Program-made: the position numbers and the translations under genes
Part shown: positions 1-64,000 of the stretch, piece by piece
Layout of the letters: every line of letters starts with the position of its first letter
Numbering within the stretch: position 1 is the first letter of the stretch
Assembly: GCF_013377755.1 (NCBI RefSeq)
Contig: NZ_JABXWR010000001.1
Span: 1,871,104-1,935,103, forward strand
Source of the DNA: Methanofollis tationis
Lineage (GTDB): Archaea; Halobacteriota; Methanomicrobia; Methanomicrobiales; Methanofollaceae
Reading direction: 5' to 3'
DNA length: 64,000 nucleotides
Notes under the pieces: model-generated
What the model saw: the letters and a program-made list of their open reading frames with translations, nothing else
What the model was told of the DNA's origin: nothing
The model's database searches: none

Positions 1-1
1 T

Positions 2-88
2 TTTGCAGAGGGGGAAGTTACCCGCGACGACGGACGGGTGCTGGCCAGGACAACAGCGTCCTTTGCTGTTCTGCAGCCCGGCAGATAG
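2..88 (+). CDS. hotdog-fold thioesterase (PaaI-like), C-terminal end only
   Basis: An open frame enters the window and ends with TAG at 86-88. Its last 28 residues (about FAEGEVTRDDGRVLAR then TTASFAVLQPGR) look like the final two strands of PaaI/YdiI acyl-CoA thioesterases, where a 'dG.lvA.a..tf.vl' pattern closes the protein. The catalytic part lies outside the window, so the substrate cannot be judged. The call rests on this short tail only. Confidence 0.45.
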   Translation, partial: FAEGEVTRDDGRVLARTTASFAVLQPGR

Positions 89-232
89 GAGAGGCCGGTC
101 CCTGCTCAGGTAAATGCCCTGAAATGGCTGGTTCTGGACAGATGCCCTATCCAATCTGCCAACCCCCTCCCGAACAACTATAATCCACCGGTGAGATATA
201 TTTCAGCAGACGATGATCCGCGGGGAATTGTT
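89..232 (+). promoter_or_regulatory. spacer ahead of pyrG
   Basis: About 140 bases without a gene between the thioesterase stop and pyrG. AT-rich words such as ACTATAATCC (176-185) and GATATATTTCAG (195-206) could be promoter elements for the pyrG run, but none can be fixed by sequence alone. Confidence 0.25.
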
Positions 233-1822
233 TTGAAGTATATATTTGTTACTGGCGGCGTAATGAGCGGCCTTGGCAAGGGGATTACGGCGGCTTCGAT
301 GGGAAGGATCCTCAAAAACCGTGGTTATCAGGTCACGGCGATCAAGATCGATCCCTATCTCAACATTGATGCCGGCACGATGAATCCTGCACAGCACGGC
401 GAGGTCTTCGTCCTCAACGACGGCGGCGAGGTCGACCTCGATCTTGGCAACTACGAGCGATTTCTCGATATCGAACTCACCCGGTCTCATAACATCACCA
501 CAGGGAAGATCTATCGCAGCGTCATAGAAAAAGAGCGGCGGGGCGATTTCCTCGGGAGTACCGTCCAGATTATCCCGCATATCACCGACGAGATCAAGAG
601 CTGCATCACGAGGACTGCGGAGGCGTTCGAGAACAACGGCCATAAGGCCGAGGTCTGCCTCGTGGAGGTCGGCGGGACGGTCGGCGACATCGAGAGCATG
701 CCCTTCCTTGAGGCGGTGCGGCAGATGCGGGGTGAGTTCCCCCAGCACGACACCGCGCTTGTCCATGTGACCCTGGTGCCGGCCGATACGATGGGCGACC
801 TCAAGACGAAGCCGACCCAGCACTCGGTGAAGGCCCTGCGCGAACTCGGTCTGCGGCCGGACATGATCGTCTGCAGGAGCGACCGCGTCCTGCCGGTGCA
901 CTCGCGCAAGAAGATCTCCGAGTTCTGCGACGTGCCGCTCAATGCGGTGATCAGTGCTGCAGATGCCCCGGACATCTATCAGGTGCCGATGGAGCTTGAG
1001 AAGGAAGGGGCGGCAAACGTCATTCTCGATCTGCTCGGGCTTGAAAAGCGCGGTGTGGATACCGAGTGGTACCGGACAGTGACGGCGGAGTACACGAGCC
1101 GGGTGACGATCGGGCTGGTCACAAAGTACGGGGTCGAAGACGTCTATCTCTCCATCAAAGAGGCGCTGAAACACGCGGGCCGCGCCCTCTCCACCGAGGT
1201 GCAGATCAGGTGGCTGGACGCGGAGACCTATAACGCCGAAGATCTCAGCGAGGTCGACGGCGTCCTGATCCCGGGCGGCTTCGGGATAAGGGGCATTCCC
1301 GGCAAGATCCGGGCGATCCAGTACGCCCGGGAGCACCAGGTCCCCTTCCTCGGGATCTGCCTCGGGTTCCAGATGGCGGTGGTCGAGTACGCCCGTGACG
1401 TTCTTGGTTGCCTGGACGCAATATCTGAGGAATTCGGACCGGGAACGCATGTGATCGCCATCCTGCCCGAACAGGAGGAGGTGATCAACCTCGGCGGCAC
1501 GATGCGCCTTGGCGGCTATCCGATCGAGGTGGCCCCGGAGACGATGGCCATGAACCTGTACGGCAGCGGCGAGATTACAGAGCGGCACCGCCACCGGTAT
1601 GAGGTGAACCCGGATTATATCGGCAAGCTCGAAACTGCAGGTCTCGTATTCTCCGGGAAGAACGGTAACAGGATGGAGATTCTGGAAATATCCGGACATC
1701 CGTTCTTCTTTGCGACCCAGTTCCATCCCGAGTTCAGGTCGCGGCCGACGCGGCCGTCTCCGCCCTATCTCGGCTTTGTAAATGCATGCAGGGAGAACAA
1801 GAACCGGCGGAACCAGAGGTGA
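233..1822 (+). CDS. pyrG: CTP synthase
   Basis: Amidates UTP to CTP with glutamine and ATP, the last step of pyrimidine nucleotide synthesis. The amidoligase domain starts with [16 protein letters not shown] (P-loop), and the C-terminal class I glutaminase domain carries GICLGFQ with the nucleophile Cys near residue 376 and a HPEF His/Glu pair near the end. The start is placed at TTG 233 (529 aa, the usual family length), because homologues begin directly at KYIFVTGG; an in-frame GTG at 191 would add 14 unconserved residues. A GGGG run lies just upstream of the TTG. First gene of a co-directional run; guaAb starts 5 bases after its stop. Confidence 0.97.
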
Positions 1823-1827
1823 TCAGT

Positions 1828-2745
1828 ATGGTAAAAGTTGAAGCGTTCATCGAGAGTGCAATCGAGGAGATCCGGCGCGAGGCAGGCGACGAGAAGGTCG
1901 TTGTCGCCCTTTCGGGCGGTGTCGACTCGTCGGTCTGTGCCATGCTTGCGGCCCGTGCGATCGGGAAGAATCTCATTCCTATTTACGTCGACACCGGGCT
2001 GATGCGGAAAGGAGAGAGTGAGCGGATCTGCGAACTCTTCTGTGACATCGGGGTAAAACGGGTCAACGCAGCCGAAGAATTTTTTGCGGCGCTGAAGGGC
2101 ATCGTCGACCCGGAGGAGAAACGGAAAGCGATTGGAGAGCGTTTCGTCAGGATATTCGAGCGGGAGGCGAAGGCGACCGGGGCGAAGTTCCTTCTCCAGG
2201 GGACGATCTATCCTGACCGGATCGAGAGCGAGGGCGGGATCAAGAGCCACCACAATGTTGGCGGGATGCCCATCGACATGATGTTCCAGAAGGTAATCGA
2301 GCCGCTCCGCGACCTGTACAAAGACGAGGTGCGCGAGGTCGCCGGGGGCGTCGGGCTGCCGCTGGAGATCCAGCACCGGATGCCCTTCCCGGGTCCGGGG
2401 CTTGCGGTCAGAGTGCTTGGCGAGGTGACGCCCGAGGCGATCGCCGTCGTGCGCGAGGCGAATGCGATCGTCGAGGAGGAACTTGTCGAGGCCTACCGTC
2501 CCTGGCAGTGCTTTGCCGCCCTTCTCGGGCGGGGCACCGGCGTCAAGGGCGACATCCGCTGTTTCGGCTGGGTCGTTGCCGTCAGGGCGGTGAACTCCAG
2601 GGACGGCATGACCGCTGATCCCCTCGAACTGCCGTTTACGGTCCTTGGTGAGATCGCCGGACGGATCACCTCCGAGATCGCAGAGGTCTCGCGGGTCGTC
2701 TATGACGTTACGCCCAAGCCCCCCGCAACGATTGAATATGAGTAA
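1828..2745 (+). CDS. guaAb: GMP synthase, ATP-pyrophosphatase subunit (subunit B)
   Basis: Adenylates XMP and receives ammonia to make GMP. Archaea split the enzyme: this 305-residue protein has the PP-loop SGGVDSS (29-35) and the C-terminal dimerisation/XMP-binding region ending KPPATIEYE, but no glutaminase domain, so the amidotransferase subunit must be encoded elsewhere. The start is the ATG after an AGAGGTGATC Shine-Dalgarno that sits across the pyrG stop; an in-frame upstream start would lack one. Pairing with pyrG puts two glutamine/ammonia-dependent nucleotide amidations side by side. Confidence 0.96.
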
Positions 2746-2772
2746 ATGATTGTATTCCGAGATGATGACAGG

Positions 2773-3909
2773 ATGGAATTAACACAGGACTACCGCGCAC
2801 TGGACGCCCGCTATTATATGCCCGCGTTCAGCCGCACCATGAAGATCGTGCGCGGGATGGGCGCACGCGTCTGGGACGCCGAAGGCAGGGAATATATCGA
2901 CTGTGTGGCCGGCATTGCCGTCTGCAGCACCGGCCACTGCCACCCGGCCGTGGTGAAGGCAATCTGCGACCAGGCGCACGACCTGATCCACTGCTCGAAC
3001 CTCTACTATGTCCCCCACCAGGCCGAGTTTGCCGAGAAGATCGTCGAGATATCGGGCCTTGCCGGAGGGAAGACGTTCTTCTCGAACTCCGGCGCCGAGG
3101 CGAACGAGGGCGCGATCAAACTCGCCCGCCTCGCAACCGGAAAGAAAAAATTCGTGGCGTTTACCCATGGCTTCCACGGCCGGACGCTCGCTTCCCTTGC
3201 CGTCACCCATAAACCCGCCATACGCGAGCCCTTCGAGCCCCTTGAGCCGAAATGCACTTTTGTGGACTATGGGGACGTGGAGGCGCTGAAGCGGGCAGTG
3301 GACGACGACACCGCCGGCGTCTTCGTGGAGGCGATCCAGGGCGAGGCCGGTGTTTTGCCCGCACCCGGGGGTTTCTTTGAGGAACTCAGGGAGATCTGCG
3401 ATCAGAAAGGCGCACTGATGATCGCTGATGAGGTCCAGACCGGGATGGGCAGGACCGGACGGTGGTTTGCCTACCAGCACACCAGCGTTGCCCCTGATAT
3501 TATCACGATGGCAAAGGGGATTGCATCAGGTTTCCCCATGGGTGCACTCGTCGCCCGCGAGGGGCTTGAGTTCAAGAAGAGCGAGCACGGCAGCACCTTT
3601 GCCGGCGGCCCCCTCGCCTGCGCCGCGGGCCGGGCGACCGTCAGGGTGATCGAGGAGATCCTGCCGTCCATACCTGCGAAGGCCGAACGGTTCAGGGCCG
3701 GACTTGCCGCCCATAACCCGCGGGTCTGCGGCCTGATGATCGGCGTCACCGTCGGTGAAAGGTGCGCGGAGGCGGCGGCGTACTGCGCCGAGCACGGCGT
3801 TCTGGTGAACTGCGCCGCGGACGGCAATCTCCGCCTGGTGCCACCCCTTGTGATCACCGATGAGGAGATCGACACCGCCGTCGGGGTCATCAATGAAGCG
3901 CTTCGTTAG
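2773..3909 (+). CDS. argD: acetylornithine aminotransferase (class III PLP)
   Basis: Transfers the amino group from glutamate to N-acetylglutamate semialdehyde in arginine synthesis. It is a class III aminotransferase: FFSNSGAEANEGAIKLAR near the PLP phosphate site, EAIQGEAGV, IADEVQTGMGRTG and the Schiff-base lysine in MAKGIASGFPMGA. At 378 aa it fits archaeal ArgD. The ATG at 2773 gives the usual N-terminus; the ATG at 2746 directly after the guaAb stop is an alternative adding nine residues. Its 3' end overlaps hisC by 17 bases, so the two aminotransferases are probably co-translated. ArgD can also act on succinyl-diaminopimelate, but DapL in this window makes that role unnecessary. Confidence 0.92.
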   Translation: MELTQDYRALDARYYMPAFSRTMKIVRGMGARVWDAEGREYIDCVAGIAVCSTGHCHPAVVKAICDQAHDLIHCSNLYYVPHQAEFAEKIVEISGLAGGKTFFSNSGAEANEGAIKLARLATGKKKFVAFTHGFHGRTLASLAVTHKPAIREPFEPLEPKCTFVDYGDVEALKRAVDDDTAGVFVEAIQGEAGVLPAPGGFFEELREICDQKGALMIADEVQTGMGRTGRWFAYQHTSVAPDIITMAKGIASGFPMGALVAREGLEFKKSEHGSTFAGGPLACAAGRATVRVIEEILPSIPAKAERFRAGLAAHNPRVCGLMIGVTVGERCAEAAAYCAEHGVLVNCAADGNLRLVPPLVITDEEIDTAVGVINEALR

Positions 3910-4951
3910 GCAGGCCTATACCGGTGAGGGCGGCTATGTCTTTGCAAAGAGCCCGGAAGAGATCGCCCGGTTGAGCGGTCTCTCCCGCGTTGCCCGCCTT
4001 GCAAGCAACGAGAACCCCTTCCCACCCCTGTCGTCGGTTGTCGAGGCCGGTCTTTGTGCTCTCCGGGAGGGAAACCGCTACCCGGAGGCGCGGCCGGCCG
4101 CCCTGATCGATGCCCTGCGGCGGCACCATGGGGACTACTCCTTCATCATCGGGAACGGGATGGACGGGGTGATTGAGACTGTCGTCAGGACGGTCGTCGA
4201 TCCGGGAGACCGCGTCGTCGTCTCCACGCCGACGTTTTCGTTCTACGGTCTTGCAGCGGAGGCGCAGGGCGGCGTGGTCGTCACCGCGCCGCGGGAGGCG
4301 GACTTCTCCGTCGATACCGGCTCCTTTGTGGATTCCTGCCGTGGGGCGAAGATCGCCTTTCTCTGCTCGCCGAACAATCCGACCGGCAACGCCCTTCCTG
4401 TGGAGGCGGTCAGGGAGATCCTGGATGGGATCGACTGCCTGCTCTTCCTCGACAACGCCTATGTCGAGTTCTCGGGGATCGACTACCGTCCCCTGATGGA
4501 CGAGTACGACACCCTGATCGAGGGGCGCACGATGTCGAAGGCCTACTCCCTGGCCGGTCTCAGGTTCGGCTACGCCTTTGTTCCCGACGCCCTGCTGCCG
4601 TACCTGAACCGGGCGGCGACGCCTTTTTCCGTGAACACGGTCGCCCTTGCGGCGGCCGGGGCAGCGCTGGCCGAGGGCGGGCACATCGATCGGACCGTTG
4701 CCCATGTGCGGCTGTGGCGGGAGCGTTTCTTCGCCGGGATCGATCGTTCCGTCGCCCCTTCGGACGCGAACTTCGTCCTCATCGACGTGGCGCCGATGAC
4801 CGGGGACGAAGCGACGGCTCGGCTCGCTGAAAAAGGTGTGATCGTCCGGTCGTGCAGAAGTTTTTCCGGGCTGGCCGACCACTATATCAGGGTGAGCATC
4901 GGTTCAGATCAGGAAAACGAAATTTTCCTCGAAGAGATCAACAGACTATGA
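3893..4951 (+). CDS. hisC: histidinol-phosphate aminotransferase
   Basis: Class I/II PLP aminotransferase of histidine synthesis, converting imidazole-acetol phosphate to histidinol phosphate. Motifs seen are LASNENPFPP, NGMDGVIE, CSPNNPTGN, the conserved FLDNAYVEF and the Schiff-base lysine in TMSKAYSLAGLRFGYA. Length 352 aa is normal. It starts inside the end of argD and ends in an ATGA overlap with the next gene, so it sits inside a tightly coupled operon with no other his gene nearby. Confidence 0.93.
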   Translation: MKRFVRQAYTGEGGYVFAKSPEEIARLSGLSRVARLASNENPFPPLSSVVEAGLCALREGNRYPEARPAALIDALRRHHGDYSFIIGNGMDGVIETVVRTVVDPGDRVVVSTPTFSFYGLAAEAQGGVVVTAPREADFSVDTGSFVDSCRGAKIAFLCSPNNPTGNALPVEAVREILDGIDCLLFLDNAYVEFSGIDYRPLMDEYDTLIEGRTMSKAYSLAGLRFGYAFVPDALLPYLNRAATPFSVNTVALAAAGAALAEGGHIDRTVAHVRLWRERFFAGIDRSVAPSDANFVLIDVAPMTGDEATARLAEKGVIVRSCRSFSGLADHYIRVSIGSDQENEIFLEEINRL

Positions 4952-5460
4952 TGACGGTGGTGACCGGGACGCCGGGGACGGGAAAGAGCACGGTGGCTGA
5001 GGAACTCGAGCGCCGGGGCTGGACGGTAGTGCGTGCGGCCGAAACAGTCGGCCCCTTCGTCCTGGGTGACGATCCTGATAGGGACACCCGTGTCGTCGAC
5101 GAGGAGGCGTGGGTGCGCTCCTTTGCACCGGTGGACGGCATCGTCGAGGGTCACCTCGCCCATCTCCTCCCTTCGGACCGCGCCGTGGTGCTGCGCTGCA
5201 GGCCTGACGTCCTGGAAGTTCGCCTGCAGGCGCGGGGGTATGCCCGGGCGAAGGTCCGGGAGAATGCCGATGCCGAGGCCCTCGACGTCATCCTTGTCGA
5301 GACGCTGGAGGTCCACCCGCAGGAGACGGTGCTGGAGATCGATACGACCGATATCTCTCCTGCAGAGACTGCGGACCTGGTCGAGGGCTTTATCAGGGGG
5401 ACGGTCCCGCCGTCCTCGGGTTCTTTCGACTGGTCGGCATACCTGATGGAGGGGCTGTGA
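4948..5460 (+). CDS. AK6/Fap7-like adenylate kinase (nucleoside monophosphate kinase)
   Basis: Small P-loop kinase (170 aa) with Walker A GTPGTGKST at residues 7-15 and a lid-like region ARGYARAKVRENADAEALD. This architecture matches the archaeal Fap7/AK6 family, which has adenylate kinase/ATPase activity and in eukaryotes and some archaea takes part in 40S/30S maturation with ribosomal protein S11. The start ATG overlaps the hisC stop by four bases (ATGA), and the stop overlaps the next gene's GTG. Whether it serves AMP phosphorylation or ribosome assembly here cannot be told from sequence. Confidence 0.88.
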   Translation: MMTVVTGTPGTGKSTVAEELERRGWTVVRAAETVGPFVLGDDPDRDTRVVDEEAWVRSFAPVDGIVEGHLAHLLPSDRAVVLRCRPDVLEVRLQARGYARAKVRENADAEALDVILVETLEVHPQETVLEIDTTDISPAETADLVEGFIRGTVPPSSGSFDWSAYLMEGL

Positions 5461-6050
5461 CCCTCGACCGCTTCCGCCCGTATGTGGGCGGTCTGCTTGA
5501 CCCGGCGATCCGCCTCTCGGTCAGGCTCAGGATTACCCCGAACGTCTACTCGGTCGGGGCGCTGGTCGCCGCTTTCGCCGCCGGGGTCGCCTTCTACGAG
5601 GGGCAGATCGGGCTTGCTGTGCTGTTCGTGGCGATAAACGCCGTGTTTGACGCTATCGACGGCGCTCTGGCGCGGGAACTGAAAGTCGCAAGCCTCCGCG
5701 GCGATTTCATCGACCATGTCTCTGACCGCTATGCCGATATCGTCATGATCACCGGGATCTTTGCGGGCGGCGCCGCTTCCTGGGAGATCGGGGTCTTCGC
5801 CCTTACCGGGGTGCTGATGTCCTCCTATATGGGGACGCAGGCACAGGCCCTCGGTGTCGGTCGCTACTACGGAGGCGTGCTCGGCAGGGCCGACCGTCTG
5901 GTTCTCATCCTGCTGGCCGGCCTCCTCGACCTGATCGTGGCGGCGCCGATCTTCGGCCTCCCGTACCTCGGCTGGATCCTCGTTTTCTTCGGGGTGTTCG
6001 GCCACTATACCGCCCTCCAGAGGATCGCGTATATCTGGCGGCGGATCTGA
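5457..6050 (+). CDS. CDP-alcohol phosphatidyltransferase, probably archaetidylinositol phosphate synthase
   Basis: Integral membrane enzyme (197 aa, about six hydrophobic segments) joining CDP-archaeol to an alcohol phosphate in archaeal phospholipid synthesis. The CDP-alcohol signature is present as DAIDGALARELK followed by GDFIDHVSDRYAD, the D..DG.AR......G...D...D pattern with its four metal-binding aspartates. Euryarchaeal members next to an AK6-type kinase are usually archaetidylinositol phosphate synthases; that choice over serine or glycerol acceptors is inference. The GTG start overlaps the preceding stop (GTGA). Confidence 0.85.
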   Translation: MTLDRFRPYVGGLLDPAIRLSVRLRITPNVYSVGALVAAFAAGVAFYEGQIGLAVLFVAINAVFDAIDGALARELKVASLRGDFIDHVSDRYADIVMITGIFAGGAASWEIGVFALTGVLMSSYMGTQAQALGVGRYYGGVLGRADRLVLILLAGLLDLIVAAPIFGLPYLGWILVFFGVFGHYTALQRIAYIWRRI

Positions 6051-6058
6051 TCCCGAAC

Positions 6059-6065
6059 TTTTTTT
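6059..6065 (+). terminator. T-tract terminator after the pyrG-CDP-transferase run
   Basis: Seven T residues lie 8 bases past the stop of the last gene of the run, at the point where coding sequence gives way to the gene-poor repeat block. Archaeal transcripts commonly end at such T-tracts. No strong stem precedes it. Confidence 0.5.
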
Positions 6066-6189
6066 AGGCTCATCGATCTTTCGCGCGGGTTGTTTCCTCA
6101 TGGTCTCCCGGGTCATTCTCTGGCGTACCCTTATCAGGATCCGCCCCGGACGACATATTCTGCCCCCGGGTGCGGGTGTGCTGATCCAA

Positions 6190-6510
6190 CTACCTTCCCA
6201 ACGTTGCCCGCCGGGGGTTGCACCTCATTGGAGCGGATTGGCCCGGGAAGGAACCCCCGATATCCCAACGTGCGTGGCCCTTTTCTCTCCCTGTCGCAGG
6301 TTGGCAGGGCAACTGGCCTCCCGGCACCGGCATGTCGATCACGTGCCTTCTCCGCATTCTTGGCCGGGGGTTGCACCCACGGACCCCCCCGCACACGATT
6401 GAACTGGGAAGGCAGCACAGGAGCCTGAATGGCCACTCCCATCTCTCCCCCTAATTGCAGGTCTATGGGGCAGCGGGCCCCCAGAAACCGGCACGCCGAT
6501 CAACCCGTCG
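6190..6510. repeat. two degenerate direct copies of a ~155-bp intergenic repeat
   Basis: The 15-mer GCCGGGGGTTGCACC occurs at 6210-6224 and again at 6363-6377. Each is followed by a GGGAAGG block, then a TCTCTCCC..GCAGG..GGGCA block (6284-6315 and 6441-6475), then ACCGGCA(T/C)G(T/C)CGATCA (6326-6341 and 6487-6502). The period is 153-161 bases. Read on the minus strand, both encode a recurring VQPPA pattern, but the frames have no other coding character, so I treat this as repeat DNA and not as a gene. Confidence 0.75.
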
Positions 6511-6724
6511 AGATGTTCGTCCTGAGATACTCCCCGCCTCTAAAAATCACGCTCTTTCGTGCATGATTCTCCGGGTCGCCTGAGCAGGGTCAGATGAAGG
6601 TGTCATGGCTACCCACACAAAGGAGCGAAGAGCCTTGTTTTATCTAAAAATCGGCTTTCTGGTTGAAATCCTATTCTGGGGTTCTTGAACCCGGGGACTG
6701 CTGCCCCCGGACCCCCGCCCAGGA

Positions 6725-6860
6725 TAGGCGGGGATATGGCCCCCCGGACGTCCTGTTCGCTCTTCCCGGGGCCCATCCGCTCCAATGGGGTGAAACCCCC
6801 GGCAGACAGTATGGGGAAGGCGGGGGATCCACGCTCTCTCCCTGCGATTACAGGAGATAC
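6725..6860. repeat. inverted copy of the 6.2-kb repeat
   Basis: CTTCCCGGGGCCCATCCGCT at 6762-6781 and the bases to 6803 are almost the exact reverse complement of 6209-6250. Similarity continues outward to GGATATGG (6732-6739) and GGGGATCC (6823-6830). Further C/T-rich fragments CTCTCTCC..GGCAGG at 6833-6853 and 6940-6958 look like pieces of the other half of the unit in direct orientation. This is a mosaic of one repeat family. The remaining bases of 6051-6987 hold no gene I can support. Confidence 0.7.
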
Positions 6861-6987
6861 GTCAAACTCGGTATGAGGTTCTCAACAAAGCCTAAAAGTC
6901 TCAAGAAAATAACCTGGAGAGGGTGTGCACTGTTCTGCCTCTCTCCTGGTTGGCAGGATGATCGGAAGAAGGGGTCCGTGCCTCCGT

Positions 6988-7989
6988 TCAGAACCAGTCT
7001 CCAAGCGTCTTCTGCCCGGTTTTCATTCCGATCTTCTGGAGGCCGGCGTCCACCCGCGCTTCGGAGAAAGCGTACTCACCACAGAGCATGGCGACGACCC
7101 CGTCCCTGTCCGGCTCCCGCCAGTCAAGGCAGTAGTCCCCGGTCACTGGCGGGTTTAAGAAAAACGCTCGCACCGGCTCAGGGTCGAAATCGGGCGCCCT
7201 CTCTCGAATCGTCTCCTGGAACTTCCCGCCCCTGACGATCTTCAGGGCCGTCTTCGCCCCGACTCCCCTGATCCCGGTGTTGAAGTCGGTCCCGATCAGG
7301 ATGCCGACCTCGACAAGTTCCTCCAGGGAGAGCCCGAGCCCGGCGAGTACCGCGGCAAGGTCGATCCGCTCGGGCCGCACCGTCACCGAGCGCCCCCGCA
7401 CCTTCCGCTTCCCCGAGACTGTGAGGTTTCTGAGCAGGCGGGGCGCTCCAAAGAGCAGGGCGTCGTAGTCCTGCGAGGCAGCGGCACCGACATCGCCCTG
7501 CCGTGCCATGAACGCCGCCTGCGCCTCCCCCTCGCTCGGCGCCACCATCCAGGGGATCCCCATCAGGTCGAGCAGGCGCTTCGACGATGCGATCATCGCA
7601 TCGTCAATCCGGGCCGAGGTGCGCGCCTGTTTATACGCCTCCTCGATATCGCCCCGTTCGACCGCCTCCTTCCACCGCTCCCCGGCGGCCTCTCTCACCC
7701 CCCGGCGCCTGGCGACCGTCTCTGTCTTTAAGTCCGGTGGGGCGCCGTCGAAGATATACGCCGGACGGATCCCCTTTTCGAGAAAGTTCAGGTTCCGGAA
7801 AAAGATCCCTGAGAGGTGCGAGGTGACCCGGCCCTCGCCGTCCATCAGCGGCGTGCCGTCAGGCTGCCTGATGATCGTGAGGAACTGGTACAGGGCGTTG
7901 AAGGCGTCCACCGCAACGGTGCCGCGCAGCTCTTCAAGCTCCACCTCCTCCCGGTATTCGCCGAGGATCTCCCTGAGTGCGACACCCAT
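6988..7989 (-). CDS. fen: flap endonuclease 1
   Basis: Structure-specific 5' nuclease that removes flaps during Okazaki fragment maturation and repair. The N-terminal XPG domain (VAVDAFNALYQFL, YIFDGAPPDLK) and the internal XPG domain (APSEGEAQAAFMA, ASQDYDALLFG, GILIGTDFN) provide the acidic two-metal site, and a helix-hairpin-helix follows (GIRGVGAKTALKIV). At 333 aa it is full length. The last eight residues QKTLGDWF are a canonical PIP box (QxxLxxWF) for binding PCNA. It stands alone, next to a repeat block on its 3' side. Confidence 0.97.
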   Translation of the reverse strand: MGVALREILGEYREEVELEELRGTVAVDAFNALYQFLTIIRQPDGTPLMDGEGRVTSHLSGIFFRNLNFLEKGIRPAYIFDGAPPDLKTETVARRRGVREAAGERWKEAVERGDIEEAYKQARTSARIDDAMIASSKRLLDLMGIPWMVAPSEGEAQAAFMARQGDVGAAASQDYDALLFGAPRLLRNLTVSGKRKVRGRSVTVRPERIDLAAVLAGLGLSLEELVEVGILIGTDFNTGIRGVGAKTALKIVRGGKFQETIRERAPDFDPEPVRAFFLNPPVTGDYCLDWREPDRDGVVAMLCGEYAFSEARVDAGLQKIGMKTGQKTLGDWF

Positions 7990-8007
7990 AGACGATCAAA
8001 AAGAGGT

Positions 8008-8322
8008 TTACCGGTACATCCTGCGGGTGATATCGTTCACCGTCGCATCGATGTGCTGGACCGTATTGTCATATTTCTGTGCCATTGTCCTGGAAATTTC
8101 CTCCAGATTCACCCGCATGGTGCGCTCCCGTGCAACGACGCTTGCGTCGAGCTGCTGGATCTTGTAATTGAGCGAGAGAAACAGCCCGCCAAGGGAGAGC
8201 ATCATCAGGGTTGTCGCCACTGCCATGGTAAGATCCTGCCATACCCGCCAGACCAGGGTGAGGGTAGAGACGACAAGAATAATGGTGAGAACTACGTCCA
8301 CAAGGACTTCACGGATCTCCAT
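8008..8322 (-). CDS. small membrane protein with coiled-coil tail, unknown function
   Basis: The 104-residue product begins MEIREVLVDVVLTIILVV, has two hydrophobic segments (about 6-24 and 33-52) and then a soluble, charged, probably coiled-coil region (about 53-104) with heptad-like spacing ending DITRRMYR. No catalytic motif is visible. It is separated by 18 bases from fen and is divergent from the presenilin-like gene. I do not recognise a named family; the layout (two helices with a cytoplasmic coil) suggests a scaffold or signalling accessory, which is only a guess. Confidence 0.6.
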   Translation of the reverse strand: MEIREVLVDVVLTIILVVSTLTLVWRVWQDLTMAVATTLMMLSLGGLFLSLNYKIQQLDASVVARERTMRVNLEEISRTMAQKYDNTVQHIDATVNDITRRMYR

Positions 8323-8378
8323 GCTTTTAGATGATAAGGAACCATTAATTAATCTAACGATATCAGAAGAGGTTTGAA

Positions 8379-9287
8379 ATGGATATCAGGAATAACACAC
8401 CCGTCCTGGCGATGCCTGCGATGCTCCTCGTCGTTGAGGTGATCGCAATCCTCCTCGCCCTCCCCATGCAGGAGGCCGGCGTCGCCGCCTTCGAAGACCC
8501 CACCTCGGTCGCGAACCCCTTCATCTTCATCGGCATGCTCCTCGTCTTCACCCTCATCATGCTCGCCCTGATTAAACTGGGGGGGAAGAAGGTGATCCTG
8601 GGGCTGATCGCCCTGTCCATCCTGTTCACCTTCTACTATGTCTTCTGGACGCTTTCCACCCTGCTCTTTGGCTTTTCGCTCACCGTTGGGGTCGCAGCTT
8701 TCGCCGTCGCCGTCCTTGCGACCGCTCTTCTCTTCCTGTACCCCGAGTGGTACGTCATCGACGGTCTTGGCCTCCTGATCGCAGGCGGGGTCGCCTCGAT
8801 CTTTGGTATCTCCCTCTCGGTCCTGCCGGTGATCCTCCTCCTGGTGATGCTCGCCGTCTATGATGCCATCTCGGTCTACAAGACCGGGCATATGATCGCC
8901 CTTGCCGAGGGGATCATGGACCTCAAAACGCCGATCCTCTTTGTGATCCCGAAACGGAGGGATTACTCGTTCAGAACCGAAGGCGTGGAGATTTCAAAAG
9001 AGAAAGAGGAACGGGGAGCCTTCATCATGGGCATGGGAGATCTGATCATGCCCTCCATCCTCGTCGTCTCGGCGCAGGTCTTTCTGCCCGGGGCAAAGGT
9101 CTGGCTCCTCTCGGTACCGGCACTCGGTGCGATGGCCGGCTCAATCCTCGGGATGGTCCTCCTCATCCATTTCGTCCTCTCCGGAAGACCACAGGCCGGT
9201 CTCCCACCTCTCAACGGCGGCGCCATCCTCGGCTTCCTCGCCGGCTGCGTCCTTAGCGGGAGCTGGGGCTGGCTCGCGATACTGTGA
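8379..9287 (+). CDS. presenilin/signal-peptide-peptidase-like intramembrane aspartyl protease (family A22)
   Basis: A polytopic membrane protein (302 aa, about nine hydrophobic segments) with the two catalytic aspartates of GxGD proteases: D162 in AVYDAISVYK and D221 in GMGDLIMPS. The C-terminal substrate-gating PAL-type motif appears as a variant, LPPLNGGAILG (about 274-284). This matches archaeal presenilin homologues such as the MCMJR1 protease, which cleave membrane helices. Its last 147 bases overlap, on the opposite strand, the end of the NOG1-like GTPase gene, so the PAL-region DNA is used twice. Substrates are unknown. Confidence 0.88.
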   Translation: MDIRNNTPVLAMPAMLLVVEVIAILLALPMQEAGVAAFEDPTSVANPFIFIGMLLVFTLIMLALIKLGGKKVILGLIALSILFTFYYVFWTLSTLLFGFSLTVGVAAFAVAVLATALLFLYPEWYVIDGLGLLIAGGVASIFGISLSVLPVILLLVMLAVYDAISVYKTGHMIALAEGIMDLKTPILFVIPKRRDYSFRTEGVEISKEKEERGAFIMGMGDLIMPSILVVSAQVFLPGAKVWLLSVPALGAMAGSILGMVLLIHFVLSGRPQAGLPPLNGGAILGFLAGCVLSGSWGWLAIL

Positions 9288-10208
9288 GAGGATCAGGGCG
9301 AGGACCTCATCCACCCCTTCGCCGGTCGCCGTCGACATCGAAAGACCGTCCCCGCCTTTGATGTCAGCCTTGTTCGAGACGACGATCACCGGGACGCTCA
9401 CCATCGCCCTGACCGTTTCGAGGAGACGGTACTGGTCCTCGATCGGATACCCGCAGTACTCGCTCGGGTCCAGGATAAAAAGGATCAGATGGGCCGAATT
9501 GACGACGGCCGAGATCGCCTGCTCTTCGATGGCGTTTCGCTCCTCTTCAGGCCGGTCCAGAAGTCCGGGCGTGTCCAGGAACTGGATTCTCTTGCGCCCC
9601 ATGTAACGGTGGCCGAGGATCACCCCCTTCGTGGTGAAGGGATAGCATGCCACTTCAGGCTCGGCAGAGGAGACAAGCTTGATGAACGATGACTTGCCGA
9701 CGTTCGGGTAGCCCGCGATCACCACCGTGAACTCGTCGTCCTTGACCTCGGGGAGTTTTCGCAGCACGTTGCGCACGTCGTTGAGGAACCGGAGATCTTT
9801 GTCGACCTGGTGGACGATCGAGGCGATCCTTGCCACGGCTTTCTTCCGCATGGCAGCGGTGTCCTCGGCCCACCGGATCCTCTTTCCGCCGTGCTCAAAA
9901 CCCATTCTCTTGGTGTGCATTGCCGCCCAGCCTACGTTGCCCAGGGCCATTTTCAGCCGTTCGATCCCGAAGAGGGCCTCGACGGTGTCCCGATAAAAGG
10001 GTGTCTGGTCTTCGAAGATCGGAAAGGACTGGATGACGTGGACAAGGCGATCGTGCACGGCGCTTGAGACCGCTTTGACGAAATCCTCGTTTGCTCTGTT
10101 TTTGTTGGCCTTCAGCCGCATCTTCGCTGCGGCCCGCCGGAAACTTCTGTCCAGCACTTCATCTGCCGTTGGTACGGTTGGAATCCGCTCAAACTCCACA
10201 GCACCCAC
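9141..10208 (-). CDS. NOG1-like GTP-binding protein
   Basis: A 355-residue GTPase of the Obg/NOG1 class. The N-terminal helical domain (about 1-160) is followed by a G domain with G1 GYPNVGKSS, G3 DTPGLLDRP, G4 SNKAD and a G5-like STATGEG. In eukaryotes NOG1 works in 60S assembly; archaeal versions are assumed to help ribosome biogenesis. The last ~45 residues are a low-complexity Pro/Ala/acidic tail (ending EDEMDEEDHPED) encoded antisense to the protease gene; this tail is not part of the conserved fold. It diverges from the CBS regulator with a 38-base shared promoter gap. Confidence 0.92.
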   Translation of the reverse strand: MGAVEFERIPTVPTADEVLDRSFRRAAAKMRLKANKNRANEDFVKAVSSAVHDRLVHVIQSFPIFEDQTPFYRDTVEALFGIERLKMALGNVGWAAMHTKRMGFEHGGKRIRWAEDTAAMRKKAVARIASIVHQVDKDLRFLNDVRNVLRKLPEVKDDEFTVVIAGYPNVGKSSFIKLVSSAEPEVACYPFTTKGVILGHRYMGRKRIQFLDTPGLLDRPEEERNAIEEQAISAVVNSAHLILFILDPSEYCGYPIEDQYRLLETVRAMVSVPVIVVSNKADIKGGDGLSMSTATGEGVDEVLALILSQYREPAPAPAKDAAGEEAEDGAAVERWETGLWSSGEDEMDEEDHPED

Positions 10209-10246
10209 AACCCTGATATTTATAGAGGTTCATAAGATTCTCTACT

Positions 10247-11125
10247 ATGGATTTGTCCCTCATCCAGAAAGAGATACTCATCACTCTCATCACCCTCTAT
10301 CACCGGCACTCCCGCGCGATCAAGGGTGAGGAGATCGCGGATGTGCTCAAACGCAATCCGGGGACGGTCCGGAATCAGATGCAGTCGCTTAAGGCCCTCG
10401 AACTCGTCGACGGTGTTCCCGGTCCGAAAGGCGGTTACAACCCCTCGGAGAAGGCTTACCGGGAATTGCATGTCGCCGATTACGATCAGGGCTCTCATGT
10501 GACGATCTCCCGGAATGATGAGGAGGTTGAAGGGGCAAATGTTTCAGAGATCGATTTCACCACGCTCTGCCATCCCGATATCTGCCATGCCCTGATCAGG
10601 ATCATCGGGAGCGTGAAGATCTTTGAGATCGGGGATGAGGTCACCATCGGACCCACGCCGGTGAACAAACTTCTCCTCAGGGGCGAAGTATTCGGCAAGG
10701 ACGAGGTGAAGAGTTCTCTTCTCATCTCGATCAGCGAGATGATCTCGCTCCCCAAGAAATCGATCAGGCATTATATGAGCGCCCCTCTCATCTCCCTCCT
10801 GCCGGGTACCACCCTCAAGGAGGCAACCCACCTCTTTGCCAGAAGCCGTATCCATGGAGCACCCGTCATGGACGGGGAGAGGCTCCTTGGCATCGTCACC
10901 CTCACGGATCTTGCGAAAGCCTATGCAAAAGGGTTTCCGTCCACCACCCCGGTCAGCGAGGCGATGACCTCGGATGTAATCGAAGCAGACGCCGAAACTC
11001 ATCTCTACGAGGTTATCCGGCGTTTTAAGGAGAGGGAGATCGGACGGCTGATCGTTGTCGATGACGGCAAACCTGTCGGAATCATTACGCAGTCCGACAT
11101 CATTGGTGTCTTCCCCGCGCTATAA
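10247..11125 (+). CDS. winged-helix DNA-binding protein with tandem CBS domains
   Basis: Predicted transcription regulator of 292 aa. Residues 1-75 form a winged helix (KGEEIADVLKRNPGTVRNQMQSLKALELV) with GPKGGY wing. The central region (about 76-175) is a conserved archaeal linker domain. The C-terminus carries two CBS motifs (about 178-232 and 237-292) that typically bind AMP, ATP or S-adenosyl compounds, suggesting energy or nucleotide sensing. Such HTH-CBS proteins are frequent in methanogens; the target genes are not known. Divergent from the NOG1-like gene. Confidence 0.88.
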   Translation: MDLSLIQKEILITLITLYHRHSRAIKGEEIADVLKRNPGTVRNQMQSLKALELVDGVPGPKGGYNPSEKAYRELHVADYDQGSHVTISRNDEEVEGANVSEIDFTTLCHPDICHALIRIIGSVKIFEIGDEVTIGPTPVNKLLLRGEVFGKDEVKSSLLISISEMISLPKKSIRHYMSAPLISLLPGTTLKEATHLFARSRIHGAPVMDGERLLGIVTLTDLAKAYAKGFPSTTPVSEAMTSDVIEADAETHLYEVIRRFKEREIGRLIVVDDGKPVGIITQSDIIGVFPAL

Positions 11126-11167
11126 GGGGTACCATAACCGGCCGTACGCTGATCTGGGCACCCACAA

Positions 11168-11178
11168 ATATAAATAGG
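11168..11178 (+). promoter_or_regulatory. TATA box of the histone gene
   Basis: AAATATAAATA is a close match to the archaeal TATA consensus. With the usual spacing of about 25 bases transcription would start near 11200, leaving an untranslated leader of some 55 bases that ends in a strong GGAGAGGTGA Shine-Dalgarno at 11241-11250. A purine-rich stretch upstream of TATA is not obvious. Confidence 0.65.
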
Positions 11179-11256
11179 GGTATCTCTATCTACAAATGTG
11201 TTCTTTCAATCCTCTGTCCCGGTATGGGTCATGATTGACAGGAGAGGTGATTGAAA

Positions 11257-11466
11257 ATGGGCGAACTACCGATTGCACCTGTTGGCAGGATTATTAAAAA
11301 TGCCGGCGCTGAGAGGGTGAGCGCCGACGGAAGCGAGGCTCTTGCTGTTCTTATGGAAGCGTATGGGACCGCGATGGCAAAAGAAGCGATTAAACTCACG
11401 CGTCATGCCGGGCGCAAGACCGTGAAGGCCGTCGATATCAAGATGGCAAATGAGATCCTTAAGTGA
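11257..11466 (+). CDS. archaeal histone (HMf family)
   Basis: A 69-residue single histone fold that dimerises and wraps DNA. It has the expected pattern: LPIAPVGRIIKNAGAERVS (helix 1 and DNA contact), a long middle helix EALAVLMEAYGTAMAKEAIKL, and RKTVKAVDIKMANEILK (loop 2 with the conserved R-T pair, then helix 3). The ATG is fixed by the GGAGAGGTGA site seven bases upstream; a TTG two codons earlier is in frame. Monocistronic, with its own TATA box and leader, as expected for an abundant protein. Confidence 0.97.
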   Translation: MGELPIAPVGRIIKNAGAERVSADGSEALAVLMEAYGTAMAKEAIKLTRHAGRKTVKAVDIKMANEILK

Positions 11467-11547
11467 ACACCCGCTTTAAATTGGCGGGATACCAAATTCT
11501 CCTTCTTTTCAACAATTTTATATATCGAGGAAGCGCACTGAGTGACT

Positions 11548-11799
11548 ATGAGTAAGATCTTCTCGCGGAGCCTTGCGCGCAAGCGGGTGATGAGCAATGA
11601 CGGGATGATTATCGGCCAGATCAAGAACCTGATGGTCGACCTCGACACAGGAGAGGTGATCGACCTCCTTGTCAAACCGGAGGCCTCTTTTGACACGTCA
11701 GGTTATCGGATGGACGGCGACCAGATGCTGATCCCCTTCGAAGCGGTCAAGGATGCGCGCGACTATATCGTGGTCGATCGTTACCGCTCAAAAAAATAA
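11548..11799 (+). CDS. PRC-barrel domain protein
   Basis: An 83-residue protein consisting of one PRC-barrel fold: start FSRSLARKRVMSNDG, then GMIIGQIKNLMVDLDTGEVIDLLVKP and a strand-rich C-terminus with IPFEAVKDARDYIVV. PRC barrels occur in RimM and in small archaeal proteins of unknown role, possibly in RNA metabolism or chromatin. TTTTATATATCG just upstream is a likely TATA box. A GTG six bases earlier is an alternative start. The last 19 bases overlap the 3' end of the phosphatase gene on the other strand. Confidence 0.85.
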   Translation: MSKIFSRSLARKRVMSNDGMIIGQIKNLMVDLDTGEVIDLLVKPEASFDTSGYRMDGDQMLIPFEAVKDARDYIVVDRYRSKK

Positions 11800-12479
11800 G
11801 GCCGATATTTCTGGATAATTTCAACAAATCCGTTCCCATACTTATTTTTCGATACATAGTCTGCCGCATCGCGCATCTCTTCTGTGGCATTGCCCACCGC
11901 CGCCCCGATCCCGGCGCGCCTGATCATCTCGGTGTCGTTTCCTGAGTCGCCGACGGCAAGCATCTCGTCGGTCGAGATGCCCATCAGCGCAGCGAGATCG
12001 GAAAGGGCCGTCCCTTTCGAGACTCCCTCATATTGCAGATGGATGGCGAACCCGGTATCGATGACCCTGACCGGCATATCCGCGATCACCTCTGCCGTTT
12101 CGGCGGGGTCGACGCTCCGTGCAAAGGCCACATCGGCGAAGCGGTTCTCAGGGGAGTAGAGGGTGAGGCGCTCCCCCTTCGCGGCAAAATGCTCCTCGAT
12201 CCGGTGATAGGCGTCCCAGCAGATCGGCTGGCGGCCGGTGATCTGGATCTGACCGTCAAACCTGAATCGGTAAACTCCGCCGTTCTCACAGATAACGGTG
12301 CCGTCGGTACCGATCATCTTGCAGAGGATGTCGAGGGAGCAGACGGTGTTGCCGCTGGCGATCACGACGGGGACGCCGGCGTCCACGAGGTCCCGTATCG
12401 CCTCGATGGCGGCGGTGGAGATCCGCCGCCTCTCGTCGGTCAATGTCCCGTCCAGATCTGTTACGATCGCCTTGAGCAC
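11781..12479 (-). CDS. phosphoglycolate phosphatase, archaeal HAD type
   Basis: HAD superfamily phosphatase (232 aa) of subclass IIB. Motif I is DLDGTLTDE (nucleophile and acid Asp), motif II VVIASGN, motif III Lys in EGVSKGTAL and motif IV GDSGNDTEM. The closest named group is the archaeal TA0175-type phosphoglycolate phosphatase, which removes phosphoglycolate; sugar-phosphate specificity is also possible, for example linked to the pentose/ribulose bisphosphate chemistry suggested by the phosphoribulokinase elsewhere in this window. It lies 13 bases after radA in the same direction. Confidence 0.9.
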   Translation of the reverse strand: MLKAIVTDLDGTLTDERRRISTAAIEAIRDLVDAGVPVVIASGNTVCSLDILCKMIGTDGTVICENGGVYRFRFDGQIQITGRQPICWDAYHRIEEHFAAKGERLTLYSPENRFADVAFARSVDPAETAEVIADMPVRVIDTGFAIHLQYEGVSKGTALSDLAALMGISTDEMLAVGDSGNDTEMIRRAGIGAAVGNATEEMRDAADYVSKNKYGNGFVEIIQKYRPYFFER

Positions 12480-12492
12480 CTGACCATCTCCC

Positions 12493-13473
12493 TCAGGGCT
12501 TGAGCCCGCTCATCTCAACCACGAACGCTGCCTCGCCGTCGGGCAGGTTCGGACTGTCGACGAGTTTTGCGATCCGGCGTCCGCCCTTGCTCTTGCGGAG
12601 GTACAGCCTGAACTTCGCCGCATGCCCGACGATATTGCCGCCGATAGGCTTTGTCGGGTCGCCGAAGAAGACGCCGGGGTTTGACTGGACCTGGTTTGTG
12701 ACGAGGGCCACGGCATTGAACTCTTCTGCGATCTTTGCCAGGTCGTACATGTGCCGGTTCAACTTTTGCTGGCGCACCGAGAGCGTGCCCCGACCCGCAT
12801 ATTCGGCCCTGAAGTGGGCGGTGAGCGAGTCGACGATGATCAGTCTGACCGGGTGTTCGCTCTCCTTCATTTCTGTTGCAAGGTCACGGGCGCTTTCGAG
12901 GAGGAGCATCTGGTGGTCTGAGGTGTAGCCTTTCGCCACATGGATCCTTTCCAGGAATTCGGTGAACGGCGGGGCCTCGTAGCCGGGGATGTCGAGCCCT
13001 TCCACCATCTGTTCGATACGTTCGGGGCGGAAGGTGTTTTCGGTGTCAATATAGATACACGACCCGTTGAGACCGCCGAATTCTTCGGGGATCTGGCAGT
13101 TGACCGCCATCTGGTGCGAGATCTGGCTTTTACCCGAACCGAACTCGCCGTAGACCTCAGTGATGGATTTCGTCTCTATGCCGCCTCCCAGAAGTGCGTC
13201 GAACTCTGGAACGAGAGTATGGAGTTTTTTTACTTCTTTTCTGTCCTCAAGAACGGCAATGCCCGTTTTGAACCCGCCAATGTCGGCGATCTCCCGTGCC
13301 GCCTTGATGATCTTCTTGGCACTTGATTCTCCGATCTCGGCTGCTTCGGCAAGATCGGCTGGAGAGGCCGTGGCGATGCTCTCGACGGTGGCATATCCGG
13401 CTTCCCTGAGTTTTTCGGCAGTGGTCGGCCCAACGCCTGGGAGATCTTCGAGATCTAGTGAACCTGATGGCAT
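12493..13473 (-). CDS. radA: DNA repair and recombination protein RadA
   Basis: Archaeal RecA/Rad51-family recombinase (326 aa) that forms filaments on single-stranded DNA and carries out strand exchange. The N-terminal helix-hairpin-helix domain ([20 protein letters not shown]) is followed by the polymerisation region and the ATPase core with Walker [10 protein letters not shown] and Walker [13 protein letters not shown]1/L2 region features such as TNQVQSNPG are present. It lies in a minus-strand group with the single-strand binding protein RPA just upstream, a functionally sensible pairing. Confidence 0.98.
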
Positions 13474-13652
13474 ATTTTTACCTCACTCCATGAATCTGTG
13501 GTCACACCCCGGTGGAAAGAGGTGCGGGGCCCAGAAATGCGACACGCGATTGTGGGCACCGGGCACAGATAGCATTTTCGCCATGGACATATCCATTCTT
13601 TCCGTGCGCGGGGTGAAAGTGTAATTCCGCGCGTTCCTCTCCCCTGCTGCGT

Positions 13653-14960
13653 TTAGAAACTGTTTTCAGCGTGTTCAAGGCGCTGGAGGAGCGCCTCCAG
13701 CCTCCACTCAAGGAACTCCCTGCTGATCTCAACGGTTTCAATGGTGTAGGGAGTGATCTGCGTGCCTGAACGCCTCCCTTCTAACCGCACTTCGGATCCC
13801 GGGAGGAGATCGCGGGCGAGGATAAAAGCCTCGGTGCCGTTGTCGATCGTCGGACCGAGGGCGGAGGGGACAATTGTCCCTTCGAAGGATATGTCGCTGC
13901 AGTCAGGCTGTGGGAGGACAAGATGGCTTCCCGCCCCGACCGAAACCTCGATCGCCCCCGAACGCCCCTCCTTTGCCAGGGCATGGTACACGGTGATCTC
14001 TTCGTCTGCCGCAAGCGCGGCGAGGGCGTGCTCCCCCCACAGCACAAGTCTGATTGTCCCTGAATCGTCGGCCATGTCGAGGTTTCTGACCCATGACCGC
14101 CCGCCGTCCCGTGTCGTAAAACCCCGTGGCCGTCCGGGATCGACGATTCTGCCTCTGAGCGATACGGTATCTCCAGCCTTCACCCCGGCGGCTGCGGCGA
14201 ACCTGACCTCCACCGCCTCATCCGCCGGCGCCACCGTCCCCTTCTCGTCCAGGGAGAACTCGACGCCCCTGCCGCGCGAGGTGGTGCGGGCGCCGCCGAT
14301 CCGCACGCTTGCCCCTGCACAATATCCCTGGAGCAGTGCGGGCTCCCAGCAGACGAGCCGCGCTGTCCCGGTGGCGTCGCCGACAAGGGCGGAGGTCCGC
14401 ATTCCTTCGCTCCCGTCCCTGCGGGTGAAGCCCTTCGGCTCATCGATGGCAAGGATCCGTACTGTCAGATCGCCGGTGCCAACCGGATCGGCGCATCGCC
14501 GCTCCGTCTCCATCGGGCACTCGATGCTCACCCTGGATTTGCGCAGGGCAAGGGCCGAGAGGCTCGGGCCTCCACGCTGCGAGCGCCTCCCGATCACTTC
14601 GAGCACCTCGCCGACCTCGATCTCGGCCACGGCTTCGGCCTGATCGTCCCAGAGCACGACTTCGACCCTTCCGGTGGCATCGCCGAGGAGAAGGGAGGCC
14701 CGCCGCCCCTCCTCGCCGTCCTGTCGAGCAAAGGTGGTCGGTTCGCCGACTGAGAGCACCCTGCCGAAAAACGAGAGCAGTGTCGGGCCGGGCCCGAGAT
14801 CCCTGACCTGGAGGTGCTGCCTCCCGCAGTCGCCGACGACCAGGAGGGCGGCGGCATCTTCGTCGAGCAGCCCCCCGGATCCGTCTATCCGTTCCTGGAC
14901 GCGCCGCTCGAACTCATCGCGGCTGATGAGATCGTCGACGAGGGCATAGTGAAACTGCAC
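13653..14960 (-). CDS. replication protein A (single-strand DNA-binding, multiple OB folds)
   Basis: A 435-residue RPA. After a short N-terminal helical part (1-60) three repeated OB folds are visible, each with a similar core: FFGRVLSVGEPTTFARQDGEEG...DATGRVEVVLWDD, then RILAIDEPKGFTRRDGSEG...DATGTARLVCWE, then RGRIVDPGRPRGFTTRDGG...DDSGTIRLVLWGE, followed by a shorter C-terminal OB-like part. The repeated RDG and DATG words show internal duplication. No zinc finger is seen. It begins 6 bases after lysA and precedes radA by 179 bases, linking ssDNA protection with strand exchange. Confidence 0.94.
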   Translation of the reverse strand: MQFHYALVDDLISRDEFERRVQERIDGSGGLLDEDAAALLVVGDCGRQHLQVRDLGPGPTLLSFFGRVLSVGEPTTFARQDGEEGRRASLLLGDATGRVEVVLWDDQAEAVAEIEVGEVLEVIGRRSQRGGPSLSALALRKSRVSIECPMETERRCADPVGTGDLTVRILAIDEPKGFTRRDGSEGMRTSALVGDATGTARLVCWEPALLQGYCAGASVRIGGARTTSRGRGVEFSLDEKGTVAPADEAVEVRFAAAAGVKAGDTVSLRGRIVDPGRPRGFTTRDGGRSWVRNLDMADDSGTIRLVLWGEHALAALAADEEITVYHALAKEGRSGAIEVSVGAGSHLVLPQPDCSDISFEGTIVPSALGPTIDNGTEAFILARDLLPGSEVRLEGRRSGTQITPYTIETVEISREFLEWRLEALLQRLEHAENSF

Positions 14961-14966
14961 GGCAGA

Positions 14967-16259
14967 TCACGCGGTCCAGTCCGGCGTCTCCATCGTGGCG
15001 GTGACGTCGTCGAGGCGCTCAGCGCGGCGCATAATGGCATGTTTCCCGCCGCTCACCGCCACTTCGGCACAGCGCGGGCGGCTGTTGTACTGCGAGGACA
15101 TCGCAAAACCGTACGCCCCGGCATCGAGGACAGCGATGGTGTCGCCTGCATGCGGGGCCGGGAGTTCCCGGTCCTGCGCCAGCAGGTCGCCGGTCTCGCA
15201 GATCGGGCCGGCCACCGTGTAGGTACCGTCGGCGGCTGCATCGGCCCGGTCTGCGACGACCACCTCATGGTAGGAGTCGTACATCGCCGGTCTCACCAGG
15301 AGGTTGAAGCCGGCGTCGACGTTGACAAAGGTTCGGTGGGCGCGCTTCACCGAGTTCACGCCGACGAGCAGGACAGACGAGTCCCCGACAAGCCAGCGGC
15401 CGGGCTCCACCCAGAGTGCCGGATCGATCCCGCACTCCCTGATCCCCTGCAGGAAGACCGGCATGACGGCGGTCGCATACTCCTCGGGCGTCGGGGCCGG
15501 ATCGGTGTCGTGGTGGTACGGGATCCCGAGGCCGCCGCCAATATCGATGAACTCGAGGTTGACGCCGATGTCGGTGATCTCGCGGGCTACTCTGACCATC
15601 ACCCCGGCGGCGCGGGCAAAGGGATCGACTTCCAGGATCTGCGAGCCGATGTGGCAGTGGATGCCGACCGGTTCGATATGCTCGGCGGCAAGGGCCTCGG
15701 CGTAGGCGGCGACGATCTCCTCTGCAGGGATGCCGAACTTGCTCGTCTTCAGGCCGGTGGCGATCTTCGGATGGGTCGGCACCTCGAGGGCCGGGTTCAC
15801 CCGGAAGGCGATCGCGGCCGTCCTGCCTGCCTCTGCCGCTACGGCATTGAGCTGCCTGAGTTCTTCGATGGAGTCGACCGAGACACGCACCCCGGTTTCC
15901 ACGGCGAGGGCAAGGTCTGCCGGGCTCTTCGAGCTCCCGTTAAAGAGCAGGCGTTCGGGCTTCATGCCGGCGCGCAGGGCGAGTTCGAGTTCTCCTGAGG
16001 AGAAGACGTCTGCTCCAGCCCCTTCAGCCGCAAGCGTCCTGATCACGGTCAGGTTCCCGTTTGCTTTCGCCGCAAAGAGCACCTGTGTCTCGGGGTAATA
16101 CGCGGTGAGGGCGGCACGGAACCGCCTGAAGTTCCCGGCGATCCGGTCGAGGTCGGTGACGTACAGCGGCGTGCCGTAGGTCTCTGCAAGGGCGGTGCAG
16201 TCGTGGCCGCCGATGTGGAGGCGGCTGTTTTCGATGCTCAGGTGAGATGGGAGTTTCAT
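14967..16259 (-). CDS. lysA: diaminopimelate decarboxylase
   Basis: PLP-dependent fold III decarboxylase turning meso-diaminopimelate into lysine. Seen are [15 protein letters not shown] with the PLP lysine, [36 protein letters not shown] and the conserved C-terminal [14 protein letters not shown] and [14 protein letters not shown]. Length 430 aa is normal. The ATG overlaps the dapL stop by four bases, so DapL and LysA are translationally coupled. No dapF or dapAB genes lie in this window. Confidence 0.96.
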
Positions 16260-17404
16260 CGGCGAAGCCTCCCGATCCGCTCGATCGCCTCTTCGATCCG
16301 CTCCACCGATCGGGTGACCGCAAACCTGACGTAGCCGTCGCCGCTCTCGCCGAACCCGACGCCTGGCGTCACGACGATCCCGGCCTCGTTCAGGAACTGC
16401 GTCGCCGTGGTCATGCAGTCTTCGACCGGCATCCAGACGTAGAAGGTTGCCTTCGGCGCCCTGACATCGTAGCCGAGTTCGGAAAGCCCTTTCACCAGGA
16501 CGTCGCGCCGCTCCTGGTAGATGGCGCAGGCGTCGGCGACACACTGCTGCGGGCCGGTGAGGGCAGCGATCCCCGCCTCCTGAACTGCGTCGAAGACGCC
16601 CGAGTCCACGTTGGACTTTACGCGGCCAAGGCCGGAGAGGATCTCGGGATTGCCGACGGCCATCCCGATCCGCCATCCGGTCATGTTGTAGGTCTTCGAG
16701 AGCGAGTGCATCTCCACGCCGACCTCCTTTGCCCCGTCTGCCTGGAGGAACGAGGGAGCCCGGTATCCGTCGAAGGTGATCTCGGAGTAGGCGTTGTCGT
16801 GCACGACGACGAGGTCGTGCTCGCGTGCAAACTCCACAACCTCGTCGAAGAAGCGTTCGGGCGCAATCGCCGCCGTCGGGTTGTTCGGGTAGTTGAAGAA
16901 GAGGAGTTTCGCCCGTTCGAGCACCTCTGCCGGGATATCCTCGAGCACCGGGAGGAAGTTGTTCTCCTCAAGAAGGGGCATCAGGTGAACTTTTCCTTCG
17001 GCAAAGAGCGTTGAGGTTTTATAGACCGGGTATCCGGGATCGGGGACGAGGACATAGTCGCCCGGGTTTACAAACGCCTCCGGGATATGTGCGATGCCGT
17101 CCTTCGAGCCCATCAGGGCGACGACCTCTGATGCCGGGTCGAGGGGGACCGAGAAACGGTTGTCGTACCACGCCGCCACGGCGTCGCGGTAGGCGGCTAT
17201 CCCCTCGTAGGCCGGATAGTGGTGGTTTTTCGGGTCTTTTACGGCCCTGATCATTGCCTCGACGATGTGGTCGGGTGTCGGCAGGTCCGGGTCCCCGACA
17301 CCGAGATCGATAACGTCGACGCCCTCCCTCCTTTTCTGGCCTTTCAATGCGTCTATTCTGGCAAAAAGGTAGGGTGGCAGATTCTCCAGTCTCTGCGAGT
17401 ACAT
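16256..17404 (-). CDS. dapL: LL-diaminopimelate aminotransferase
   Basis: Class I/II aminotransferase (382 aa) that makes LL-diaminopimelate directly from tetrahydrodipicolinate, bypassing the succinylase/acetylase steps. N-terminus [20 protein letters not shown], then [19 protein letters not shown] and the PLP lysine in [16 protein letters not shown]. These features fit the DapL2 type of methanogens. The start follows an ACCTAGAG stretch; an upstream extension in frame is not conserved. It forms a two-gene lysine unit with lysA and heads the group containing RPA and radA. Confidence 0.93.
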
Positions 17405-17507
17405 CGCTCTAGGTATTGCAGGACAAGAATAAATTACGTTCGCACCCTGCCGGAAAAGAGGGATATTTCCTGTATTTGCAGGGCCGGAGGGCCCCGGGTC
17501 ATCGCCG

Positions 17508-17885
17508 TCAGGTGGCGTGGTGCCTGCTCTCTGGCGGGGAGAGGTTGCAGACCAGATCTCTGATGCAGGGGTCGTCTTCTCCCTCGTTGAGAACTCCCAG
17601 AGATCGGACCTGCATGCAGATATCGCACATTCGTAGTCCCATGTGCTCGACATTATCGGCGATGAGATCGTCTGCGAGGTGCTGGATGGAGGTGATCACC
17701 TCGGTGCCCAGTTCGATCGTACATCCCCGTTTTTTTGAGGTATACTGGGAGACTGACGCCGGTGTAATCCCGAGCATCACCGATACTTTTTTCTGGGAGA
17801 GACCCTTTGCCGTCAGTTCCTGAACAAGGCACGCACGGATGCAGGGCAGAATGATCCAGACGCCGGTTTCGCAGGGGAGTTTCAT
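17508..17885 (-). CDS. HTH transcription regulator (Xre-like) with C-terminal cysteine motif
   Basis: A 125-residue predicted DNA-binding protein of the archaeal group that begins MKLPCE and carries a helix-turn-helix at about 26-56 ([31 protein letters not shown]). The C-terminal half has paired cysteines ([13 protein letters not shown] and a later Cys pair), which could bind a metal or Fe-S cluster. It is transcribed away from fdhD; the perfect palindrome at 17918-17933 between them is the obvious operator candidate, so it may control itself and formate dehydrogenase maturation. An in-frame ATG at 17900 is an alternative start. Confidence 0.85.
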
Positions 17886-17917
17886 GGTATCACAATCCAT
17901 AAATTGAGAGAGTGCTG

Positions 17918-17933
17918 ATTAACAATTGTTAAT
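17918..17933. promoter_or_regulatory. 16-bp perfect palindrome, putative operator between HTH gene and fdhD
   Basis: ATTAACAATTGTTAAT reads the same on both strands. It lies 33 bases from the HTH start and just upstream of an AATAATATAAGA TATA-like element (17938-17949) for fdhD. Position and symmetry fit the binding site of a dimeric HTH repressor or activator. Confidence 0.6.
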
Positions 17934-18001
17934 GCGAAATAATATAAGAGTTCGGAATGTGCCAAAGCCGCCATTGTGGCGCCGATGAGGAGGGGGACAC
18001 C

Positions 18002-18781
18002 ATGGATCTCTATACATACAGAGGTATTCAGGTAAAGGGGGGCGTGCCGCGCGAAATTGTGGACGAGGTCTGTATCGAGAGCAGGTTCCATCTTGTGGTC
18101 AACGGCGAGGAGATCACGGCGATGGTGGCATCGGCCGAGCAGCTCAGGGAACTCGGGGCAGGGTTTATCGTCTCTGAGGGTCTTGCAGACAGAGTAGAGA
18201 GTGTCGAGGCTGAAGGCAACGAAATTCGCGTCAGTGCCGGGGTGAAACCCGGCGGTGAACGGGTGCTTGAGACCTCGGGTGGGACGGCCTATCTGCGGCA
18301 GGTTCCGCGTCTCGGGGCCGGACCGCGGATCACCATCGACGATGTCTACCGGATGACCGCTGCCATCGAGTCTGAGGACTGGAGAAAGACCGGGGGTCTG
18401 CATTGCTCTGTCCTCTTCTATGATGGGTTTCTTGAGGCAAAGGCCTGTGATATCGGCAGACACAATACCGTTGACAAGGTGATCGGGCATGCCGTGCTTG
18501 CAGGGCTCGACCGCTCCCGCTGTGTGATCGGCTGTACCGGGCGGCAGCCGGCCGGCATGGTGGCCAAGGCCGCGAGTGCCGGCATCCCGGTGATCATCTC
18601 CAGGGCGGCCTCGACCGATCAGGGGATCAAAACGGCCGAAGAAGCCGGGATCACCCTGATCTGTTTCTCGCGCGGCGATCGGTTCACGGTTTATACCTGC
18701 CCTGAACGGGTGGAGGGGATCGCTCCCTTTGGTGAAGGAAAAATATGCGGTGATTCGGGATATGTCAGGGAAGGAAGATGA
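18002..18781 (+). CDS. fdhD: FdhD-like sulfurtransferase for formate dehydrogenase maturation
   Basis: FdhD carries sulfur to the molybdenum/tungsten cofactor of formate dehydrogenase. This 259-residue protein has the family core: ELGAGFIVSEGL, GGLHCSVLFYDG, AKACDIGRHNTVDKVIGHAV, GCTGRQPAGMVAKAASAGIPVIISRAAST. The two-cysteine active loop of the Escherichia coli protein is not seen; the matching place reads ETSGGTAY. The ATG is set by GGAGGGGGAC upstream. It overlaps DUF1890 by 20 bases, forming a three-gene unit. Formate dehydrogenase itself is not in the window. Confidence 0.9.
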   Translation: MDLYTYRGIQVKGGVPREIVDEVCIESRFHLVVNGEEITAMVASAEQLRELGAGFIVSEGLADRVESVEAEGNEIRVSAGVKPGGERVLETSGGTAYLRQVPRLGAGPRITIDDVYRMTAAIESEDWRKTGGLHCSVLFYDGFLEAKACDIGRHNTVDKVIGHAVLAGLDRSRCVIGCTGRQPAGMVAKAASAGIPVIISRAASTDQGIKTAEEAGITLICFSRGDRFTVYTCPERVEGIAPFGEGKICGDSGYVREGR

Positions 18782-19223
18782 AGGGCTGATCGTCCTCGGG
18801 TGTCCTGAGGCGCCGGCACAGGTGAGTCTTGCGATCCACCTTGCGCACGCTCTTAAAACGGCGGGTAAAAAGCCGGTTATCACGGGAAACCCGTCTGCAC
18901 GGGCGCTTGTGGCGATGGCCGACCCCGAAAGGCGGTATGTGGGCGAGATGATCGATCTGGACCGCTGCATTGAGGCGATGGCTGCAAATGAGCGGGACTT
19001 TGCTGTCTCGTTCGTGCTGGTCCATGTAGAGAGCGGCGTCAGTTTTGCCGGGACGATCAGCGCCATCTCCAGCGGGAAGGTGATCGCCGTGGTCTTCGGG
19101 AAAGATGCGGAGAGTCTCTCCGCGCTGATCGACTTCCCGTGCGAGAAGGTGACGGTCAGGACCGCCCATAAGGCCGGTCCGCTGAAGGCCGCGATTGCGG
19201 AGGTGACAGGATGGGGTGCGTAG
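18762..19223 (+). CDS. DUF1890 family protein of methanogens
   Basis: A 153-residue protein beginning MSGKEDEGLIVLGCPEAPAQ, with a Rossmann-like alternation (LIVLGCPEAP, SLAIHLAHALKTAGKKPVITG, FVLVHVESGVSFAGTI, KVIAVVFG). It belongs to the DUF1890 family, known from methanogens and usually paired with DUF1894. No catalytic motif is certain; Cys14 in the first loop is conserved-looking. Co-transcription with fdhD suggests a link to formate or molybdopterin-enzyme metabolism, which is inference. Confidence 0.85.
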   Translation: MSGKEDEGLIVLGCPEAPAQVSLAIHLAHALKTAGKKPVITGNPSARALVAMADPERRYVGEMIDLDRCIEAMAANERDFAVSFVLVHVESGVSFAGTISAISSGKVIAVVFGKDAESLSALIDFPCEKVTVRTAHKAGPLKAAIAEVTGWGA

Positions 19224-19486
19224 AGGCGCTGAAGTATGAGGTGCTCCTGCGAAACTGCAGTTTCAGGGAGTACAGGGATTATATCCGAAAAAATTACCGC
19301 GAGTTTTACGATGTGATGCCCGGCTACAGGATCTTCGATCTCGCACTGATCGGGGTGCCGCCCATCCCCATCGGCGTCGATGGGGACTCTGTGATCTTCC
19401 CGTACACCAAGCCCTGCCACGGTACTTTTGTGTTAAAGGTTGAGGGAAAGGACGAGGTGTTGAGGTTGAGGTCGCAGAAGAAATGA
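19211..19486 (+). CDS. DUF1894 family protein of methanogens
   Basis: A 91-residue protein (start MGCVEALKYEVLLRNCSF) of the DUF1894 family, found beside DUF1890 in methanogens. It has the conserved GYRIFDLALIGVPPIPIG and FPYTKPCHGTFVLKV segments. A strong GGAGGTGA at 19198-19205 inside the end of DUF1890 sets the start, so the two proteins are made together and may form a complex. Biochemical role unknown. Confidence 0.85.
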   Translation: MGCVEALKYEVLLRNCSFREYRDYIRKNYREFYDVMPGYRIFDLALIGVPPIPIGVDGDSVIFPYTKPCHGTFVLKVEGKDEVLRLRSQKK

Positions 19487-20485
19487 AGGTGACTGTCAGG
19501 ACCTGAGCGGGCGCTCACAGAGCAGATGAATCTGGCCTGAAGATGGAAAGAACGTGTTGATTGCACGGGCTGAAAGGCAGCTGGCATCAAAAAATGAAGT
19601 CAGGTGAGGTTGGGCAGAGGCAGGAATGGGTTGCGGTCCATGCCCCCCCAGAACGGACCGTATCCTTTTCCTGCCAGCAGGGCAGAGGGTGCCTGAAAAG
19701 ATCCTCTTCCTGCTGAGATCGTGCGTCGCCGTGACGGGCGGCGCTGTGATGAACTCCGGCAACCAGCATGTTTGACCGTTCGCCAAGCCGTAGGGGCGCG
19801 AGTGTTCAACCATACGCGCTCCGTCCCGTTCATGGGATGGCATGGCAGGAACGGTGGCCTGTACTTCTCTTCGTACCTGTTAAGTGCCCCGTCATAGCTG
19901 TTGAATTGTGTCCCCCCATGTTCACAATTCATCTCCCCTCAGGGGCAATGCTCTCTATTACAGATTTAATATATAAATGTATTGTATATTCTGTGGGGTA
20001 TATGGGTTCTGAATCCTAAAATCTTACTGATTCTTTTTAGCCCTTTCCACGGTTTCCGGGACATCCCATGCAGTTGAATCCATTTTTTCTCCGATGGAAC
20101 TGGTTATTCTGTTTCCTGGTCCGGTGTGGTCGTTGGAGTGACAAAGAAATCTTTAAATATAGTGGCGGCTATAATAGCCAATTTAGGATAATGGATCTTT
20201 TCGGGGGCGACAATTCCATGTATTCTTTCAATTCCTGATTAATTTCTGTGAAACTTCTTTTTGTCCCTGAAATATCGGTGAATCCTCTATCCTGATGGCT
20301 GAAGATCTCCGGTCTGGCTGATTTTTTCTCCGGGGCTTAACGCGGTGTTCACGCTCTGAAGGCGTTTCCAGACATCGGACATCTTTTTTGATCTCCGCGC
20401 ACGATCCTCTCTTCCGGTGCGGTTCTCAGACATACCCATCAGAAAACCTCTATCGTATGAAAGGATCAGATGATCCTGTGATTCT
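19487..20485. other. gene-free stretch of about 1 kb
   Basis: No frame here has conserved coding character. The part 19590-19960 has G+C and codon-like periodicity on the minus strand but is broken by stops and frame changes, so it may be a decayed insertion or gene. The part 19960-20480 is AT-rich with promoter-like words, including CTTTAAATATAG (20151-20162) followed by a small GGCTA-TAA-TAGCC hairpin (20167-20179). No tRNA or known RNA is recognised. Confidence 0.5.
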
Positions 20486-21313
20486 ATGATCTGGACTGCC
20501 CTTCTTCTCACGCTGATCTTCACCGGGCTGCTTGTGGGGTTACTCTCCGGCCTTCTTGGCGTCGGCGGCGGATTTATTATGGTCCCGATCCTGCTGTGGC
20601 TCTTTGTGGCAATGGGCCTGCCCGAAGAGATCGCCCTGCGCCTCGCCCTCGGGACAAGCCTTGTTGCGATCATCCCGACGGCGCTCTCCGGCGCTCTTGC
20701 CCATCGCCAGCGCGGCTCTCTCGTCTGGCGGGCCGGCTATCTCCTCGGGATCTCGGCTGCGGCCGGTGGCGTCGCCGGTGCCGTTCTCGCCGTCTATCTC
20801 CCCGCGGAAATGGTCAAGATCTTCTTCGGTCTTGTCGTGCTCGCTGCAGGCCTCCGCGTCCTTCTCCCGCAGACGGACGCAGGAGAGGATGTCCCTGAGA
20901 TTGAAGGCAGCCGGTACCTGCTCTGGGGCCTTCCGGTCGGCGTCGTCTCCGGGATGGCCGGCATCGGCGGCGGTGTCATCCTGATCCCGATCCTTACGGC
21001 GGTCCTGCGCTTCGGGATGCTCCGCGCCGTTGCCACCTCGACGGTGGTGATGATCTTCGCCGCCACCGCGGGAACCCTCTCGTATATGATCGCCGGCATC
21101 GGGGTTTCGGGACTGCCTCCCGGCACTGTCGGCTATGTGGGCCTTGTGCAGGCTGCGGTGATTGTTGCGGTCTCTATCCCGGCCGCTCGCTTCGGCGTTG
21201 CTACGGCCCACCGCCTGCCGCCGGCAGCCCTCAGGGCGGCGTTCGTGCTGCTCACCGGCTATATCGGCATCAGGATGCTCGGGATCTTCTCTCTTCCGGG
21301 TCTCCCCTTCTGA
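20486..21313 (+). CDS. TauE/SafE family (DUF81) membrane exporter
   Basis: A 275-residue membrane protein with about eight helices and the internal duplication typical of the family: GLLSGLLGVGGGFIMVPIL in the first half and GVVSGMAGIGGGVILIPIL in the second. Such proteins are proposed to move sulfite, sulfoacetate or related organic anions across the membrane. No associated sulfur gene lies next to it, so the substrate is open. It is followed by tspO in the same direction. Confidence 0.88.
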   Translation: MIWTALLLTLIFTGLLVGLLSGLLGVGGGFIMVPILLWLFVAMGLPEEIALRLALGTSLVAIIPTALSGALAHRQRGSLVWRAGYLLGISAAAGGVAGAVLAVYLPAEMVKIFFGLVVLAAGLRVLLPQTDAGEDVPEIEGSRYLLWGLPVGVVSGMAGIGGGVILIPILTAVLRFGMLRAVATSTVVMIFAATAGTLSYMIAGIGVSGLPPGTVGYVGLVQAAVIVAVSIPAARFGVATAHRLPPAALRAAFVLLTGYIGIRMLGIFSLPGLPF

Positions 21314-21350
21314 GACAAGAGGTTATATGCTTCCAGGTTTATTTCCCCCT

Positions 21351-21839
21351 ATGGACTCGAGCAGATATCAGAACGCCGTGCGGCTGGTTGCGGCGATCAT
21401 CCTCACCAATATGGCCGGCATCATCGGGTCGCTCTTCACCGCCCCGAATATCCCGGGCTGGTATGCGGGGCTCGTCAAACCCCCGCTCACCCCTCCTTCG
21501 TGGGTCTTTGCCCCGGTCTGGACCGCGCTCTTTGTGCTGATGGGTGTCTCTCTGTTTCTCCTGTGGCGGGAGGGGACGGACAGACCGCCGGTCAGGGCGG
21601 CGCTTGCAGTCTTCGGGCTGCAACTCGTGCTCAACCTCCTCTGGTCGGCGCTCTTCTTCGGGCTTCAGTCCCCGCTCCTCGGCCTGATCGAGATCCTCGT
21701 CCTCTGGCTTGCCATCGTTGCGACGATCATCCTTGCATACCGGGTCTCTCGGCCGGCCGCATATCTTCTGGTCCCCTATCTGGTCTGGGTGAGTTTCGCC
21801 ACATACCTCACCTGGGCGATCTGGACCCTCAACCCCTGA
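21351..21839 (+). CDS. tspO: TspO/MBR family membrane protein
   Basis: Five-helix tryptophan-rich sensory protein (162 aa). The signature YAGLVKPPLTPPSWVFAPVWTALFVLMG and LNLLWSALFFG are clear, along with VPYLVWVSFATYLTWAIW. TspO proteins bind porphyrins and are linked with oxidative stress; in a methanogen they may handle tetrapyrrole intermediates. TTATATGCTT at 21322-21331 lies about 25 bases before this ATG, as for a leaderless transcript; an in-frame ATG at 21327 after AGAGG is the alternative, adding eight residues. Confidence 0.9.
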   Translation: MDSSRYQNAVRLVAAIILTNMAGIIGSLFTAPNIPGWYAGLVKPPLTPPSWVFAPVWTALFVLMGVSLFLLWREGTDRPPVRAALAVFGLQLVLNLLWSALFFGLQSPLLGLIEILVLWLAIVATIILAYRVSRPAAYLLVPYLVWVSFATYLTWAIWTLNP

Positions 21840-21977
21840 CCCGATTTTTCCGGAACAGAGAAATAGGACCGGGGGCCACCTCCCTTCACGCACATCTCGC
21901 TCCTCATCCTCCTGGCGGTCGTCCTTCTCATCGCCTTCCGGCAGACCGCAGGGCTTCGTATCGCCATCTGGCAGATC

Positions 21978-23126
21978 ATGCTCCTCGGGGCCGTCGGGAT
22001 GCTGATCACCGGCGAGGTCGCTCCGGTGGACGCCCTCCGCTCCATCGACGTCGGGATCATGGTCTTTCTCTTCTGTATGTTCGTCGTCGGGGCGGCGCTT
22101 GAGGAGAGCGGGCTTCTCGTCCGGATGAGCGGCGCCGTACTCGGGCGGTTCGGAACCGGGCCCCGTTTCATCCTCATCCTCGTCTTTGCCGCGGGTATCG
22201 GGTCTGCAATCCTGATGAACGACACCCTTGCCGTTATCGGGACGCCTCTTGTCCTTGGCTATGCCCGCATGACTGGCGCCAGCCCGAAAGTGCTTCTTCT
22301 CGCCCTTGCATTCTCGGTCACCACCGGCAGCGTTGCAAGCCCGATCGGAAATCCGCAGAACCTCCTGGTCGCCACCGCGGGCGGGTTTTCCGACCCGGTC
22401 GTGACGTTTTTTATCGCTCTTGCACCGCCGACCGCAATTGCCCTCCTCCTTGTATGCTTTTTTCTCCTCCTGATCGACCCTGCACTCCTGCACCTGCGTA
22501 TCGACCGGACGATCTCTGAGGTGAGCGTTGCCGATCCCGGCCTCTCGCGCCTCGCATGCCTTTCTCTCATCGTCATCGCCGTCCTCATCGCCGCAACCGT
22601 TTTACTCTCTCTTTGCGGCGGGACTGGTATCCCTCTGCCCGCGATTGCGATGGTCGCCGCCTTCCCTCTTGTCCTCTTCTCCAGCCGCCGTCTCGACCTG
22701 CTCAGGCAGGTGGACTGGCCGACCCTCATCTTTTTTGCCGCAATGTTCGTCGTCATGGAGGGTGTGAGGGAGAGCGGCGCTGTTGCCGGAATCTTCCAGG
22801 ATCTCGGACCGGCGGCGGTCGGTATCCCGGCGATCATCACGCTCGGGATCGTCCTCAGCCAGTTCGTTTCCAACGTCCCCTTTGTTGCCCTTGCCCTTCC
22901 GATTCTCGTCGATGCCGGCGTCGGGGAGGCCGGGATGCTCGCCCTTGCGGCCGGGAGCACGATCGCGGGAAACCTCACCGTTATCGGGGCGGCGAGCAAT
23001 GTGATCATCATCCAGGGGGCCGAACGCCGCGGGGTCCACCTGGGATTTTTTGCGTTCATGAAGGTCGGTCTGCCGCTCACCCTGATGCAGGCGGCGGTCT
23101 ATATCGCATGGTTGGCCCTGTTGTAA
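21978..23126 (+). CDS. ArsB/NhaD-superfamily ion transporter, start uncertain
   Basis: Polytopic transporter (382 aa from this ATG, about ten helices) of the SLC13/ArsB/CitM type, with two signature hairpins: SAILMNDTLAVIGTPLVL then TTGSVASPIGNPQNLLVA, and SQFVSNVPFVALALPIL then AAGSTIAGNLTVIGAASNVIII. Substrate may be an anion (arsenite, dicarboxylate) or Na+/H+. Homologues normally have one more N-terminal helix; the in-frame sequence at 21885-21977 encodes exactly such a helix (SLLILLAVVLLIAFRQ) but contains no ATG, GTG or TTG after the stop at 21864. Either a non-standard start is used or the true start is lost. Confidence 0.85.
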   Translation: MLLGAVGMLITGEVAPVDALRSIDVGIMVFLFCMFVVGAALEESGLLVRMSGAVLGRFGTGPRFILILVFAAGIGSAILMNDTLAVIGTPLVLGYARMTGASPKVLLLALAFSVTTGSVASPIGNPQNLLVATAGGFSDPVVTFFIALAPPTAIALLLVCFFLLLIDPALLHLRIDRTISEVSVADPGLSRLACLSLIVIAVLIAATVLLSLCGGTGIPLPAIAMVAAFPLVLFSSRRLDLLRQVDWPTLIFFAAMFVVMEGVRESGAVAGIFQDLGPAAVGIPAIITLGIVLSQFVSNVPFVALALPILVDAGVGEAGMLALAAGSTIAGNLTVIGAASNVIIIQGAERRGVHLGFFAFMKVGLPLTLMQAAVYIAWLALL

Positions 23127-23148
23127 TGTTTCGTGGCCTCTTTCGGTA

Positions 23149-23160
23149 AAAATATAAAAT
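23149..23160 (+). promoter_or_regulatory. TATA box of first rubredoxin
   Basis: AAAATATAAAAT lies about 30 bases upstream of the rubredoxin ATG, which predicts a very short or absent leader. Confidence 0.6.
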
Positions 23161-23189
23161 ATTAAACGCCAGAAGAGTTCAGGTGCATC

Positions 23190-23351
23190 ATGGATCGGTA
23201 TCAGTGCATGGTATGCGGCTACATCTACGACCCGGAAAAAGGAGATCCCGATGCCGGGATCGCTCCGGGAACAGCGTTTGACGATCTCCCGGATGACTGG
23301 TCCTGCCCGGTCTGCGGGGCGGCGAAGAGTAATTTTGCACGGATGGGCTGA
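23190..23351 (+). CDS. rubredoxin
   Basis: 53-residue one-iron electron carrier: [19 protein letters not shown] then [12 protein letters not shown], the classical CxxCGY...CPxCG iron site. Rubredoxins hand electrons to oxygen-detoxifying enzymes; here FprA and superoxide reductase follow within 1.5 kb. It is the first of two non-identical rubredoxin genes, each with its own AT-rich upstream region. Confidence 0.95.
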
Positions 23352-23463
23352 ACAGATGGGGGCGGGTGTATGGGGGGCATCACCTCTTTATCTCCTCATA
23401 CTGGATTTCTGACTTCTGCACGAAGACTTAATACCTGAAAAAGATGACTGAGGGGATGATACC

Positions 23464-23625
23464 ATGGAGAAATTCAAGTGCATGATCTGCGGTCATGTGT
23501 ATGACCCGGCAAAAGGAGAGCCGAAACAGGGTCTCAAAGCAGGTATCGATTTTGCCGACCTCCCGGCTGACTGGGTCTGCCCGGTCTGCGGGGCGGCAAA
23601 GGAGAAGTTTAAAGGGGTGGTGTGA
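23464..23625 (+). CDS. rubredoxin, second copy
   Basis: 53-residue rubredoxin (MEKFKCMICGHVYDPAKGE then [12 protein letters not shown]) with both iron-binding CxxCG pairs. It ends one base before the ATG of the FprA gene, so the two are almost certainly co-transcribed and the rubredoxin is a likely redox partner. It differs from the upstream copy by a more basic C-terminus (KFKGVV) and KQGLKAG in the loop, so the pair may be specialised. Confidence 0.95.
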   Translation: MEKFKCMICGHVYDPAKGEPKQGLKAGIDFADLPADWVCPVCGAAKEKFKGVV

Positions 23626-23626
23626 A

Positions 23627-24829
23627 ATGGCTGTCCGTACCATCTCCCCCGACGTCTATTCGATCGGGGCGATTGACTGGAACCTCCGCCTCTTCGATGC
23701 CCTGATCGGTACCCCGGAGGGGACGAGTTACAACGCTTTTGTGGTGAAGGGAACCGGGAAAACGGCGCTGATCGATACCGTGGACCCGGCGTTCGAAGAA
23801 TCTCTCCTGAAGAATCTGATGAGGATAGGGATCTCCTCGCTCGACTACATCGTCATCAACCATGCCGAGCAGGACCATGCGGGCTCTCTCCCCCTGCTCC
23901 TGGATATGTTCCCGGGGGCGACGGTGGTCGCCGATGAAAAATGCCGGGACCTCCTCGGCCGTCTTCTCGACGTGCCTGAAGACCGCGTCACCGTTGTGAA
24001 GGACGGCGACACGATCGATCTCGGAGGAAAGACGCTTGAGTTCATCGTCGCCCCATGGGTCCACTGGCCTGAGACGATGATGACCTATCTGAAGGAAGAC
24101 GGTATCCTCTTCTCCTGCGATCTCTTTGGATCCCATCTTGCGACGAGCGAACTCTTTGTCAGGGACTTCACAAAGGTCGAGCGCATGGCGAAACGCTATT
24201 TCGCCGAGATCATGATGCCGTTCCGTTCAAGCGTTCTGGCGGCGATGCAGAAGGTGGCGGAGCGGGATGTCAGGATCATCGCCCCGAGCCACGGCCCCCT
24301 GTACGACGACCCCTCGCTTATTCTTGACGTCTATGCGGAATGGACCTCGGATACGGTGAAAAACCTGGTCCTCCTCCCCTACGTCTCGATGCACGGGAGC
24401 ACGGCGAAGATGGTCTCGTACCTCACCGACGCCCTGATCGAGCGGGGGATCGAGGTGCAGCCCTACGACCTTTCAAAGTCCGACCTCGGGGATATCGCCA
24501 TGACCACGCTCGATGCGGCGACGATCGTCATCGCCACGCCGACCGTGCTCTTCGGCCCACACCCGGTGGCGCTCAACGCCGCCTACATCCTCTCCGCCCT
24601 CCGGCCGAAGACGAAGTTCATCTCTGTCATCGGATCCTTTGGCTGGGGCGGCAAGACCGTCCAGACCCTCGTTGATACGCTCTCACACCTCAGTGCCGAG
24701 GTGATCGATCCGGTCTACATCAGGGGCTACCCGACGGGTGAGGACCTTGCAGCGCTCAACGTTCTTGCCGACACAATTCTTAAGAAGCATGAGGGACTAC
24801 TGACCCGATCACAGGAGGGATCTGGATGA
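23627..24829 (+). CDS. fprA: A-type flavoprotein, F420H2 oxidase (FprA)
   Basis: Flavodiiron protein (400 aa) that reduces O2 to water with F420H2 in methanogens. The N-terminal metallo-beta-lactamase domain carries the diiron ligands in [10 protein letters not shown], the histidine in [10 protein letters not shown], the aspartate in FSCDLFGSH and the histidine in PSHGPLY. The C-terminal flavodoxin domain starts [16 protein letters not shown], which binds FMN. An NO reductase role is also known for the superfamily. It is flanked by a rubredoxin and by superoxide reductase with an ATGA overlap, a complete small oxygen-defence operon. Confidence 0.95.
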
Positions 24830-25206
24830 CCGAACTGCTTGAAGTCTACAAATGTGAGAAATGCGGGAATGTCGTGAAGATTGCGCATGCCGGAGACGGT
24901 GAGCTCGTCTGTTGCGGCGCTCCGATGGTCAGGATGGAGGAGAAGACCGCAGACGTCGGAAAGGAGAAGCACGTGCCCGTGCTGGAGAAGGTCGAGGGCG
25001 GCGTTAAGGTGAAGGTCGGCGATGTGCCGCATCCGATGGAGGAGAAGCACTACATCGAGTGGATCGAAGTGAGGAAGGGGCGCAAACTCTATGTGCATAA
25101 ACTCAACCCCGGCGACGCACCCGAGGCCGTCTTCCCGATCGATGACGTCAATGCCAAAGCCCGGATCTACTGCAATATCCATGGGCTCTGGACAAACCGA
25201 AAATAA
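24826..25206 (+). CDS. dfx: desulfoferrodoxin (superoxide reductase, 2Fe type)
   Basis: Reduces superoxide to peroxide without making O2. The N-terminal desulforedoxin-like centre (YKCEKCGN and VCCGAPM) binds one iron; the C-terminal catalytic domain supplies the His4Cys site: [18 protein letters not shown], and the YCNIHGLW end. Length 126 aa is standard. ATG overlaps the fprA stop, so its production is coupled to the F420H2 oxidase. Confidence 0.96.
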
Positions 25207-25208
25207 CC

Positions 25209-25215
25209 TTTTTTT
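25209..25215 (+). terminator. T-tract after the oxygen-defence genes
   Basis: Seven T residues begin 3 bases past the superoxide reductase stop, the expected position for an archaeal terminator ending the rubredoxin-fprA-dfx transcript. Confidence 0.5.
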
Positions 25216-25270
25216 CTGCCCGTCCCTCTCCGGTAACCTTTAACTCCTCCGGCACCGCACCCCCAGACTG

Positions 25271-26251
25271 ATGGACACACCTGTCTTCAGGGACCTGATC
25301 TCCCGGTCCGATGCGGTCTTTGTGATCGGTGTCGCAGGAGATAGTGGATCGGGCAAAACAACCTTTACCCGAGCAATACGGGAGATCGTCGGCGCCGACC
25401 TCGTCGCCACCATCACCCTCGACGACTATCACCGCTACGATCGAAAAGAGCGGAAAGACCTGAGGATCACCCCGCTCGTCCCCGAGGCGAATAACCTCGA
25501 CCTGCTTGCCGATCATATACGCGCCCTGAAAGGCGGCAATGCGGTTATGAAGCCGGTGTACAACCATTCGGACGGGACGTTCGACCCCCCGGTCCTGTTC
25601 AGGCCGGCGCGGGTACTCATCCTCGAGGGGCTGCACACGCTCTTTACCCCAGAACTCCGCTCCCTCCTGGACTTCTCACTCTTTGTGGACCCCGACCCTG
25701 CTGTCAAGACCCTCTGGAAGATACGGCGGGACATGCAACGGCGCGGCTACAGCCGTGCCGAGGTGATGGCGGAGATGGAGGAGAGAAAACCCGATTATGA
25801 GCGGTATATCGCCCCGCAGCGTGCGTATGCCGATGTGGTGATCCAGATCGCGTGCTCGGGCTACGGCGAGGAGGCGAGCCAGGAGCAAAACGTCTACCGG
25901 GTCACCATCCTCCAGAAAAAACTTCTGCAACAGATGGTGGAGATCGGCCTCTCCCTCGATCTCGGCGAGATCTTCAGGCTCTGCGAACGCCCATTCCTGC
26001 TGAAGTTCGGGTTATCGTCCCTTGACGGGAGGGGACTGAGTGCTCTCGTTCTTGACGGAGAACTGGCCGCTTCGGCGATCCGGCGACTTGCCCGCACCAT
26101 CGGCCGTGAGACGAGATCCGAGGCGGTGCACCTCTTCGCCGACCGGCAGTATGTGACCGCGGGGGAGATCGCCGAGTTGATCCTCGCCTGGCGGATCCTC
26201 AACCGCTGGCATGTGCTGGAGGCGGCGAGGTCGGCGCACGCAAAAGGATAA
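25271..26251 (+). CDS. prk: phosphoribulokinase, archaeal type
   Basis: P-loop kinase (326 aa) of the PRK/uridine kinase family: GVAGDSGSGKTTF (Walker A), TLDDYHRYDRKERKDL, EANNLDLLADHI, and the Walker B-like VLILEGLHTLF; basic residues RRDMQRRGYS follow. In Methanospirillum hungatei a homologous protein phosphorylates ribulose 5-phosphate and feeds an archaeal Rubisco in the reductive hexulose-phosphate pathway. No Rubisco or hexulose-phosphate synthase gene is in the window. A nucleoside kinase role is the alternative but the C-terminal domain is the PRK type. Confidence 0.88.
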   Translation: MDTPVFRDLISRSDAVFVIGVAGDSGSGKTTFTRAIREIVGADLVATITLDDYHRYDRKERKDLRITPLVPEANNLDLLADHIRALKGGNAVMKPVYNHSDGTFDPPVLFRPARVLILEGLHTLFTPELRSLLDFSLFVDPDPAVKTLWKIRRDMQRRGYSRAEVMAEMEERKPDYERYIAPQRAYADVVIQIACSGYGEEASQEQNVYRVTILQKKLLQQMVEIGLSLDLGEIFRLCERPFLLKFGLSSLDGRGLSALVLDGELAASAIRRLARTIGRETRSEAVHLFADRQYVTAGEIAELILAWRILNRWHVLEAARSAHAKG

Positions 26252-26278
26252 GAACTCAGCAGCCTTACCTTTTTTCAA

Positions 26279-27739
26279 ATGGACCGGCTTGAGTATTTCT
26301 CGATTATCGCTCCTGATATCGGGCAGATATTTCGGTTCATGGCGGTGGTCACTTCTCTCCCCCTCGCCGTCACCGTCATCTACGGCGAGTGGGAGATGTT
26401 TGTGCCGATGGCGCTCGTACCCCTGATCTTTCTGCTCGTCGGCAGTCTTCTCGTGCGGGTGCCGCATCCGGCCCGTGAGGCCCGCCTTTCCATCGCCCTG
26501 ACGGCGGTGGCGCTCATCTGGTTCTCGTCCGCCCTCATCGGTTCGGTGCCGTTCATCGTCGGCCTTCAGATGCCGGTGACCGACGCCGTCTTCGAGGCGA
26601 TGTCGGGATGGACCGATACCGGCCTCACCCTCCTGACCGACATTGAGCATACGCCAAAGACCCTGCTCTTCTGGCGCTCGTTCATGCAGTGGCTCGGCGG
26701 CATCGGTATCGTCGCCTTCACCGTCGCCCTCGCCAGCCGCTCCGGCCTGATCCAGCGCGGTCTCTACCGCTCGGAAGGGCGGTCGGAAGCCTTCATGCCG
26801 AGCGTCGTCGGCACCGGCATGGCGATGTGGCGGATCTATATCATCATCACCCTCGCCTCAGTCGGGCTTGTCCTCCTCTCCGGGGTGCCGCTCTGGGACG
26901 CCGTGAACCTCGCCCTCACGGCGATCGCCACCGGCGGTTTCTCTGTCCACTCCGCGGGGATCCCGTATTATCAGAACCCCCTTCTCGAACTCCTCCTCGT
27001 CCCGGTGATGCTCGCAGGCGCCATGCCCTTCAAACTCTATTACCTGATGTACTCTCACCGGAAGGTCAGCTTCTTCGGGGACCGCCAGGCCGTCGCTCTT
27101 CTTGCTTTCACCCTCATCGGATTTCTCGTCCTCACCGCCGACTTCGTCTTCCTGATGGGACGCGATCTCTTCACCGCCCTGCGCGAGGGGATCTTCATGG
27201 CGACGGCAGGAATCACGAGCACCGGCTTCCAGAACTCCTCCCTGCACGTCTGGCCGGCGGTGACCACGCTTTTTCTTGTCATGTTCATGTTCATCGGGGG
27301 ATCGTCGGGTTCGACGGCCGGCGGCCTGAAGATCTCGAAGGTGATCCTGGGGCTGGAGGGGCTTGCCTGGTGGTTCAGGCGGATCTTCGTATCAGGAAAG
27401 GCGATTGTCCCCTTCAGGCATGAGGGGAGAACCGTGCAGAAGAACATCGCCGAGATCGAGGTCTCAAAGAATATGCTCGTCATCATCCTCTATTTTGTCA
27501 GCGTCTTCTTCTGCACCATCGCCATCCTCCACTTCGATGCCCAGACGACCGTCGACTCCTCGAAGGTGATCTTCGAGGTCGTCTCGGCGTTCTGCAACAA
27601 CGGCATTTCAACCGGTTTTGTCAATCCTGACATGAGCCTCGGCTCGAAATGGGCGTTTATCTTTCTGATGTGGTTCGGGAGGCTGGAGATCGTCCCGGTC
27701 CTCGTCCTGTTTATGGGCCTGATCAAGGGTTTTGACTGA
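26279..27739 (+). CDS. trkH: TrkH/KtrB family potassium uptake protein
   Basis: Large membrane protein (486 aa, 8-10 helices) that forms the ion-conducting subunit of Trk/Ktr potassium systems. Filter-loop sequences of the four P-loop repeats can be seen: AMSGWTDTGLTL, ALTAIATGGFSVH, MATAGITSTGFQ and VSAFCNNGISTGF, with FIGGSSGSTAGGLKISK nearby. The NAD-binding regulatory subunit TrkA is not encoded next to it. It is followed after 57 bases by the NifH-like gene, which has its own promoter-like region. Confidence 0.95.
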   Translation: MDRLEYFSIIAPDIGQIFRFMAVVTSLPLAVTVIYGEWEMFVPMALVPLIFLLVGSLLVRVPHPAREARLSIALTAVALIWFSSALIGSVPFIVGLQMPVTDAVFEAMSGWTDTGLTLLTDIEHTPKTLLFWRSFMQWLGGIGIVAFTVALASRSGLIQRGLYRSEGRSEAFMPSVVGTGMAMWRIYIIITLASVGLVLLSGVPLWDAVNLALTAIATGGFSVHSAGIPYYQNPLLELLLVPVMLAGAMPFKLYYLMYSHRKVSFFGDRQAVALLAFTLIGFLVLTADFVFLMGRDLFTALREGIFMATAGITSTGFQNSSLHVWPAVTTLFLVMFMFIGGSSGSTAGGLKISKVILGLEGLAWWFRRIFVSGKAIVPFRHEGRTVQKNIAEIEVSKNMLVIILYFVSVFFCTIAILHFDAQTTVDSSKVIFEVVSAFCNNGISTGFVNPDMSLGSKWAFIFLMWFGRLEIVPVLVLFMGLIKGFD

Positions 27740-27746
27740 GTCGGGA

Positions 27747-27758
27747 CCAAATATTTTT
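27747..27758 (+). promoter_or_regulatory. candidate TATA box for the nitrogenase-like operon
   Basis: CCAAATATTTTT sits about 40-50 bases before the NifH-like start, with a second AT-rich word GTTAATATCAAT at 27761-27772. Either could direct transcription separate from trkH. No palindrome resembling the NrpR site GGAA-N6-TTCC is seen here. Confidence 0.4.
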
Positions 27759-27796
27759 GCGTTAATATCAATGCACTATATATCGGATGCACGCCC

Positions 27797-28627
27797 ATGA
27801 GAGATGACATGAAACAGATCGCCCTCTACGGGAAGGGCGGGATTGGCAAGTCCACCACCTCCGCGAACCTCTCCGCCGCTCTGGGTGAGACCGGACTCGA
27901 CATCCTGCAGATCGGCTGCGACCCCAAGCACGATTCCACGAGGATGCTGATGCACGGTGCCTGGATACCAACCGTTCTCGACCTGGTCAGGGAGCGGGGC
28001 GATGCCGCGATCGTCACGGACGACGTCGTCTTTACGGGCTACGCCGGTGTCCGCTGCGTCGAAGCCGGCGGCCCTGAACCGGGTATCGGCTGTGCGGGCC
28101 GGGGGATCATCGCCACCTTCCAGCTCCTCGAACGTCTCGGTGCGTTAAACGGCGATGTGATCGTGTACGATGTCCTCGGCGACGTCGTCTGCGGGGGGTT
28201 TGCGATGCCGATGCGCGAGGGGTATGCAAAAGAGGTCTACCTGATCACCTCGGGCGAGTTGATGTCCCTGTATGCAGCAAACAACATCGCAAAGGCGATC
28301 GCCAGGCTCGCAAAGCGGTCGAGGCAGACCTGTGCCCTCGCCGGCGTGATCTGCAACTCAAAGAACATGGAAGGGGAGGAAGACCTCGTCAGGGAGTTTG
28401 CCTCACGCATCAACTCCGCGATGGTGGCCTACATCCCGCGGTCCCGCACGGTGACCCTTGCCGAGCTGAACCGGCAGACGGTGATGGAATATGCCCCTGA
28501 ATCCGAGCAGGCAGGCGTGTACCGTCGCCTTGCCGAAGATATCATGAAGAATACGCGGACATCGATACCGACACCCCTTGAAATTGATGAACTCGAAGAA
28601 CTCGCCCGCAGGTTCGCTCAGGTATGA
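27797..28627 (+). CDS. NifH-like ATPase (nitrogenase iron-protein homologue)
   Basis: A 276-residue P-loop Fe protein. Walker A is [16 protein letters not shown]; switch I region [12 protein letters not shown] is intact; the two cysteines that hold the bridging [4Fe-4S] cluster of the homodimer are present in [13 protein letters not shown] and [14 protein letters not shown]. It therefore should be a reductase giving electrons to a NifDK-like partner, encoded by the two following overlapping genes. Start ATG 27797 or ATG 27809 ([11 protein letters not shown]) are both possible. It resembles CfbC of F430 synthesis too, but CfbC works with one NifD-like protein, not two. Confidence 0.93.
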
Positions 28628-29630
28628 GGGGTGCACCCTCACCGGCGCACTCTCTGTTACGACGCAGGTACGGGACGCCGTCACGGTAGTCCACGGCCCG
28701 ACCGGGTGCACGCACCACAATTTCTCTCTTCTTCATGCGATCGCCGCGGAGCAGGACGATTGTGCCCTCCCCCCGCTGGTCTCGACCAACCTTGCTGAGA
28801 GCGAGATCATCTTCGGGGGCGAGGAGGCGCTCGCCAGGACGCTTCAGCGCGTCGCCGACGACGGGCCGGCGGCGATCTTCGTGCTCTCCACCTGCATCAC
28901 CGAGACGATCGGGGACGATATCTGTTCTGTCTGCGCCCGTGACTTCGGGCTGCCGGTGATCCCGGTCCCGACGGCCGGTTTTCTCGGCGGCGCCTTCTCT
29001 GACGGCCTGAACGCGGCGCTGAATACTCTTGCCGCCCTTGCCGGGAGCGAGGGTGTGGAGGAGCAGACGGTTACCGTCATCGGGGAGAAGAATCTTGAGT
29101 TCGAGGTCGAGGAGAATTTTGCTGAGGTTGAAAGGCTGCTCGGGCTGCTCGGTCTCCGGGTCGGCGTCAGATTTGTGCGGAAGATGCGGTTCGCCGACTT
29201 TGAGCGTCTCGGCTCGGGGAGCCTCACTGTTCTCAGGGAACCTGCCCTCAGGCCGGTCGGCGAGGCGCTGAAGCGGCGCTTCGGGACGCCATATATCGAT
29301 TCATTTCCTATCGGGCTTGAGGGGGGCATATCGTTTCTGGAGGAGGCCGCCGCGATCATGGGGCTCGATGCCGGCCCGTCGGTTGAGGCTGAGAGGAGGC
29401 ATCAGGCCGATATGCTCTCGTCCTTTGCCGACATGCGCGGGACGGCGGTCTCCCCCGACCCCCTGACCCTGGGGTCGCTGGAGTACGCCCCGGTCAGGCG
29501 CGTGATGGCGGCGCTTGACCTGAAGGCCGATAGCGGCGGTGCCAGTCTTTCCCTGCCGTACAGCCCGCCCGTGGGAACGGCCGGGATCAGGCGTCTGCTC
29601 CACCGCTGGAGGAGGAGGGCACATGCCTGA
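28587..29630 (+). CDS. NifD-like component of an uncharacterised nitrogenase-like enzyme
   Basis: A 347-residue oxidoreductase/nitrogenase component 1 protein. Cys16 (RYEGCTLTG), Cys41 ([10 protein letters not shown]) and Cys103 ([12 protein letters not shown]) have spacings of 25 and 62, very close to the P-cluster cysteines of NifD (62, 88, 154). It is shorter than NifD (about 480-550 aa), and I find no FeMo-cofactor cysteine or histidine context. The ATG lies within the last 41 bases of the NifH-like gene; the stop overlaps the NifK-like start by 8 bases. The enzyme likely reduces a small or tetrapyrrole-like substrate; which one cannot be read from sequence. Confidence 0.88.
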
Positions 29631-30735
29631 ACGCCCCTGCGCCAACCCGGTCTGGCCGTGCGCCATGTGCGGAGCGGTCTCCTGCCTTTCAGGTTTTTCC
29701 GGGATCGACGTGGTCATCCACGGCTCGTCGGGCTGCTACTTTTATCCGGCATCGCTCATCCAGAGGCCGGTTCACGCAACCATGATCCTGGAAGAGGAAG
29801 TGATATTCGGATCAGAGGAGCGGCTTTGTCAGGTGGTCGACGAGATCAGGGGGCGGGGGAAGCGTGTGGCCGTCGTCCTGACCTGCGTCCCGTCGGTGAC
29901 CGGCGAGGACATCACCGCGATGCTCGACGATGAGGGCGTGATCGTCATCGACAGCCCGGGGTTTGCCGGCGGGATGGAGGAGGGTTACCGGCGGGCGATG
30001 GCGGCGCTTGGCCCCGCGGTGGGGGAAGGAGTAGATGGGATAACGGTCGACGGCCTCAACCCGATCGACCCGTTCTACCGGGGCAACCTGCTGGAGGCCG
30101 AACGGATGATCAGGATGGCAGGCGGGCGGGTTGCGGCGGCGCTTGCGGCCGGGCCGGTTGAGGGGATCAAGGCGTGCGGCCGGGTCTCGGTCGGCACCAA
30201 CCCCGGCCTCTCCGCTGGCGTCGGTCGCTCTGTCGGCTACCTTCTTGGCCTGGATCCGACGAAGGCGGCGTTCTCGCGCCTCGCCGACCTCTGTGGTCTT
30301 GACGCCGGGCCGGTCCTCCAGGAAGCGGAAGAGGCCGGGGAACAGATCGACCGGGCCTGCGACAAATATCTCTCCCGCTTCGATCCGCCGGCGGTGGCGA
30401 TCTTTGCGGAGGACTCCTATGCGGCGTTTGCCGCCGCCACCCTGAGGCGATATCTCGACGCCGAGATCGCGGTGCTCGCTCCCAGGACCGGGGAAGGGGC
30501 AGTCACCTCTCTGGAGGAGATTGAGGAATTGATCGCGGAGGCCGGACCCGACCTGATCCTGGGCTCGTCGTACGAGCAGGCCGTGGCGCCTGAGATCCCG
30601 TTCGTGGGATTGACGTTTCCGCAGCGGGGCAGGGTGCGCCTCCATGCCCGTCCGATTACGGGCATCGAGGGCTCTCTCGCCTTTATCGAGGACGTGCTCA
30701 CGGCGTGCCGCTCCCGCCGCCCTTCAGGGGAATAA
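29623..30735 (+). CDS. NifK-like component of an uncharacterised nitrogenase-like enzyme
   Basis: A 370-residue second component 1 protein. The N-terminus is cysteine-rich (Cys6, Cys13, Cys16, Cys21), then Cys38 in HGSSGCYFYP and Cys88 in VLTCVPSVTGEDI; Cys13-Cys38-Cys88 match the NifK P-cluster spacing in outline. Later parts show PGFAGGMEEGYRRAM, GTNPG and SSYEQAVA, the last like the substrate-side loops of NifD/NifE relatives. The start is secured by GGAGGAGGG seven bases upstream. With the two preceding genes it makes a complete reductase plus heterodimer set. Confidence 0.88.
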   Translation: MPERPCANPVWPCAMCGAVSCLSGFSGIDVVIHGSSGCYFYPASLIQRPVHATMILEEEVIFGSEERLCQVVDEIRGRGKRVAVVLTCVPSVTGEDITAMLDDEGVIVIDSPGFAGGMEEGYRRAMAALGPAVGEGVDGITVDGLNPIDPFYRGNLLEAERMIRMAGGRVAAALAAGPVEGIKACGRVSVGTNPGLSAGVGRSVGYLLGLDPTKAAFSRLADLCGLDAGPVLQEAEEAGEQIDRACDKYLSRFDPPAVAIFAEDSYAAFAAATLRRYLDAEIAVLAPRTGEGAVTSLEEIEELIAEAGPDLILGSSYEQAVAPEIPFVGLTFPQRGRVRLHARPITGIEGSLAFIEDVLTACRSRRPSGE

Positions 30736-30804
30736 GAGGGCGAACGGGATGCAGAGGGCGGCGAACGCCAGGGCGTTGGGTGCCCGCCTGACTATCATGC
30801 CGGG

Positions 30805-30981
30805 ATGCGCCTCGCCCTCTTTGCCGATACCTCGGTCAACTCTGAGGGCAAGCACGTCTTCGGCAACCAGGACATGCGCGAGTGTTTCCCGCCCGAGCGC
30901 CTCCACCTCTTCGACGATCTTTATCTTGTGGGGGCGTTCAGGGCGGAGCGAGAAGACCCCGGCCAACAGGTGCGGGGATGA
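30805..30981 (+). CDS. possible small ORF or gene remnant, unknown
   Basis: A 58-codon frame (MRLALFADTSVNSEGKHVFG...) with strong GC3 bias like neighbouring genes, located 69 bases after the NifK-like stop and in the same frame. It is too short for any family I know. The start recalls the first strand of metallophosphoesterases but lacks the metal-binding histidine, so it may be the leftover of a gene cut by the insertion-sequence decay that follows. The opposite strand of the same stretch is also open, which lowers confidence. Confidence 0.3.
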   Translation: MRLALFADTSVNSEGKHVFGNQDMRECFPPERLHLFDDLYLVGAFRAEREDPGQQVRG

Positions 30982-31054
30982 AAGCGGAACCGCCCTTCCT
31001 ATGTCAGTTGGTCTTCTAACGATACATTTTTTTTATGTTCCTGCATCCTATCAT

Positions 31055-31214
31055 AGTTTGTCTACGTTGCGAGAACCAAGCAGCCTGGCATTTCAAGTCA
31101 CTGTAGGGCAGGGACTGCCCGAACAGTATAATCAACGCCCATGGAGATCTATCTGGTAAGACCTCTTCCGAGGCAAGGTCATTGAAGTGGGAAGCCACGC
31201 CCTTTAGGGCGTGG
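31055..31214 (+). mobile_element. decayed 3' end of an IS200/IS605-type tnpB with terminal hairpin
   Basis: Pieces of a TnpB C-terminus can be read in three frames: SLSTLREPSSLAFQVTVGQGLPE (31055-31123 split by frame), TPMEIY (from about 31136) and GKVIEVGSHAL followed by TAG at 31205-31207. The stop lies in the loop of a perfect 8-bp hairpin CCACGCCC-TTTA-GGGCGTGG (31195-31214), typical of IS605 right ends and of the omega RNA 3' scaffold. At least two frameshifts and no upstream catalytic part show it is a relic. The rest of 30982-31296 holds nothing else recognisable. Confidence 0.65.
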
Positions 31215-31296
31215 TAGTTCACGGACTCTATGGTCGGGGAGTTCGGGAAAGGCTACAATGAGTGGCCTGATCCCCTCTCTGAAAATGGGTGACGGT

Positions 31297-32319
31297 TCAG
31301 GCCCCGACCCCCATCGCTTCCCTGATCTCCCTGATCGAGAAGTAGCCGACATCCTTGAAATATCGCTCTGCCTCTTTTGAGGTGGCAAACTGGATGAAGG
31401 CGGCCTGGGCTCCGGTGGGTGTGCCGTTGGTGAGGTAGTTCAGCGGCCTGGTGAGCGCCTGTATGTAGGTCTCCTCCTCGTCATCCGTGTGTGCGAGTTC
31501 GCCGAGGATCGCCTCCCTGAACGAGGTGCCCGGAGAGGGGAGGGCCAGGTCTGATCCCCGGTCTATCACCCTGAGGGGGTGGACCTGCGCCGCCCCTTCC
31601 GCATACCCGACGTCGACAAAACCGATTGCACCGGGGTTATCCGCGACGGCCTTCAGGACGCCAGCACTGCCCTCTGCTTCGATCTGCTGGATCGTCCCGT
31701 ATTTTCCCGTGTCTGCCGTCGGGAGAGAAGCATCGAGATTTTTTGCCGCCGTTCCGTACAGCCATTGGGCAAAGATCTCTTCAGTGCCTGAACTGTCACT
31801 TCTCTGGACAACCGCCCTCACCTCAGAGAGGTGCGGCATTGCTGTCAGGTCCTCGCTCACCGTATTATAGAGCAGTGCCACCTCCTCGCAGGAGATCTCG
31901 TACGAGGGATATCCGCTGCCCGCAATGAGTACAACGCCGCTCCCTCCGATCGGGTGGACGACAAGGTTTGGATACTGTTCCCGTTCCGTGGCTTCGAGAG
32001 ATCTGGAGGCCGAACCGATCTCTGCCGTTCCGTCGACGGTGCGCGCGATCCCTGCACCAGAACCTCCCCCTTCGACAACAACCCTGACGTCGGGGTGGTG
32101 CGCCATGAAATCAGCAGCGAGGTACTCTGAGATCGGCTGGATCGTTGTGGATCCCGCAACGGTCAGGTTGGCCGGCGAGAGCGTGCCTGCGCCGGTGCCT
32201 GGGGAGAGGGGCGGGAAAAGGAAGACCAGGGCAACAATGGCGGTGATCAGGAGCAGCGCCACAATGCCGAGGTATTGATTATGAGAGAGTGAAACTCCGT
32301 CTTTGCTGTAAGGATGCAT
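31297..32319 (-). CDS. pstS: PstS-like phosphate-binding lipoprotein/anchored protein
   Basis: A 340-residue substrate-binding protein with one N-terminal membrane anchor (about 14-36, YLGIVALLLITAIVALVFLF) and a type II periplasmic-binding fold. The phosphate-binding hallmarks are present: TVAGSTTIQPISEYLA, GGGSGAGIARTVDG, and RSDSSGTEEIFAQWL. The ATG follows AAGGTGAG by 6 bases; a GTG three codons upstream lies inside that site. No pstCAB or phoU genes are nearby; instead a hybrid sensor kinase is transcribed divergently, so it may act in sensing as well as uptake. Confidence 0.9.
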   Translation of the reverse strand: MHPYSKDGVSLSHNQYLGIVALLLITAIVALVFLFPPLSPGTGAGTLSPANLTVAGSTTIQPISEYLAADFMAHHPDVRVVVEGGGSGAGIARTVDGTAEIGSASRSLEATEREQYPNLVVHPIGGSGVVLIAGSGYPSYEISCEEVALLYNTVSEDLTAMPHLSEVRAVVQRSDSSGTEEIFAQWLYGTAAKNLDASLPTADTGKYGTIQQIEAEGSAGVLKAVADNPGAIGFVDVGYAEGAAQVHPLRVIDRGSDLALPSPGTSFREAILGELAHTDDEEETYIQALTRPLNYLTNGTPTGAQAAFIQFATSKEAERYFKDVGYFSIREIREAMGVGA

Positions 32320-32377
32320 CGTGCTCACCTTGTATGGGGTTCAGGAAGCCTGACAATTGAATGAATGGACGAACACA

Positions 32378-32399
32378 AATATATAGTTTTTTAAAAATA
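32378..32399 (-). promoter_or_regulatory. AT-rich promoter region of pstS-like gene
   Basis: Read on the minus strand this region holds TTTTTAAAAAACTATATATTTG, a run containing a good archaeal TATA box about 60-70 bases before the start codon. Confidence 0.45.
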
Positions 32400-32540
32400 T
32401 CTATTGTGGTATTGGGTAATTTCTCGAGGAATACGGGCATTGGAATTTCTTTTGAACATATTCGGTGTAAATAATCGTGCAATCTTTTTTTATGCTCATC
32501 GCATGCCGATGAGAGGGTGGCGTGAGGGGCCCGCCGTGGA

Positions 32541-32575
32541 GATATAGTATATCTATAGTCCAGATATATTCTGGA
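32541..32575. promoter_or_regulatory. two adjacent perfect inverted repeats upstream of sensor kinase
   Basis: GATATA-G-TATATC (32541-32553) and TCCAGA-TATAT-TCTGGA (32559-32575) are two perfect 6-bp-arm palindromes, 18 bases apart start to start, ending 10 bases before the kinase ATG. The AT-rich centres can also serve as TATA elements, so a regulator bound here would block the promoter. Confidence 0.5.
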
Positions 32576-32585
32576 GATAAACTAT

Positions 32586-35500
32586 ATGCTTCTTTCTGAT
32601 CAACGGTTTTCATTCATGGGACTATATCCTGATGCTGATCGGACTGCAGTCGGCTATGGAACTGGCGATCAGGATACCCGCCCGTTTTATGGGCCGCTCT
32701 TCCGCGCCTTCTCCTCTCTCAGGATCAAAACTGCCCTGATCATCTTTGCCACCTCGGTCGCCCTCACCATTGTCATGGCCCTGACCTCGCAGGCCCTCAT
32801 GCTCGGCGGCTTCACCGCACTGGAGGAGCAGGCCATGCAGGAGAATCTTGCCCGGGCAAAGAACGCGATCGCCGAAGATCTCTCAAAACTCGATATGATC
32901 GCCTTCACCTGGGCAGAGGCAGATGATACCGGCAGGTTTATGGGGGACAGGGATGCCTCATACCTCCGCTCAAATTTTCCCGACGAGAACTTCGTGGGCT
33001 CGGACTTCAATCTCTTTATGATCACCGATGCCGACGGGGAGATTGTCTGGCACAAATATGTGAACCTGGTCTATGAACACGAGATGCCGACACCAAAAAG
33101 TCTCCTCGAACAGGTTCCGGCCCTTTCTCCTGCTACTGGTAGCGAGGCCATCAGCGGTATCCTCATGCTCAGCTCAGGGCCGATGATGATCGCCTCCCGC
33201 CCGATCATGGCAGGGGACAGCGGGGGGGTGAGCGGCAGGGTGACCGTCGGGCGGTTCCTTGATCAGGTCGAGATCGCACGGCTCTCCAGGCAGACCGCCC
33301 TCTCCCTCTCCATCAACGAACTCGCTCTTCCTTCTGGAATCTCTGATGTGGGGGAGCGACTGGTGTCGGGAGGGGGTGCGGGTGTAGTCCTGACCGAAGG
33401 GGACGATCGGATCGCCGGCTATGCCCTTCTCCGCGATGTGATGGGCGCCCCGGCCCTGCTCCTGGAGATCGATGCGCCGCGTGAGATCTATCGGGAAGGG
33501 CAGAACGCCGTGCATTATGTCATCATTGCCATTCTCCTGATAGGAGGAGTGTTCAGCGCCCTGATGATCCTCCTCCTCCAGAAGACGTTCATCTCGCGGC
33601 TGGAGATCCTTGGAGGCCGGATCGCCGGCATCGGAAAAGGCGGTAATCTTTCGGCGCGGCTCGATGTCGACGGTGAGGACGAGATCGCCACGGTCGCCGC
33701 TTCGGTAAATGGCATGCTCGCCTCGCTTGAGAACGCCCGGTCCCTCCTGGACGAGAGCAGGGAACGCTACAGCAGGGTGATCAACGAGGCAAAGGAGATC
33801 ATCTTCACCCTCGATCTGGAGGGGAACCTCACCTCGGTCAACAGGGTGGCTGAAGACCTCACCGGCCGGAGCCGGGACGACCTGATCGGCAGGCCGGTAC
33901 GCGAGTTTATCGCCCCGCCCTACCTGCACCTTATTGAGGGGAGCCTGACCGGAAAGATCGAAAAGGTACAGGAGAAGACGGTTGAAATTGGCATATTGTC
34001 AAAATCAGGCTGGCTGCATATCCTCGAGGTGCGGTTGAAACCGCAGCGGCAGGGGGAACACTCCTGGATTTTTGGCATTGCGCGCGATATCACCGAGCTG
34101 CGCCGGACCGAGGAGGAGCTGGACCTCCACCGCAACCATCTTGAGGACCTGATCAGGGAGCGGACCGACGCCCTGATCAGGGCGAACGCCAGCCTGAACC
34201 AGGAGATTATCGACCGGAAATGGGCCGAGGAAAGACTGGCATCGGAGAAGAAACGGCTGTCAGTGACGCTCTCGTCCATTGCCGAGGGCGTGATATCCAC
34301 CGATACTGGCGGGCGTATCGTACTGATCAACGAGATCGCTACAACGATGACGGGCTTCACCAGGGAAAAGGCCTGCGGCATGGGAATTGGATCCGTCCTC
34401 CATCTCCGCGATGCGCAGGGAAAAGAGGTTGCTGCACGCCTCCTCGAAGAGGTGCTCTCGGGAAAAAAGGTTCTCACGCTCTCCAGGGATCTCACCCTCT
34501 CAGGTCAGGACGGCTCTGAGATCCCGGTCTCCATCTCGGGATCCCCGATCCATGACGAGGGTGAAAATGTCGCCGGTGCCGTCGTCATCTTCAGAGATAT
34601 CACCGGGACACTGAAATACGAGGAAGAGCTTCGCAGGCAGGAGAAAATCAGGTCGATCGGGACGCTTGCCGGTGGGATTGCCCATGACTTCAACAACATG
34701 CTTGCCGCCGTCACCGGCAATCTTTCGATCGCCAGAATGGACGTCCCGGAAGATTCTCCTGCCTATTCCCACCTCTGCGATGCCGAGGCCGCCGCCTTCA
34801 GGGCCAGAGACGTCACACAGCAACTGATCACCTTCTCGAAGGGTGGAGCCCCGGTGAAAAAGACCGCCGAGATCGGCGAGCTCGTTCGGGAGACTGCACG
34901 TTTCTCTCTGCGCGGGCGGAAGTCCACGCTCTGCATCATGATTGCCGACGACCTCTGTCGGGTGGACGTGGATACCGGCCAGATCAGCCAGGTGATCCAG
35001 AACCTGATTATCAATGCCGACCAGGCGATGCCCGAGGGCGGCACCATTGAGGTGAAGGCTGAAAACATTCTGGTTCAGCAGGAGAAACCCCCGATCGGGC
35101 CGGGCAGGTACCTGCGGATCACTGTTGGAGACCACGGGACCGGTATCCCTGAGGAGATCAGGGGCCGGATCTTCGACCCCTACTTTACAACGAAAAAAGA
35201 AGGAAACGGTCTTGGCCTTGCCTCGTGCCAGTCGATCGTGAGGAACCACGGTGGTTTCATCGAACTCCAAACCGAGATGGGAGTGGGGACCGCTTTCAAG
35301 GTCTACCTGCCGGCATCGCAGAAACCGCCGGAAAAACCGGAGGAAGGGGCCTGCCCTGCTGAACGCCCGGAAAAAAGCGCATCTGGGATGGGGAAGGTGC
35401 TCGTGATGGATGACAATGAGGAGATCATCCGTGTTGCCGAGGCGCTGCTCCGGCGGCGGGGTTTTGTCGTGGAAGGGGCCGCGGACGGGCTGGAGGCGAT

Positions 35501-35774
35501 CGACCGCTACCGCGCCGCACAGGAGGGGGGCGCGCCCTTCGACGTCGTCGTCATGGATCTCACGGTCCCTGGAGGTATGGGGGGAAAAGAAGCAGTCCGG
35601 GAACTCCTGGCCTATGACCCCGGCCTGAGGGCGATTGTCTCAAGTGGTTACTCCGACGATCCGGTGATGGCTGATTACAGATCGTACGGCTTTGTGGACG
35701 TCATCGCCAAACCGTACAGGATGGCCGACTTCATCGCCGTCTTAAAGAGACATATCAGAAAAAGCGGCGATTGA
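32586..35774 (+). CDS. hybrid sensor histidine kinase: CHASE4-HAMP-PAS-PAS-HisKA-HATPase-REC
   Basis: A 1062-residue membrane sensor. Helix 1 (about 44-68), an extracellular CHASE4-like domain (about 80-300, AFTWAEADDTGRFM is typical), helix 2 (about 313-335), HAMP (to about 385), PAS 1 (about 392-500), coiled linker, PAS 2 (about 555-670), phosphoacceptor His in TLAGGIAHDFNNML, ATPase N-box NLIINADQAMP, G boxes GDHGTGIPEE and GNGLGLAS, and a C-terminal receiver with VVMDLTVPG as phosphorylated Asp. No DNA-binding output is attached. Divergent from the orphan PstS-like gene. Confidence 0.93.
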   Translation: MLLSDQRFSFMGLYPDADRTAVGYGTGDQDTRPFYGPLFRAFSSLRIKTALIIFATSVALTIVMALTSQALMLGGFTALEEQAMQENLARAKNAIAEDLSKLDMIAFTWAEADDTGRFMGDRDASYLRSNFPDENFVGSDFNLFMITDADGEIVWHKYVNLVYEHEMPTPKSLLEQVPALSPATGSEAISGILMLSSGPMMIASRPIMAGDSGGVSGRVTVGRFLDQVEIARLSRQTALSLSINELALPSGISDVGERLVSGGGAGVVLTEGDDRIAGYALLRDVMGAPALLLEIDAPREIYREGQNAVHYVIIAILLIGGVFSALMILLLQKTFISRLEILGGRIAGIGKGGNLSARLDVDGEDEIATVAASVNGMLASLENARSLLDESRERYSRVINEAKEIIFTLDLEGNLTSVNRVAEDLTGRSRDDLIGRPVREFIAPPYLHLIEGSLTGKIEKVQEKTVEIGILSKSGWLHILEVRLKPQRQGEHSWIFGIARDITELRRTEEELDLHRNHLEDLIRERTDALIRANASLNQEIIDRKWAEERLASEKKRLSVTLSSIAEGVISTDTGGRIVLINEIATTMTGFTREKACGMGIGSVLHLRDAQGKEVAARLLEEVLSGKKVLTLSRDLTLSGQDGSEIPVSISGSPIHDEGENVAGAVVIFRDITGTLKYEEELRRQEKIRSIGTLAGGIAHDFNNMLAAVTGNLSIARMDVPEDSPAYSHLCDAEAAAFRARDVTQQLITFSKGGAPVKKTAEIGELVRETARFSLRGRKSTLCIMIADDLCRVDVDTGQISQVIQNLIINADQAMPEGGTIEVKAENILVQQEKPPIGPGRYLRITVGDHGTGIPEEIRGRIFDPYFTTKKEGNGLGLASCQSIVRNHGGFIELQTEMGVGTAFKVYLPASQKPPEKPEEGACPAERPEKSASGMGKVLVMDDNEEIIRVAEALLRRRGFVVEGAADGLEAIDRYRAAQEGGAPFDVVVMDLTVPGGMGGKEAVRELLAYDPGLRAIVSSGYSDDPVMADYRSYGFVDVIAKPYRMADFIAVLKRHIRKSGD

Positions 35775-35791
35775 AATCGCCCCTGCAGGAT

Positions 35792-35798
35792 AAAAAAA
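35792..35798 (-). terminator. T-tract (minus strand) after leuB-type gene
   Basis: Seven A residues on the plus strand read as a T-tract 7 bases past the stop of the minus-strand dehydrogenase gene, a likely end for the leuC-leuD-leuB transcript. It lies only 17 bases beyond the kinase stop from the other side. Confidence 0.45.
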
Positions 35799-35805
35799 GA
35801 GGTCT

Positions 35806-36918
35806 TCAGAACCCGATCAACGCGGCGACATGCCCGCCCACATCAGAGGTCCGCGCCGTGCCGCCGAGGTCCTTTGTCACCACGCCGTCCCTGATCGTCC
35901 CCTCGATCGCACGGACGACCGCTTCAGCCGCCTCGTGCTCGCCCAGGTGGTCGAGGAGGAGGGAACCCGCCCAGATCGTGGCGATCGGGTTTGCGACGCC
36001 GAGACCCTTGTACTTCGGGGCCGAACCGTGGATCGGCTCGAACATCGAGGTGCCCTTCGGGTTGATGTTGCCGCCGGGCGCCAGGCCCAGACCGCCCTGG
36101 ATCATCGCCCCGAGGTCGGTGATGATGTCGCCGAACATGTTCGGGGTGACGACGACGTCGAACCACTCCGGGTTCTTCACGAACCACATCGTGACGGCGT
36201 CGACGAAGTTGAACTCGGTCGAGACGTCCGGGTGGGCGGCGGCGACTCCGGTGAAGACCTCCCGCCAGAGGCCATAGACGTCTGAGAGGACGTTCGCCTT
36301 GTCCACTGAGGTGACCCTCCTCTCCCGGCGCTCGGCCAGGTCGAAGGCGTACTCCATCACCCTGCGGCTTCCCTCCCGCGAGAGGACGCCGATCTGGTAG
36401 GCGATCTCCTCGGCGTCGCTCTCGGCGTCGAGGCCGAACTTCACCGAGTAGAGGTCCCTTACAACCTGGAGGTCGGCGTGGTGGCGCCCTTTGAACCGCC
36501 CGCCGATCCCGACGTAGAAGTCCTCGGTGTTCTCCCGCACGACGACGAAGTCGATATCCTCAGGCCCCTTTCCGGCGAGCGGCGTCGAGACGCCGTGCAG
36601 GAGTTTGATCGGCCGCAGGTTCACGTACTGGTCGAAATAAAACCGCAGGGCAAGCAGGATTCCCTTCTCCAGCACGCCGGGCCGCACCCGGTCGTCGCCG
36701 ATGGACCCGAAGTAGATCGCCCGGTAGGCCGAGAGTTCCTTCAGTTCGTCCTCGGTGACGAGTGTGCCGGTTTCAAGATAGCGGTCGGCCCCGATCGGGT
36801 AGTCGGTCCACTCGATATCAAAACCATACTTCTCACCCGCGGCGTCCAGGACCTTCTTCCCCTCTACGAGGATCTCAGGCCCGATGCCGTCGCCGCCTAT
36901 CGATGCGACCCTGTACAC
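35806..36918 (-). CDS. leuB: 3-isopropylmalate / homoisocitrate-type dehydrogenase
   Basis: NAD-dependent beta-decarboxylating dehydrogenase (370 aa) of the isocitrate/isopropylmalate family. Seen are [12 protein letters not shown], the substrate loop [13 protein letters not shown], the lysine in [11 protein letters not shown], the metal site [10 protein letters not shown] and [15 protein letters not shown], and the NAD motif [19 protein letters not shown]. It follows leuD with a 22-base overlap and leuC, so the set catalyses isomerisation and oxidation of one 2-alkylmalate. In methanogens paralogous sets serve leucine or coenzyme B (Aks) synthesis; which one applies is not certain. Confidence 0.9.
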
Positions 36919-37397
36919 AGTTCCACCTCCTCTAGATTTTTCGCGTATTCCACAAGTCCGCCGGCGTCCACGATCTCCTGCATGAACGGGGGCACCGCCT
37001 CGGTCGCATGGCAGACGCCGTCAGATTCGATAGAGCCGCCGGCGATATCGACCACGGCCTCGTGCCCCTCGACGAGTGCGCCTGCCTCAGGGCAGATCAG
37101 GGGGAGAAGCCCGGTGTTGACGGCGTTGCGGTAGAAGATCCGGGCGAAGGACTCGGCCACCACGATCTTCACCCCTGCCCCGAGAAGGGCGAGCGGGGCG
37201 TGCTCCCGCGAGGAGCCGCAGCCGAAATTCCTCCCGGCGACAAGGACGTCTCCCTCCTGCACGCCCGCCCGAAAGTCGTCGCGGGTGCCCTCGAAGACGT
37301 GCTCCGCGAGTTTCTTCGGGTCGTACTCGGTGAGGTATCTCCCGGGTATGATTGCGTCCGTGTCGATGTCGTCGCCGAATTTCCAGATCCGCATCAT
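36897..37397 (-). CDS. leuD: isopropylmalate/homoaconitase small subunit
   Basis: Swivel domain of the aconitase family (166 aa): [32 protein letters not shown] and [17 protein letters not shown]. The specificity loop after GRYL reads TEYDP, which matches neither the YLRT of known homoaconitases nor the hydrophobic loop typical of IPM isomerases, so specificity is open. Two adjacent ATG codons (37397, 37394) follow GGAGGTGG; the gene overlaps the leuC stop. It works with the large subunit encoded just upstream. Confidence 0.92.
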
Positions 37398-38650
37398 GCC
37401 ACCTCCCTCGGGTCGGTGATCTCGCCATATATGGCGCTCGCCGCCGCCGTTGCCGCAGAGCAGAGGTAGACTTCGGCCTCGGTGCTCCCCTGCCGCCCCC
37501 GGAAGTTCCGGTTCGAAGTGGAGAGGGAGACCTCGCCCGGTGCGAGGAGCCCGAAGGCTCCGCCCATGCACGGGCCGCAGCAGGGCGCCTCGACGAGGGC
37601 GCCCGCCTTGACGAATCGCTCGATCAGCCCGGCCCTGAGGGTCTTGAGGTACTCGTCCCGCGAGGCCGGGATCAGGATCACCCGCACGTCGTCGGAGAAC
37701 GTCCGGTTGCCGAGCACCTCGGCCGCCTCGGCGAAGTCCTCGTAGCGCCCGTTCGTGCAGGAGCCGATGAACACCTGGTCGATATGCGTGCCGGCGATCT
37801 CCTCCACGTCGACGACGTTGTCCACGTTGTGCGGCACCGCCACCTTTGGCACCAGGTCGGTGACGTCGAACTCGCGCCACTCCGCGTAGGTGGCTTCCTC
37901 GTCGTTTTCGAGCGTGAACGGCCGGACATCCGGGCGGCGCCCTTTCAGGTACTCCCAGGTGATCGCATCGGGCGGGACGATCCCCGCCTTCGCCCCCATC
38001 TCGATCGCCATGTTGGCGCAGGTCATCCGCCCGGGCATCGGCATCGACGCAAACGTCTCGCCGGTGAACTCGAGGGCCTGGTAGGTGGCGCCGTCCGCCC
38101 CAATGCTCCCGGCGATATCGAGGATCAGGTCTTTCGCCCCGACGCGGGGGGCGAAAGCGCCGTTCACCTCGACGCGGATCGAGTCGGGCACCCTGAAGTA
38201 GAGGGCGCCGAAGCGGAGGACAAAGCCCATGTCGGTCGACCCGATGCCGGTCGCAAACGCTCCGGCAGCGCCGTAGGTGCAGGTGTGGGAATCAGAGCCC
38301 ACGACGATCTCGCCGGGCGCCGCATGCCCTTTCTCCAGGACCACCTGGTGGCAGACGCCCTCACGAAGGTCGTAGTTGTGAATACCCTGGCTGAGCGCAA
38401 ACTCCCGCATAAATTTCTGGTTCTCGGCCGCCTGAATGGAGTCGGCCGGGACCTGATGGTCGAAGAGCATCACGATCCGCGCAGGGTCGAAGACCACATT
38501 TCCGTTCATCTCACGGAATTTCTGCACGGCAAGGGGGCCGGTGATGTCGTGGATCATTGCCTTATCCACTGCCGCCATCACCACATCGCCCGCTTCTATC
38601 TCCTTCCCGCAGCGGGAGGAGAAGATCTTCTCTACGAGGGTTGCTCCCAT
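37394..38650 (-). CDS. leuC: isopropylmalate/homoaconitase large subunit
   Basis: [4Fe-4S] hydro-lyase subunit (418 aa). Cluster cysteines lie in [12 protein letters not shown] and [21 protein letters not shown] and FDHQVPADS are conserved substrate-side motifs. Archaeal two-subunit aconitase-like enzymes of this length isomerise isopropylmalate or (homo)n-aconitate for coenzyme B. It is the first gene of the three-gene unit leuC-leuD-leuB, all overlapping. Confidence 0.93.
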
Positions 38651-38761
38651 GCCTTATCACCAGAATCATGGAGGGTTCGCGGTTAAGTTGTTTGGGGTGG
38701 ACGGCGGCACGGCGAAGTCTCTCTCCGCAAAGGTGATTGCCGACAAGATCCGATCTCTGTC

Positions 38762-39004
38762 ATGCTCAGGTGTCCGGCGTGCGGGAGTCCTGATCTTTAC
38801 GAGGAACTCGGGGGCTATGGGGGCTTTCGCTACCGCTGCAAGCAGTGCGGATACACCGGATCTTTTGTCATCGAGTCTGAGGATGAACTCCCACCGCCTG
38901 AGAAACAGGTCCATGAGGAAGAGGAAAAGCGCTTCACGGTTCCTCTCTGGATAAAGCTTGTCGCCGTGCTGCTCATCCTCTATCTGCTGTATCTGATCCT
39001 CTGA
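38762..39004 (+). CDS. zinc-ribbon protein with C-terminal membrane helix
   Basis: An 80-residue protein with an N-terminal zinc ribbon (LRCPACGSPDLYEE ... YRCKQCGYTG), an acidic linker (ESEDELPPPEKQVHEEEEKR) and one C-terminal transmembrane helix WIKLVAVLLILYLLYLIL. It is tail-anchored in layout. Such small archaeal proteins are common and uncharacterised; a nucleic-acid or protein-binding ribbon held at the membrane is the simplest reading. Confidence 0.8.
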   Translation: MLRCPACGSPDLYEELGGYGGFRYRCKQCGYTGSFVIESEDELPPPEKQVHEEEEKRFTVPLWIKLVAVLLILYLLYLIL

Positions 39005-39109
39005 AATACGCTGAAAGACAGAAGACCGGGACGGCGGGGTCGGGCTCACGCTTTGCGATCGCGGTGCTGCCAGGCGGTTTCAGGATCGAACCCTCTGGCT
39101 GAAGCGCCG

Positions 39110-39694
39110 TCACCCTGAGAAGCAGCAGAGGTCCCGGCTGATCCGCAGCACGAGGAGGTCCTCGCCCTCCACCCGCTCCTTTGCGGCGAGGAGCACGATA
39201 TAGCCGAGGCCCGAAAAGATCTTTTGCACCTCCTCAGGCCCGGTGAGGGAAGAGACGAGCAGGAGGATCCGGCCGAAGGGGGCAATCACCCGCCCGACGT
39301 CGGCGGCGAAACGTTCAATTGTTTCCCGGCCCGTCGGCCCGCCGTCCAGCGCATATTCAAGCCAGTCGTCGATGCGCTCCTCCGGAGCAGTCGGCAGGTA
39401 CGGCGGGTTGAAGAGGACGAGATCGAAGGGGCCGCGGACTCCCGCCATCAGGTCGGTCCGCACCGTCTCGACGCCGAGGGTGCGTGCGGCCCGCACCGCA
39501 TGGGGGTTGATATCGGTCGCCACGACCGATGCTGCCCGGCCGAGCAGGGCTGCCGAGACCGCACCGCTCCCGCACCCGACCTCGAGCACGCGGTCGTCCG
39601 GTTTGACCCCGGCGAGCGCTGCGTCCCTGAGGAGGAAGGTGTCCTCCGCCGGTGCATAGACCTGGTCGTCCGGGGAAGGGGTGGGGATCTGCAT
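39110..39694 (-). CDS. HemK2/Mtq2-like class I methyltransferase
   Basis: A 194-residue SAM-dependent methyltransferase: VYAPAEDTFLLRDAAL, SAM motif LEVGCGSGAVSAALL, acidic loop ATDINPHAV and the catalytic NPPY in LVLFNPPYLPTAP. The NPPY motif with short length fits the archaeal/eukaryotic N6AMT1-HemK2 group that methylates glutamine of release factor aRF1. In many archaea it follows ksgA; here an ABC ATPase gene on the other strand lies between the two. Confidence 0.88.
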   Translation of the reverse strand: MQIPTPSPDDQVYAPAEDTFLLRDAALAGVKPDDRVLEVGCGSGAVSAALLGRAASVVATDINPHAVRAARTLGVETVRTDLMAGVRGPFDLVLFNPPYLPTAPEERIDDWLEYALDGGPTGRETIERFAADVGRVIAPFGRILLLVSSLTGPEEVQKIFSGLGYIVLLAAKERVEGEDLLVLRISRDLCCFSG

Positions 39695-39780
39695 GATCGT
39701 ATCATGGATCGCCGCCGTTTTTCAGTCCTGCGGTCGGCGCCATAACCCGTATCTGCAGGCAGATCTGAGGTACCTGCACG

Positions 39781-40596
39781 ATGAACACGCAGATCTCTCC
39801 TGGTGCGACGGCTCCCTCTCCCCCCTTGCTCGACTTCGCCAATATCACCGTGATGAGGGGCGACAAAAAAGTCCTCGACACCCTCTCCCTCACGGTCGGT
39901 GCCGGCGAGCACCTCGCCATCCTCGGGCCGAACGGCGCGGGAAAGTCGTCCCTGATCAGGACAATCACCCGCGAGTGCTACCCGCTGGCGCACCCCGATC
40001 GCAGGTTTTTGATCATGGGAAAGGAAGTCTGGGAGGTGGGCGCCTTGCGTTCAATGCTCGGCATTGTATCGAACGAACTGCAGTTCACCTTCACCCGGGA
40101 GTTCACCGGGCGCGAGGCAGTCCTCTCCGGTTTCTTCTCCAGCGTCGGGCTCTTCAGGCATGAAGTCACCGCGGCGATGGAAGAGCAGACCGACGAGATC
40201 CTCGGATTCCTGGAGATCGAGCACCTCGCAGACCGTTCCATGAGGGAGATGTCCAGCGGCGAAGGGAGGCGCTTCCTGATCGGGCGGGCGCTCGTCCACG
40301 ACCCGGTTGCGCTCATCCTGGACGAACCCACGAATAGCATGGACCTCCACGCCCTCCACCACTTCCGCTCGACGCTCCAGAAGATCGCCCGCTCGGGCAC
40401 CGGCGTGATCATGGTCACCCACAACCTCCACGACATCATCCCGGAGATCTCGCGGGTGGTCTTGATGAAGGAGGGGCGGATCTGCGGCGACGGCCCGAAG
40501 GATGAGGTCCTGACCGATAACGTCATCGGCGGGCTTTTCGATGTCCCGGTGCGGATCAGGGAGGAGGGAGGGTGGTATTATGCGAGCGGTTACTGA
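39781..40596 (+). CDS. stand-alone ABC transporter ATP-binding protein
   Basis: A 271-residue ABC ATPase: Walker A LGPNGAGKSSL, Q-loop near SNELQFTF, signature MSSGEGRR (a variant with GEGRR in place of GGQ), Walker B ALILDEPTN and H-loop MVTHNLHD. There is no permease or binding protein beside it and no second ATPase half. The variant signature and isolated location resemble ModF/YheS-like or iron-cluster accessory ATPases; the role is unknown. Its last 7 bases overlap the ksgA 3' end. Confidence 0.85.
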   Translation: MNTQISPGATAPSPPLLDFANITVMRGDKKVLDTLSLTVGAGEHLAILGPNGAGKSSLIRTITRECYPLAHPDRRFLIMGKEVWEVGALRSMLGIVSNELQFTFTREFTGREAVLSGFFSSVGLFRHEVTAAMEEQTDEILGFLEIEHLADRSMREMSSGEGRRFLIGRALVHDPVALILDEPTNSMDLHALHHFRSTLQKIARSGTGVIMVTHNLHDIIPEISRVVLMKEGRICGDGPKDEVLTDNVIGGLFDVPVRIREEGGWYYASGY

Positions 40597-41381
40597 GGTG
40601 AGGGTTTCTTCTCGCCTGTACACAGGTTTGCGATCATCGCAAACACCATCAGGGACAACTCTTCCGGCCGCATCGAGAGGATCTCCTCGGGGAGCCCGGC
40701 GATAGCCCGCTCCACGTTCTCAGCCCCAAGAGCGCCCCGCCCGCCGCGCAGCCCGTTTCTCGCCGTCTTTCGCCGGTGGGAGAAGAGTTCCCTGACCACC
40801 GCCGCATACACCTCGCGGTCGGCGATATAATAGGGGGGCTCGTGCGGGGTGAGACGGACAACCGTCGAGGCGACCTGCGGCGGCGGCGAAAAGGCACCGG
40901 GCGGGAGGTTGAAGCAGAGTTTCACGTCTGCATAGGTCTGGACCATCACCGAGAGCCGCCCGCACTCCGGTGTTCCCACCGGCGCTGCCATCCGTTCGGC
41001 AAACTCGCGCTGGTACATCAATACGGCCTGCTCGAACCCGGCCTCGAGGAGCCTGAACGTGATTGGTGAAGACGCAGAATAGGGAAGATTTGCGACGACG
41101 ATATCGAAGGCGGGGTAGGGAACCCTCACCGCATCGCCGTGGATGAGCGTGAACGCTCCGGCCCCGATCTCGCCGGCGAACCGCTCTTCAAGCCCGGCGA
41201 CAAGGGAGGGATCGAGTTCGATCGCCGTGACCTTTGCACCTGCCTGAAGGAGAGCTGCGGTCAGCACCCCTTCTCCGGGCCCGATCTCAAGGACACTGCG
41301 TCCCGAAACCTCTGAAAGAGCAACGATCCGCTCGATCGCCCGGCGGTCCCTGAGGAAATGCTGGTCGTGCCGCGCCTTCAT
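40590..41381 (-). CDS. ksgA: 16S rRNA dimethyladenosine transferase (KsgA/Dim1)
   Basis: Dimethylates two adjacent adenosines in the 3'-terminal helix of 16S rRNA during 30S maturation. The N-terminus KARHDQHFLRDRRAIERIV, SAM-binding VLEIGPGEGVLTAALL, ELDPSL and the catalytic NLPYSASSPI are all present; 263 aa is normal. It is the penultimate gene of the long minus-strand translation cluster and overlaps the DUF655 gene by four bases. Confidence 0.96.
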   Translation of the reverse strand: MKARHDQHFLRDRRAIERIVALSEVSGRSVLEIGPGEGVLTAALLQAGAKVTAIELDPSLVAGLEERFAGEIGAGAFTLIHGDAVRVPYPAFDIVVANLPYSASSPITFRLLEAGFEQAVLMYQREFAERMAAPVGTPECGRLSVMVQTYADVKLCFNLPPGAFSPPPQVASTVVRLTPHEPPYYIADREVYAAVVRELFSHRRKTARNGLRGGRGALGAENVERAIAGLPEEILSMRPEELSLMVFAMIANLCTGEKKPSPQ

Positions 41382-41941
41382 CGTGCCGTGAACAGACGAT
41401 ACTTGATCTCGGGTTCCTGGAGCTCTTCAAGCACACGCCCAACGATCAGCTTCACCGGATTCGGCAGAGACTTGATGCGCAGGGCGATGTCCTCTAAACT
41501 CTCGAACGGCTTTTTCTCCCGTTCTTCCAGCAGCTCCCACATCAGTTTCTTCCCGATGCCGGGGAGGAGGTGGAAGGTGTGGAGTTTCGAGGTGATCGGC
41601 ACGGCTTTATTGAAGAACTCCACATACCTGGCCTCGTTCTCCTTCACGATCGCCTCGATTGCAAAGGGGAGTTCGACCCGCCCGGTGTTCGTCAGTTCGC
41701 CGTACCCGATCCGCCTTTTCACCCGTTCGATCTGCTTGCGTTCTTCATCGCCGATGTAGACCGTATCATAGATCCGGATGTCGGCACCCTTCTTCGGGAT
41801 CAGTTCAAGGAGTTTGAACTGATCCTTTCCGACTGCCTGAACGATAGGTTCGCGCTTGAAGACCGGCTTCGGGTCATCTGCACGTCCCTGGAGGAGCACA
41901 TCCACAACTACTGCGTAGATCTCCTTTTTCTCCGTCTTCAT
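41378..41941 (-). CDS. DUF655 family RNA-binding-like protein
   Basis: A 187-residue archaeal protein of the DUF655 family with an OB/S1-like N-terminal half (YAVVVDVLLQGR..., IPKKGADIRIYDTVYIGDEERK) and helix-hairpin-helix elements in the C-terminal half (HTFHLLPGIGKKLMWELLEERE, and FESLEDIALRIKSLPNP). Conserved position between rpoF and ksgA in many archaea suggests a role in RNA metabolism; the function is not established. Confidence 0.9.
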   Translation of the reverse strand: MKTEKKEIYAVVVDVLLQGRADDPKPVFKREPIVQAVGKDQFKLLELIPKKGADIRIYDTVYIGDEERKQIERVKRRIGYGELTNTGRVELPFAIEAIVKENEARYVEFFNKAVPITSKLHTFHLLPGIGKKLMWELLEEREKKPFESLEDIALRIKSLPNPVKLIVGRVLEELQEPEIKYRLFTAR

Positions 41942-41950
41942 CGCAACCCC

Positions 41951-42301
41951 TCAGAGGTGGGTAATCACCATCTCGAGAATCACATCGAGTTCCTCGCCGG
42001 TGAGCGTGTAACGCTCCTTGGCGTAGATCGCCCTGAGTTCGTCCCGCGACTGGGGCATGATATTGGCGATCCTGAACGCGATGTCAGGTTTCATCTTTTC
42101 CAGTGCGAGGAGCTCGTTTACAAGGGCACGGGCCTTCTCGGCAGTGGTCTTGGAGAGGTGATTGGCATGCTCAATGCTCTGGCGGAGTTCATAGGACATT
42201 TCCTGCCCGGCCTCATGGCGCTGTGCTTCGACCTGCGCGAGCTGCTCTCTCATTTCCGGGAGAGTAATTCGCTCATCGCTGATTAATCCTTTTACCTTCA
42301 T
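41951..42301 (-). CDS. rpoF: DNA-directed RNA polymerase subunit F (Rpo4/Rpb4)
   Basis: A 116-residue homologue of Rpb4 that pairs with subunit E to form the polymerase stalk. Start MKVKGLISDERITLPEMREQ and the C-terminal HRDC-like helices (EKMKPDIAFRIANIMPQSRDELRAIYAKERYTLTGEELDVIL) are typical. The ATG is preferred to a GTG three codons upstream because GTGATT pairs with 16S rRNA at good spacing. It sits between L21e and DUF655, the standard archaeal order. Confidence 0.95.
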   Translation of the reverse strand: MKVKGLISDERITLPEMREQLAQVEAQRHEAGQEMSYELRQSIEHANHLSKTTAEKARALVNELLALEKMKPDIAFRIANIMPQSRDELRAIYAKERYTLTGEELDVILEMVITHL

Positions 42302-42320
42302 GCCAATCACACGGTGGACA

Positions 42321-42614
42321 TTATACTTTCTGAGGTTTTAGATGTTGCGTTCTGGATATGACGAGTTTTGTGGCATTTCCGTCCGGGATCTCGACAAGCC
42401 AGGCGCGACCACGCTGCCCGACAACGGTGCCGGTCTTCCCGTGGAACCGCCTGTGCGGCATACCCTTCTGGATGCTCGGCTCGCAGACAATGTGAACCTT
42501 CTGTCCCATCTCAAAGTTCCTGATCGCGGCGGTAACCGGCAGGATGCCGCGGCGTCTGAGATCTTTCTTGAACTTATAGCGTGTTTTCTTTCGTGGACCG
42601 TTATGATGAGCCAT
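42321..42614 (-). CDS. rpl21e: ribosomal protein L21e
   Basis: A 97-residue large-subunit protein: MAHHNGPRKKTRYKFKKDLRRRG, then the SH3-like barrel KVHIVCEPSIQKGMPHRRFHGKTGTVVG and a C-terminal LVISRTQHLKPQKV. The ATG at 42614 is in frame with the conserved start and sits one base before the pus10 stop overlap region. Belongs to the translation cluster, directly downstream of pus10. Confidence 0.97.
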   Translation of the reverse strand: MAHHNGPRKKTRYKFKKDLRRRGILPVTAAIRNFEMGQKVHIVCEPSIQKGMPHRRFHGKTGTVVGQRGRAWLVEIPDGNATKLVISRTQHLKPQKV

Positions 42615-42615
42615 A

Positions 42616-43848
42616 TCATTCACCACTCCCTGGTTCCTCCACCAGCACTACATCGAGGCTGGTGACATGAGCGTCTTTACCCAGGATTTCTGCAAGACTC
42701 GGTTGTGTTCGCCCGTTGTCCCCCGAGACCAGTTCCTTGATATAGAGGCCGGCTTCGCCGACGACATCAATGACGAACTTCCCGTCCTGCATCCCGGGTG
42801 ACTGTATATCGATCACCCTGCGTTCTCTGATCCGGTCGGCTCTGCGGTGTGCGACCCTCTGCGGTGTGCGCTGATGGATCACCACGCCGTTTAAGCAGGC
42901 GAGAGCGGATTTGAGTTCGTCCAGAGAGATCGTACCGTCGACCTCAACGAGAATCCTGTATTTTTTATGCGCTTTGTTCGATTTAAGGGTTTCCACCTCG
43001 GCGTGCGAACTCCACCCGGTGATTTTCACCCCTACCCTTCCATCGGCACTGGCGTTGATCGCCTCTTCCAGTCTGGCAAGGTCGATATCCCGCCGCAGGG
43101 GATGCATCATCTCCATGACAAAGGGGCGGCCGGTCCCGAGCATCCGTGCATCGATGTCCTCCCGACCAGAACCATGGAGAACGGCGTTTTCTGCATTGAA
43201 GATCTCGATCGCCGGCCCCCCGATCAGTTCCTCGACCGAGTCGGCGTACATCTTCCCGGTGTAATTGCAGCGTTCGCACCCCTTTCCATGGCAGATCCGG
43301 CAGTCCCAGTGCGTCTGGGGAATGCCCCGCTCATACTTCATATAGCGCCCACTGAAATACACCGGGTTGATCTCGATCTCCACCCGGTCTTCGGCAAGGT
43401 TGATTACAGCGACGACGTCGGGGCGCTTGAAGTCCACCACCTTCCCGGTCAGGGCCGAGACTGCTTTGCCGGTCTCGCGGTTCATCTCGGATTTGATCGG
43501 CTCGGGATCGGTCAGGGAGAGGTCGCTCCACACCATCTCCTCGCTCTCGGCGATGAGCGGCGGCACCCGTGTCCCCACCAGAAAGGTGGCGTGTTCTGTC
43601 CCTTCCAGCGCCTCCACGACCCGCCCGGCCCAGAGATCGATCCCGTCGAAGAGGCGGTTGCAGACCCAGCATTCATCGGGTTCGCCGGTATAGGGTTCAT
43701 TTTTTACAAGGGCATGGACTGTCCTGAGGGCACGGCCCCGCTCGGCATTGGTCAGTCCAAACGAGCGCTTTCCAAAGAAGCGTCCGAGGCAATGGTCGCA
43801 TATAGGGCCATAGTCCAGAATCGCCCCGATCGTTTCAATCAGGTCCAT
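42616..43848 (-). CDS. pus10: tRNA pseudouridine(54/55) synthase Pus10
   Basis: Makes pseudouridine at tRNA positions 54 and 55 in archaea. The 410-residue protein has the N-terminal zinc-binding part (ICDHCLGRFFGKRSFG and CWVCNRL), a THUMP-like region, and a catalytic domain with the active aspartate in SGREDIDARMLGTGRPF. CRICHGKGCERCNYTG is an additional cysteine-rich insertion. It overlaps trmY by 10 bases; TrmY methylates the same pseudouridine 54, so the two steps are encoded side by side. Confidence 0.95.
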   Translation of the reverse strand: MDLIETIGAILDYGPICDHCLGRFFGKRSFGLTNAERGRALRTVHALVKNEPYTGEPDECWVCNRLFDGIDLWAGRVVEALEGTEHATFLVGTRVPPLIAESEEMVWSDLSLTDPEPIKSEMNRETGKAVSALTGKVVDFKRPDVVAVINLAEDRVEIEINPVYFSGRYMKYERGIPQTHWDCRICHGKGCERCNYTGKMYADSVEELIGGPAIEIFNAENAVLHGSGREDIDARMLGTGRPFVMEMMHPLRRDIDLARLEEAINASADGRVGVKITGWSSHAEVETLKSNKAHKKYRILVEVDGTISLDELKSALACLNGVVIHQRTPQRVAHRRADRIRERRVIDIQSPGMQDGKFVIDVVGEAGLYIKELVSGDNGRTQPSLAEILGKDAHVTSLDVVLVEEPGSGE

Positions 43849-44414
43849 CCGCTCTCTCTCCTGTCAAGTTCATTGTGCAGGACCACAATCGCCATGTCGG
43901 CGTGCAGGATGCAGGGGCCGAGGGAGCAGGCGGGCAGGTCCTGCATCAGCCCGCGCTCCTCCTCTGAAAAGTTCTGGTGGTCTGAGAGGACGAAGGTCTC
44001 CGGGACGGTCTCAACGCCCCTGATGTCTTCCCCTCTTTCATCCAGAACAGCACACCTGCATTCGGCGAGCACCTCTTCAAGTCCTCCTTTTCGTACCGAG
44101 ACGCCCGGGCTCGATTCCCTGAAGACGGTGCCGCAGGGGAGGGCGAGCGCCTTTTTGATCAGCCCGGCAACATTCCTTTCGTCCGGGCTGAGGCTGCGCA
44201 CGCTCTCGCCTGAAAAACGGATAGTCTTCGGGGCCTTCGGTCCGCCGAGGAGAACGAGCAGACACTCGGTGTCCCGGCGAATTCCATGCGAGAGACAGAG
44301 GGATGCGGCGACGCACCGGCAGAGCTCGTCCATCCTGCCGGCGCCAGGAAGATTGTTCAGGGAAAAATCAGGGTCGGTGCTTCCCAGGTGGCCTACCACG
44401 ACAAAACGTTTCAT
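43839..44414 (-). CDS. trmY: tRNA (pseudouridine(54)-N1)-methyltransferase
   Basis: SPOUT-class methyltransferase (191 aa) that converts pseudouridine 54 to N1-methylpseudouridine. The N-terminus MKRFVVVGHLGSTDPDFSLNNLPGAGRMD and the C-terminal trefoil-knot region FVLSDHQNFSEEERGLM match TrmY (formerly DUF358). It overlaps the pus10 start and follows srp54 without a gap. Confidence 0.95.
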   Translation of the reverse strand: MKRFVVVGHLGSTDPDFSLNNLPGAGRMDELCRCVAASLCLSHGIRRDTECLLVLLGGPKAPKTIRFSGESVRSLSPDERNVAGLIKKALALPCGTVFRESSPGVSVRKGGLEEVLAECRCAVLDERGEDIRGVETVPETFVLSDHQNFSEEERGLMQDLPACSLGPCILHADMAIVVLHNELDRRESGWT

Positions 44415-45731
44415 CTACTGAGTCTTCCCGAATCGCTTCATCATCCGCTGCATGGAGAATTTGCTTCCCCGCATGCCCTTCAGCGCCCGCTGCATGACCC
44501 GGTAATACTTCAGGAGTTCGCGCACGTCCTCGGGGGCGACGCCGGCGCCCCGCGAGATACGGTGCACCCGTGATCCCGAGATGATCTGCGGATCGTCGAG
44601 CTCGGCGCTTGTCATCGAGTCCATGACTACCTTGTAGCGCTCCATTTTTGTGGAGGTGACGTCGTAGGCGTCGTCGGGGATCTGCATGCCGCCGAGCGGG
44701 AGCATGGACATCACCTGCTTGAGCGGCCCCATCTTGTTCACCGTTTCAAGTTGTTTGTACATGTCCCTGAGGGTGAACTTCCCCCGCAGCATGGCGTTGA
44801 CATCCATCTCCTCGTCGGCCATCACCTCTTCGGCCCGCTCGGCCAGGGCCTTGAGGTCGCCCATACCAAGGAGACGGGAGATGAAGCCGTCGGGATCGAA
44901 GCGTTCGAGGTCGTCGATCGTCTCGCCGGCACCGATGAATACGATCCCGCTCTTCGTTTCGGATACTGCGGAAAGGGCGCCGCCGCCTTTTGCCGTGCCG
45001 TCCATCTTGGTGATCAGCACGCCGTCGATCTCGATCGCCTCGTTGAACCTGCGGGCCTGTTCGGCCGCCTGCTGGCCGAGAGCGGCGTCGATGACAAGCC
45101 AGCGGTGCTCGGGCTTTGCGATCTCGTTGATGTCGATGATCTCCTGGATCAGATCGTCTTCAAGGGCGTGGCGCCCCTGTGTGTCGATGATGACGACCTC
45201 GGTCTCGGCAAACCGTTTGATCCCTTCGCGCACGATCAGAAGGGCATCTTTTTCTGTGGGATCGCCGAAGATCGGGACGTTGACTTTTGCACAGAGCGTC
45301 GAGAGCTGCTTATACGCCCCTGGCCTGAAGGTGTCGGCGCAGATCACGCCGACCTTCAGCCCCTTCCTCTGGAAATAGCGGGCAAGCTTCGCCGTCGTCG
45401 TCGTCTTGCCGCTCCCCTGCAGCCCGGCCATCAGGATCGTCTGCTGCGAGAGGTCCACCTTTCCCGCGCCGCCCATCAGGGCGACAAGTTCCTGGTAGAC
45501 GATCCGCAGGACGTGCTCCCGCAGGTTCATCCCTTTTGGCGGCTCCTCTTCGAGCGCCCGCCTCTTTATGGACTGGGAGAGGTGCATGACGAGTTTGACG
45601 TTCACGTCGGCCTGCAAAAGAGCACGCTGCAGGCTCCGCACGAGTTCCTCCACCGCTGCGCGGTCGACGACCGTCTTGCCTGCAATCTTCTTGAGCGCGT
45701 CCTTGAGCGATGAACTGAGCGAATCGAGCAT
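44415..45731 (-). CDS. srp54: signal recognition particle protein SRP54
   Basis: GTPase subunit (438 aa) of SRP, binding 7S RNA and signal peptides. N domain (1-90), G domain with [31 protein letters not shown] (DTxGR), [14 protein letters not shown], and a methionine-rich M domain near the end ([16 protein letters not shown] ... [23 protein letters not shown]). It is adjacent to the receptor gene ftsY in the same direction, so both halves of the targeting GTPase pair are made together. Confidence 0.98.
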
Positions 45732-45734
45732 GGT

Positions 45735-46814
45735 TTATCCCTCCGCGCCGATGAGTTCATCGACGACTCTTTCAGGGCGGAACGGAACGATGTCGTCATA
45801 GCCCTGCCCGGTGCCCAGGAAAAGGATCGGTTTGCCGATCGTCTGGGCGATGGATATGGCGGCCCCGCCTCTCGGGTCCATGTCCGCTTTCGTCAGCATG
45901 ACGGCGTCGGTCCCGACGAGGTCGTTGAAATCTTTCGCACGCACGACGGCGTCGTTGCCGGCCACCGCCTCATCGACATAGACGACGAGGTCGGGCTTCA
46001 TTACCCGCCTGATCTTGTCGAGCTGGCTCATCAGATTTTTCCTGTTGTGGAACCGCCCGGCGGTGTCTGCGAGCACCACGTCGATTTCGTGGGCCTTTGC
46101 ATACTCCACCGTGTCGTAGAGGACTGCCGCGGGATCAGAACCCTCCTGGTGCTGGATCACCTTGACGCCCAGCCTTGCGGCATGTTCTGCGATCTGATCG
46201 ATCGCACCGGCCCTGAAGGTGTCCCCTGCGCCGAGCACCACGGAAAAACCATTTTTCTTAAAATAATGCGCCATTTTGGCGATGGACGTCGTCTTTCCGG
46301 TGCCGTTCACCCCGGTGATCAGGATCTTCACCGGGCGCTCGTGGGCGCGGACGTAGTCAATCGGATCGAAGCCTTCGCCGAGAACCCGGAGCAGTGCGCC
46401 CCTGAGGGCGGCGGTGACAACGGTATCGACCGAGGTGCCGATCTTCCGGTGGCTCCCGACGAGATCCTCTTTCATGTAGCCGATGATGGCGTCCGAGACG
46501 TCAAGGGCGACATCGTTCTCCAGAAGCGCCATCTCGAGCTCCTCAAGGGGTTCTGCGATGTCTTTTTCTGAGATGATCAGCTCGCGCTCGATGATAAGGC
46601 TTTTCACCTTCGCGACGAACCCTTCGGCCTTCTTCTCAGGCTTCGGAATGGTTGCGGAGGAAAGGGTGTCCGGTACGACGGCGGGCCTGCTGGCCTCAGG
46701 CTGCGGCACCGGTGAAGGCGCCTCGACCACCACATCAGGGCCTGCCGCCTCCTCGATCGAGCGCCCGAACTTCTTCTGAATATTCTGCAGTTTGCTCCTG
46801 AGGCCCTCGAACAT
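45735..46814 (-). CDS. ftsY: signal recognition particle receptor FtsY
   Basis: SRP receptor GTPase (359 aa) at the membrane. A variable N-terminal region (about 1-65, Pro/Glu-rich) is followed by N and G domains: GVNGTGKTTSIAKMAHYF, DTAGRFHNRKNLM, TKADMDPRGGAAIS, FLGTGQGYDDIVPF. The acidic domain is short. It lies 3 bases from srp54 and 5 from prefoldin alpha. Confidence 0.97.
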   Translation of the reverse strand: MFEGLRSKLQNIQKKFGRSIEEAAGPDVVVEAPSPVPQPEASRPAVVPDTLSSATIPKPEKKAEGFVAKVKSLIIERELIISEKDIAEPLEELEMALLENDVALDVSDAIIGYMKEDLVGSHRKIGTSVDTVVTAALRGALLRVLGEGFDPIDYVRAHERPVKILITGVNGTGKTTSIAKMAHYFKKNGFSVVLGAGDTFRAGAIDQIAEHAARLGVKVIQHQEGSDPAAVLYDTVEYAKAHEIDVVLADTAGRFHNRKNLMSQLDKIRRVMKPDLVVYVDEAVAGNDAVVRAKDFNDLVGTDAVMLTKADMDPRGGAAISIAQTIGKPILFLGTGQGYDDIVPFRPERVVDELIGAEG

Positions 46815-46819
46815 GGGGA

Positions 46820-47257
46820 TTACCTGCCCGGAACCTGCTGCTGCTGCCCGCGGTAGGCCGCATCGAGCCGGGCGGCAATATCATTCATCTGGGCCCGGAT
46901 GTTCTCGATCATCTCAGAGATTTTCTTTTCCGAGGCCTCAAGCTCTCGTGCCCGGTCTTCGAGGTACGAGACGGCGCCTGCATTGTCCCGCCCGACAGTG
47001 ACATCTGCCCCGATGGCGACAAGCACATGTTCGGGATCCGGGATCGTGGCCCGGACGCTGACCCCGCCGCCGAGCGGGAGGAGGACCGTCCCGTCCTGTG
47101 CAGAGCCGAGAGCCTGGAGGGTTTCGATCGCTGCTATTGACTCGACCCTCTGCTGCTCCAGCATCTCCAGCTGCCGGGCGAAGATCTCTGCCTGCTGTCC
47201 GTATTCGTTCAGATAATACTGGAGCGACTGCAGCTCCCTCGGGTCGGCCTCACTCAT
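46820..47257 (-). CDS. pfdA: prefoldin alpha subunit
   Basis: A 145-residue co-chaperone subunit with two long coiled-coil helices around a beta hairpin: LQSLQYYLNEYGQQAEIFARQLEMLEQQ, then LPLGGGVSVRATIPDPEHVLVAIGADVTVGRD, then DRARELEASEKKISEMIENIRAQM. The hairpin motif is the prefoldin-alpha signature. Two alpha and four beta subunits form the hexamer that hands unfolded proteins to the thermosome. Confidence 0.95.
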   Translation of the reverse strand: MSEADPRELQSLQYYLNEYGQQAEIFARQLEMLEQQRVESIAAIETLQALGSAQDGTVLLPLGGGVSVRATIPDPEHVLVAIGADVTVGRDNAGAVSYLEDRARELEASEKKISEMIENIRAQMNDIAARLDAAYRGQQQQVPGR

Positions 47258-47262
47258 GGACT

Positions 47263-47451
47263 TTACTCACCTACTACGGTAACGCCCTTGATTGTGATAT
47301 AATTTCTCTTAAGGCGGTGTTTGCTGCCGATGTCGGTGTAGACGTGCTCTCTTGCAATCCTCTCATTCTGGGCCTCGATGACCTTCGTGAAGGGCTGCCA
47401 CACGCCGCCGATCTGGCAGGCGCCCGTTACTTCATACTGCTGATTCTCCAT
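47263..47451 (-). CDS. rpl18a: ribosomal protein L18Ae/LX
   Basis: A 62-residue large-subunit protein: YEVTGACQIGGVWQPFTKVIEAQNERIAREHVYTDIGSKHRLKRNYITIKGV. The ATG is preferred because GGAGTGAG lies at good distance; a GTG three codons upstream falls inside that site. It is placed between aIF6 and prefoldin alpha as in other euryarchaea. Confidence 0.93.
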   Translation of the reverse strand: MENQQYEVTGACQIGGVWQPFTKVIEAQNERIAREHVYTDIGSKHRLKRNYITIKGVTVVGE

Positions 47452-47456
47452 TCCAC

Positions 47457-48122
47457 TCACTCCAGAAAACCGAATACTTCTTCAATCCGCCCGAGTTCAA
47501 AACCAGTGGTCCTGATCCCGGCGATATATCCTTTGCTGTTTGCGAGCACGCCGGTACCGACGAGCCCGCTGCCCATGTTCACGGTTCCGGCCCCGATCTG
47601 GAGGTCGCCCGTGCACCCGGCAAGGCGCTCGATTTCAGTGTCGCTGCTCCGCGCATGAACGAACACGCCGCGGTCTGTCGCCACTGCCGCCATGCCGACG
47701 GTCTTGATCCCGCCGAAGGTGAGACGCCTGACCGGCACCCCGAGAAATGTTCCGATCTCCTCTGCCACATCGATCGGCATCTCAGGGTGCACTCCTGCAA
47801 AAGTATTGTTTGCGAGGATCACGTTCCCGGCTGCATTCATCGAGGTCCCGAGGGTCATCACCTCGCCGTACTCCGCGAGCACGGCGCGCTCATCCTCGGT
47901 AACAAGGCCGCTCACCACCATACCGTTTGAGTTTCCGGCAAGGAGCGAGCCGATGATCGATGAACCCTGGATCGTCGTCTTCACCACCTCGACATCCAGT
48001 GCTTCGGCGATGGCTGCGGTGAATTCTTCGGACGCGGTAGGGGGGACGACGGCAAACTCTTCAAAGGCGCGGGCAAAAACGCCGATGTGCGGGTCTGCGG
48101 CAAAGTCGATCGTTCTTTTCAT
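47457..48122 (-). CDS. eif6: translation initiation factor aIF6
   Basis: A 221-residue anti-association factor that binds the large ribosomal subunit. The fivefold pseudo-symmetric pentein fold is visible as repeated segments such as [52 protein letters not shown] and [16 protein letters not shown]. It lies between L31e and LX. Confidence 0.97.
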
Positions 48123-48123
48123 C

Positions 48124-48387
48124 TCATTCCTCTGCGAGTTCGGCCTGGACCTGCCCGTCCTCGAACTTCATGGCGCGGATCCTGATCTGCGCCGGGGGCT
48201 TCTGACTGCCGCGCTCCCAGACCTTCTCGTTGATGCTGCTGTCGAGTTTGATGTTCTCGCTCTTCATGTGACGGACCAGATATGCTCTGATGTCCTTGAC
48301 TGCAACGTTGCAGCGCTTCCACCGGGGAGCGCGCTTCGTGTTGCGGAGGGGGACGTTATAGATCTGCTCTTTGAGTACCTCTACCAT
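48124..48387 (-). CDS. rpl31e: ribosomal protein L31e
   Basis: An 87-residue large-subunit protein near the exit tunnel. Motifs seen: [32 protein letters not shown] and [26 protein letters not shown]. It is 4 bases downstream of L39e. Confidence 0.97.
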
Positions 48388-48391
48388 TGCT

Positions 48392-48544
48392 CTACACCTT
48401 CAGCGTGCTTCTTCTCCACATGCGCCTCTTCGGGTGGGATACCACCTGGCGCTTCGTCCGAATCATTACCCATCCAGGCACGCGGCGGTTCTGCATGCAT
48501 GCCTTTGCCAGCCGGATCTTCCGGCCCTTTGTCAGCTTGCTCAT
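48392..48544 (-). CDS. rpl39e: ribosomal protein L39e
   Basis: A 50-residue basic protein lining the peptide exit tunnel, easily missed because of its size: [20 protein letters not shown], then [11 protein letters not shown] and [14 protein letters not shown]. The WVMIRT and N/PKRR.WRR pattern is diagnostic. It ends 4 bases before L31e, its usual neighbour in archaea. Confidence 0.97.
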
Positions 48545-48565
48545 GATTATCACCGTGGGTTCTTC

Positions 48566-49156
48566 TCAGGTGCCGGTTGCACCTGTGACCAGGGATTGCT
48601 CGTGGTGCATCGGAAAGAGGTCTGCGCACTTCTTCCCGGCGCGCTCGATTGCGGCCCTGATCTCATACTCATAATCGCCGTTTTCGATGGTACCGGTCTC
48701 GCCGTAGGAGACGAGGAGGTGCCGCTTTGCCAGCCGTTCCACCTCGGCTTTTCCGTACCCCAGAAGGGGCCGGACATACGAACAGCCATAGCGGTCGGCA
48801 AGGCTCAACACATCGCTTCTGGTCAGCATCGGCACGCGGTCGTTGAACCGCGTGCCGTCCCCGACCACGCAGTACTCCTGCGCCAGCAGGCGCACTGCCT
48901 GACGGTGGATCATGGTGATGGCGTCGTTCGGGTAGCCCGAGGCGATCACCATCTGGACCGCCTCCTCGAGGAGTTCAGGGCCGAACGACCGTTTCTGCCA
49001 GGGCAATCCCAGCGCGTCGGCTGCCGCCCTGACAGAAGGCATCTCCCGCGCCGGGTCGAATACAAAGGTATTGAGTTCGACCTCATAGTCGCGGGCGAGC
49101 ATCACCGCTGCAAGTGCGCTGTCCTTTCCTCCGCTGAACAGAAGACCGGCCTTCAT
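48566..49156 (-). CDS. PP-loop ATPase, tRNA-modification-like
   Basis: A 196-residue ATP-pyrophosphatase with the PP-loop FSGGKDSALAAVML near the N-terminus, VVGDGTRFNDRVPMLTRSD and RPLLGYGKAEVERLAKRH. It belongs to the archaeal COG2117-type group found between L39e and the PDCD5-like gene and often annotated as a predicted tRNA thiolation or asparagine-synthase-like subunit. C-terminal CADLF/H residues might bind metal. The substrate is not known. Confidence 0.88.
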   Translation of the reverse strand: MKAGLLFSGGKDSALAAVMLARDYEVELNTFVFDPAREMPSVRAAADALGLPWQKRSFGPELLEEAVQMVIASGYPNDAITMIHRQAVRLLAQEYCVVGDGTRFNDRVPMLTRSDVLSLADRYGCSYVRPLLGYGKAEVERLAKRHLLVSYGETGTIENGDYEYEIRAAIERAGKKCADLFPMHHEQSLVTGATGT

Positions 49157-49498
49157 CTACTTCCGTGTTATGCGAAACTCTTTTTTCTGCGGGGCGATCT
49201 GCAGGAGCAGAGCCTTCAACTGCTCGTCTGTGATCTTCTGCCGGATCCTGCCGCTGTGGGCGAGCTGCACAAGCTGCTGCTCGATTGCCCGGGCGAATTC
49301 TGGCTTTGTGAGTTTGATCGTATTCAGTCGCTCCCGCGCTTCGGGTTCCAGGATCTGCATGAGCGCAAGCTGCAACTCTGACTCAGCACGTTTTCTCTGC
49401 TGCTCCATGTCGTCCTGCATCGCCTGTTGTTCGGTCGCCTGCCGCTGGAGCTGCTCCATTCTCTTCCGTCTGATATCAGAAAGTTCGTCGTCACCCAT
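49157..49498 (-). CDS. PDCD5-family DNA-binding protein
   Basis: A 113-residue helical protein of the PDCD5/TFAR19 family: N-terminal charged helix ELSDIRRKRMEQLQRQATEQQ, then ILEPEARERLNTIKLTKPEFARAIEQQLVQLAHSGRI and DEQLKALLLQI. Archaeal homologues bind DNA or chaperonin partners; function is unsettled. Sits between S19e and the PP-loop gene as in most euryarchaea. Confidence 0.95.
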   Translation of the reverse strand: MGDDELSDIRRKRMEQLQRQATEQQAMQDDMEQQRKRAESELQLALMQILEPEARERLNTIKLTKPEFARAIEQQLVQLAHSGRIRQKITDEQLKALLLQIAPQKKEFRITRK

Positions 49499-49516
49499 CA
49501 GTATCCCTCACCTGCA

Positions 49517-49966
49517 TCAGTACTGCGCGAGCGCAGGGGTGGCCTTTGTCGCTGCCTCTCTGAGGCTGTGCGCCACGCCGTCGATGAAAGACTGCCCCTT
49601 TGCAGAGACCTGCCTGCCGCCCTTGACCTTTTCGACAAAGCCTTCGGCTTCGAGCTGCTGGAGTGCCTTTCTCAGGATTGAGCCGCTCCCCTTCCTGAAC
49701 TGGTTCGGGTTCGAGCCGCGGTCGCGGTTTCCGCCGTATGCAGTCCTCAGTCTCTCCACGCCAACCGGGCCGTCGATATAGATGCGGCGGAGGATGGACG
49801 CGGCCCTGACATACCACCAGTCGGGATCTTCAGGGGGCATCTCCTTGTGGATCCCGGTCTTGGCAAAAGCCGCCCATTCTGGAGGCCGGATGGCAGGGAG
49901 CTCCTTCAATTCTCGGGCTACCTGCGGGATCAGCATCTCTGCCGGGATGTCATATACAGTTGTCAT
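49517..49966 (-). CDS. rps19e: ribosomal protein S19e
   Basis: A 149-residue small-subunit protein with winged-helix features: TVYDIPAEMLIPQVARELKE, PEWAAFAKTGIHKEMPPEDPDWWYVRAASILRRIYIDGPVGV, GSGSILRKALQQLEAEGFVEKV. It appears to head its own transcript: a TATA-like element and a 20-bp dyad lie directly upstream. Confidence 0.97.
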   Translation of the reverse strand: MTTVYDIPAEMLIPQVARELKELPAIRPPEWAAFAKTGIHKEMPPEDPDWWYVRAASILRRIYIDGPVGVERLRTAYGGNRDRGSNPNQFRKGSGSILRKALQQLEAEGFVEKVKGGRQVSAKGQSFIDGVAHSLREAATKATPALAQY

Positions 49967-49979
49967 TGGTTAACCTCAC

Positions 49980-49999
49980 GGTAACGATCGATTGTTACC
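49980..49999. promoter_or_regulatory. near-perfect 20-bp dyad upstream of S19e
   Basis: GGTAACGATCGATTGTTACC is symmetric at 18 of 20 positions (arms GGTAAC/GTTACC and a TCGA core). It lies between the TATA-like element at 50026-50036 and the S19e ATG, at or just after the expected transcription start, so it could be an operator or an mRNA leader hairpin. Confidence 0.5.
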
Positions 50000-50025
50000 A
50001 GTCTGTATCTATTTGACATGGCAGT

Positions 50026-50036
50026 TATTATATATT
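50026..50036 (-). promoter_or_regulatory. TATA-like element of the S19e transcript
   Basis: On the minus strand this region reads AATATATAATAA, about 60 bases ahead of the S19e start codon. It would open the lower part of the translation cluster (S19e through aIF6 and beyond). Confidence 0.55.
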
Positions 50037-50059
50037 TCGAGCAACGAATCCTGCCGTTT

Positions 50060-50079
50060 TTCCGGCAATCTGGCCGGAA
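50060..50079 (-). other. hairpin between YhbY-like gene and S19e promoter
   Basis: TTCCGGC-AATCTG-GCCGGAA forms a perfect 7-bp stem with a 6-base loop, 27 bases past the stop of the YhbY-like gene. It may help end the purN-rpp21-yhbY transcript; no T-tract follows. Confidence 0.4.
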
Positions 50080-50105
50080 ATCCTATTGTAAAAGAAAGGG
50101 AGGGA

Positions 50106-50344
50106 TCAGGCCTTCTGGCCGCCGCCGCTTCGATCGGCAAGCACCATCGTCCGTCCGCGCACGCCCACAAGGTCGGCGCCGGCGCGGCGTGCGATCTCTT
50201 CGGGATCGATCTCGGCGGTGCGAAGCCATTTGATCTTCACGTATTTGCGCACCTTCAACTGGGCCCTGATTTCATCGATCAGCGTCTCCGAATAGCCTCG
50301 TTTCCCGATCCAGATCGTCGGTTTGATCTCCTGGAATAACTCAT
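50106..50344 (-). pseudogene. YhbY/CRS1-like RNA-binding protein, apparent frameshift at the start
   Basis: The frame from 50342 down to the TGA at 50106-50108 encodes a typical archaeal YhbY (CRM) domain: LFQEIKPTIWIGKRGYSE, LIDEIRAQLKVRKYVKIKW, and ADLVGVRGRTMVLADRSG. It has no ATG, GTG or TTG ahead of the conserved part and an in-frame stop just upstream. An ATG at 50344-50342 overlaps the rpp21 stop as ATGA, the usual operon arrangement, but it is one base out of frame. A one-base loss right after that ATG explains this. The domain itself is otherwise intact, so sequencing error or recoding remain possible. Confidence 0.7.
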
Positions 50345-50679
50345 TCTTTTCGATGTTTTTTCACCACCGGATATCGTTTTTGATGACCGCAGACCAGGCA
50401 GGTGACGATCACCTTCCCGTGCTGCACCCTCACCCTGGCGCTGGCGCCCGGAACGAGGTATGCCGAACAGCGCCGGCAGAACCGGAATCGCAGATCCGCC
50501 GGGATGCGGACGCGCTGGCGCATTCCGATACGGCGGGCAAGCGCCACATATCGCTTTGAACGGGTCGGATCCGTCCCGGAAACCTCCTCTGCGAGGGCGA
50601 AAAGGCGCTCGATCCGTTCTTTTGCGATCCTGTTCGTGTCGGGGGTGCGTGAACTCCCCCGGCGCGTTGTCTTTGCCAT
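50341..50679 (-). CDS. rnp4: ribonuclease P protein component 4 (Rpp21)
   Basis: A 112-residue zinc-binding subunit of archaeal RNase P, which processes tRNA 5' ends. Basic N-terminal helices (ERIERLFALAEEVSGTDPTRSKRYVALARRIGMRQRVRIP) precede the zinc site made of FRFCRRCSAYL and VTCLVCGHQKRYPV. It begins 1 base after purN and ends overlapping the YhbY-like gene, matching the conserved rpp21-yhbY-S19e order. Confidence 0.95.
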   Translation of the reverse strand: MAKTTRRGSSRTPDTNRIAKERIERLFALAEEVSGTDPTRSKRYVALARRIGMRQRVRIPADLRFRFCRRCSAYLVPGASARVRVQHGKVIVTCLVCGHQKRYPVVKKHRKE

Positions 50680-50680
50680 G

Positions 50681-51295
50681 TCAGTCCCCGGGCGGAAGGA
50701 TCCGTACGCGCCGCCCTTCGACAAAAACCCGCCCTTCGCAGAAGAGGGCGGCGGCCGCCGGCAGGGCCCGGTGTTCTTCGACAAGGATACGTTCTGCAAG
50801 GCTATCCTCGTCGTCGCCCTCGAGCACCGGGACGCAGACCTGAAGGATGATCGGGCCGCTGTCCATGCCGCCGTCAACGAAGTGGACGGTGCACCCGGCG
50901 ACCTTCACGCCGTACTCTATCGCCTGCCGCTGGGCATGAAGGCCGGCAAAGGCCGGGAGAAGGGCCGGGTGGATGTTGATCATCTTTCCGGCAAAGGCAT
51001 CGGTGATTGCCTCCCCGATGATCCGCATGTAGCCTGCGAGCACAAACAGGTCGGCGCGGCAGTCCTTCATCGCCGCGAGCAGGTCGGCCTCGTATGCCCC
51101 CTTGGTGGCGTACGATCGGTAGTCCAGGACCGTCACCGGCACCCCTGCACCTTCTGCCCGCGTGATTGCATAGGCCCCGGGGTTGTCGGTGATCAGGCGG
51201 ACGCACTCGGCCCTGAGCGTACCGGCCGAAATGGCATCGATAATTGCCTGAAAGTTCGATCCCCTGCCTGATGCCAGTACTGCGATACGCTTCAT
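50681..51295 (-). CDS. purN: phosphoribosylglycinamide formyltransferase
   Basis: Folate-dependent GAR transformylase (204 aa) of purine synthesis: IAVLASGRGSNFQAII (phosphate-binding), LAGYMRIIG, INIHPALLPAFAGLHAQRQA with the catalytic Asn/His, and GCTVHFVDGGMDSGPII with the catalytic Asp. Many methanogens use formate-dependent PurT or PurP instead, so a PurN here points to formyl-tetrahydrofolate or a pterin analogue as donor. Start at ATG 51295; a GTG two codons earlier is in frame. Confidence 0.94.
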   Translation of the reverse strand: MKRIAVLASGRGSNFQAIIDAISAGTLRAECVRLITDNPGAYAITRAEGAGVPVTVLDYRSYATKGAYEADLLAAMKDCRADLFVLAGYMRIIGEAITDAFAGKMINIHPALLPAFAGLHAQRQAIEYGVKVAGCTVHFVDGGMDSGPIILQVCVPVLEGDDEDSLAERILVEEHRALPAAAALFCEGRVFVEGRRVRILPPGD

Positions 51296-51338
51296 GCTCA
51301 CACGTCGGTCCGGTACAGTATTAACCGTTCTCTCATTT

Positions 51339-52592
51339 TCAGCCCTGGGCCTGCGGCAGGATCAGTTTCACCTTGATGATCCTCCTGCCCCGCATCTGCA
51401 CGACGGCGAGGGTAATGCCGTCATCGAGTTTGACGACCTCGCCCCTGAGCGGGATGTGGCCGAGCGTGGTGAAGAGCAGGCCGCCGACGGTCTCGTAGGA
51501 TTCGCCGATTGGGAGGGCGATCCCGAGTTCCTCGTTGAGGTGCTCGACCCAGACCTGGGCGTCGACCATGTACACCCCCTCGCCAAGCTTCTGTATGGTG
51601 GGTTCCTCCTCGTCGAACTCGTCCAGGATCTCGCCGACCAGCTCCTCCAGGATATCCTCGACGGTGACCACGCCGGCAAACCCGCCGTACTCGTCGAGGA
51701 CGATGACCATATGCACCTTGCGCACCTGCATCTCCTTGAGGAGTTCGTCGATCATCTTGGACTCGGGGATGAAATAGGCGTCATGCATCATCTCCCTGAT
51801 CGTGGCCTCTTTCTTCGAGAACTCTGCGGCGAAGACGTCCTTTATGTTGAGGACGCCGACTATGTTGTCGATCTGGTCGTGATAGACCGGGATGCGGGAG
51901 AGTCCGGTCTCGTTGAAGAGTGTGATTGCATTTTCCAGCGAACTGGTGTCCTCTATCAGCACCACATCCACGCGAGGGGTCATGATCTCCCGTGCGGTGG
52001 TGTCGCCGAACTTGAAGACCGAATAGAGCATCTGCCGCTCTTCCTCCTCGATCGTCCCCTCTTCTTCGCCGACATCGATCCACTCCTTGATCTCCTCCTC
52101 GGTGATCGAGGGCTCGGCGACGCCGGTCCTGAGGGAGAAGCGCTCGCCGAGGCGGTCGTAGACCCAGAGGATCGGCATGAGCGCCCGTGCCAGTATGAGG
52201 ATCACCGGGGCGGTGAAAAGAGCGAGGCGGTCGGTGTAGCGCGAGGCATAGGTCTTGGGTCCGATCTCGCCGAAGATCAGCATCAGGATCACGACCAGGC
52301 CGGTGGCGATCCCGACCCCCGCGTCGCCGAACCGTTCGATGGCGATTGCGGTGGCGATCGACGCCGCCGCGACATTGACGACGTTGTTGCCGATGAGAAT
52401 GGTGATCAGGATATGTTCGGGATATTCTTTCAGTTTCGCCAGCGCTTCGGCTCCTTTTCTTCCCTCGTTGACAAGGGTTCTGACCTTGGCCTTGGTGATC
52501 GATATGAGGGCCACTTCAGAACTGGAGAAAAAACCTGAGAGGATCAGACAGACGACGAACAGGCCAATAAGAAAGATCTCGTCTGGTGTCAT
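51339..52592 (-). CDS. CNNM/CorC-type membrane protein (DUF21-CBS-CorC_HlyC)
   Basis: A 417-residue protein with an N-terminal DUF21 membrane domain of three to four helices (FLIGLFVVCLILSGFFSSSEVAL ...), a CBS pair (REIMTPRVDVVLIEDTSSLENAI and the second starting near MMHDAYFIPESKMIDELL) and a C-terminal CorC_HlyC domain (EELVGEILDEFDEEEPTIQKLGEGVYMVDA). Relatives are implicated in magnesium/cobalt efflux or Na+-coupled Mg2+ handling. ATG 52592 fits the family start; a TTG at 52625 would add 11 residues. Confidence 0.9.
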   Translation of the reverse strand: MTPDEIFLIGLFVVCLILSGFFSSSEVALISITKAKVRTLVNEGRKGAEALAKLKEYPEHILITILIGNNVVNVAAASIATAIAIERFGDAGVGIATGLVVILMLIFGEIGPKTYASRYTDRLALFTAPVILILARALMPILWVYDRLGERFSLRTGVAEPSITEEEIKEWIDVGEEEGTIEEEERQMLYSVFKFGDTTAREIMTPRVDVVLIEDTSSLENAITLFNETGLSRIPVYHDQIDNIVGVLNIKDVFAAEFSKKEATIREMMHDAYFIPESKMIDELLKEMQVRKVHMVIVLDEYGGFAGVVTVEDILEELVGEILDEFDEEEPTIQKLGEGVYMVDAQVWVEHLNEELGIALPIGESYETVGGLLFTTLGHIPLRGEVVKLDDGITLAVVQMRGRRIIKVKLILPQAQG

Positions 52593-52684
52593 CGCCGCCA
52601 CGCCGGGCTCCGGCTTGTATTCCAACTATCGTTCATAAATGTTTGTTAATTGGCGTTTGTGTTGAGAGGTATTAAATCCAGCGT

Positions 52685-53506
52685 TCAGGAAAGGCAGCCT
52701 TCGAGGAAGGTACGCTCGTCCTGCAGGAGGCTGATCTTCTCCTCCAGGGAGAGAGGGTGCGCAAAATTCCGGTCCTCGATCTCGAGGGTGAGGCAGCCGT
52801 CGTAGCCGGCGCGGGAAAGAGCGCGGACGATGGCGGCAGCGGCTCTGCTTCCCATGACCGGGAGGTGCATTTTTCCGTTTTCGACCACGCTCAGGTGGAC
52901 GTTTGCAATGCGGTCGATGCAGAGATCGATGTACCGGTATACCTCTCCTGTGGAGAGGCTCATCGCATGGGCGACGTCGAGGGTGAAATCGAGCCAGGGG
53001 TTGGCGTCGAGCACCTCCCGCACCCCTTCGGGCGTGCAGAGGAGGGAGTTCACCTTCGGCTCCATGTTCTCGATCGCTACCCGCACCCGCCTGCCTTTTG
53101 CGGCCTCATGGAGCCTGGCGAGGTAGATCTCGAAGCGCTCATAGTCGTAGGCGCTCGGGGTTCTCTTTGCGGTCCTCCGGCCCGGGTGCACCGTCACCAC
53201 CGTTGCGCCTGCTTCTTCGGCGAGGGCGACGGCCTCGACGGCGTACTGCTGGGAGGCGGCGGCCACCCGCGGGTTGATGGAGCAGGGGTTGAGATCGAGG
53301 ACCGGCGCATGGACGGTGATCGGGGCGAGGGATGGGTGGGCGTGGACGGCGGCGTTGAGGTCGCCGGTCGGGAGGTCGCGGAGCCAGAAATGGGGTGTCT
53401 CTATCCAGAACTCGATGCCGGTAAGGCCTGCTTCGTCGACTGATGCAAATATTTCGTCGATGGGATATTCATGAAAGAACATGCTCGATACGGCGAGACG
53501 GACCAT
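52685..53506 (-). CDS. sugar phosphate isomerase/epimerase (xylose isomerase-like TIM barrel)
   Basis: A 273-residue AP endonuclease-2/xylose isomerase-like barrel with metal ligands spread on the strands: EFWIETPHF, VVTVHPGRR, VAIENMEPK, FTLDVAHAM, NVHLSV and LEIEDRNF. No specific substrate signature is visible; the family includes endonuclease IV, but the lengths of the loops fit archaeal sugar-phosphate epimerase-like proteins. It is divergent from xseA with 41 bases between starts. Confidence 0.85.
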   Translation of the reverse strand: MVRLAVSSMFFHEYPIDEIFASVDEAGLTGIEFWIETPHFWLRDLPTGDLNAAVHAHPSLAPITVHAPVLDLNPCSINPRVAAASQQYAVEAVALAEEAGATVVTVHPGRRTAKRTPSAYDYERFEIYLARLHEAAKGRRVRVAIENMEPKVNSLLCTPEGVREVLDANPWLDFTLDVAHAMSLSTGEVYRYIDLCIDRIANVHLSVVENGKMHLPVMGSRAAAAIVRALSRAGYDGCLTLEIEDRNFAHPLSLEEKISLLQDERTFLEGCLS

Positions 53507-53547
53507 GGTATCAGGTTGATATAGGACGCCGACGCACGATAAATTCA

Positions 53548-54789
53548 ATGGGTCTGTTCCCGGGTCTGCCGGTCGACGGGCAGGCGGCGGTCCTCACGGT
53601 CGCCGAGGTGACCGGGATCATCAGGGGTGCGCTCGACATCCCGGCTCTGGCGGGCTGCTGGGTGCGCGGGGAGGTTACTGGCTGCAAACGGAGCGCAGCC
53701 GGCCATTTTTTCTTCTCTCTCTCCGAAACGAGGGGCGGGAAGAGTGCGGTGATCCCGGCGGTGATGTTCAGGGGGAACGCCGCCGCCCTCCCGTTCGACC
53801 CTGCCGACGGCATGGATGTGCTGGCGTTCGGGACCGTGGACTTCTATGAGGCGCAGGGGAAGTGCCAGCTCTATGTCGAGGACCTGCGCCGCGCCGGGGA
53901 GGGGGAAAAGCACCTCCTCGTCGAGCGCTGGAAGAAGGAACTCGCCGCCGAGGGGCTCTTCGATCCTGGCAGAAAAAAGGGCGTGCCCGCCTTCCCGCGG
54001 CGGATTGCCGTGGTCACCTCGGCGACGGGCGCCGTGCTGCACGACATCACAAATGTCCTCTCCCGCCGCTACCCGGTGGAGGTCATCCTCTCGCCGACGG
54101 CGGTGCAGGGCGATCTCGCCCATATCGAGATCGCCGCGGCGATCGGACGCGCCGACGGGCTGGCCGACGTGATGATCGTCGGACGCGGTGGGGGGAGCTT
54201 CGAGGACCTCTTCCCGTTCAACCGGCCAGAGGTGGTGCGGGCGATCGCCGCCTGCACGACGCCGGTGATCAGCGCCGTCGGTCATGAGGTGGACACCACC
54301 CTTGCCGACCTCGCCGCCGATCTGCGGGCGCCGACACCCTCTGCCGCGGCTGAACTCGCCGTCCCTGACCGCGCCGACCTTCTTGCGGGGCTCGGGCGAG
54401 ACAGGGTGCGGCTTTCCGATGGCATGTTCAGGCAGATCGAGCGTCGACGGGATGAACTCGAAAATCTCCGCCTGCGCCTGAGGCCTGATCGATACCGGCG
54501 GCGGATCGCCGAGCAGCGGCAGGGTCTTTCCGACCTCGAGGAGCGGATCGTGCGGGGATGTATGCAGGGTGTCGAGCGCCGCGGCCTTGCCCTCTCTGAG
54601 ATGAAGGCAAGGCTCAGGGCAGACAACCCCTTTGCCCCGCTGCAGCGCGGTTACGCTCTCGCCACAAAGAGCGGGGCGGTGGTCGGATCGGTGCGCGGCC
54701 TCCTGCCCGGCGACCGGATCGCCCTGCGGCTTGCCGACGGCGGGTGCACGGTTGTTGTGGAGGATGTGTATGATGCAGAAGACCTATGA
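53548..54789 (+). CDS. xseA: exodeoxyribonuclease VII large subunit
   Basis: A 413-residue XseA: N-terminal OB fold (TVAEVTGIIRGALDIPALAGCWVRGEVTG), catalytic domain with RIAVVTSATGAVLHDITNVLSRRYPVEV, MIVGRGGGSFEDLFPFN, ISAVGHEVDTTLADLAADLRAPTPSAAAEL and a C-terminal coiled-coil. Exonuclease VII is a bacterial enzyme that degrades single-stranded DNA from both ends; its presence in methanogens implies transfer from bacteria. The small subunit follows with 20 bases of overlap. Confidence 0.95.
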   Translation: MGLFPGLPVDGQAAVLTVAEVTGIIRGALDIPALAGCWVRGEVTGCKRSAAGHFFFSLSETRGGKSAVIPAVMFRGNAAALPFDPADGMDVLAFGTVDFYEAQGKCQLYVEDLRRAGEGEKHLLVERWKKELAAEGLFDPGRKKGVPAFPRRIAVVTSATGAVLHDITNVLSRRYPVEVILSPTAVQGDLAHIEIAAAIGRADGLADVMIVGRGGGSFEDLFPFNRPEVVRAIAACTTPVISAVGHEVDTTLADLAADLRAPTPSAAAELAVPDRADLLAGLGRDRVRLSDGMFRQIERRRDELENLRLRLRPDRYRRRIAEQRQGLSDLEERIVRGCMQGVERRGLALSEMKARLRADNPFAPLQRGYALATKSGAVVGSVRGLLPGDRIALRLADGGCTVVVEDVYDAEDL

Positions 54790-54955
54790 GGAACTGATAA
54801 CTGAATTAAAAGAGATCCTGCGGACGATCGAGGACAACGACACCGGGCTTGAGGAGAGCATCGCCCTCTTCAAGAGGGGCGAAGCCCTGATCCGGGAATG
54901 CGAACGCCTCCTCGCCGAGGCCGAGTTGACGATTGCCACCCTCACTCAGGAATAG
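54770..54955 (+). CDS. xseB: exodeoxyribonuclease VII small subunit
   Basis: A 61-residue helical subunit: TYEELITELKEILRTIEDNDTGLEESIALFKRGEALIRECERLLAEAE, the XseB signature LE.S..LFKRG. Several XseB chains wrap one XseA. GGAGG at 54759-54763 makes the ATG at 54770 best placed; ATGs at 54764 and 54773 are alternatives. Its 3' end overlaps the DUF371 gene by 14 bases. Confidence 0.94.
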   Translation: MMQKTYEELITELKEILRTIEDNDTGLEESIALFKRGEALIRECERLLAEAELTIATLTQE

Positions 54956-55370
54956 AGGCCTCGATCTCGACGACGAGATCGGCCCCTCCGGCGAGGAGTT
55001 CGATCAGGCGGCGATCGATGGTCCGCGCCACGGTGTCCGATCCGACGGCGACCGTTCTGCCGCATACGAAGGCGCTCCGCCGCCAGACCAGGTCGGTTGG
55101 GTGGTCGAGGGTGAGACCGGCGCTGCCCCGCGATATGACGACCGCCTCGATCCTGTCTACGCTCAGGCGCGTGGTGACGATCGCACGGTCGTCGGCGAGC
55201 AGGGTTTTCAGGTCGGGATTGAGGTCGGAAGCCCCCCGGTCCGCGCAGACCCCGATGATGCAGTCGCCGGCCGGAGAGAGCGAGGGCTCAGTCGTCACCT
55301 CGAAGGTGGTGGGGTGGAGGGCCCGCACATTCGGATGACCTGAACAGTGGATGACGTCCCGTGCCTTCAT
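54942..55370 (-). CDS. DUF371 family protein
   Basis: A 142-residue archaeal protein: MKARDVIHCSGHPNVRALHPTTFEVTTEP, CIIGVCADRGASDL, and late SDTVARTIDRRLIELL. The DVIHCSGHPNVRALHPTTFEVT start is a hallmark of DUF371, found across euryarchaea and structurally a small beta-rich fold. The conserved His, Cys and Asp residues could bind metal or an RNA base; function unknown. Divergent from the following zinc-ribbon gene with a 30-base gap. Confidence 0.88.
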   Translation of the reverse strand: MKARDVIHCSGHPNVRALHPTTFEVTTEPSLSPAGDCIIGVCADRGASDLNPDLKTLLADDRAIVTTRLSVDRIEAVVISRGSAGLTLDHPTDLVWRRSAFVCGRTVAVGSDTVARTIDRRLIELLAGGADLVVEIEASIPE

Positions 55371-55400
55371 CTTAAATATCTATGTACGCTATTCTATACA

Positions 55401-55973
55401 ATGTACATCACCACCATCTGCCCGCAGTGCGGCGAGGAGAGCGATCATGAGGTGCTCAAGGAGAGCGGGGACCTCCTGGTCCGCTGCACCGCGTGCGGGG
55501 CAGTCCATCATATCCCGATACCGAAGGAAAATCTCCTTACCGTGAAGGCGATCGTGAGCCGAGAAGCCTCGTCTGAGGTCTGCACCGTCGAACTCCTTGA
55601 GGAGGATATCGTCTCGGTGGGCGACTATATGGTGGCAGACTGCGGCGACGAAGGGCTGTCGGTCGAGGTGACCTCGATCGAGTCCGGGGACAAAAGGGTT
55701 GAAAGGGCCTCCGCACCCGAGATATCGGCCCTCTGGACGCGGGTGATCGAGGAGGTCGTCGTCCGCGCCTCGGTCCATAAGGGCTGGAAGACCTATCCAC
55801 TCTACAAACTCTGCGACGGCGAGGAGCCTTTCGCCGTGGACGGCGTGTACACCTTTGGAAACGTCCGCTTCAGGATCTCCCATATCAAGATGCGGGAGGG
55901 GCAGGTGCTCAGGAAGGAAGGGTGGAAGACCGTGGCAAAAAAAATCAAGCGGATCTACGGGGCCCGCTTATAG
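55401..55973 (+). CDS. HVO_0476-type zinc-finger protein
   Basis: A 190-residue archaeal protein with an N-terminal zinc ribbon (TTICPQCGEESDHEVL and VRCTACGAVHHIPIP), then a strand-rich region (SREASSEVCTVELLEEDIVSVGDYMVAD) and a basic C-terminus GWKTVAKKIKRIYGARL. It matches the HVO_0476 family of haloarchaea and methanogens, suspected to bind RNA or DNA. ATTCTATACA just upstream is a possible TATA region; the ATG is nearly leaderless. Confidence 0.85.
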   Translation: MYITTICPQCGEESDHEVLKESGDLLVRCTACGAVHHIPIPKENLLTVKAIVSREASSEVCTVELLEEDIVSVGDYMVADCGDEGLSVEVTSIESGDKRVERASAPEISALWTRVIEEVVVRASVHKGWKTYPLYKLCDGEEPFAVDGVYTFGNVRFRISHIKMREGQVLRKEGWKTVAKKIKRIYGARL

Positions 55974-56228
55974 ATACTTTTTTATCGCATTCTCCAGCGT
56001 TTCCCGGTGCATGACGCCTTCGAAGTGCTCCCTGACCGCACCATCGACGATGACGAGGATGGTCGGCGTCACCTTCAGGCCGTAGGCGGCGATATCGTCG
56101 GGGTGTTCGAGGGCATCCATCTCCTCGATGGTGACCCCGAGTTCATTTTCCACCTGCCGGTTGATGGGCTCCTGCTCCATGCACCCCATGCAGCCTTCCT
56201 GGTAATAGCAGAGGATCCGTACTGGCAT
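55968..56228 (-). CDS. small thioredoxin/glutaredoxin-like protein
   Basis: An 86-residue thioredoxin-fold protein: RILCYYQEGCMGCMEQEPINRQVENE with a CMGC active site, VTPTILVIVDGAVREHFEGV with the cis-proline (TPT) and a terminal helix. Methanogens use several such minimal thioredoxins for disulfide exchange. Its gene overlaps the zinc-finger gene end by 6 bases on the other strand and is 40 bases from the FKBP-like gene. Confidence 0.9.
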   Translation of the reverse strand: MPVRILCYYQEGCMGCMEQEPINRQVENELGVTIEEMDALEHPDDIAAYGLKVTPTILVIVDGAVREHFEGVMHRETLENAIKKYL

Positions 56229-56268
56229 GGGTAAAAAGAAGGAGGGGCGGTATAAATACCCACCGGGT

Positions 56269-56973
56269 TTACGCCTGCGCGATGCTCAGGACCTTCACTT
56301 CGGCTGTTGAATACCCGAAGTTGACCAAAAGCGTGTCGTTCGTCTTTCCGGTAATCGTGCCGACGCGGATATAGGAGATCTCGTTCTCCGGGTCGGTGAA
56401 GATCGTCGGATCGTCGGTGATCGTCATGGCGATGGTGAAGCGGTCGCCGACCTGCGACTCGGTGAAGTTGATGCCCATCTGGTCGGCGCTGGTAGCGCTC
56501 ATCTGCTGGGGGAGATCCGAGAGGGTGAGCGGGATCGTCTTCGACTCCTGCTCATGCATCCCGAGGATGCCGTTTGTGAGGTCGGTCACGTCAGACTCAA
56601 GGAGGGCGAAATCTGCGGTTGTGCCGTCCGGCAGGTAGATGGGTACGGCCGTTACGCGGGAGGAGGCGTTTGCCCCGCCGACGAGACTCATCTGGGAGGT
56701 CAGAAAGCTCACGTCGCCGCTGTTGTAGGTGTCGACAAGGACGATCTGGCTTGTGGTGAGCACCGCCACACCGGCGGCGTCCCTGATCGTGTAGTCGATG
56801 ATGGCGGAATCTCCTGGCTTTACGCTCTTGAATATGCCCATCGCCGGGGCGAGATACGAGCCCACCATGGCGATGGCAAAGAGGACGCCGAAGACCAGCA
56901 TGATAAGCTGGGTCCTCGTCCTCTTTCCCGAACTCTTTGTTTCGGGGGTGCGTTTCTGAGGCTTTGCAACCAT
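56269..56973 (-). CDS. membrane-anchored FKBP-like peptidyl-prolyl isomerase
   Basis: A 234-residue protein with a basic, serine/threonine-rich cytoplasmic N-terminus (1-22), one anchor helix (about 23-46, LIMLVFGVLFAIAMVGSYLA) and an extracytoplasmic FKBP-type domain (VKPGDSAIIDYTIRDAAGVAVLTT ... LTNGILGMHEQESKTIPLTLSDL, VGDRFTIAMTITDD). The FKBP core with an insert-in-flap is like SlyD-type archaeal isomerases. It faces the outside, so a role in folding surface or secreted proteins is likely. Divergent from hsp20. Confidence 0.85.
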   Translation of the reverse strand: MVAKPQKRTPETKSSGKRTRTQLIMLVFGVLFAIAMVGSYLAPAMGIFKSVKPGDSAIIDYTIRDAAGVAVLTTSQIVLVDTYNSGDVSFLTSQMSLVGGANASSRVTAVPIYLPDGTTADFALLESDVTDLTNGILGMHEQESKTIPLTLSDLPQQMSATSADQMGINFTESQVGDRFTIAMTITDDPTIFTDPENEISYIRVGTITGKTNDTLLVNFGYSTAEVKVLSIAQA

Positions 56974-57028
56974 TATGTATTCAATGGTATCCTGAACCCA
57001 TAAGGACTCTGGTTCGAGATATCCGAAA

Positions 57029-57040
57029 TTTTTATATTTG
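57029..57040 (+). promoter_or_regulatory. TATA box of hsp20
   Basis: ATTTTTATATTT sits about 68 bases ahead of the hsp20 ATG; the transcription start expected some 25 bases downstream would fall at about 57060, right at the palindrome described separately. Confidence 0.55.
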
Positions 57041-57061
57041 TGATATGTTTACTCTCTGTTA

Positions 57062-57079
57062 GTGTCCGGTTCCGGACAC
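57062..57079. promoter_or_regulatory. 18-bp perfect palindrome at the hsp20 transcription start
   Basis: GTGTCCGGTTCCGGACAC has 8-bp perfect arms and a TT centre, centred about 26 bases upstream of the hsp20 ATG and about 30 past the TATA box. A repressor bound here would block initiation, as Phr does at archaeal heat-shock promoters, though this sequence differs from the Phr site I know. GGGAGATGAG (57081-57090) next to it is the Shine-Dalgarno. Confidence 0.6.
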
Positions 57080-57096
57080 CGGGAGATGAGACTGAA

Positions 57097-57561
57097 ATGG
57101 TACGGAGAGGTGGATTTCATTCGTTCTGGAGCGATTTCGACGAGATGATGAACGAGATGCGGGCCGAGATGGAGGGCCGGTTCCAGTCCATGCTGGCCGA
57201 TACCGGCGCAGGCAGGTACCTCCCCGCGCTCCGCACCGAGGGGCCGCGGGTGGACGTCTGCGCCCATGAAGACGAGGTGGTCGTGGTCGCTGACCTGCCG
57301 GGCGCCGAGAAAGAAGACATTTCTCTGCGGCTTGTCACACCGCGGATCCTTGAGATCTCCGCCGTGCAGAAAGGTGAGAAGGAAGACTCTGAAGAGGGCT
57401 ATTATGTCCGCGAGCGGGTGTACGGCAGGATGAAGCGGATGATCGCCCTGCCGGTGGACGTGAAAGAGGAAGAGGCCCATGCCAGCTTCAAGAACGGTGT
57501 TTTAGAAGTCCGCTTGAAGAAGGCCGAGGCTCAGAAGGGATCGGTCATCTCTATCGAGTGA
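57097..57561 (+). CDS. hsp20: Hsp20 family small heat-shock protein
   Basis: A 154-residue small heat-shock protein: N-terminal arm (FHSFWSDFDEMMNEMRAEMEGRF), alpha-crystallin core (PRVDVCAHEDEVVVVADLPGAEKEDISLRLV ... YYVRERVYGRMKRMIALPVDVKEEEAHASFKNGVLEVRLKK) with the conserved A.F.NGVLEV strand, and a short tail with VISIE (I.I-like). It prevents aggregation of unfolding proteins. Start supported by GGGAGATGAG. Alone in its operon with its own operator-like palindrome. Confidence 0.95.
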   Translation: MVRRGGFHSFWSDFDEMMNEMRAEMEGRFQSMLADTGAGRYLPALRTEGPRVDVCAHEDEVVVVADLPGAEKEDISLRLVTPRILEISAVQKGEKEDSEEGYYVRERVYGRMKRMIALPVDVKEEEAHASFKNGVLEVRLKKAEAQKGSVISIE

Positions 57562-57572
57562 GGGCCCTCCTC

Positions 57573-57578
57573 TTTTTT
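57573..57578 (+). terminator. T-tract after hsp20
   Basis: Six T residues follow an AGGGCCCT self-complementary word (57561-57568) immediately after the hsp20 stop; a plausible terminator for the single-gene transcript. Confidence 0.5.
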
Positions 57579-57638
57579 CTTCAGGGTTGCCCGCCCCTCC
57601 GCGATTTCTCCGGCCGGACGGGTGTTCCTTTTCTCCAA

Positions 57639-57650
57639 AAGTATATATGT
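57639..57650 (+). promoter_or_regulatory. TATA box of CBS-ParB gene
   Basis: AAGTATATATGT lies about 35-45 bases upstream of the ATG cluster at 57685, giving a short leader. Confidence 0.5.
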
Positions 57651-57684
57651 ATCGAATCCTTCAAGTAGCGTTGGTCAAAACAAG

Positions 57685-58479
57685 ATGATGATGGACAAAA
57701 AACGGGTCAAAGATTACATGACCTACGATGTCGTCACGGTGGACGTGCAGGCGACCGGGTGCGATGTCATTGAAAAGATCCAGAAGACAAAGCACGACGG
57801 TTTTCCGGTTGTGAATGACCAGAAAGAGGTTGTAGGATATATTTCGGCACGGGATCTTCTTGCTGTCCATCCGGGGACGCCGGTCGAGCGGATCATGAGC
57901 CGCCACCTCATCGTCGCCGACCCTGAGATGAGCATCAACGACGCCGCACGGGTGATCTTCAGGTCGGGCATCCAGAAACTGCCGGTGGTGGACGAGACCA
58001 ACCGTCTCATCGGGATCATCTCGAATGCCGACGTGATCAGGTCGCAGATCGAGCACGTCTCCCCTGAAAAGGTCTACAACTTCATGGACATCCTCCGGCG
58101 CCTTCACGGGATCGAGCCGACGGTCAAACGGGGATACGTCCCGATTGACGAACTCCTCCCCACGCAGGCGCGGATCTACGAGGACGAGCTCGAAGGACGG
58201 ATCTACGAGATCAAGAAGGGGCTTGCCGAACCGCTGATCGTGGTGAAGCGCCCGGGGCGGTATATCCTGGTCGACGGTCACCACCGGGCGATCGCGGCGA
58301 AGCGGCTTGGATACAAAACGCTCGACGCCTATATCATCCTGATCGCGGAGAACCTGGAGCTCGGCATGGAACGAACAGCGCAGGCGCAGAACCTCAGGAC
58401 CCTCGACGACATCAAGGTCATGGATTATGCCCGCCACCCGCTCGTCGCCATCACTCACAGGCTTGTGCGGCAGAACTAG
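57685..58479 (+). CDS. CBS-pair protein with ParB-like nuclease domain
   Basis: A 264-residue fusion: two CBS motifs (about 6-60 and 68-122, VKDYMTYDVVTVDVQATGCDVIEKI and VERIMSRHLIVADPEMSINDA) followed by a ParB/sulfiredoxin-like N-terminal domain (about 145-235) with the phosphate-binding GHHRAIAAKRLG in GRYILVDGHHRAIAAKRLG. CBS domains likely sense adenosine nucleotides; the ParB-like part may be a nucleotide- or DNA-acting domain. Methanogens encode several such proteins of unknown role. Three consecutive Met codons make the exact start uncertain. Confidence 0.88.
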   Translation: MMMDKKRVKDYMTYDVVTVDVQATGCDVIEKIQKTKHDGFPVVNDQKEVVGYISARDLLAVHPGTPVERIMSRHLIVADPEMSINDAARVIFRSGIQKLPVVDETNRLIGIISNADVIRSQIEHVSPEKVYNFMDILRRLHGIEPTVKRGYVPIDELLPTQARIYEDELEGRIYEIKKGLAEPLIVVKRPGRYILVDGHHRAIAAKRLGYKTLDAYIILIAENLELGMERTAQAQNLRTLDDIKVMDYARHPLVAITHRLVRQN

Positions 58480-59654
58480 GAGCCCTCACACCGCAGATCA
58501 TATTTTTCATTGAGCAGGTGCTCCTTGACCACGGAGCCGTCAGGCACGATCACCTCGGGCCACAGCCGCGTTCCCGAGTGGATGGTGACGTTGTTCTGGA
58601 TGACCACTCTCGGGCCGATGACCGTATCGTTCTCGATGGAGCCGTTGTCCCCGATGATCGTGTCGTTGTCGATGATCGCCCCTGAGACCGTGGTGCGGTT
58701 GCCGATGACCACCTGGTTGTAGATCGAGGAGGAGAAGATCTTTGCATTGCTCTTGATCACGCAGTCTTCACCGATGCTTGTGTACGGGCCGATCAGGACA
58801 TTGCTCTCGATGGTGGTGCCGCGCCCGATCGAGACCGGGCCGATGATCTGGGAGTTGGTGCCCAGGGAGAGGGAGCCGCCGAGGGAGACCGGGCCGATGA
58901 TCTTTGCTCCCTTGACATGAAGGTCGCCGGCGATGTTCGTCGTCGTGATCTCCTGCAGTTTCCAGCGCTCGGCCTGCCGCAGGGAGCGCGGGCTGCCGAC
59001 GTCGGTCCAGTTGCCGCGGGCAAGCCAGCCCTTGATTGTTCTCCCTTCGGCGAGGAGGCGGGGAAAGACGTCCCGTGCGAAGTCCACCTTCTCCCCGGCT
59101 GGTATATAGTCGAAGATCTCGGGGTTGCAGACGTACATCCCGGTCGAGGCGAGGTTCGAGAAGATCTCGCCAGGGCCGGGCTTTTCCTTGAAGCGCTTGA
59201 TCGCGTAGGTGACGTCGATCTCGGCGATGCCGTACTCCGAGGGGTCGTCGATGGAGATGAGTCCGATGGTGGCGACTGCGTCGCTTTTTAAGTGTTCACG
59301 ATAGAATTCGAGGAGGTTTAAGTCTGCCACGTGGTCGCCCCCGACGATCAGGAAGGGTGTGCCGTTGAGGAACTGCTGCGCGTTTTTGACGCTGCCGGCG
59401 GTGCCGAGTTTGACGTCCTCGTGGACGTAGGTGATCTCGGCGCCGAAGAGTGATCCGTCGCCGAGGGCCTGCTCGATGTCGTCCCCCTTATAGCCGAGGG
59501 TGACCACCATCTCGGTGAAGCCGAGGTCGGCGAGGTGGGTGACCAGGTGGGTGATCGACGGCCGGTTCACGATTGGAATGCAGGGTTTTGGGCGTTCAAA
59601 GGTGAGGGGGCGCAGGCGCGTGCCTTCGCCGCCGCACATGATGCAGACCTTCAT
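58476..59654 (-). CDS. glmU: bifunctional sugar-1-phosphate nucleotidylyltransferase/acetyltransferase (GlmU-like)
   Basis: A 392-residue protein: N-terminal nucleotidyltransferase (VCIMCGGEGTRLRPLTFERPKPCIPIVN with the GxGTRLRPLT signature and KP, VVTLGYKGDDIEQAL, VGGDHVADLNL) and C-terminal left-handed beta-helix of hexapeptide repeats (about 255-385, for example IGPVSLGGSLSLG, IGRGTTIESNVLIG, IGDNGSIENDTVIG). In archaea such enzymes make UDP-GlcNAc or dTDP/UDP-glucose; the second domain may acetylate amino sugar-1-phosphates. Convergent with the CBS-ParB gene, 4-base overlap. Confidence 0.9.
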   Translation of the reverse strand: MKVCIMCGGEGTRLRPLTFERPKPCIPIVNRPSITHLVTHLADLGFTEMVVTLGYKGDDIEQALGDGSLFGAEITYVHEDVKLGTAGSVKNAQQFLNGTPFLIVGGDHVADLNLLEFYREHLKSDAVATIGLISIDDPSEYGIAEIDVTYAIKRFKEKPGPGEIFSNLASTGMYVCNPEIFDYIPAGEKVDFARDVFPRLLAEGRTIKGWLARGNWTDVGSPRSLRQAERWKLQEITTTNIAGDLHVKGAKIIGPVSLGGSLSLGTNSQIIGPVSIGRGTTIESNVLIGPYTSIGEDCVIKSNAKIFSSSIYNQVVIGNRTTVSGAIIDNDTIIGDNGSIENDTVIGPRVVIQNNVTIHSGTRLWPEVIVPDGSVVKEHLLNEKYDLRCEGS

Positions 59655-59792
59655 AGAGAATAGTGGCGTGCGTTGGGATTTTAATTTGTGGGGAGTAGAG
59701 CGTGGTCGTTGACGTCTGGTGCAGGGGGAGCGTGTCCTGTCTGAGGGGCGACGGGCACAAAGGCTATCTATGCACCGGGCAAGGATCCTGCG

Positions 59793-60314
59793 ATGAGAGA
59801 GGAACCCTTCTCCTGCACCCTCTGTGGCCGGTGCTGCATGGGATCTGGCCGTTACATTGTGGTTCTGAAGCAGACCGGCCCGCAGGAGTACAGGTGCAGG
59901 GAGACGATCACCCGCCGGGAGTTCACCGCACGGGTCGAGGATCGCTACCTCCCTCTTTTTGCGCGGCCGTCGGTGCAGTGGACGCATCTGGCGGCGTGCC
60001 CGTTTCTCAGGCAGGACGGAGAAACCTATTTCTGCACGATCCGAGCCTCCCGCCCGCCGTTCTGCCGGGAGTACCGTTGCGTGCGGATGCGCGTGGAGAA
60101 GGGCGGCGCCGTCGTCGGGGAACTCAGGGGGAAGACGAGCCTGAAGACTGAAGACGCCGCCCTCTCGGCCCTGTGGGAGGAGCGGATCGTCCCTCTTGAC
60201 CTGCAGGATCGGGAGGGACGTTCCGAAGCGGCCCGGATTCTTGAGGGGGCGGGCTACGATCCTGTCTGGTACGTCGAGGCAGAGGATTTAACCGGAACGG
60301 CGCCGCCATCATGA
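59793..60314 (+). CDS. YkgJ-type cysteine-cluster protein
   Basis: A 173-residue protein with the YkgJ cysteine cluster: FSCTLCGRCCMGSGRYIV near the N-terminus, ACPFL, FCTIRASRPPFCREYRC. These cysteines probably bind zinc or an Fe-S cluster. The family is widespread and uncharacterised. Followed after 3 bases by a small cysteine-containing protein, so both may act together. Confidence 0.88.
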   Translation: MREEPFSCTLCGRCCMGSGRYIVVLKQTGPQEYRCRETITRREFTARVEDRYLPLFARPSVQWTHLAACPFLRQDGETYFCTIRASRPPFCREYRCVRMRVEKGGAVVGELRGKTSLKTEDAALSALWEERIVPLDLQDREGRSEAARILEGAGYDPVWYVEAEDLTGTAPPS

Positions 60315-60317
60315 TCG

Positions 60318-60569
60318 ATGAGGGTGCTGAAGGTAGAAGAGGGGCGCGTTTCCTGCCAGGAGGGTGTGCCCCGCAGCCTGGAGAACTGCCGGTTCTGCGT
60401 CCATTCCACGCGGTTCTTTGAAAAAGGGCGATGGGTGGCCTCGCCTGCCCGGGCCTACTGCATGCGTTCGCGATCGACCGACGAGGTCGATCTCGCGAAG
60501 GTGACCGCCGTCGAGTGCGACGACGACAGGGGCGAGGGGTTCAGGAGCATGATGTCGATCATCAGTTAA
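60318..60569 (+). CDS. small cysteine-containing methanogen protein, unknown
   Basis: An 83-residue protein (MRVLKVEEGRVSCQEGVPRS) with Cys-x-x-Cys in LENCRFCVHSTRFFEKG and further cysteines in AYCMRSRS and VECDDDRG, possibly a metal site. It is directly downstream of the YkgJ-type gene. I do not recognise a characterised family. Its stop overlaps the RHH gene by 4 bases on the opposite strand. Confidence 0.75.
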   Translation: MRVLKVEEGRVSCQEGVPRSLENCRFCVHSTRFFEKGRWVASPARAYCMRSRSTDEVDLAKVTAVECDDDRGEGFRSMMSIIS

Positions 60570-60907
60570 TCGCGTTTCCAGAACTCCCAGGGATAGCGGC
60601 TCTGGTACGGCACGCAACGGGCTTCCTTTTCGTAATCTGATTCGAGGGTATGGTGGACGAGGCGAACCTCGTCCCGCATATTCTGTACCAGGGCCCTGAG
60701 GTCATCCAGGTCTTTCCTGATGATGGCGAACTCCTCGAATGTGCGCTGCGTTTTTATTTCCACCTCGCCGTTTTCCTGGAAGCGTGCGAATCCCGCCTCG
60801 ATAAGTTCAAGAATCGCCTCGTTTCTCTCGATATTGTGCTTCTTTGCAAAGGTGTCAATGCTGTCAAGCATTTCCGGGTCAAGGGTGAAGGAGCATCTCA
60901 TCACCAT
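60566..60907 (-). CDS. ribbon-helix-helix DNA-binding protein
   Basis: A 113-residue predicted regulator. The N-terminal RHH fold is clear: strand MRCSFTLDPEMLDSIDTFAKKHNIERNEAILELIEAG (about 3-40), resembling NikR-type regulators but without the C-terminal metal-binding ACT domain. The rest is a charged coiled-coil (about 45-95) ending RCVPYQSRYPWEFWKRD. GGAGTGA six bases upstream supports the start. Lies between cbiP and the cysteine protein pair; targets unknown. Confidence 0.85.
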   Translation of the reverse strand: MVMRCSFTLDPEMLDSIDTFAKKHNIERNEAILELIEAGFARFQENGEVEIKTQRTFEEFAIIRKDLDDLRALVQNMRDEVRLVHHTLESDYEKEARCVPYQSRYPWEFWKRD

Positions 60908-60944
60908 ACGGTTTCACTCCATGCGTTGCCTGCCGGCATTCTGA

Positions 60945-62426
60945 TCATGGTGGGCCTCCTGCCGTCTTAAAGATGGCAGTGCCGTCCTGTCGGGAAAGGG
61001 CGGCGATCGCCTCCATGTCCAGGTGCGCCTCCAGGAGTGCGGCAAGACGGTCATAGGGGTCGCCCTCGCTGGCGGCGCCGGTATAGGGGAGACCTTTTTT
61101 TCCGGCAAGGTACGAGAGCAGCCCGTCCACTGCCTGAGGGTTGGCGAAGAGTCCGTGCAGGTAGGTGCCGAAGACCAGGCCGTCGGCACTGACCGCTCCG
61201 TCGTTTTCGAAAGCCGGGGTGCACCCCCTGTTCTCTGTCTCGCCCATATGGATCTCGTAGCCCTCCACCTCCCCGAACCGCGAGAGGATGGGCGGGGCGT
61301 CGGCCGCCCGGCTCCGCACCTGGCGCGTGGTTTTGGTGTAGGCGGAGAAGGTAGTCCTGACGTCGAGGAGGCCGAGTCCATCTGCCTCTTCTGGTTTTCC
61401 GGATTCATACCCGGCGTCGGCAAGGCGCTGCCCGAGCATCTGAAACCCGCCGCAGATCCCGATCACCGGCACGCCCGCATCCCGCATCCGGTAGATCTCA
61501 TCTGCCATCCCTGAAATGCGGAGCACTTTGAGGTCTTCGATGGTGTTTTTGGTCCCGGGAATGATGATGCAGTCGTAGCCTGAAAGGGGTTTTCCGGGCG
61601 CTACGTAGGAGACGGAGGCGTGGCGTTCAAGGAGTTCGAAGTCGGTGAAGTTCGAGATGCGGGGAAGCCTGATGACGGCGATCCTGATCGGGCTCCTGCC
61701 AGCCTCCTTGTCCCCGATGGAGAGGGAGTCTTCGGAGGCGATCGCAAGGTCGGCGTACGGGAGGATGCCGAGGACCGGGACACCGCAGAGTTTTTCCAGC
61801 AGGCCGACGCCTGAAGAGAAGAGGTCGGGATCCCCTCTGAATTTGTTCACGATGATGCCGGCGACAAGGGGCCGGATATCCTCGGGGAGGAGGCTGACGG
61901 TGCCATAGGCCTGAGCAAACACCCCGCCGCGCTCGATGTCGGCGACCAGGATGATCGGGAGACGCAGCGCCCTGGCGAGCCTGATATTTGCGATGTCGCG
62001 GTCGTAGAGGTTCACCTCGGCCGCTCCGCCTGCCCCCTCAACGACAACGGTTCCGTAGCGCTCTTCAAGGTGCCTGAAAGCCTTCAGGGCCTCTTCAAGG
62101 AGGGTATCGGTCTCAGAATAGTAGTCTTTAATGTGTACGTCCCGGTACGGCCGACCGAGGAGCACGATCTGGGAACTGGCGTCCCCTCTGGGTTTTAAGA
62201 GGACGGGGTTCATCTCGGCTGTCGGTTCGACTTTTGCCGCCTTTGCCTGAACTGCCTGGGCGATGCCGATCTCCGCGCCGTCTTCCGTCACCCATGAATT
62301 GAGGCTCATGTTCTGCGATTTGAAGGGTGCGTTTGTGATCCCCCGGTTTTTGAGGGCGCGGCAGAGGCCGGCAACGACCGTGCTTTTTCCGACATGCGAT
62401 GCTGTCCCGAGTACCATCAGCGACAT
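60945..62426 (-). CDS. cbiP: cobyric acid synthase
   Basis: Glutamine-dependent amidotransferase (493 aa) that amidates adenosylcobyrinic acid a,c-diamide to cobyric acid in cobamide synthesis. N-terminal P-loop [15 protein letters not shown] and the CobQ core ([38 protein letters not shown]), then a class I-like glutaminase domain with nucleophile in [11 protein letters not shown] and HGLFANPQ at the end. Methanogens need cobamides for Mtr. Monocistronic, divergent from the aIF1 gene. Confidence 0.96.
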
Positions 62427-62577
62427 CAGGGTGAGAGTTTGAGCGTCAAGACGGATAACGAGTGCGATCGTTCAGGAAGGATCCAGCATCGATCACCCTC
62501 GAAGAGGCTTCGGCCCATCTGATGGGCGCGATAATTCATGCCAAGAAATATATAACGAGAACTTGAAGGTATAATCA

Positions 62578-62883
62578 ATGAATGGTGGTATCTGTCCCAA
62601 ATGCGGACTACCAAAGGAACTGTGCATCTGTGAGGAGGTCGCGAAAGAACAGCAGAGGATCCAGGTGAAGATCAATAAACGTCGGTACGGCAAAGAAGTC
62701 ACCGTCATCGAAGGCCTTGATCCCTATGATATCGACCTTGTCGACCTCACCAAATTCCTTAAAGCTAGACTTGCCTGTGGCGGGACGGTGAAGGACACGT
62801 CCATCGAACTTCAGGGCAATCACAAAGAGCGTGTTAAGGAACTGCTTGCCAAAAAGGGGTATAAATTGGAGCAGATAAACTAA
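62578..62883 (+). CDS. translation initiation factor aIF1 (SUI1)
   Basis: A 101-residue SUI1/eIF1 homologue that guards start-codon selection. N-terminal zinc motif [13 protein letters not shown], then [31 protein letters not shown]-type core ([21 protein letters not shown]) and [14 protein letters not shown]. The zinc motif is seen in many archaeal aIF1 proteins. Preceded by AT-rich AGAAATATATAACG-like sequence just upstream. Confidence 0.96.
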
Positions 62884-63231
62884 CCTCCTCCCCTATTTTT
62901 GCTATTTTTCTGTATCTGGTGTCATCGATCTGCTTCTGATTTTCTCGCTCAGCACGGTGCTGGAATGCCTTCTTTTTATTAATGCTACCTTCCCTGAGAC
63001 TCACGCGCCGGGGATATCACCTCATTGTTGTGGAGTGAACGGGAAAAAATAGAAGCGAAGGAGAGATCGCCTGCCATCCGCGGCACTCCCTCTGTTCGTG
63101 CTATGGACGCAAAAGCCCTGAAACGCTCTCAACAACTTTGCACCCTATTGAGGGAGGTCATCCCCTCTATCTCGATTTTCCTGAGTGCAGTCAGACGAAA
63201 GAGAGAAGAGCAAAAAAGGGTTCGTCTCTCT
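62884..63231. other. intergenic stretch of about 350 bases
   Basis: No gene, RNA or repeat can be supported here. Two T-runs (TATTTTTGCTATTTTTCTG at 62895-62913) just after aIF1 are the likely terminator. The remainder is of mixed composition, with no palindrome of note. Confidence 0.5.
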
Positions 63232-64000
63232 TCAGGCCATAAACCTGAAGGTCACCCATGCGATGATGAGCATGATCGCCGAAAACTTCAGTCCGGCGGT
63301 CGCTCTGGCCTCGCCCATCTGGCCCGCGACCAGGCCGGAGAAGAACCCCATGATCATTGCTGCATGGGAGAACAGGCGTTTGTAGAGGTCTATGTTTACG
63401 TTGCCCATGAAGGTGGATCCCGCTCCAGACGCCGCCGATGCGGCGCCGGCCTCTGCCATGGTGGTCAGGAAGGTGGTCTCCAGGACCAGGATCACAAAGA
63501 GGAAGACGAAGAAGGAGACGAGGATGATCACCTCATAGATGATCATGTTGTTTGCCCGCTCGGTCTTGAGGTTGATGAACTCGTAACTGTCGACGGCGGC
63601 TGCTCGCAGCACCTCGGAGACGTCGCCGCCGGCCTTGCTCGCTTTTGCGATCAGGTCGACCGAACGCTCGGCGAGAGGGGTTCCGAGCCGTTTGCCGAAG
63701 GTGTAGATCGCATCGACGAACGGGATGCTCCACGACATGTCCACGTCAAGTTTTCTGATGTACGGTGTCAGCGTGCCGTACTCGCCCCTGGCGACGATAT
63801 GGACGGCGTTCGGGAGCGTCATCCCGGAATCGTTCATGCCCGCGACGTCCCTGAAGAAGTTTGGCAGGGCATTCTCCAGGCTTTTCTCCCGTTTTGCCTC
63901 GATAAAATCGAGAGCGGCAAGTGGGACGACCGGGATCAGGACGGTGATCACGATCACGTCGTCGATCATCGTGGTGCTGAAGAGGGCCCACCAGCCGTAA
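63232..64000 (-). CDS. FlaJ/ArlJ-like archaellum assembly membrane protein (type II secretion F), C-terminal part
   Basis: The frame stays open to the right edge, so the N-terminal part is missing. The visible ~255 residues have the T2SF fold: a hydrophobic helix at the edge (MIDDVIVITVLIPVVPLAALDF), SLENALPNFFRDVAGMNDSGMTLPNAV, PFVDAIYTFGKRLGTPLAERSVDLIAKASKAGGDVSEVLRAAA, then three C-terminal helices ending AIMLIIAWVTFRFMA. This pattern is that of archaellum FlaJ or the related pilus PilC-type platform. flaI would be expected just beyond the window on the same strand. Confidence 0.85.
   Translation of the reverse strand, partial: YGWWALFSTTMIDDVIVITVLIPVVPLAALDFIEAKREKSLENALPNFFRDVAGMNDSGMTLPNAVHIVARGEYGTLTPYIRKLDVDMSWSIPFVDAIYTFGKRLGTPLAERSVDLIAKASKAGGDVSEVLRAAAVDSYEFINLKTERANNMIIYEVIILVSFFVFLFVILVLETTFLTTMAEAGAASAASGAGSTFMGNVNIDLYKRLFSHAAMIMGFFSGLVAGQMGEARATAGLKFSAIMLIIAWVTFRFMA

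Follow-up and report, generated by a model that had tools for sequence, protein, structure and literature searches.

The genome of Methanofollis tationis contains an operon of three overlapping genes, here termed H, D and K, in which an Fe protein is encoded together with two proteins resembling component 1 of nitrogenase. The operon was analysed within a stretch of 64,000 nucleotides (the window). According to the reading that we tentatively favour from sequence comparisons, it belongs to a system in which two partners draw on a single Fe protein: H would feed both CfbD and a D/K heterodimer, and D/K, equipped with an interface cluster only, would reduce a tetrapyrrole. If true, almost all genomes of a major order of methanogens encode an uncharacterised nitrogenase-family enzyme, one Fe protein serves two partners of the component 1 type where the genome offers no other donor, and the donor for F430 synthesis can vanish from its own operon and be supplied by another. 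As D/K combines six interface cysteines with the lack of any cofactor ligand, it would also allow the electron-transfer part of nitrogenase-like enzymes to be tested in its minimal form. No description of the H-D-K operon was found in the literature on Methanomicrobiales, chiefly that outside subscription journals.

Organization of the operon

An earlier, sequence-only reading had recognized three overlapping genes for an Fe protein and two component 1-like proteins at 27797-30735, which is confirmed by the coordinates and by Pfam matches scoring far above chance:

27797..28627, + strand: H, NifH/CfbC-type Fe protein, 276 aa (Pfam Fer4_NifH, 358 bits)
28587..29630, + strand: D, truncated NifD/NifE-like subunit, 347 aa (PF00148, 190.9 bits)
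29623..30735, + strand: K, NifK/NifN-like subunit, 370 aa (PF00148, 126.1 bits)

H and D overlap by 41 bases, D and K by 8; D starts with the ATG at 28587, and a TTG is also present at 28578. All three genes evolve under purifying selection, with dN/dS values of 0.04-0.15 for H, 0.22-0.32 for D and 0.14-0.28 for K.

Upstream of H (window 23495-27739) lie genes for an FprA-like flavoprotein, a desulfoferrodoxin, a phosphoribulokinase-type kinase and TrkH, a block which is syntenic across much of Methanomicrobiales. In several members of the order, a gene for a conserved protein, termed c26 (~140 aa), is located downstream of cfbC/D/K (L061:7628-8068, L165:7071-7490). Both were considered as clues to the role of D/K and rejected: the upstream genes mostly stay where D/K has been lost, and c26 persists without D/K and gave no family match in Pfam and NCBIfam searches.

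A probable role of the Fe protein in F430 synthesis

The cofactor F430 is needed by every methanogen. Its synthesis requires both CfbC and CfbD (PMC7242693). The window genome (2.25 Mb, two contigs, 99.3% complete) was screened family by family with PF00142, PF00148 and NCBIfam models. Apart from H, the PF00142 search revealed no second NifH/CfbC-type gene, the other matches reaching at most 45 bits, which is the score range of MinD/ParA-like ATPases. The PF00148 matches comprise D, K and CfbD, the last of which scores 503 bits (cut-off 268) and is encoded within cfbE-cfbD-cfbB. Since CfbD is present, needs CfbC as its partner and has no other NifH/CfbC-type gene to draw on, H is almost certainly the CfbC of this genome. 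H, with an invariantly conserved P-loop, scores 419.9 bits against the curated CfbC model (NCBIfam NF033200; cut-off 402), a cut-off which is not specific on its own, as some NifH proteins of nif operons with an adjacent NifD gene (L182, L184, L189 and L190) pass or nearly pass it. The model therefore fails to separate CfbC from some NifH, a warning that it lumps several kinds of Fe protein together, as do nifH surveys.

The same arrangement extends across the order. No cfbC lies between cfbD and cfbB in any of 31 Methanomicrobiales cfb clusters compared by homology, which span 25 genera by group codes and show gaps of -18 to +71 bases; in other families of the phylum, all eight measurable clusters have cfbC at this place, with gaps of 776-1501 bases. 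In 38 out of 40 genomes of the order, a single gene exceeds the CfbC cut-off; of the other two, one has a gene that scores marginally below it (401.2), and in the second, an incomplete genome, the gene is broken by a stop; wherever these genomes bear D, the CfbC-model gene adjoins it. Taken together, H very probably serves CfbD in F430 synthesis. Its linkage with D and K in one operon makes it likely that H also acts as donor to D/K.

The sequence-only reading had set the operon apart from CfbCD as a separate heterodimeric reductase and had proposed searching the rest of the genome for a separate cfbCD pair, the lack of which would speak against it. The part concerning D and K stands, as they form a distinct pair, separate from CfbD in model scores and tree. 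A separate cfbD was found and no other cfbC, so that this refuting condition applies by one half and fails by the other. As the sole NifH/CfbC-type gene, H almost certainly doubles as CfbC, and the idea of a system self-contained with respect to F430 synthesis is not supported.

Architecture of D and K

The match of D to Pfam Oxidored_nitro (PF00148) covers only model positions 1-265 of 399, and in the other D proteins listed it stops at about position 250-300. The alignment shows that Rossmann domain III, including the His442 region, is deleted at the C-terminus of D, which ends ~60 residues past the helices following domain II. K covers positions 1-398 and retains all three domains. The residues relevant to cluster binding are the following:

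28632..28634, + strand: D Cys16, aligned with NifD Cys62; invariant in 70/70 homologues
28707..28709, + strand: D Cys41, aligned with NifD Cys88; invariant in 70/70
28893..28895, + strand: D Cys103, aligned with NifD Cys154; invariant in 70/70
29235..29237, + strand: D Arg217, at the position of FeMo-co Cys275; Arg in 70/70
29638..29640, + strand: K Cys6, extra N-terminal cysteine; 77/79
29659..29661, + strand: K Cys13, aligned with NifK Cys70; 78/79, one gap
29734..29736, + strand: K Cys38, aligned with NifK Cys95; 79/79
29884..29886, + strand: K Cys88, aligned with NifK Cys153; 79/79

Thus, D/K keeps all six P-cluster cysteines, three per subunit, as expected of a nitrogenase-type component 1. 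The cysteine assignments made earlier hold for H, where both cluster cysteines (Cys99 and Cys132) are invariant in 21/21 sequences, and for the D residues, which indeed correspond to NifD Cys62/88/154. In K, Cys13, Cys38, Cys88 and Cys6 are conserved; of the remaining N-terminal cysteines, Cys16 is mostly Thr in other homologues and Cys21 is kept in 64/79. D Cys41 is followed by a His-rich stretch (GC-x-HHN-x-SLLH), with His43 conserved in 65/70, His44 in 63/70 and His50 in 63/70 homologues. AlphaFold2 models reached a mean pLDDT of 89.1 for D and 93.9 for K; in Foldseek searches, the D model matched Mar, NifDK and NifEN (TM 0.65-0.74) and the K model NifN, VnfK and NifK (TM about 0.8).

The loss of domain III and of the cofactor ligands would also suit a catalytically idle paralogue which regulates or stores H. 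This is highly improbable, since all six cysteines of the cluster, along with numerous motif residues, are invariant across the order and dN/dS values lie well below 1.

Distribution and loss of D/K

A profile search with D gave matches in 91 of 94 Methanomicrobiales genomes (E 1e-107 or better). No orthologue of D was found in the phylum outside this order, where the best matches (1e-54 or weaker) are NifH-D fusions or NifE-like proteins. In a GTDB-wide pattern scan with K, the best 80 of 146 relatives are all Methanomicrobiales-type records; among the named records in the matches listed, the closest K homologues belong to Methanofollis. One assembly (G182) contains two differing D copies (G182:C28:2359-3396 and G182:C32:6422-7459), reflecting either a true duplication or mixed strains.

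D/K is absent from seven complete or near-complete genomes of two genera (g26, n = 1; g36, n = 6). In the six of these that were inspected, H is kept in the same place, between the FprA-like/phosphoribulokinase/TrkH genes and c26. CfbD is the sole PF00148 match in two D/K-less genomes (G129 and G203), so that CfbC and CfbD suffice without D/K. D/K is dispensable for F430: the lineages lacking it retain CfbC and CfbD.

Phylogeny and possible origin of the Fe protein

The component 1 tree comprises 70 PF00148 sequences and has CfbD on a long branch; Bch proteins (N/B/Y/Z) and characterised MarDK were compared via model scores and fold matches instead. D and K each form a clade of their own (100/100 support), outside CfbD, NifD/E and NifK/N as well as those Mar-like proteins of group IV that were sampled, which supports the earlier view of them as a pair separate from nitrogenase and CfbD. 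D has as its sister the D portion of a NifH-D fusion protein (100/99), and K the K of the same fusion system (95/88). H joins the Fe-protein portion of this fusion (93/84, and 88/70 after adding rows) and falls outside the canonical CfbC clade in the best trees; a single group of H and canonical CfbC was not rejected by AU tests (p 0.36 and 0.10). An unpaired NifE-like protein of ~390 aa (L156:3930-5117; also L157, L158, L159 and L149), which keeps the cofactor-type Cys, constitutes a further clade (100/100) and is encoded near cfbD/cfbB in one genome.

The three parallel sister relations suggest a single ancestral HDK operon, whose H displaced cfbC. The trees are also compatible with a relocation of cfbC, in which H would be the ancestral cfbC moved in front of D/K, and D/K a lineage-specific add-on which need not use H. 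This would agree with the score of H against the CfbC model and with the AU values. We consider it unlikely: the best trees join H to the Fe-protein part of the fusion, mirroring D and K, and the gene overlap is kept order-wide, suggesting joint function. The full displacement scenario is itself doubtful. It would require that the Fe protein of an HDK operon displaced CfbC at the base of Methanomicrobiales and that F430 synthesis has depended on it since, its partner D/K being a cofactor-free tetrapyrrole reductase with an interface cluster only and a D subunit that has shed the cofactor-covering domain.

Proposed mechanism and substrate

In the favoured two-partner model, H would act as an ATP-driven reductase that carries a single [4Fe-4S] cluster, fulfilling the CfbC role in Methanomicrobiales by donating electrons to CfbD for F430 and donating also to the co-encoded D/K heterodimer. 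Electrons would enter an Fe-S cluster (P-cluster-like or [4Fe-4S]) at the D/K interface, held by three cysteines from each subunit, and D/K would contain no FeMo-co or [Fe8S9C] cluster beyond it. The loss of domain III may allow a large substrate to bind beside this cluster, similar to the situation in DPOR and CfbD. Candidate substrates are F430- or sirohydrochlorin-derived or imported metal tetrapyrroles, which would undergo ATP-driven ring reduction. We infer the donation of H to both partners, the cluster type and the substrate.

At the window locus, H is the only tetrapyrrole gene, and the proposal of a substrate consequently leans on this one Fe protein and on the sister family. FecCD permease and ABC ATPase genes are located directly upstream of the NifH-D fusion in 9 of 13 loci, and the stretches fetched around these loci include CbiK in 6/13 and CobN in 5/13. 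Fusion and NifK-like pairs beside FecCD/ABC genes, often with CbiK/CobN, were seen at L206, L208-L211, L213, L214, L216 and L160. CobN-like proteins have been linked to haem-iron use in Bacteroides (PMC6460266). The fusion loci may encode an ATP-driven step of metal-tetrapyrrole uptake. As the CbiK, CobN and importer genes of the sister system and the tie of H to F430 point to the same substrate class, a tetrapyrrole is at present the leading, though uncertain, candidate for the substrate of D/K.

Comparison with known systems

NifDK, VnfDK and AnfDK hold their cofactor through Cys275 and His442; in D the Cys is replaced by Arg and the His442 region is deleted. The sequence-only reading was correct in keeping D/K apart from nitrogenase, the FeMo-co ligands being absent and both clades lying outside NifD/E and NifK/N. 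Nitrogen fixation was rejected, as D lacks the cofactor ligands and the genome has nifB but no NifDKEN. The best score of D/K against BchN/B/Y/Z models is 73.7 bits (cut-off 490), far from DPOR/COR.

NifEN resembles D/K in that D is nearest to NifE by model score and K nearest to NifN by fold. This likeness, the presence of NifB without NifDKEN and the L-clusters carried by McrC and Mmp7 in Methanococcus (PMC12176620) could indicate that D/K is a small NifEN-like scaffold passing an L-cluster from NifB to the MCR activation complex (McrC/Mmp7). However, D/K is ~100 residues shorter, nests with neither NifE nor NifN, and has no NifDK in the genome to serve; the L-cluster ligand, equivalent to NifD Cys275 and also found in NifE, is the Arg seen in all 70 D proteins, and domain III is lost. 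MCR is moreover activated without D/K in methanogens outside the order, and the D/K-less lineages inside it must do likewise, which renders a scaffold quite improbable.

MarHDK, the methylthio-alkane reductase, shares the fold, the HDK gene set and the six P-cluster cysteines (PMC12552129). In keeping with this, and with a D/K heterodimer that has its own Fe protein gene, D/K might reduce a small organosulfur compound or other small molecule. Against this improbable alternative, Mar holds [Fe8S9C] via Cys270 and a His, whereas D has neither the equivalent Cys nor domain III, and the genes seen beside the operon include no radical-SAM partner of the Mar type.

Many NifE/N-like pairs have been described, including Mlab_1039/1040 of Methanocorpusculum labreanum, which lies near an ABC transporter and has two plus one conserved Cys (PMC3464626). 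This pair, likewise from Methanomicrobiales and compared by its description, is probably different from D/K, given that a similar locus in a related genome (L218:5430-11579, G024) stands apart from the H-D-K operon; an assignment to the same family was dropped accordingly. The L218 locus, probably of the M. labreanum kind, comprises a second set of HDK-like genes, accompanied by a FecCD-like permease, an ATPase and possibly a solute-binding protein. Another genome contains 13 PF00148 genes, with several group IV-like pairs inside 20 kb (L162, G157:C1:2062100-2082000).

The NifH-NifD fusion and its NifK-like partner, found in Methanosarcina-type relatives and some Methanomicrobiales, are the sister of D and K and, more weakly, of H; fused nifH/nifE-like genes have been mentioned with data not shown (PMC3464626). 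In the fusion system, the Fe protein is fused to a full-length D and K has lost two of its three P-cluster cysteines, whereas H and D of the window are separate overlapping genes and K keeps all three.

CfbC/CfbD, a nitrogenase-family ATP-driven reductase with no cofactor cluster, is tied to the operon by H, which exceeds the CfbC cut-off and almost certainly serves the CfbD of the genome. D and K score 39.7 and 44.0 bits against the CfbD model (cut-off 268) and neither is nested in CfbD, so that model scores and tree exclude either as a second CfbD. CfbD is a homodimer encoded elsewhere, whereas D/K would be a heterodimer with six interface cysteines whose subunits fall into separate clades.
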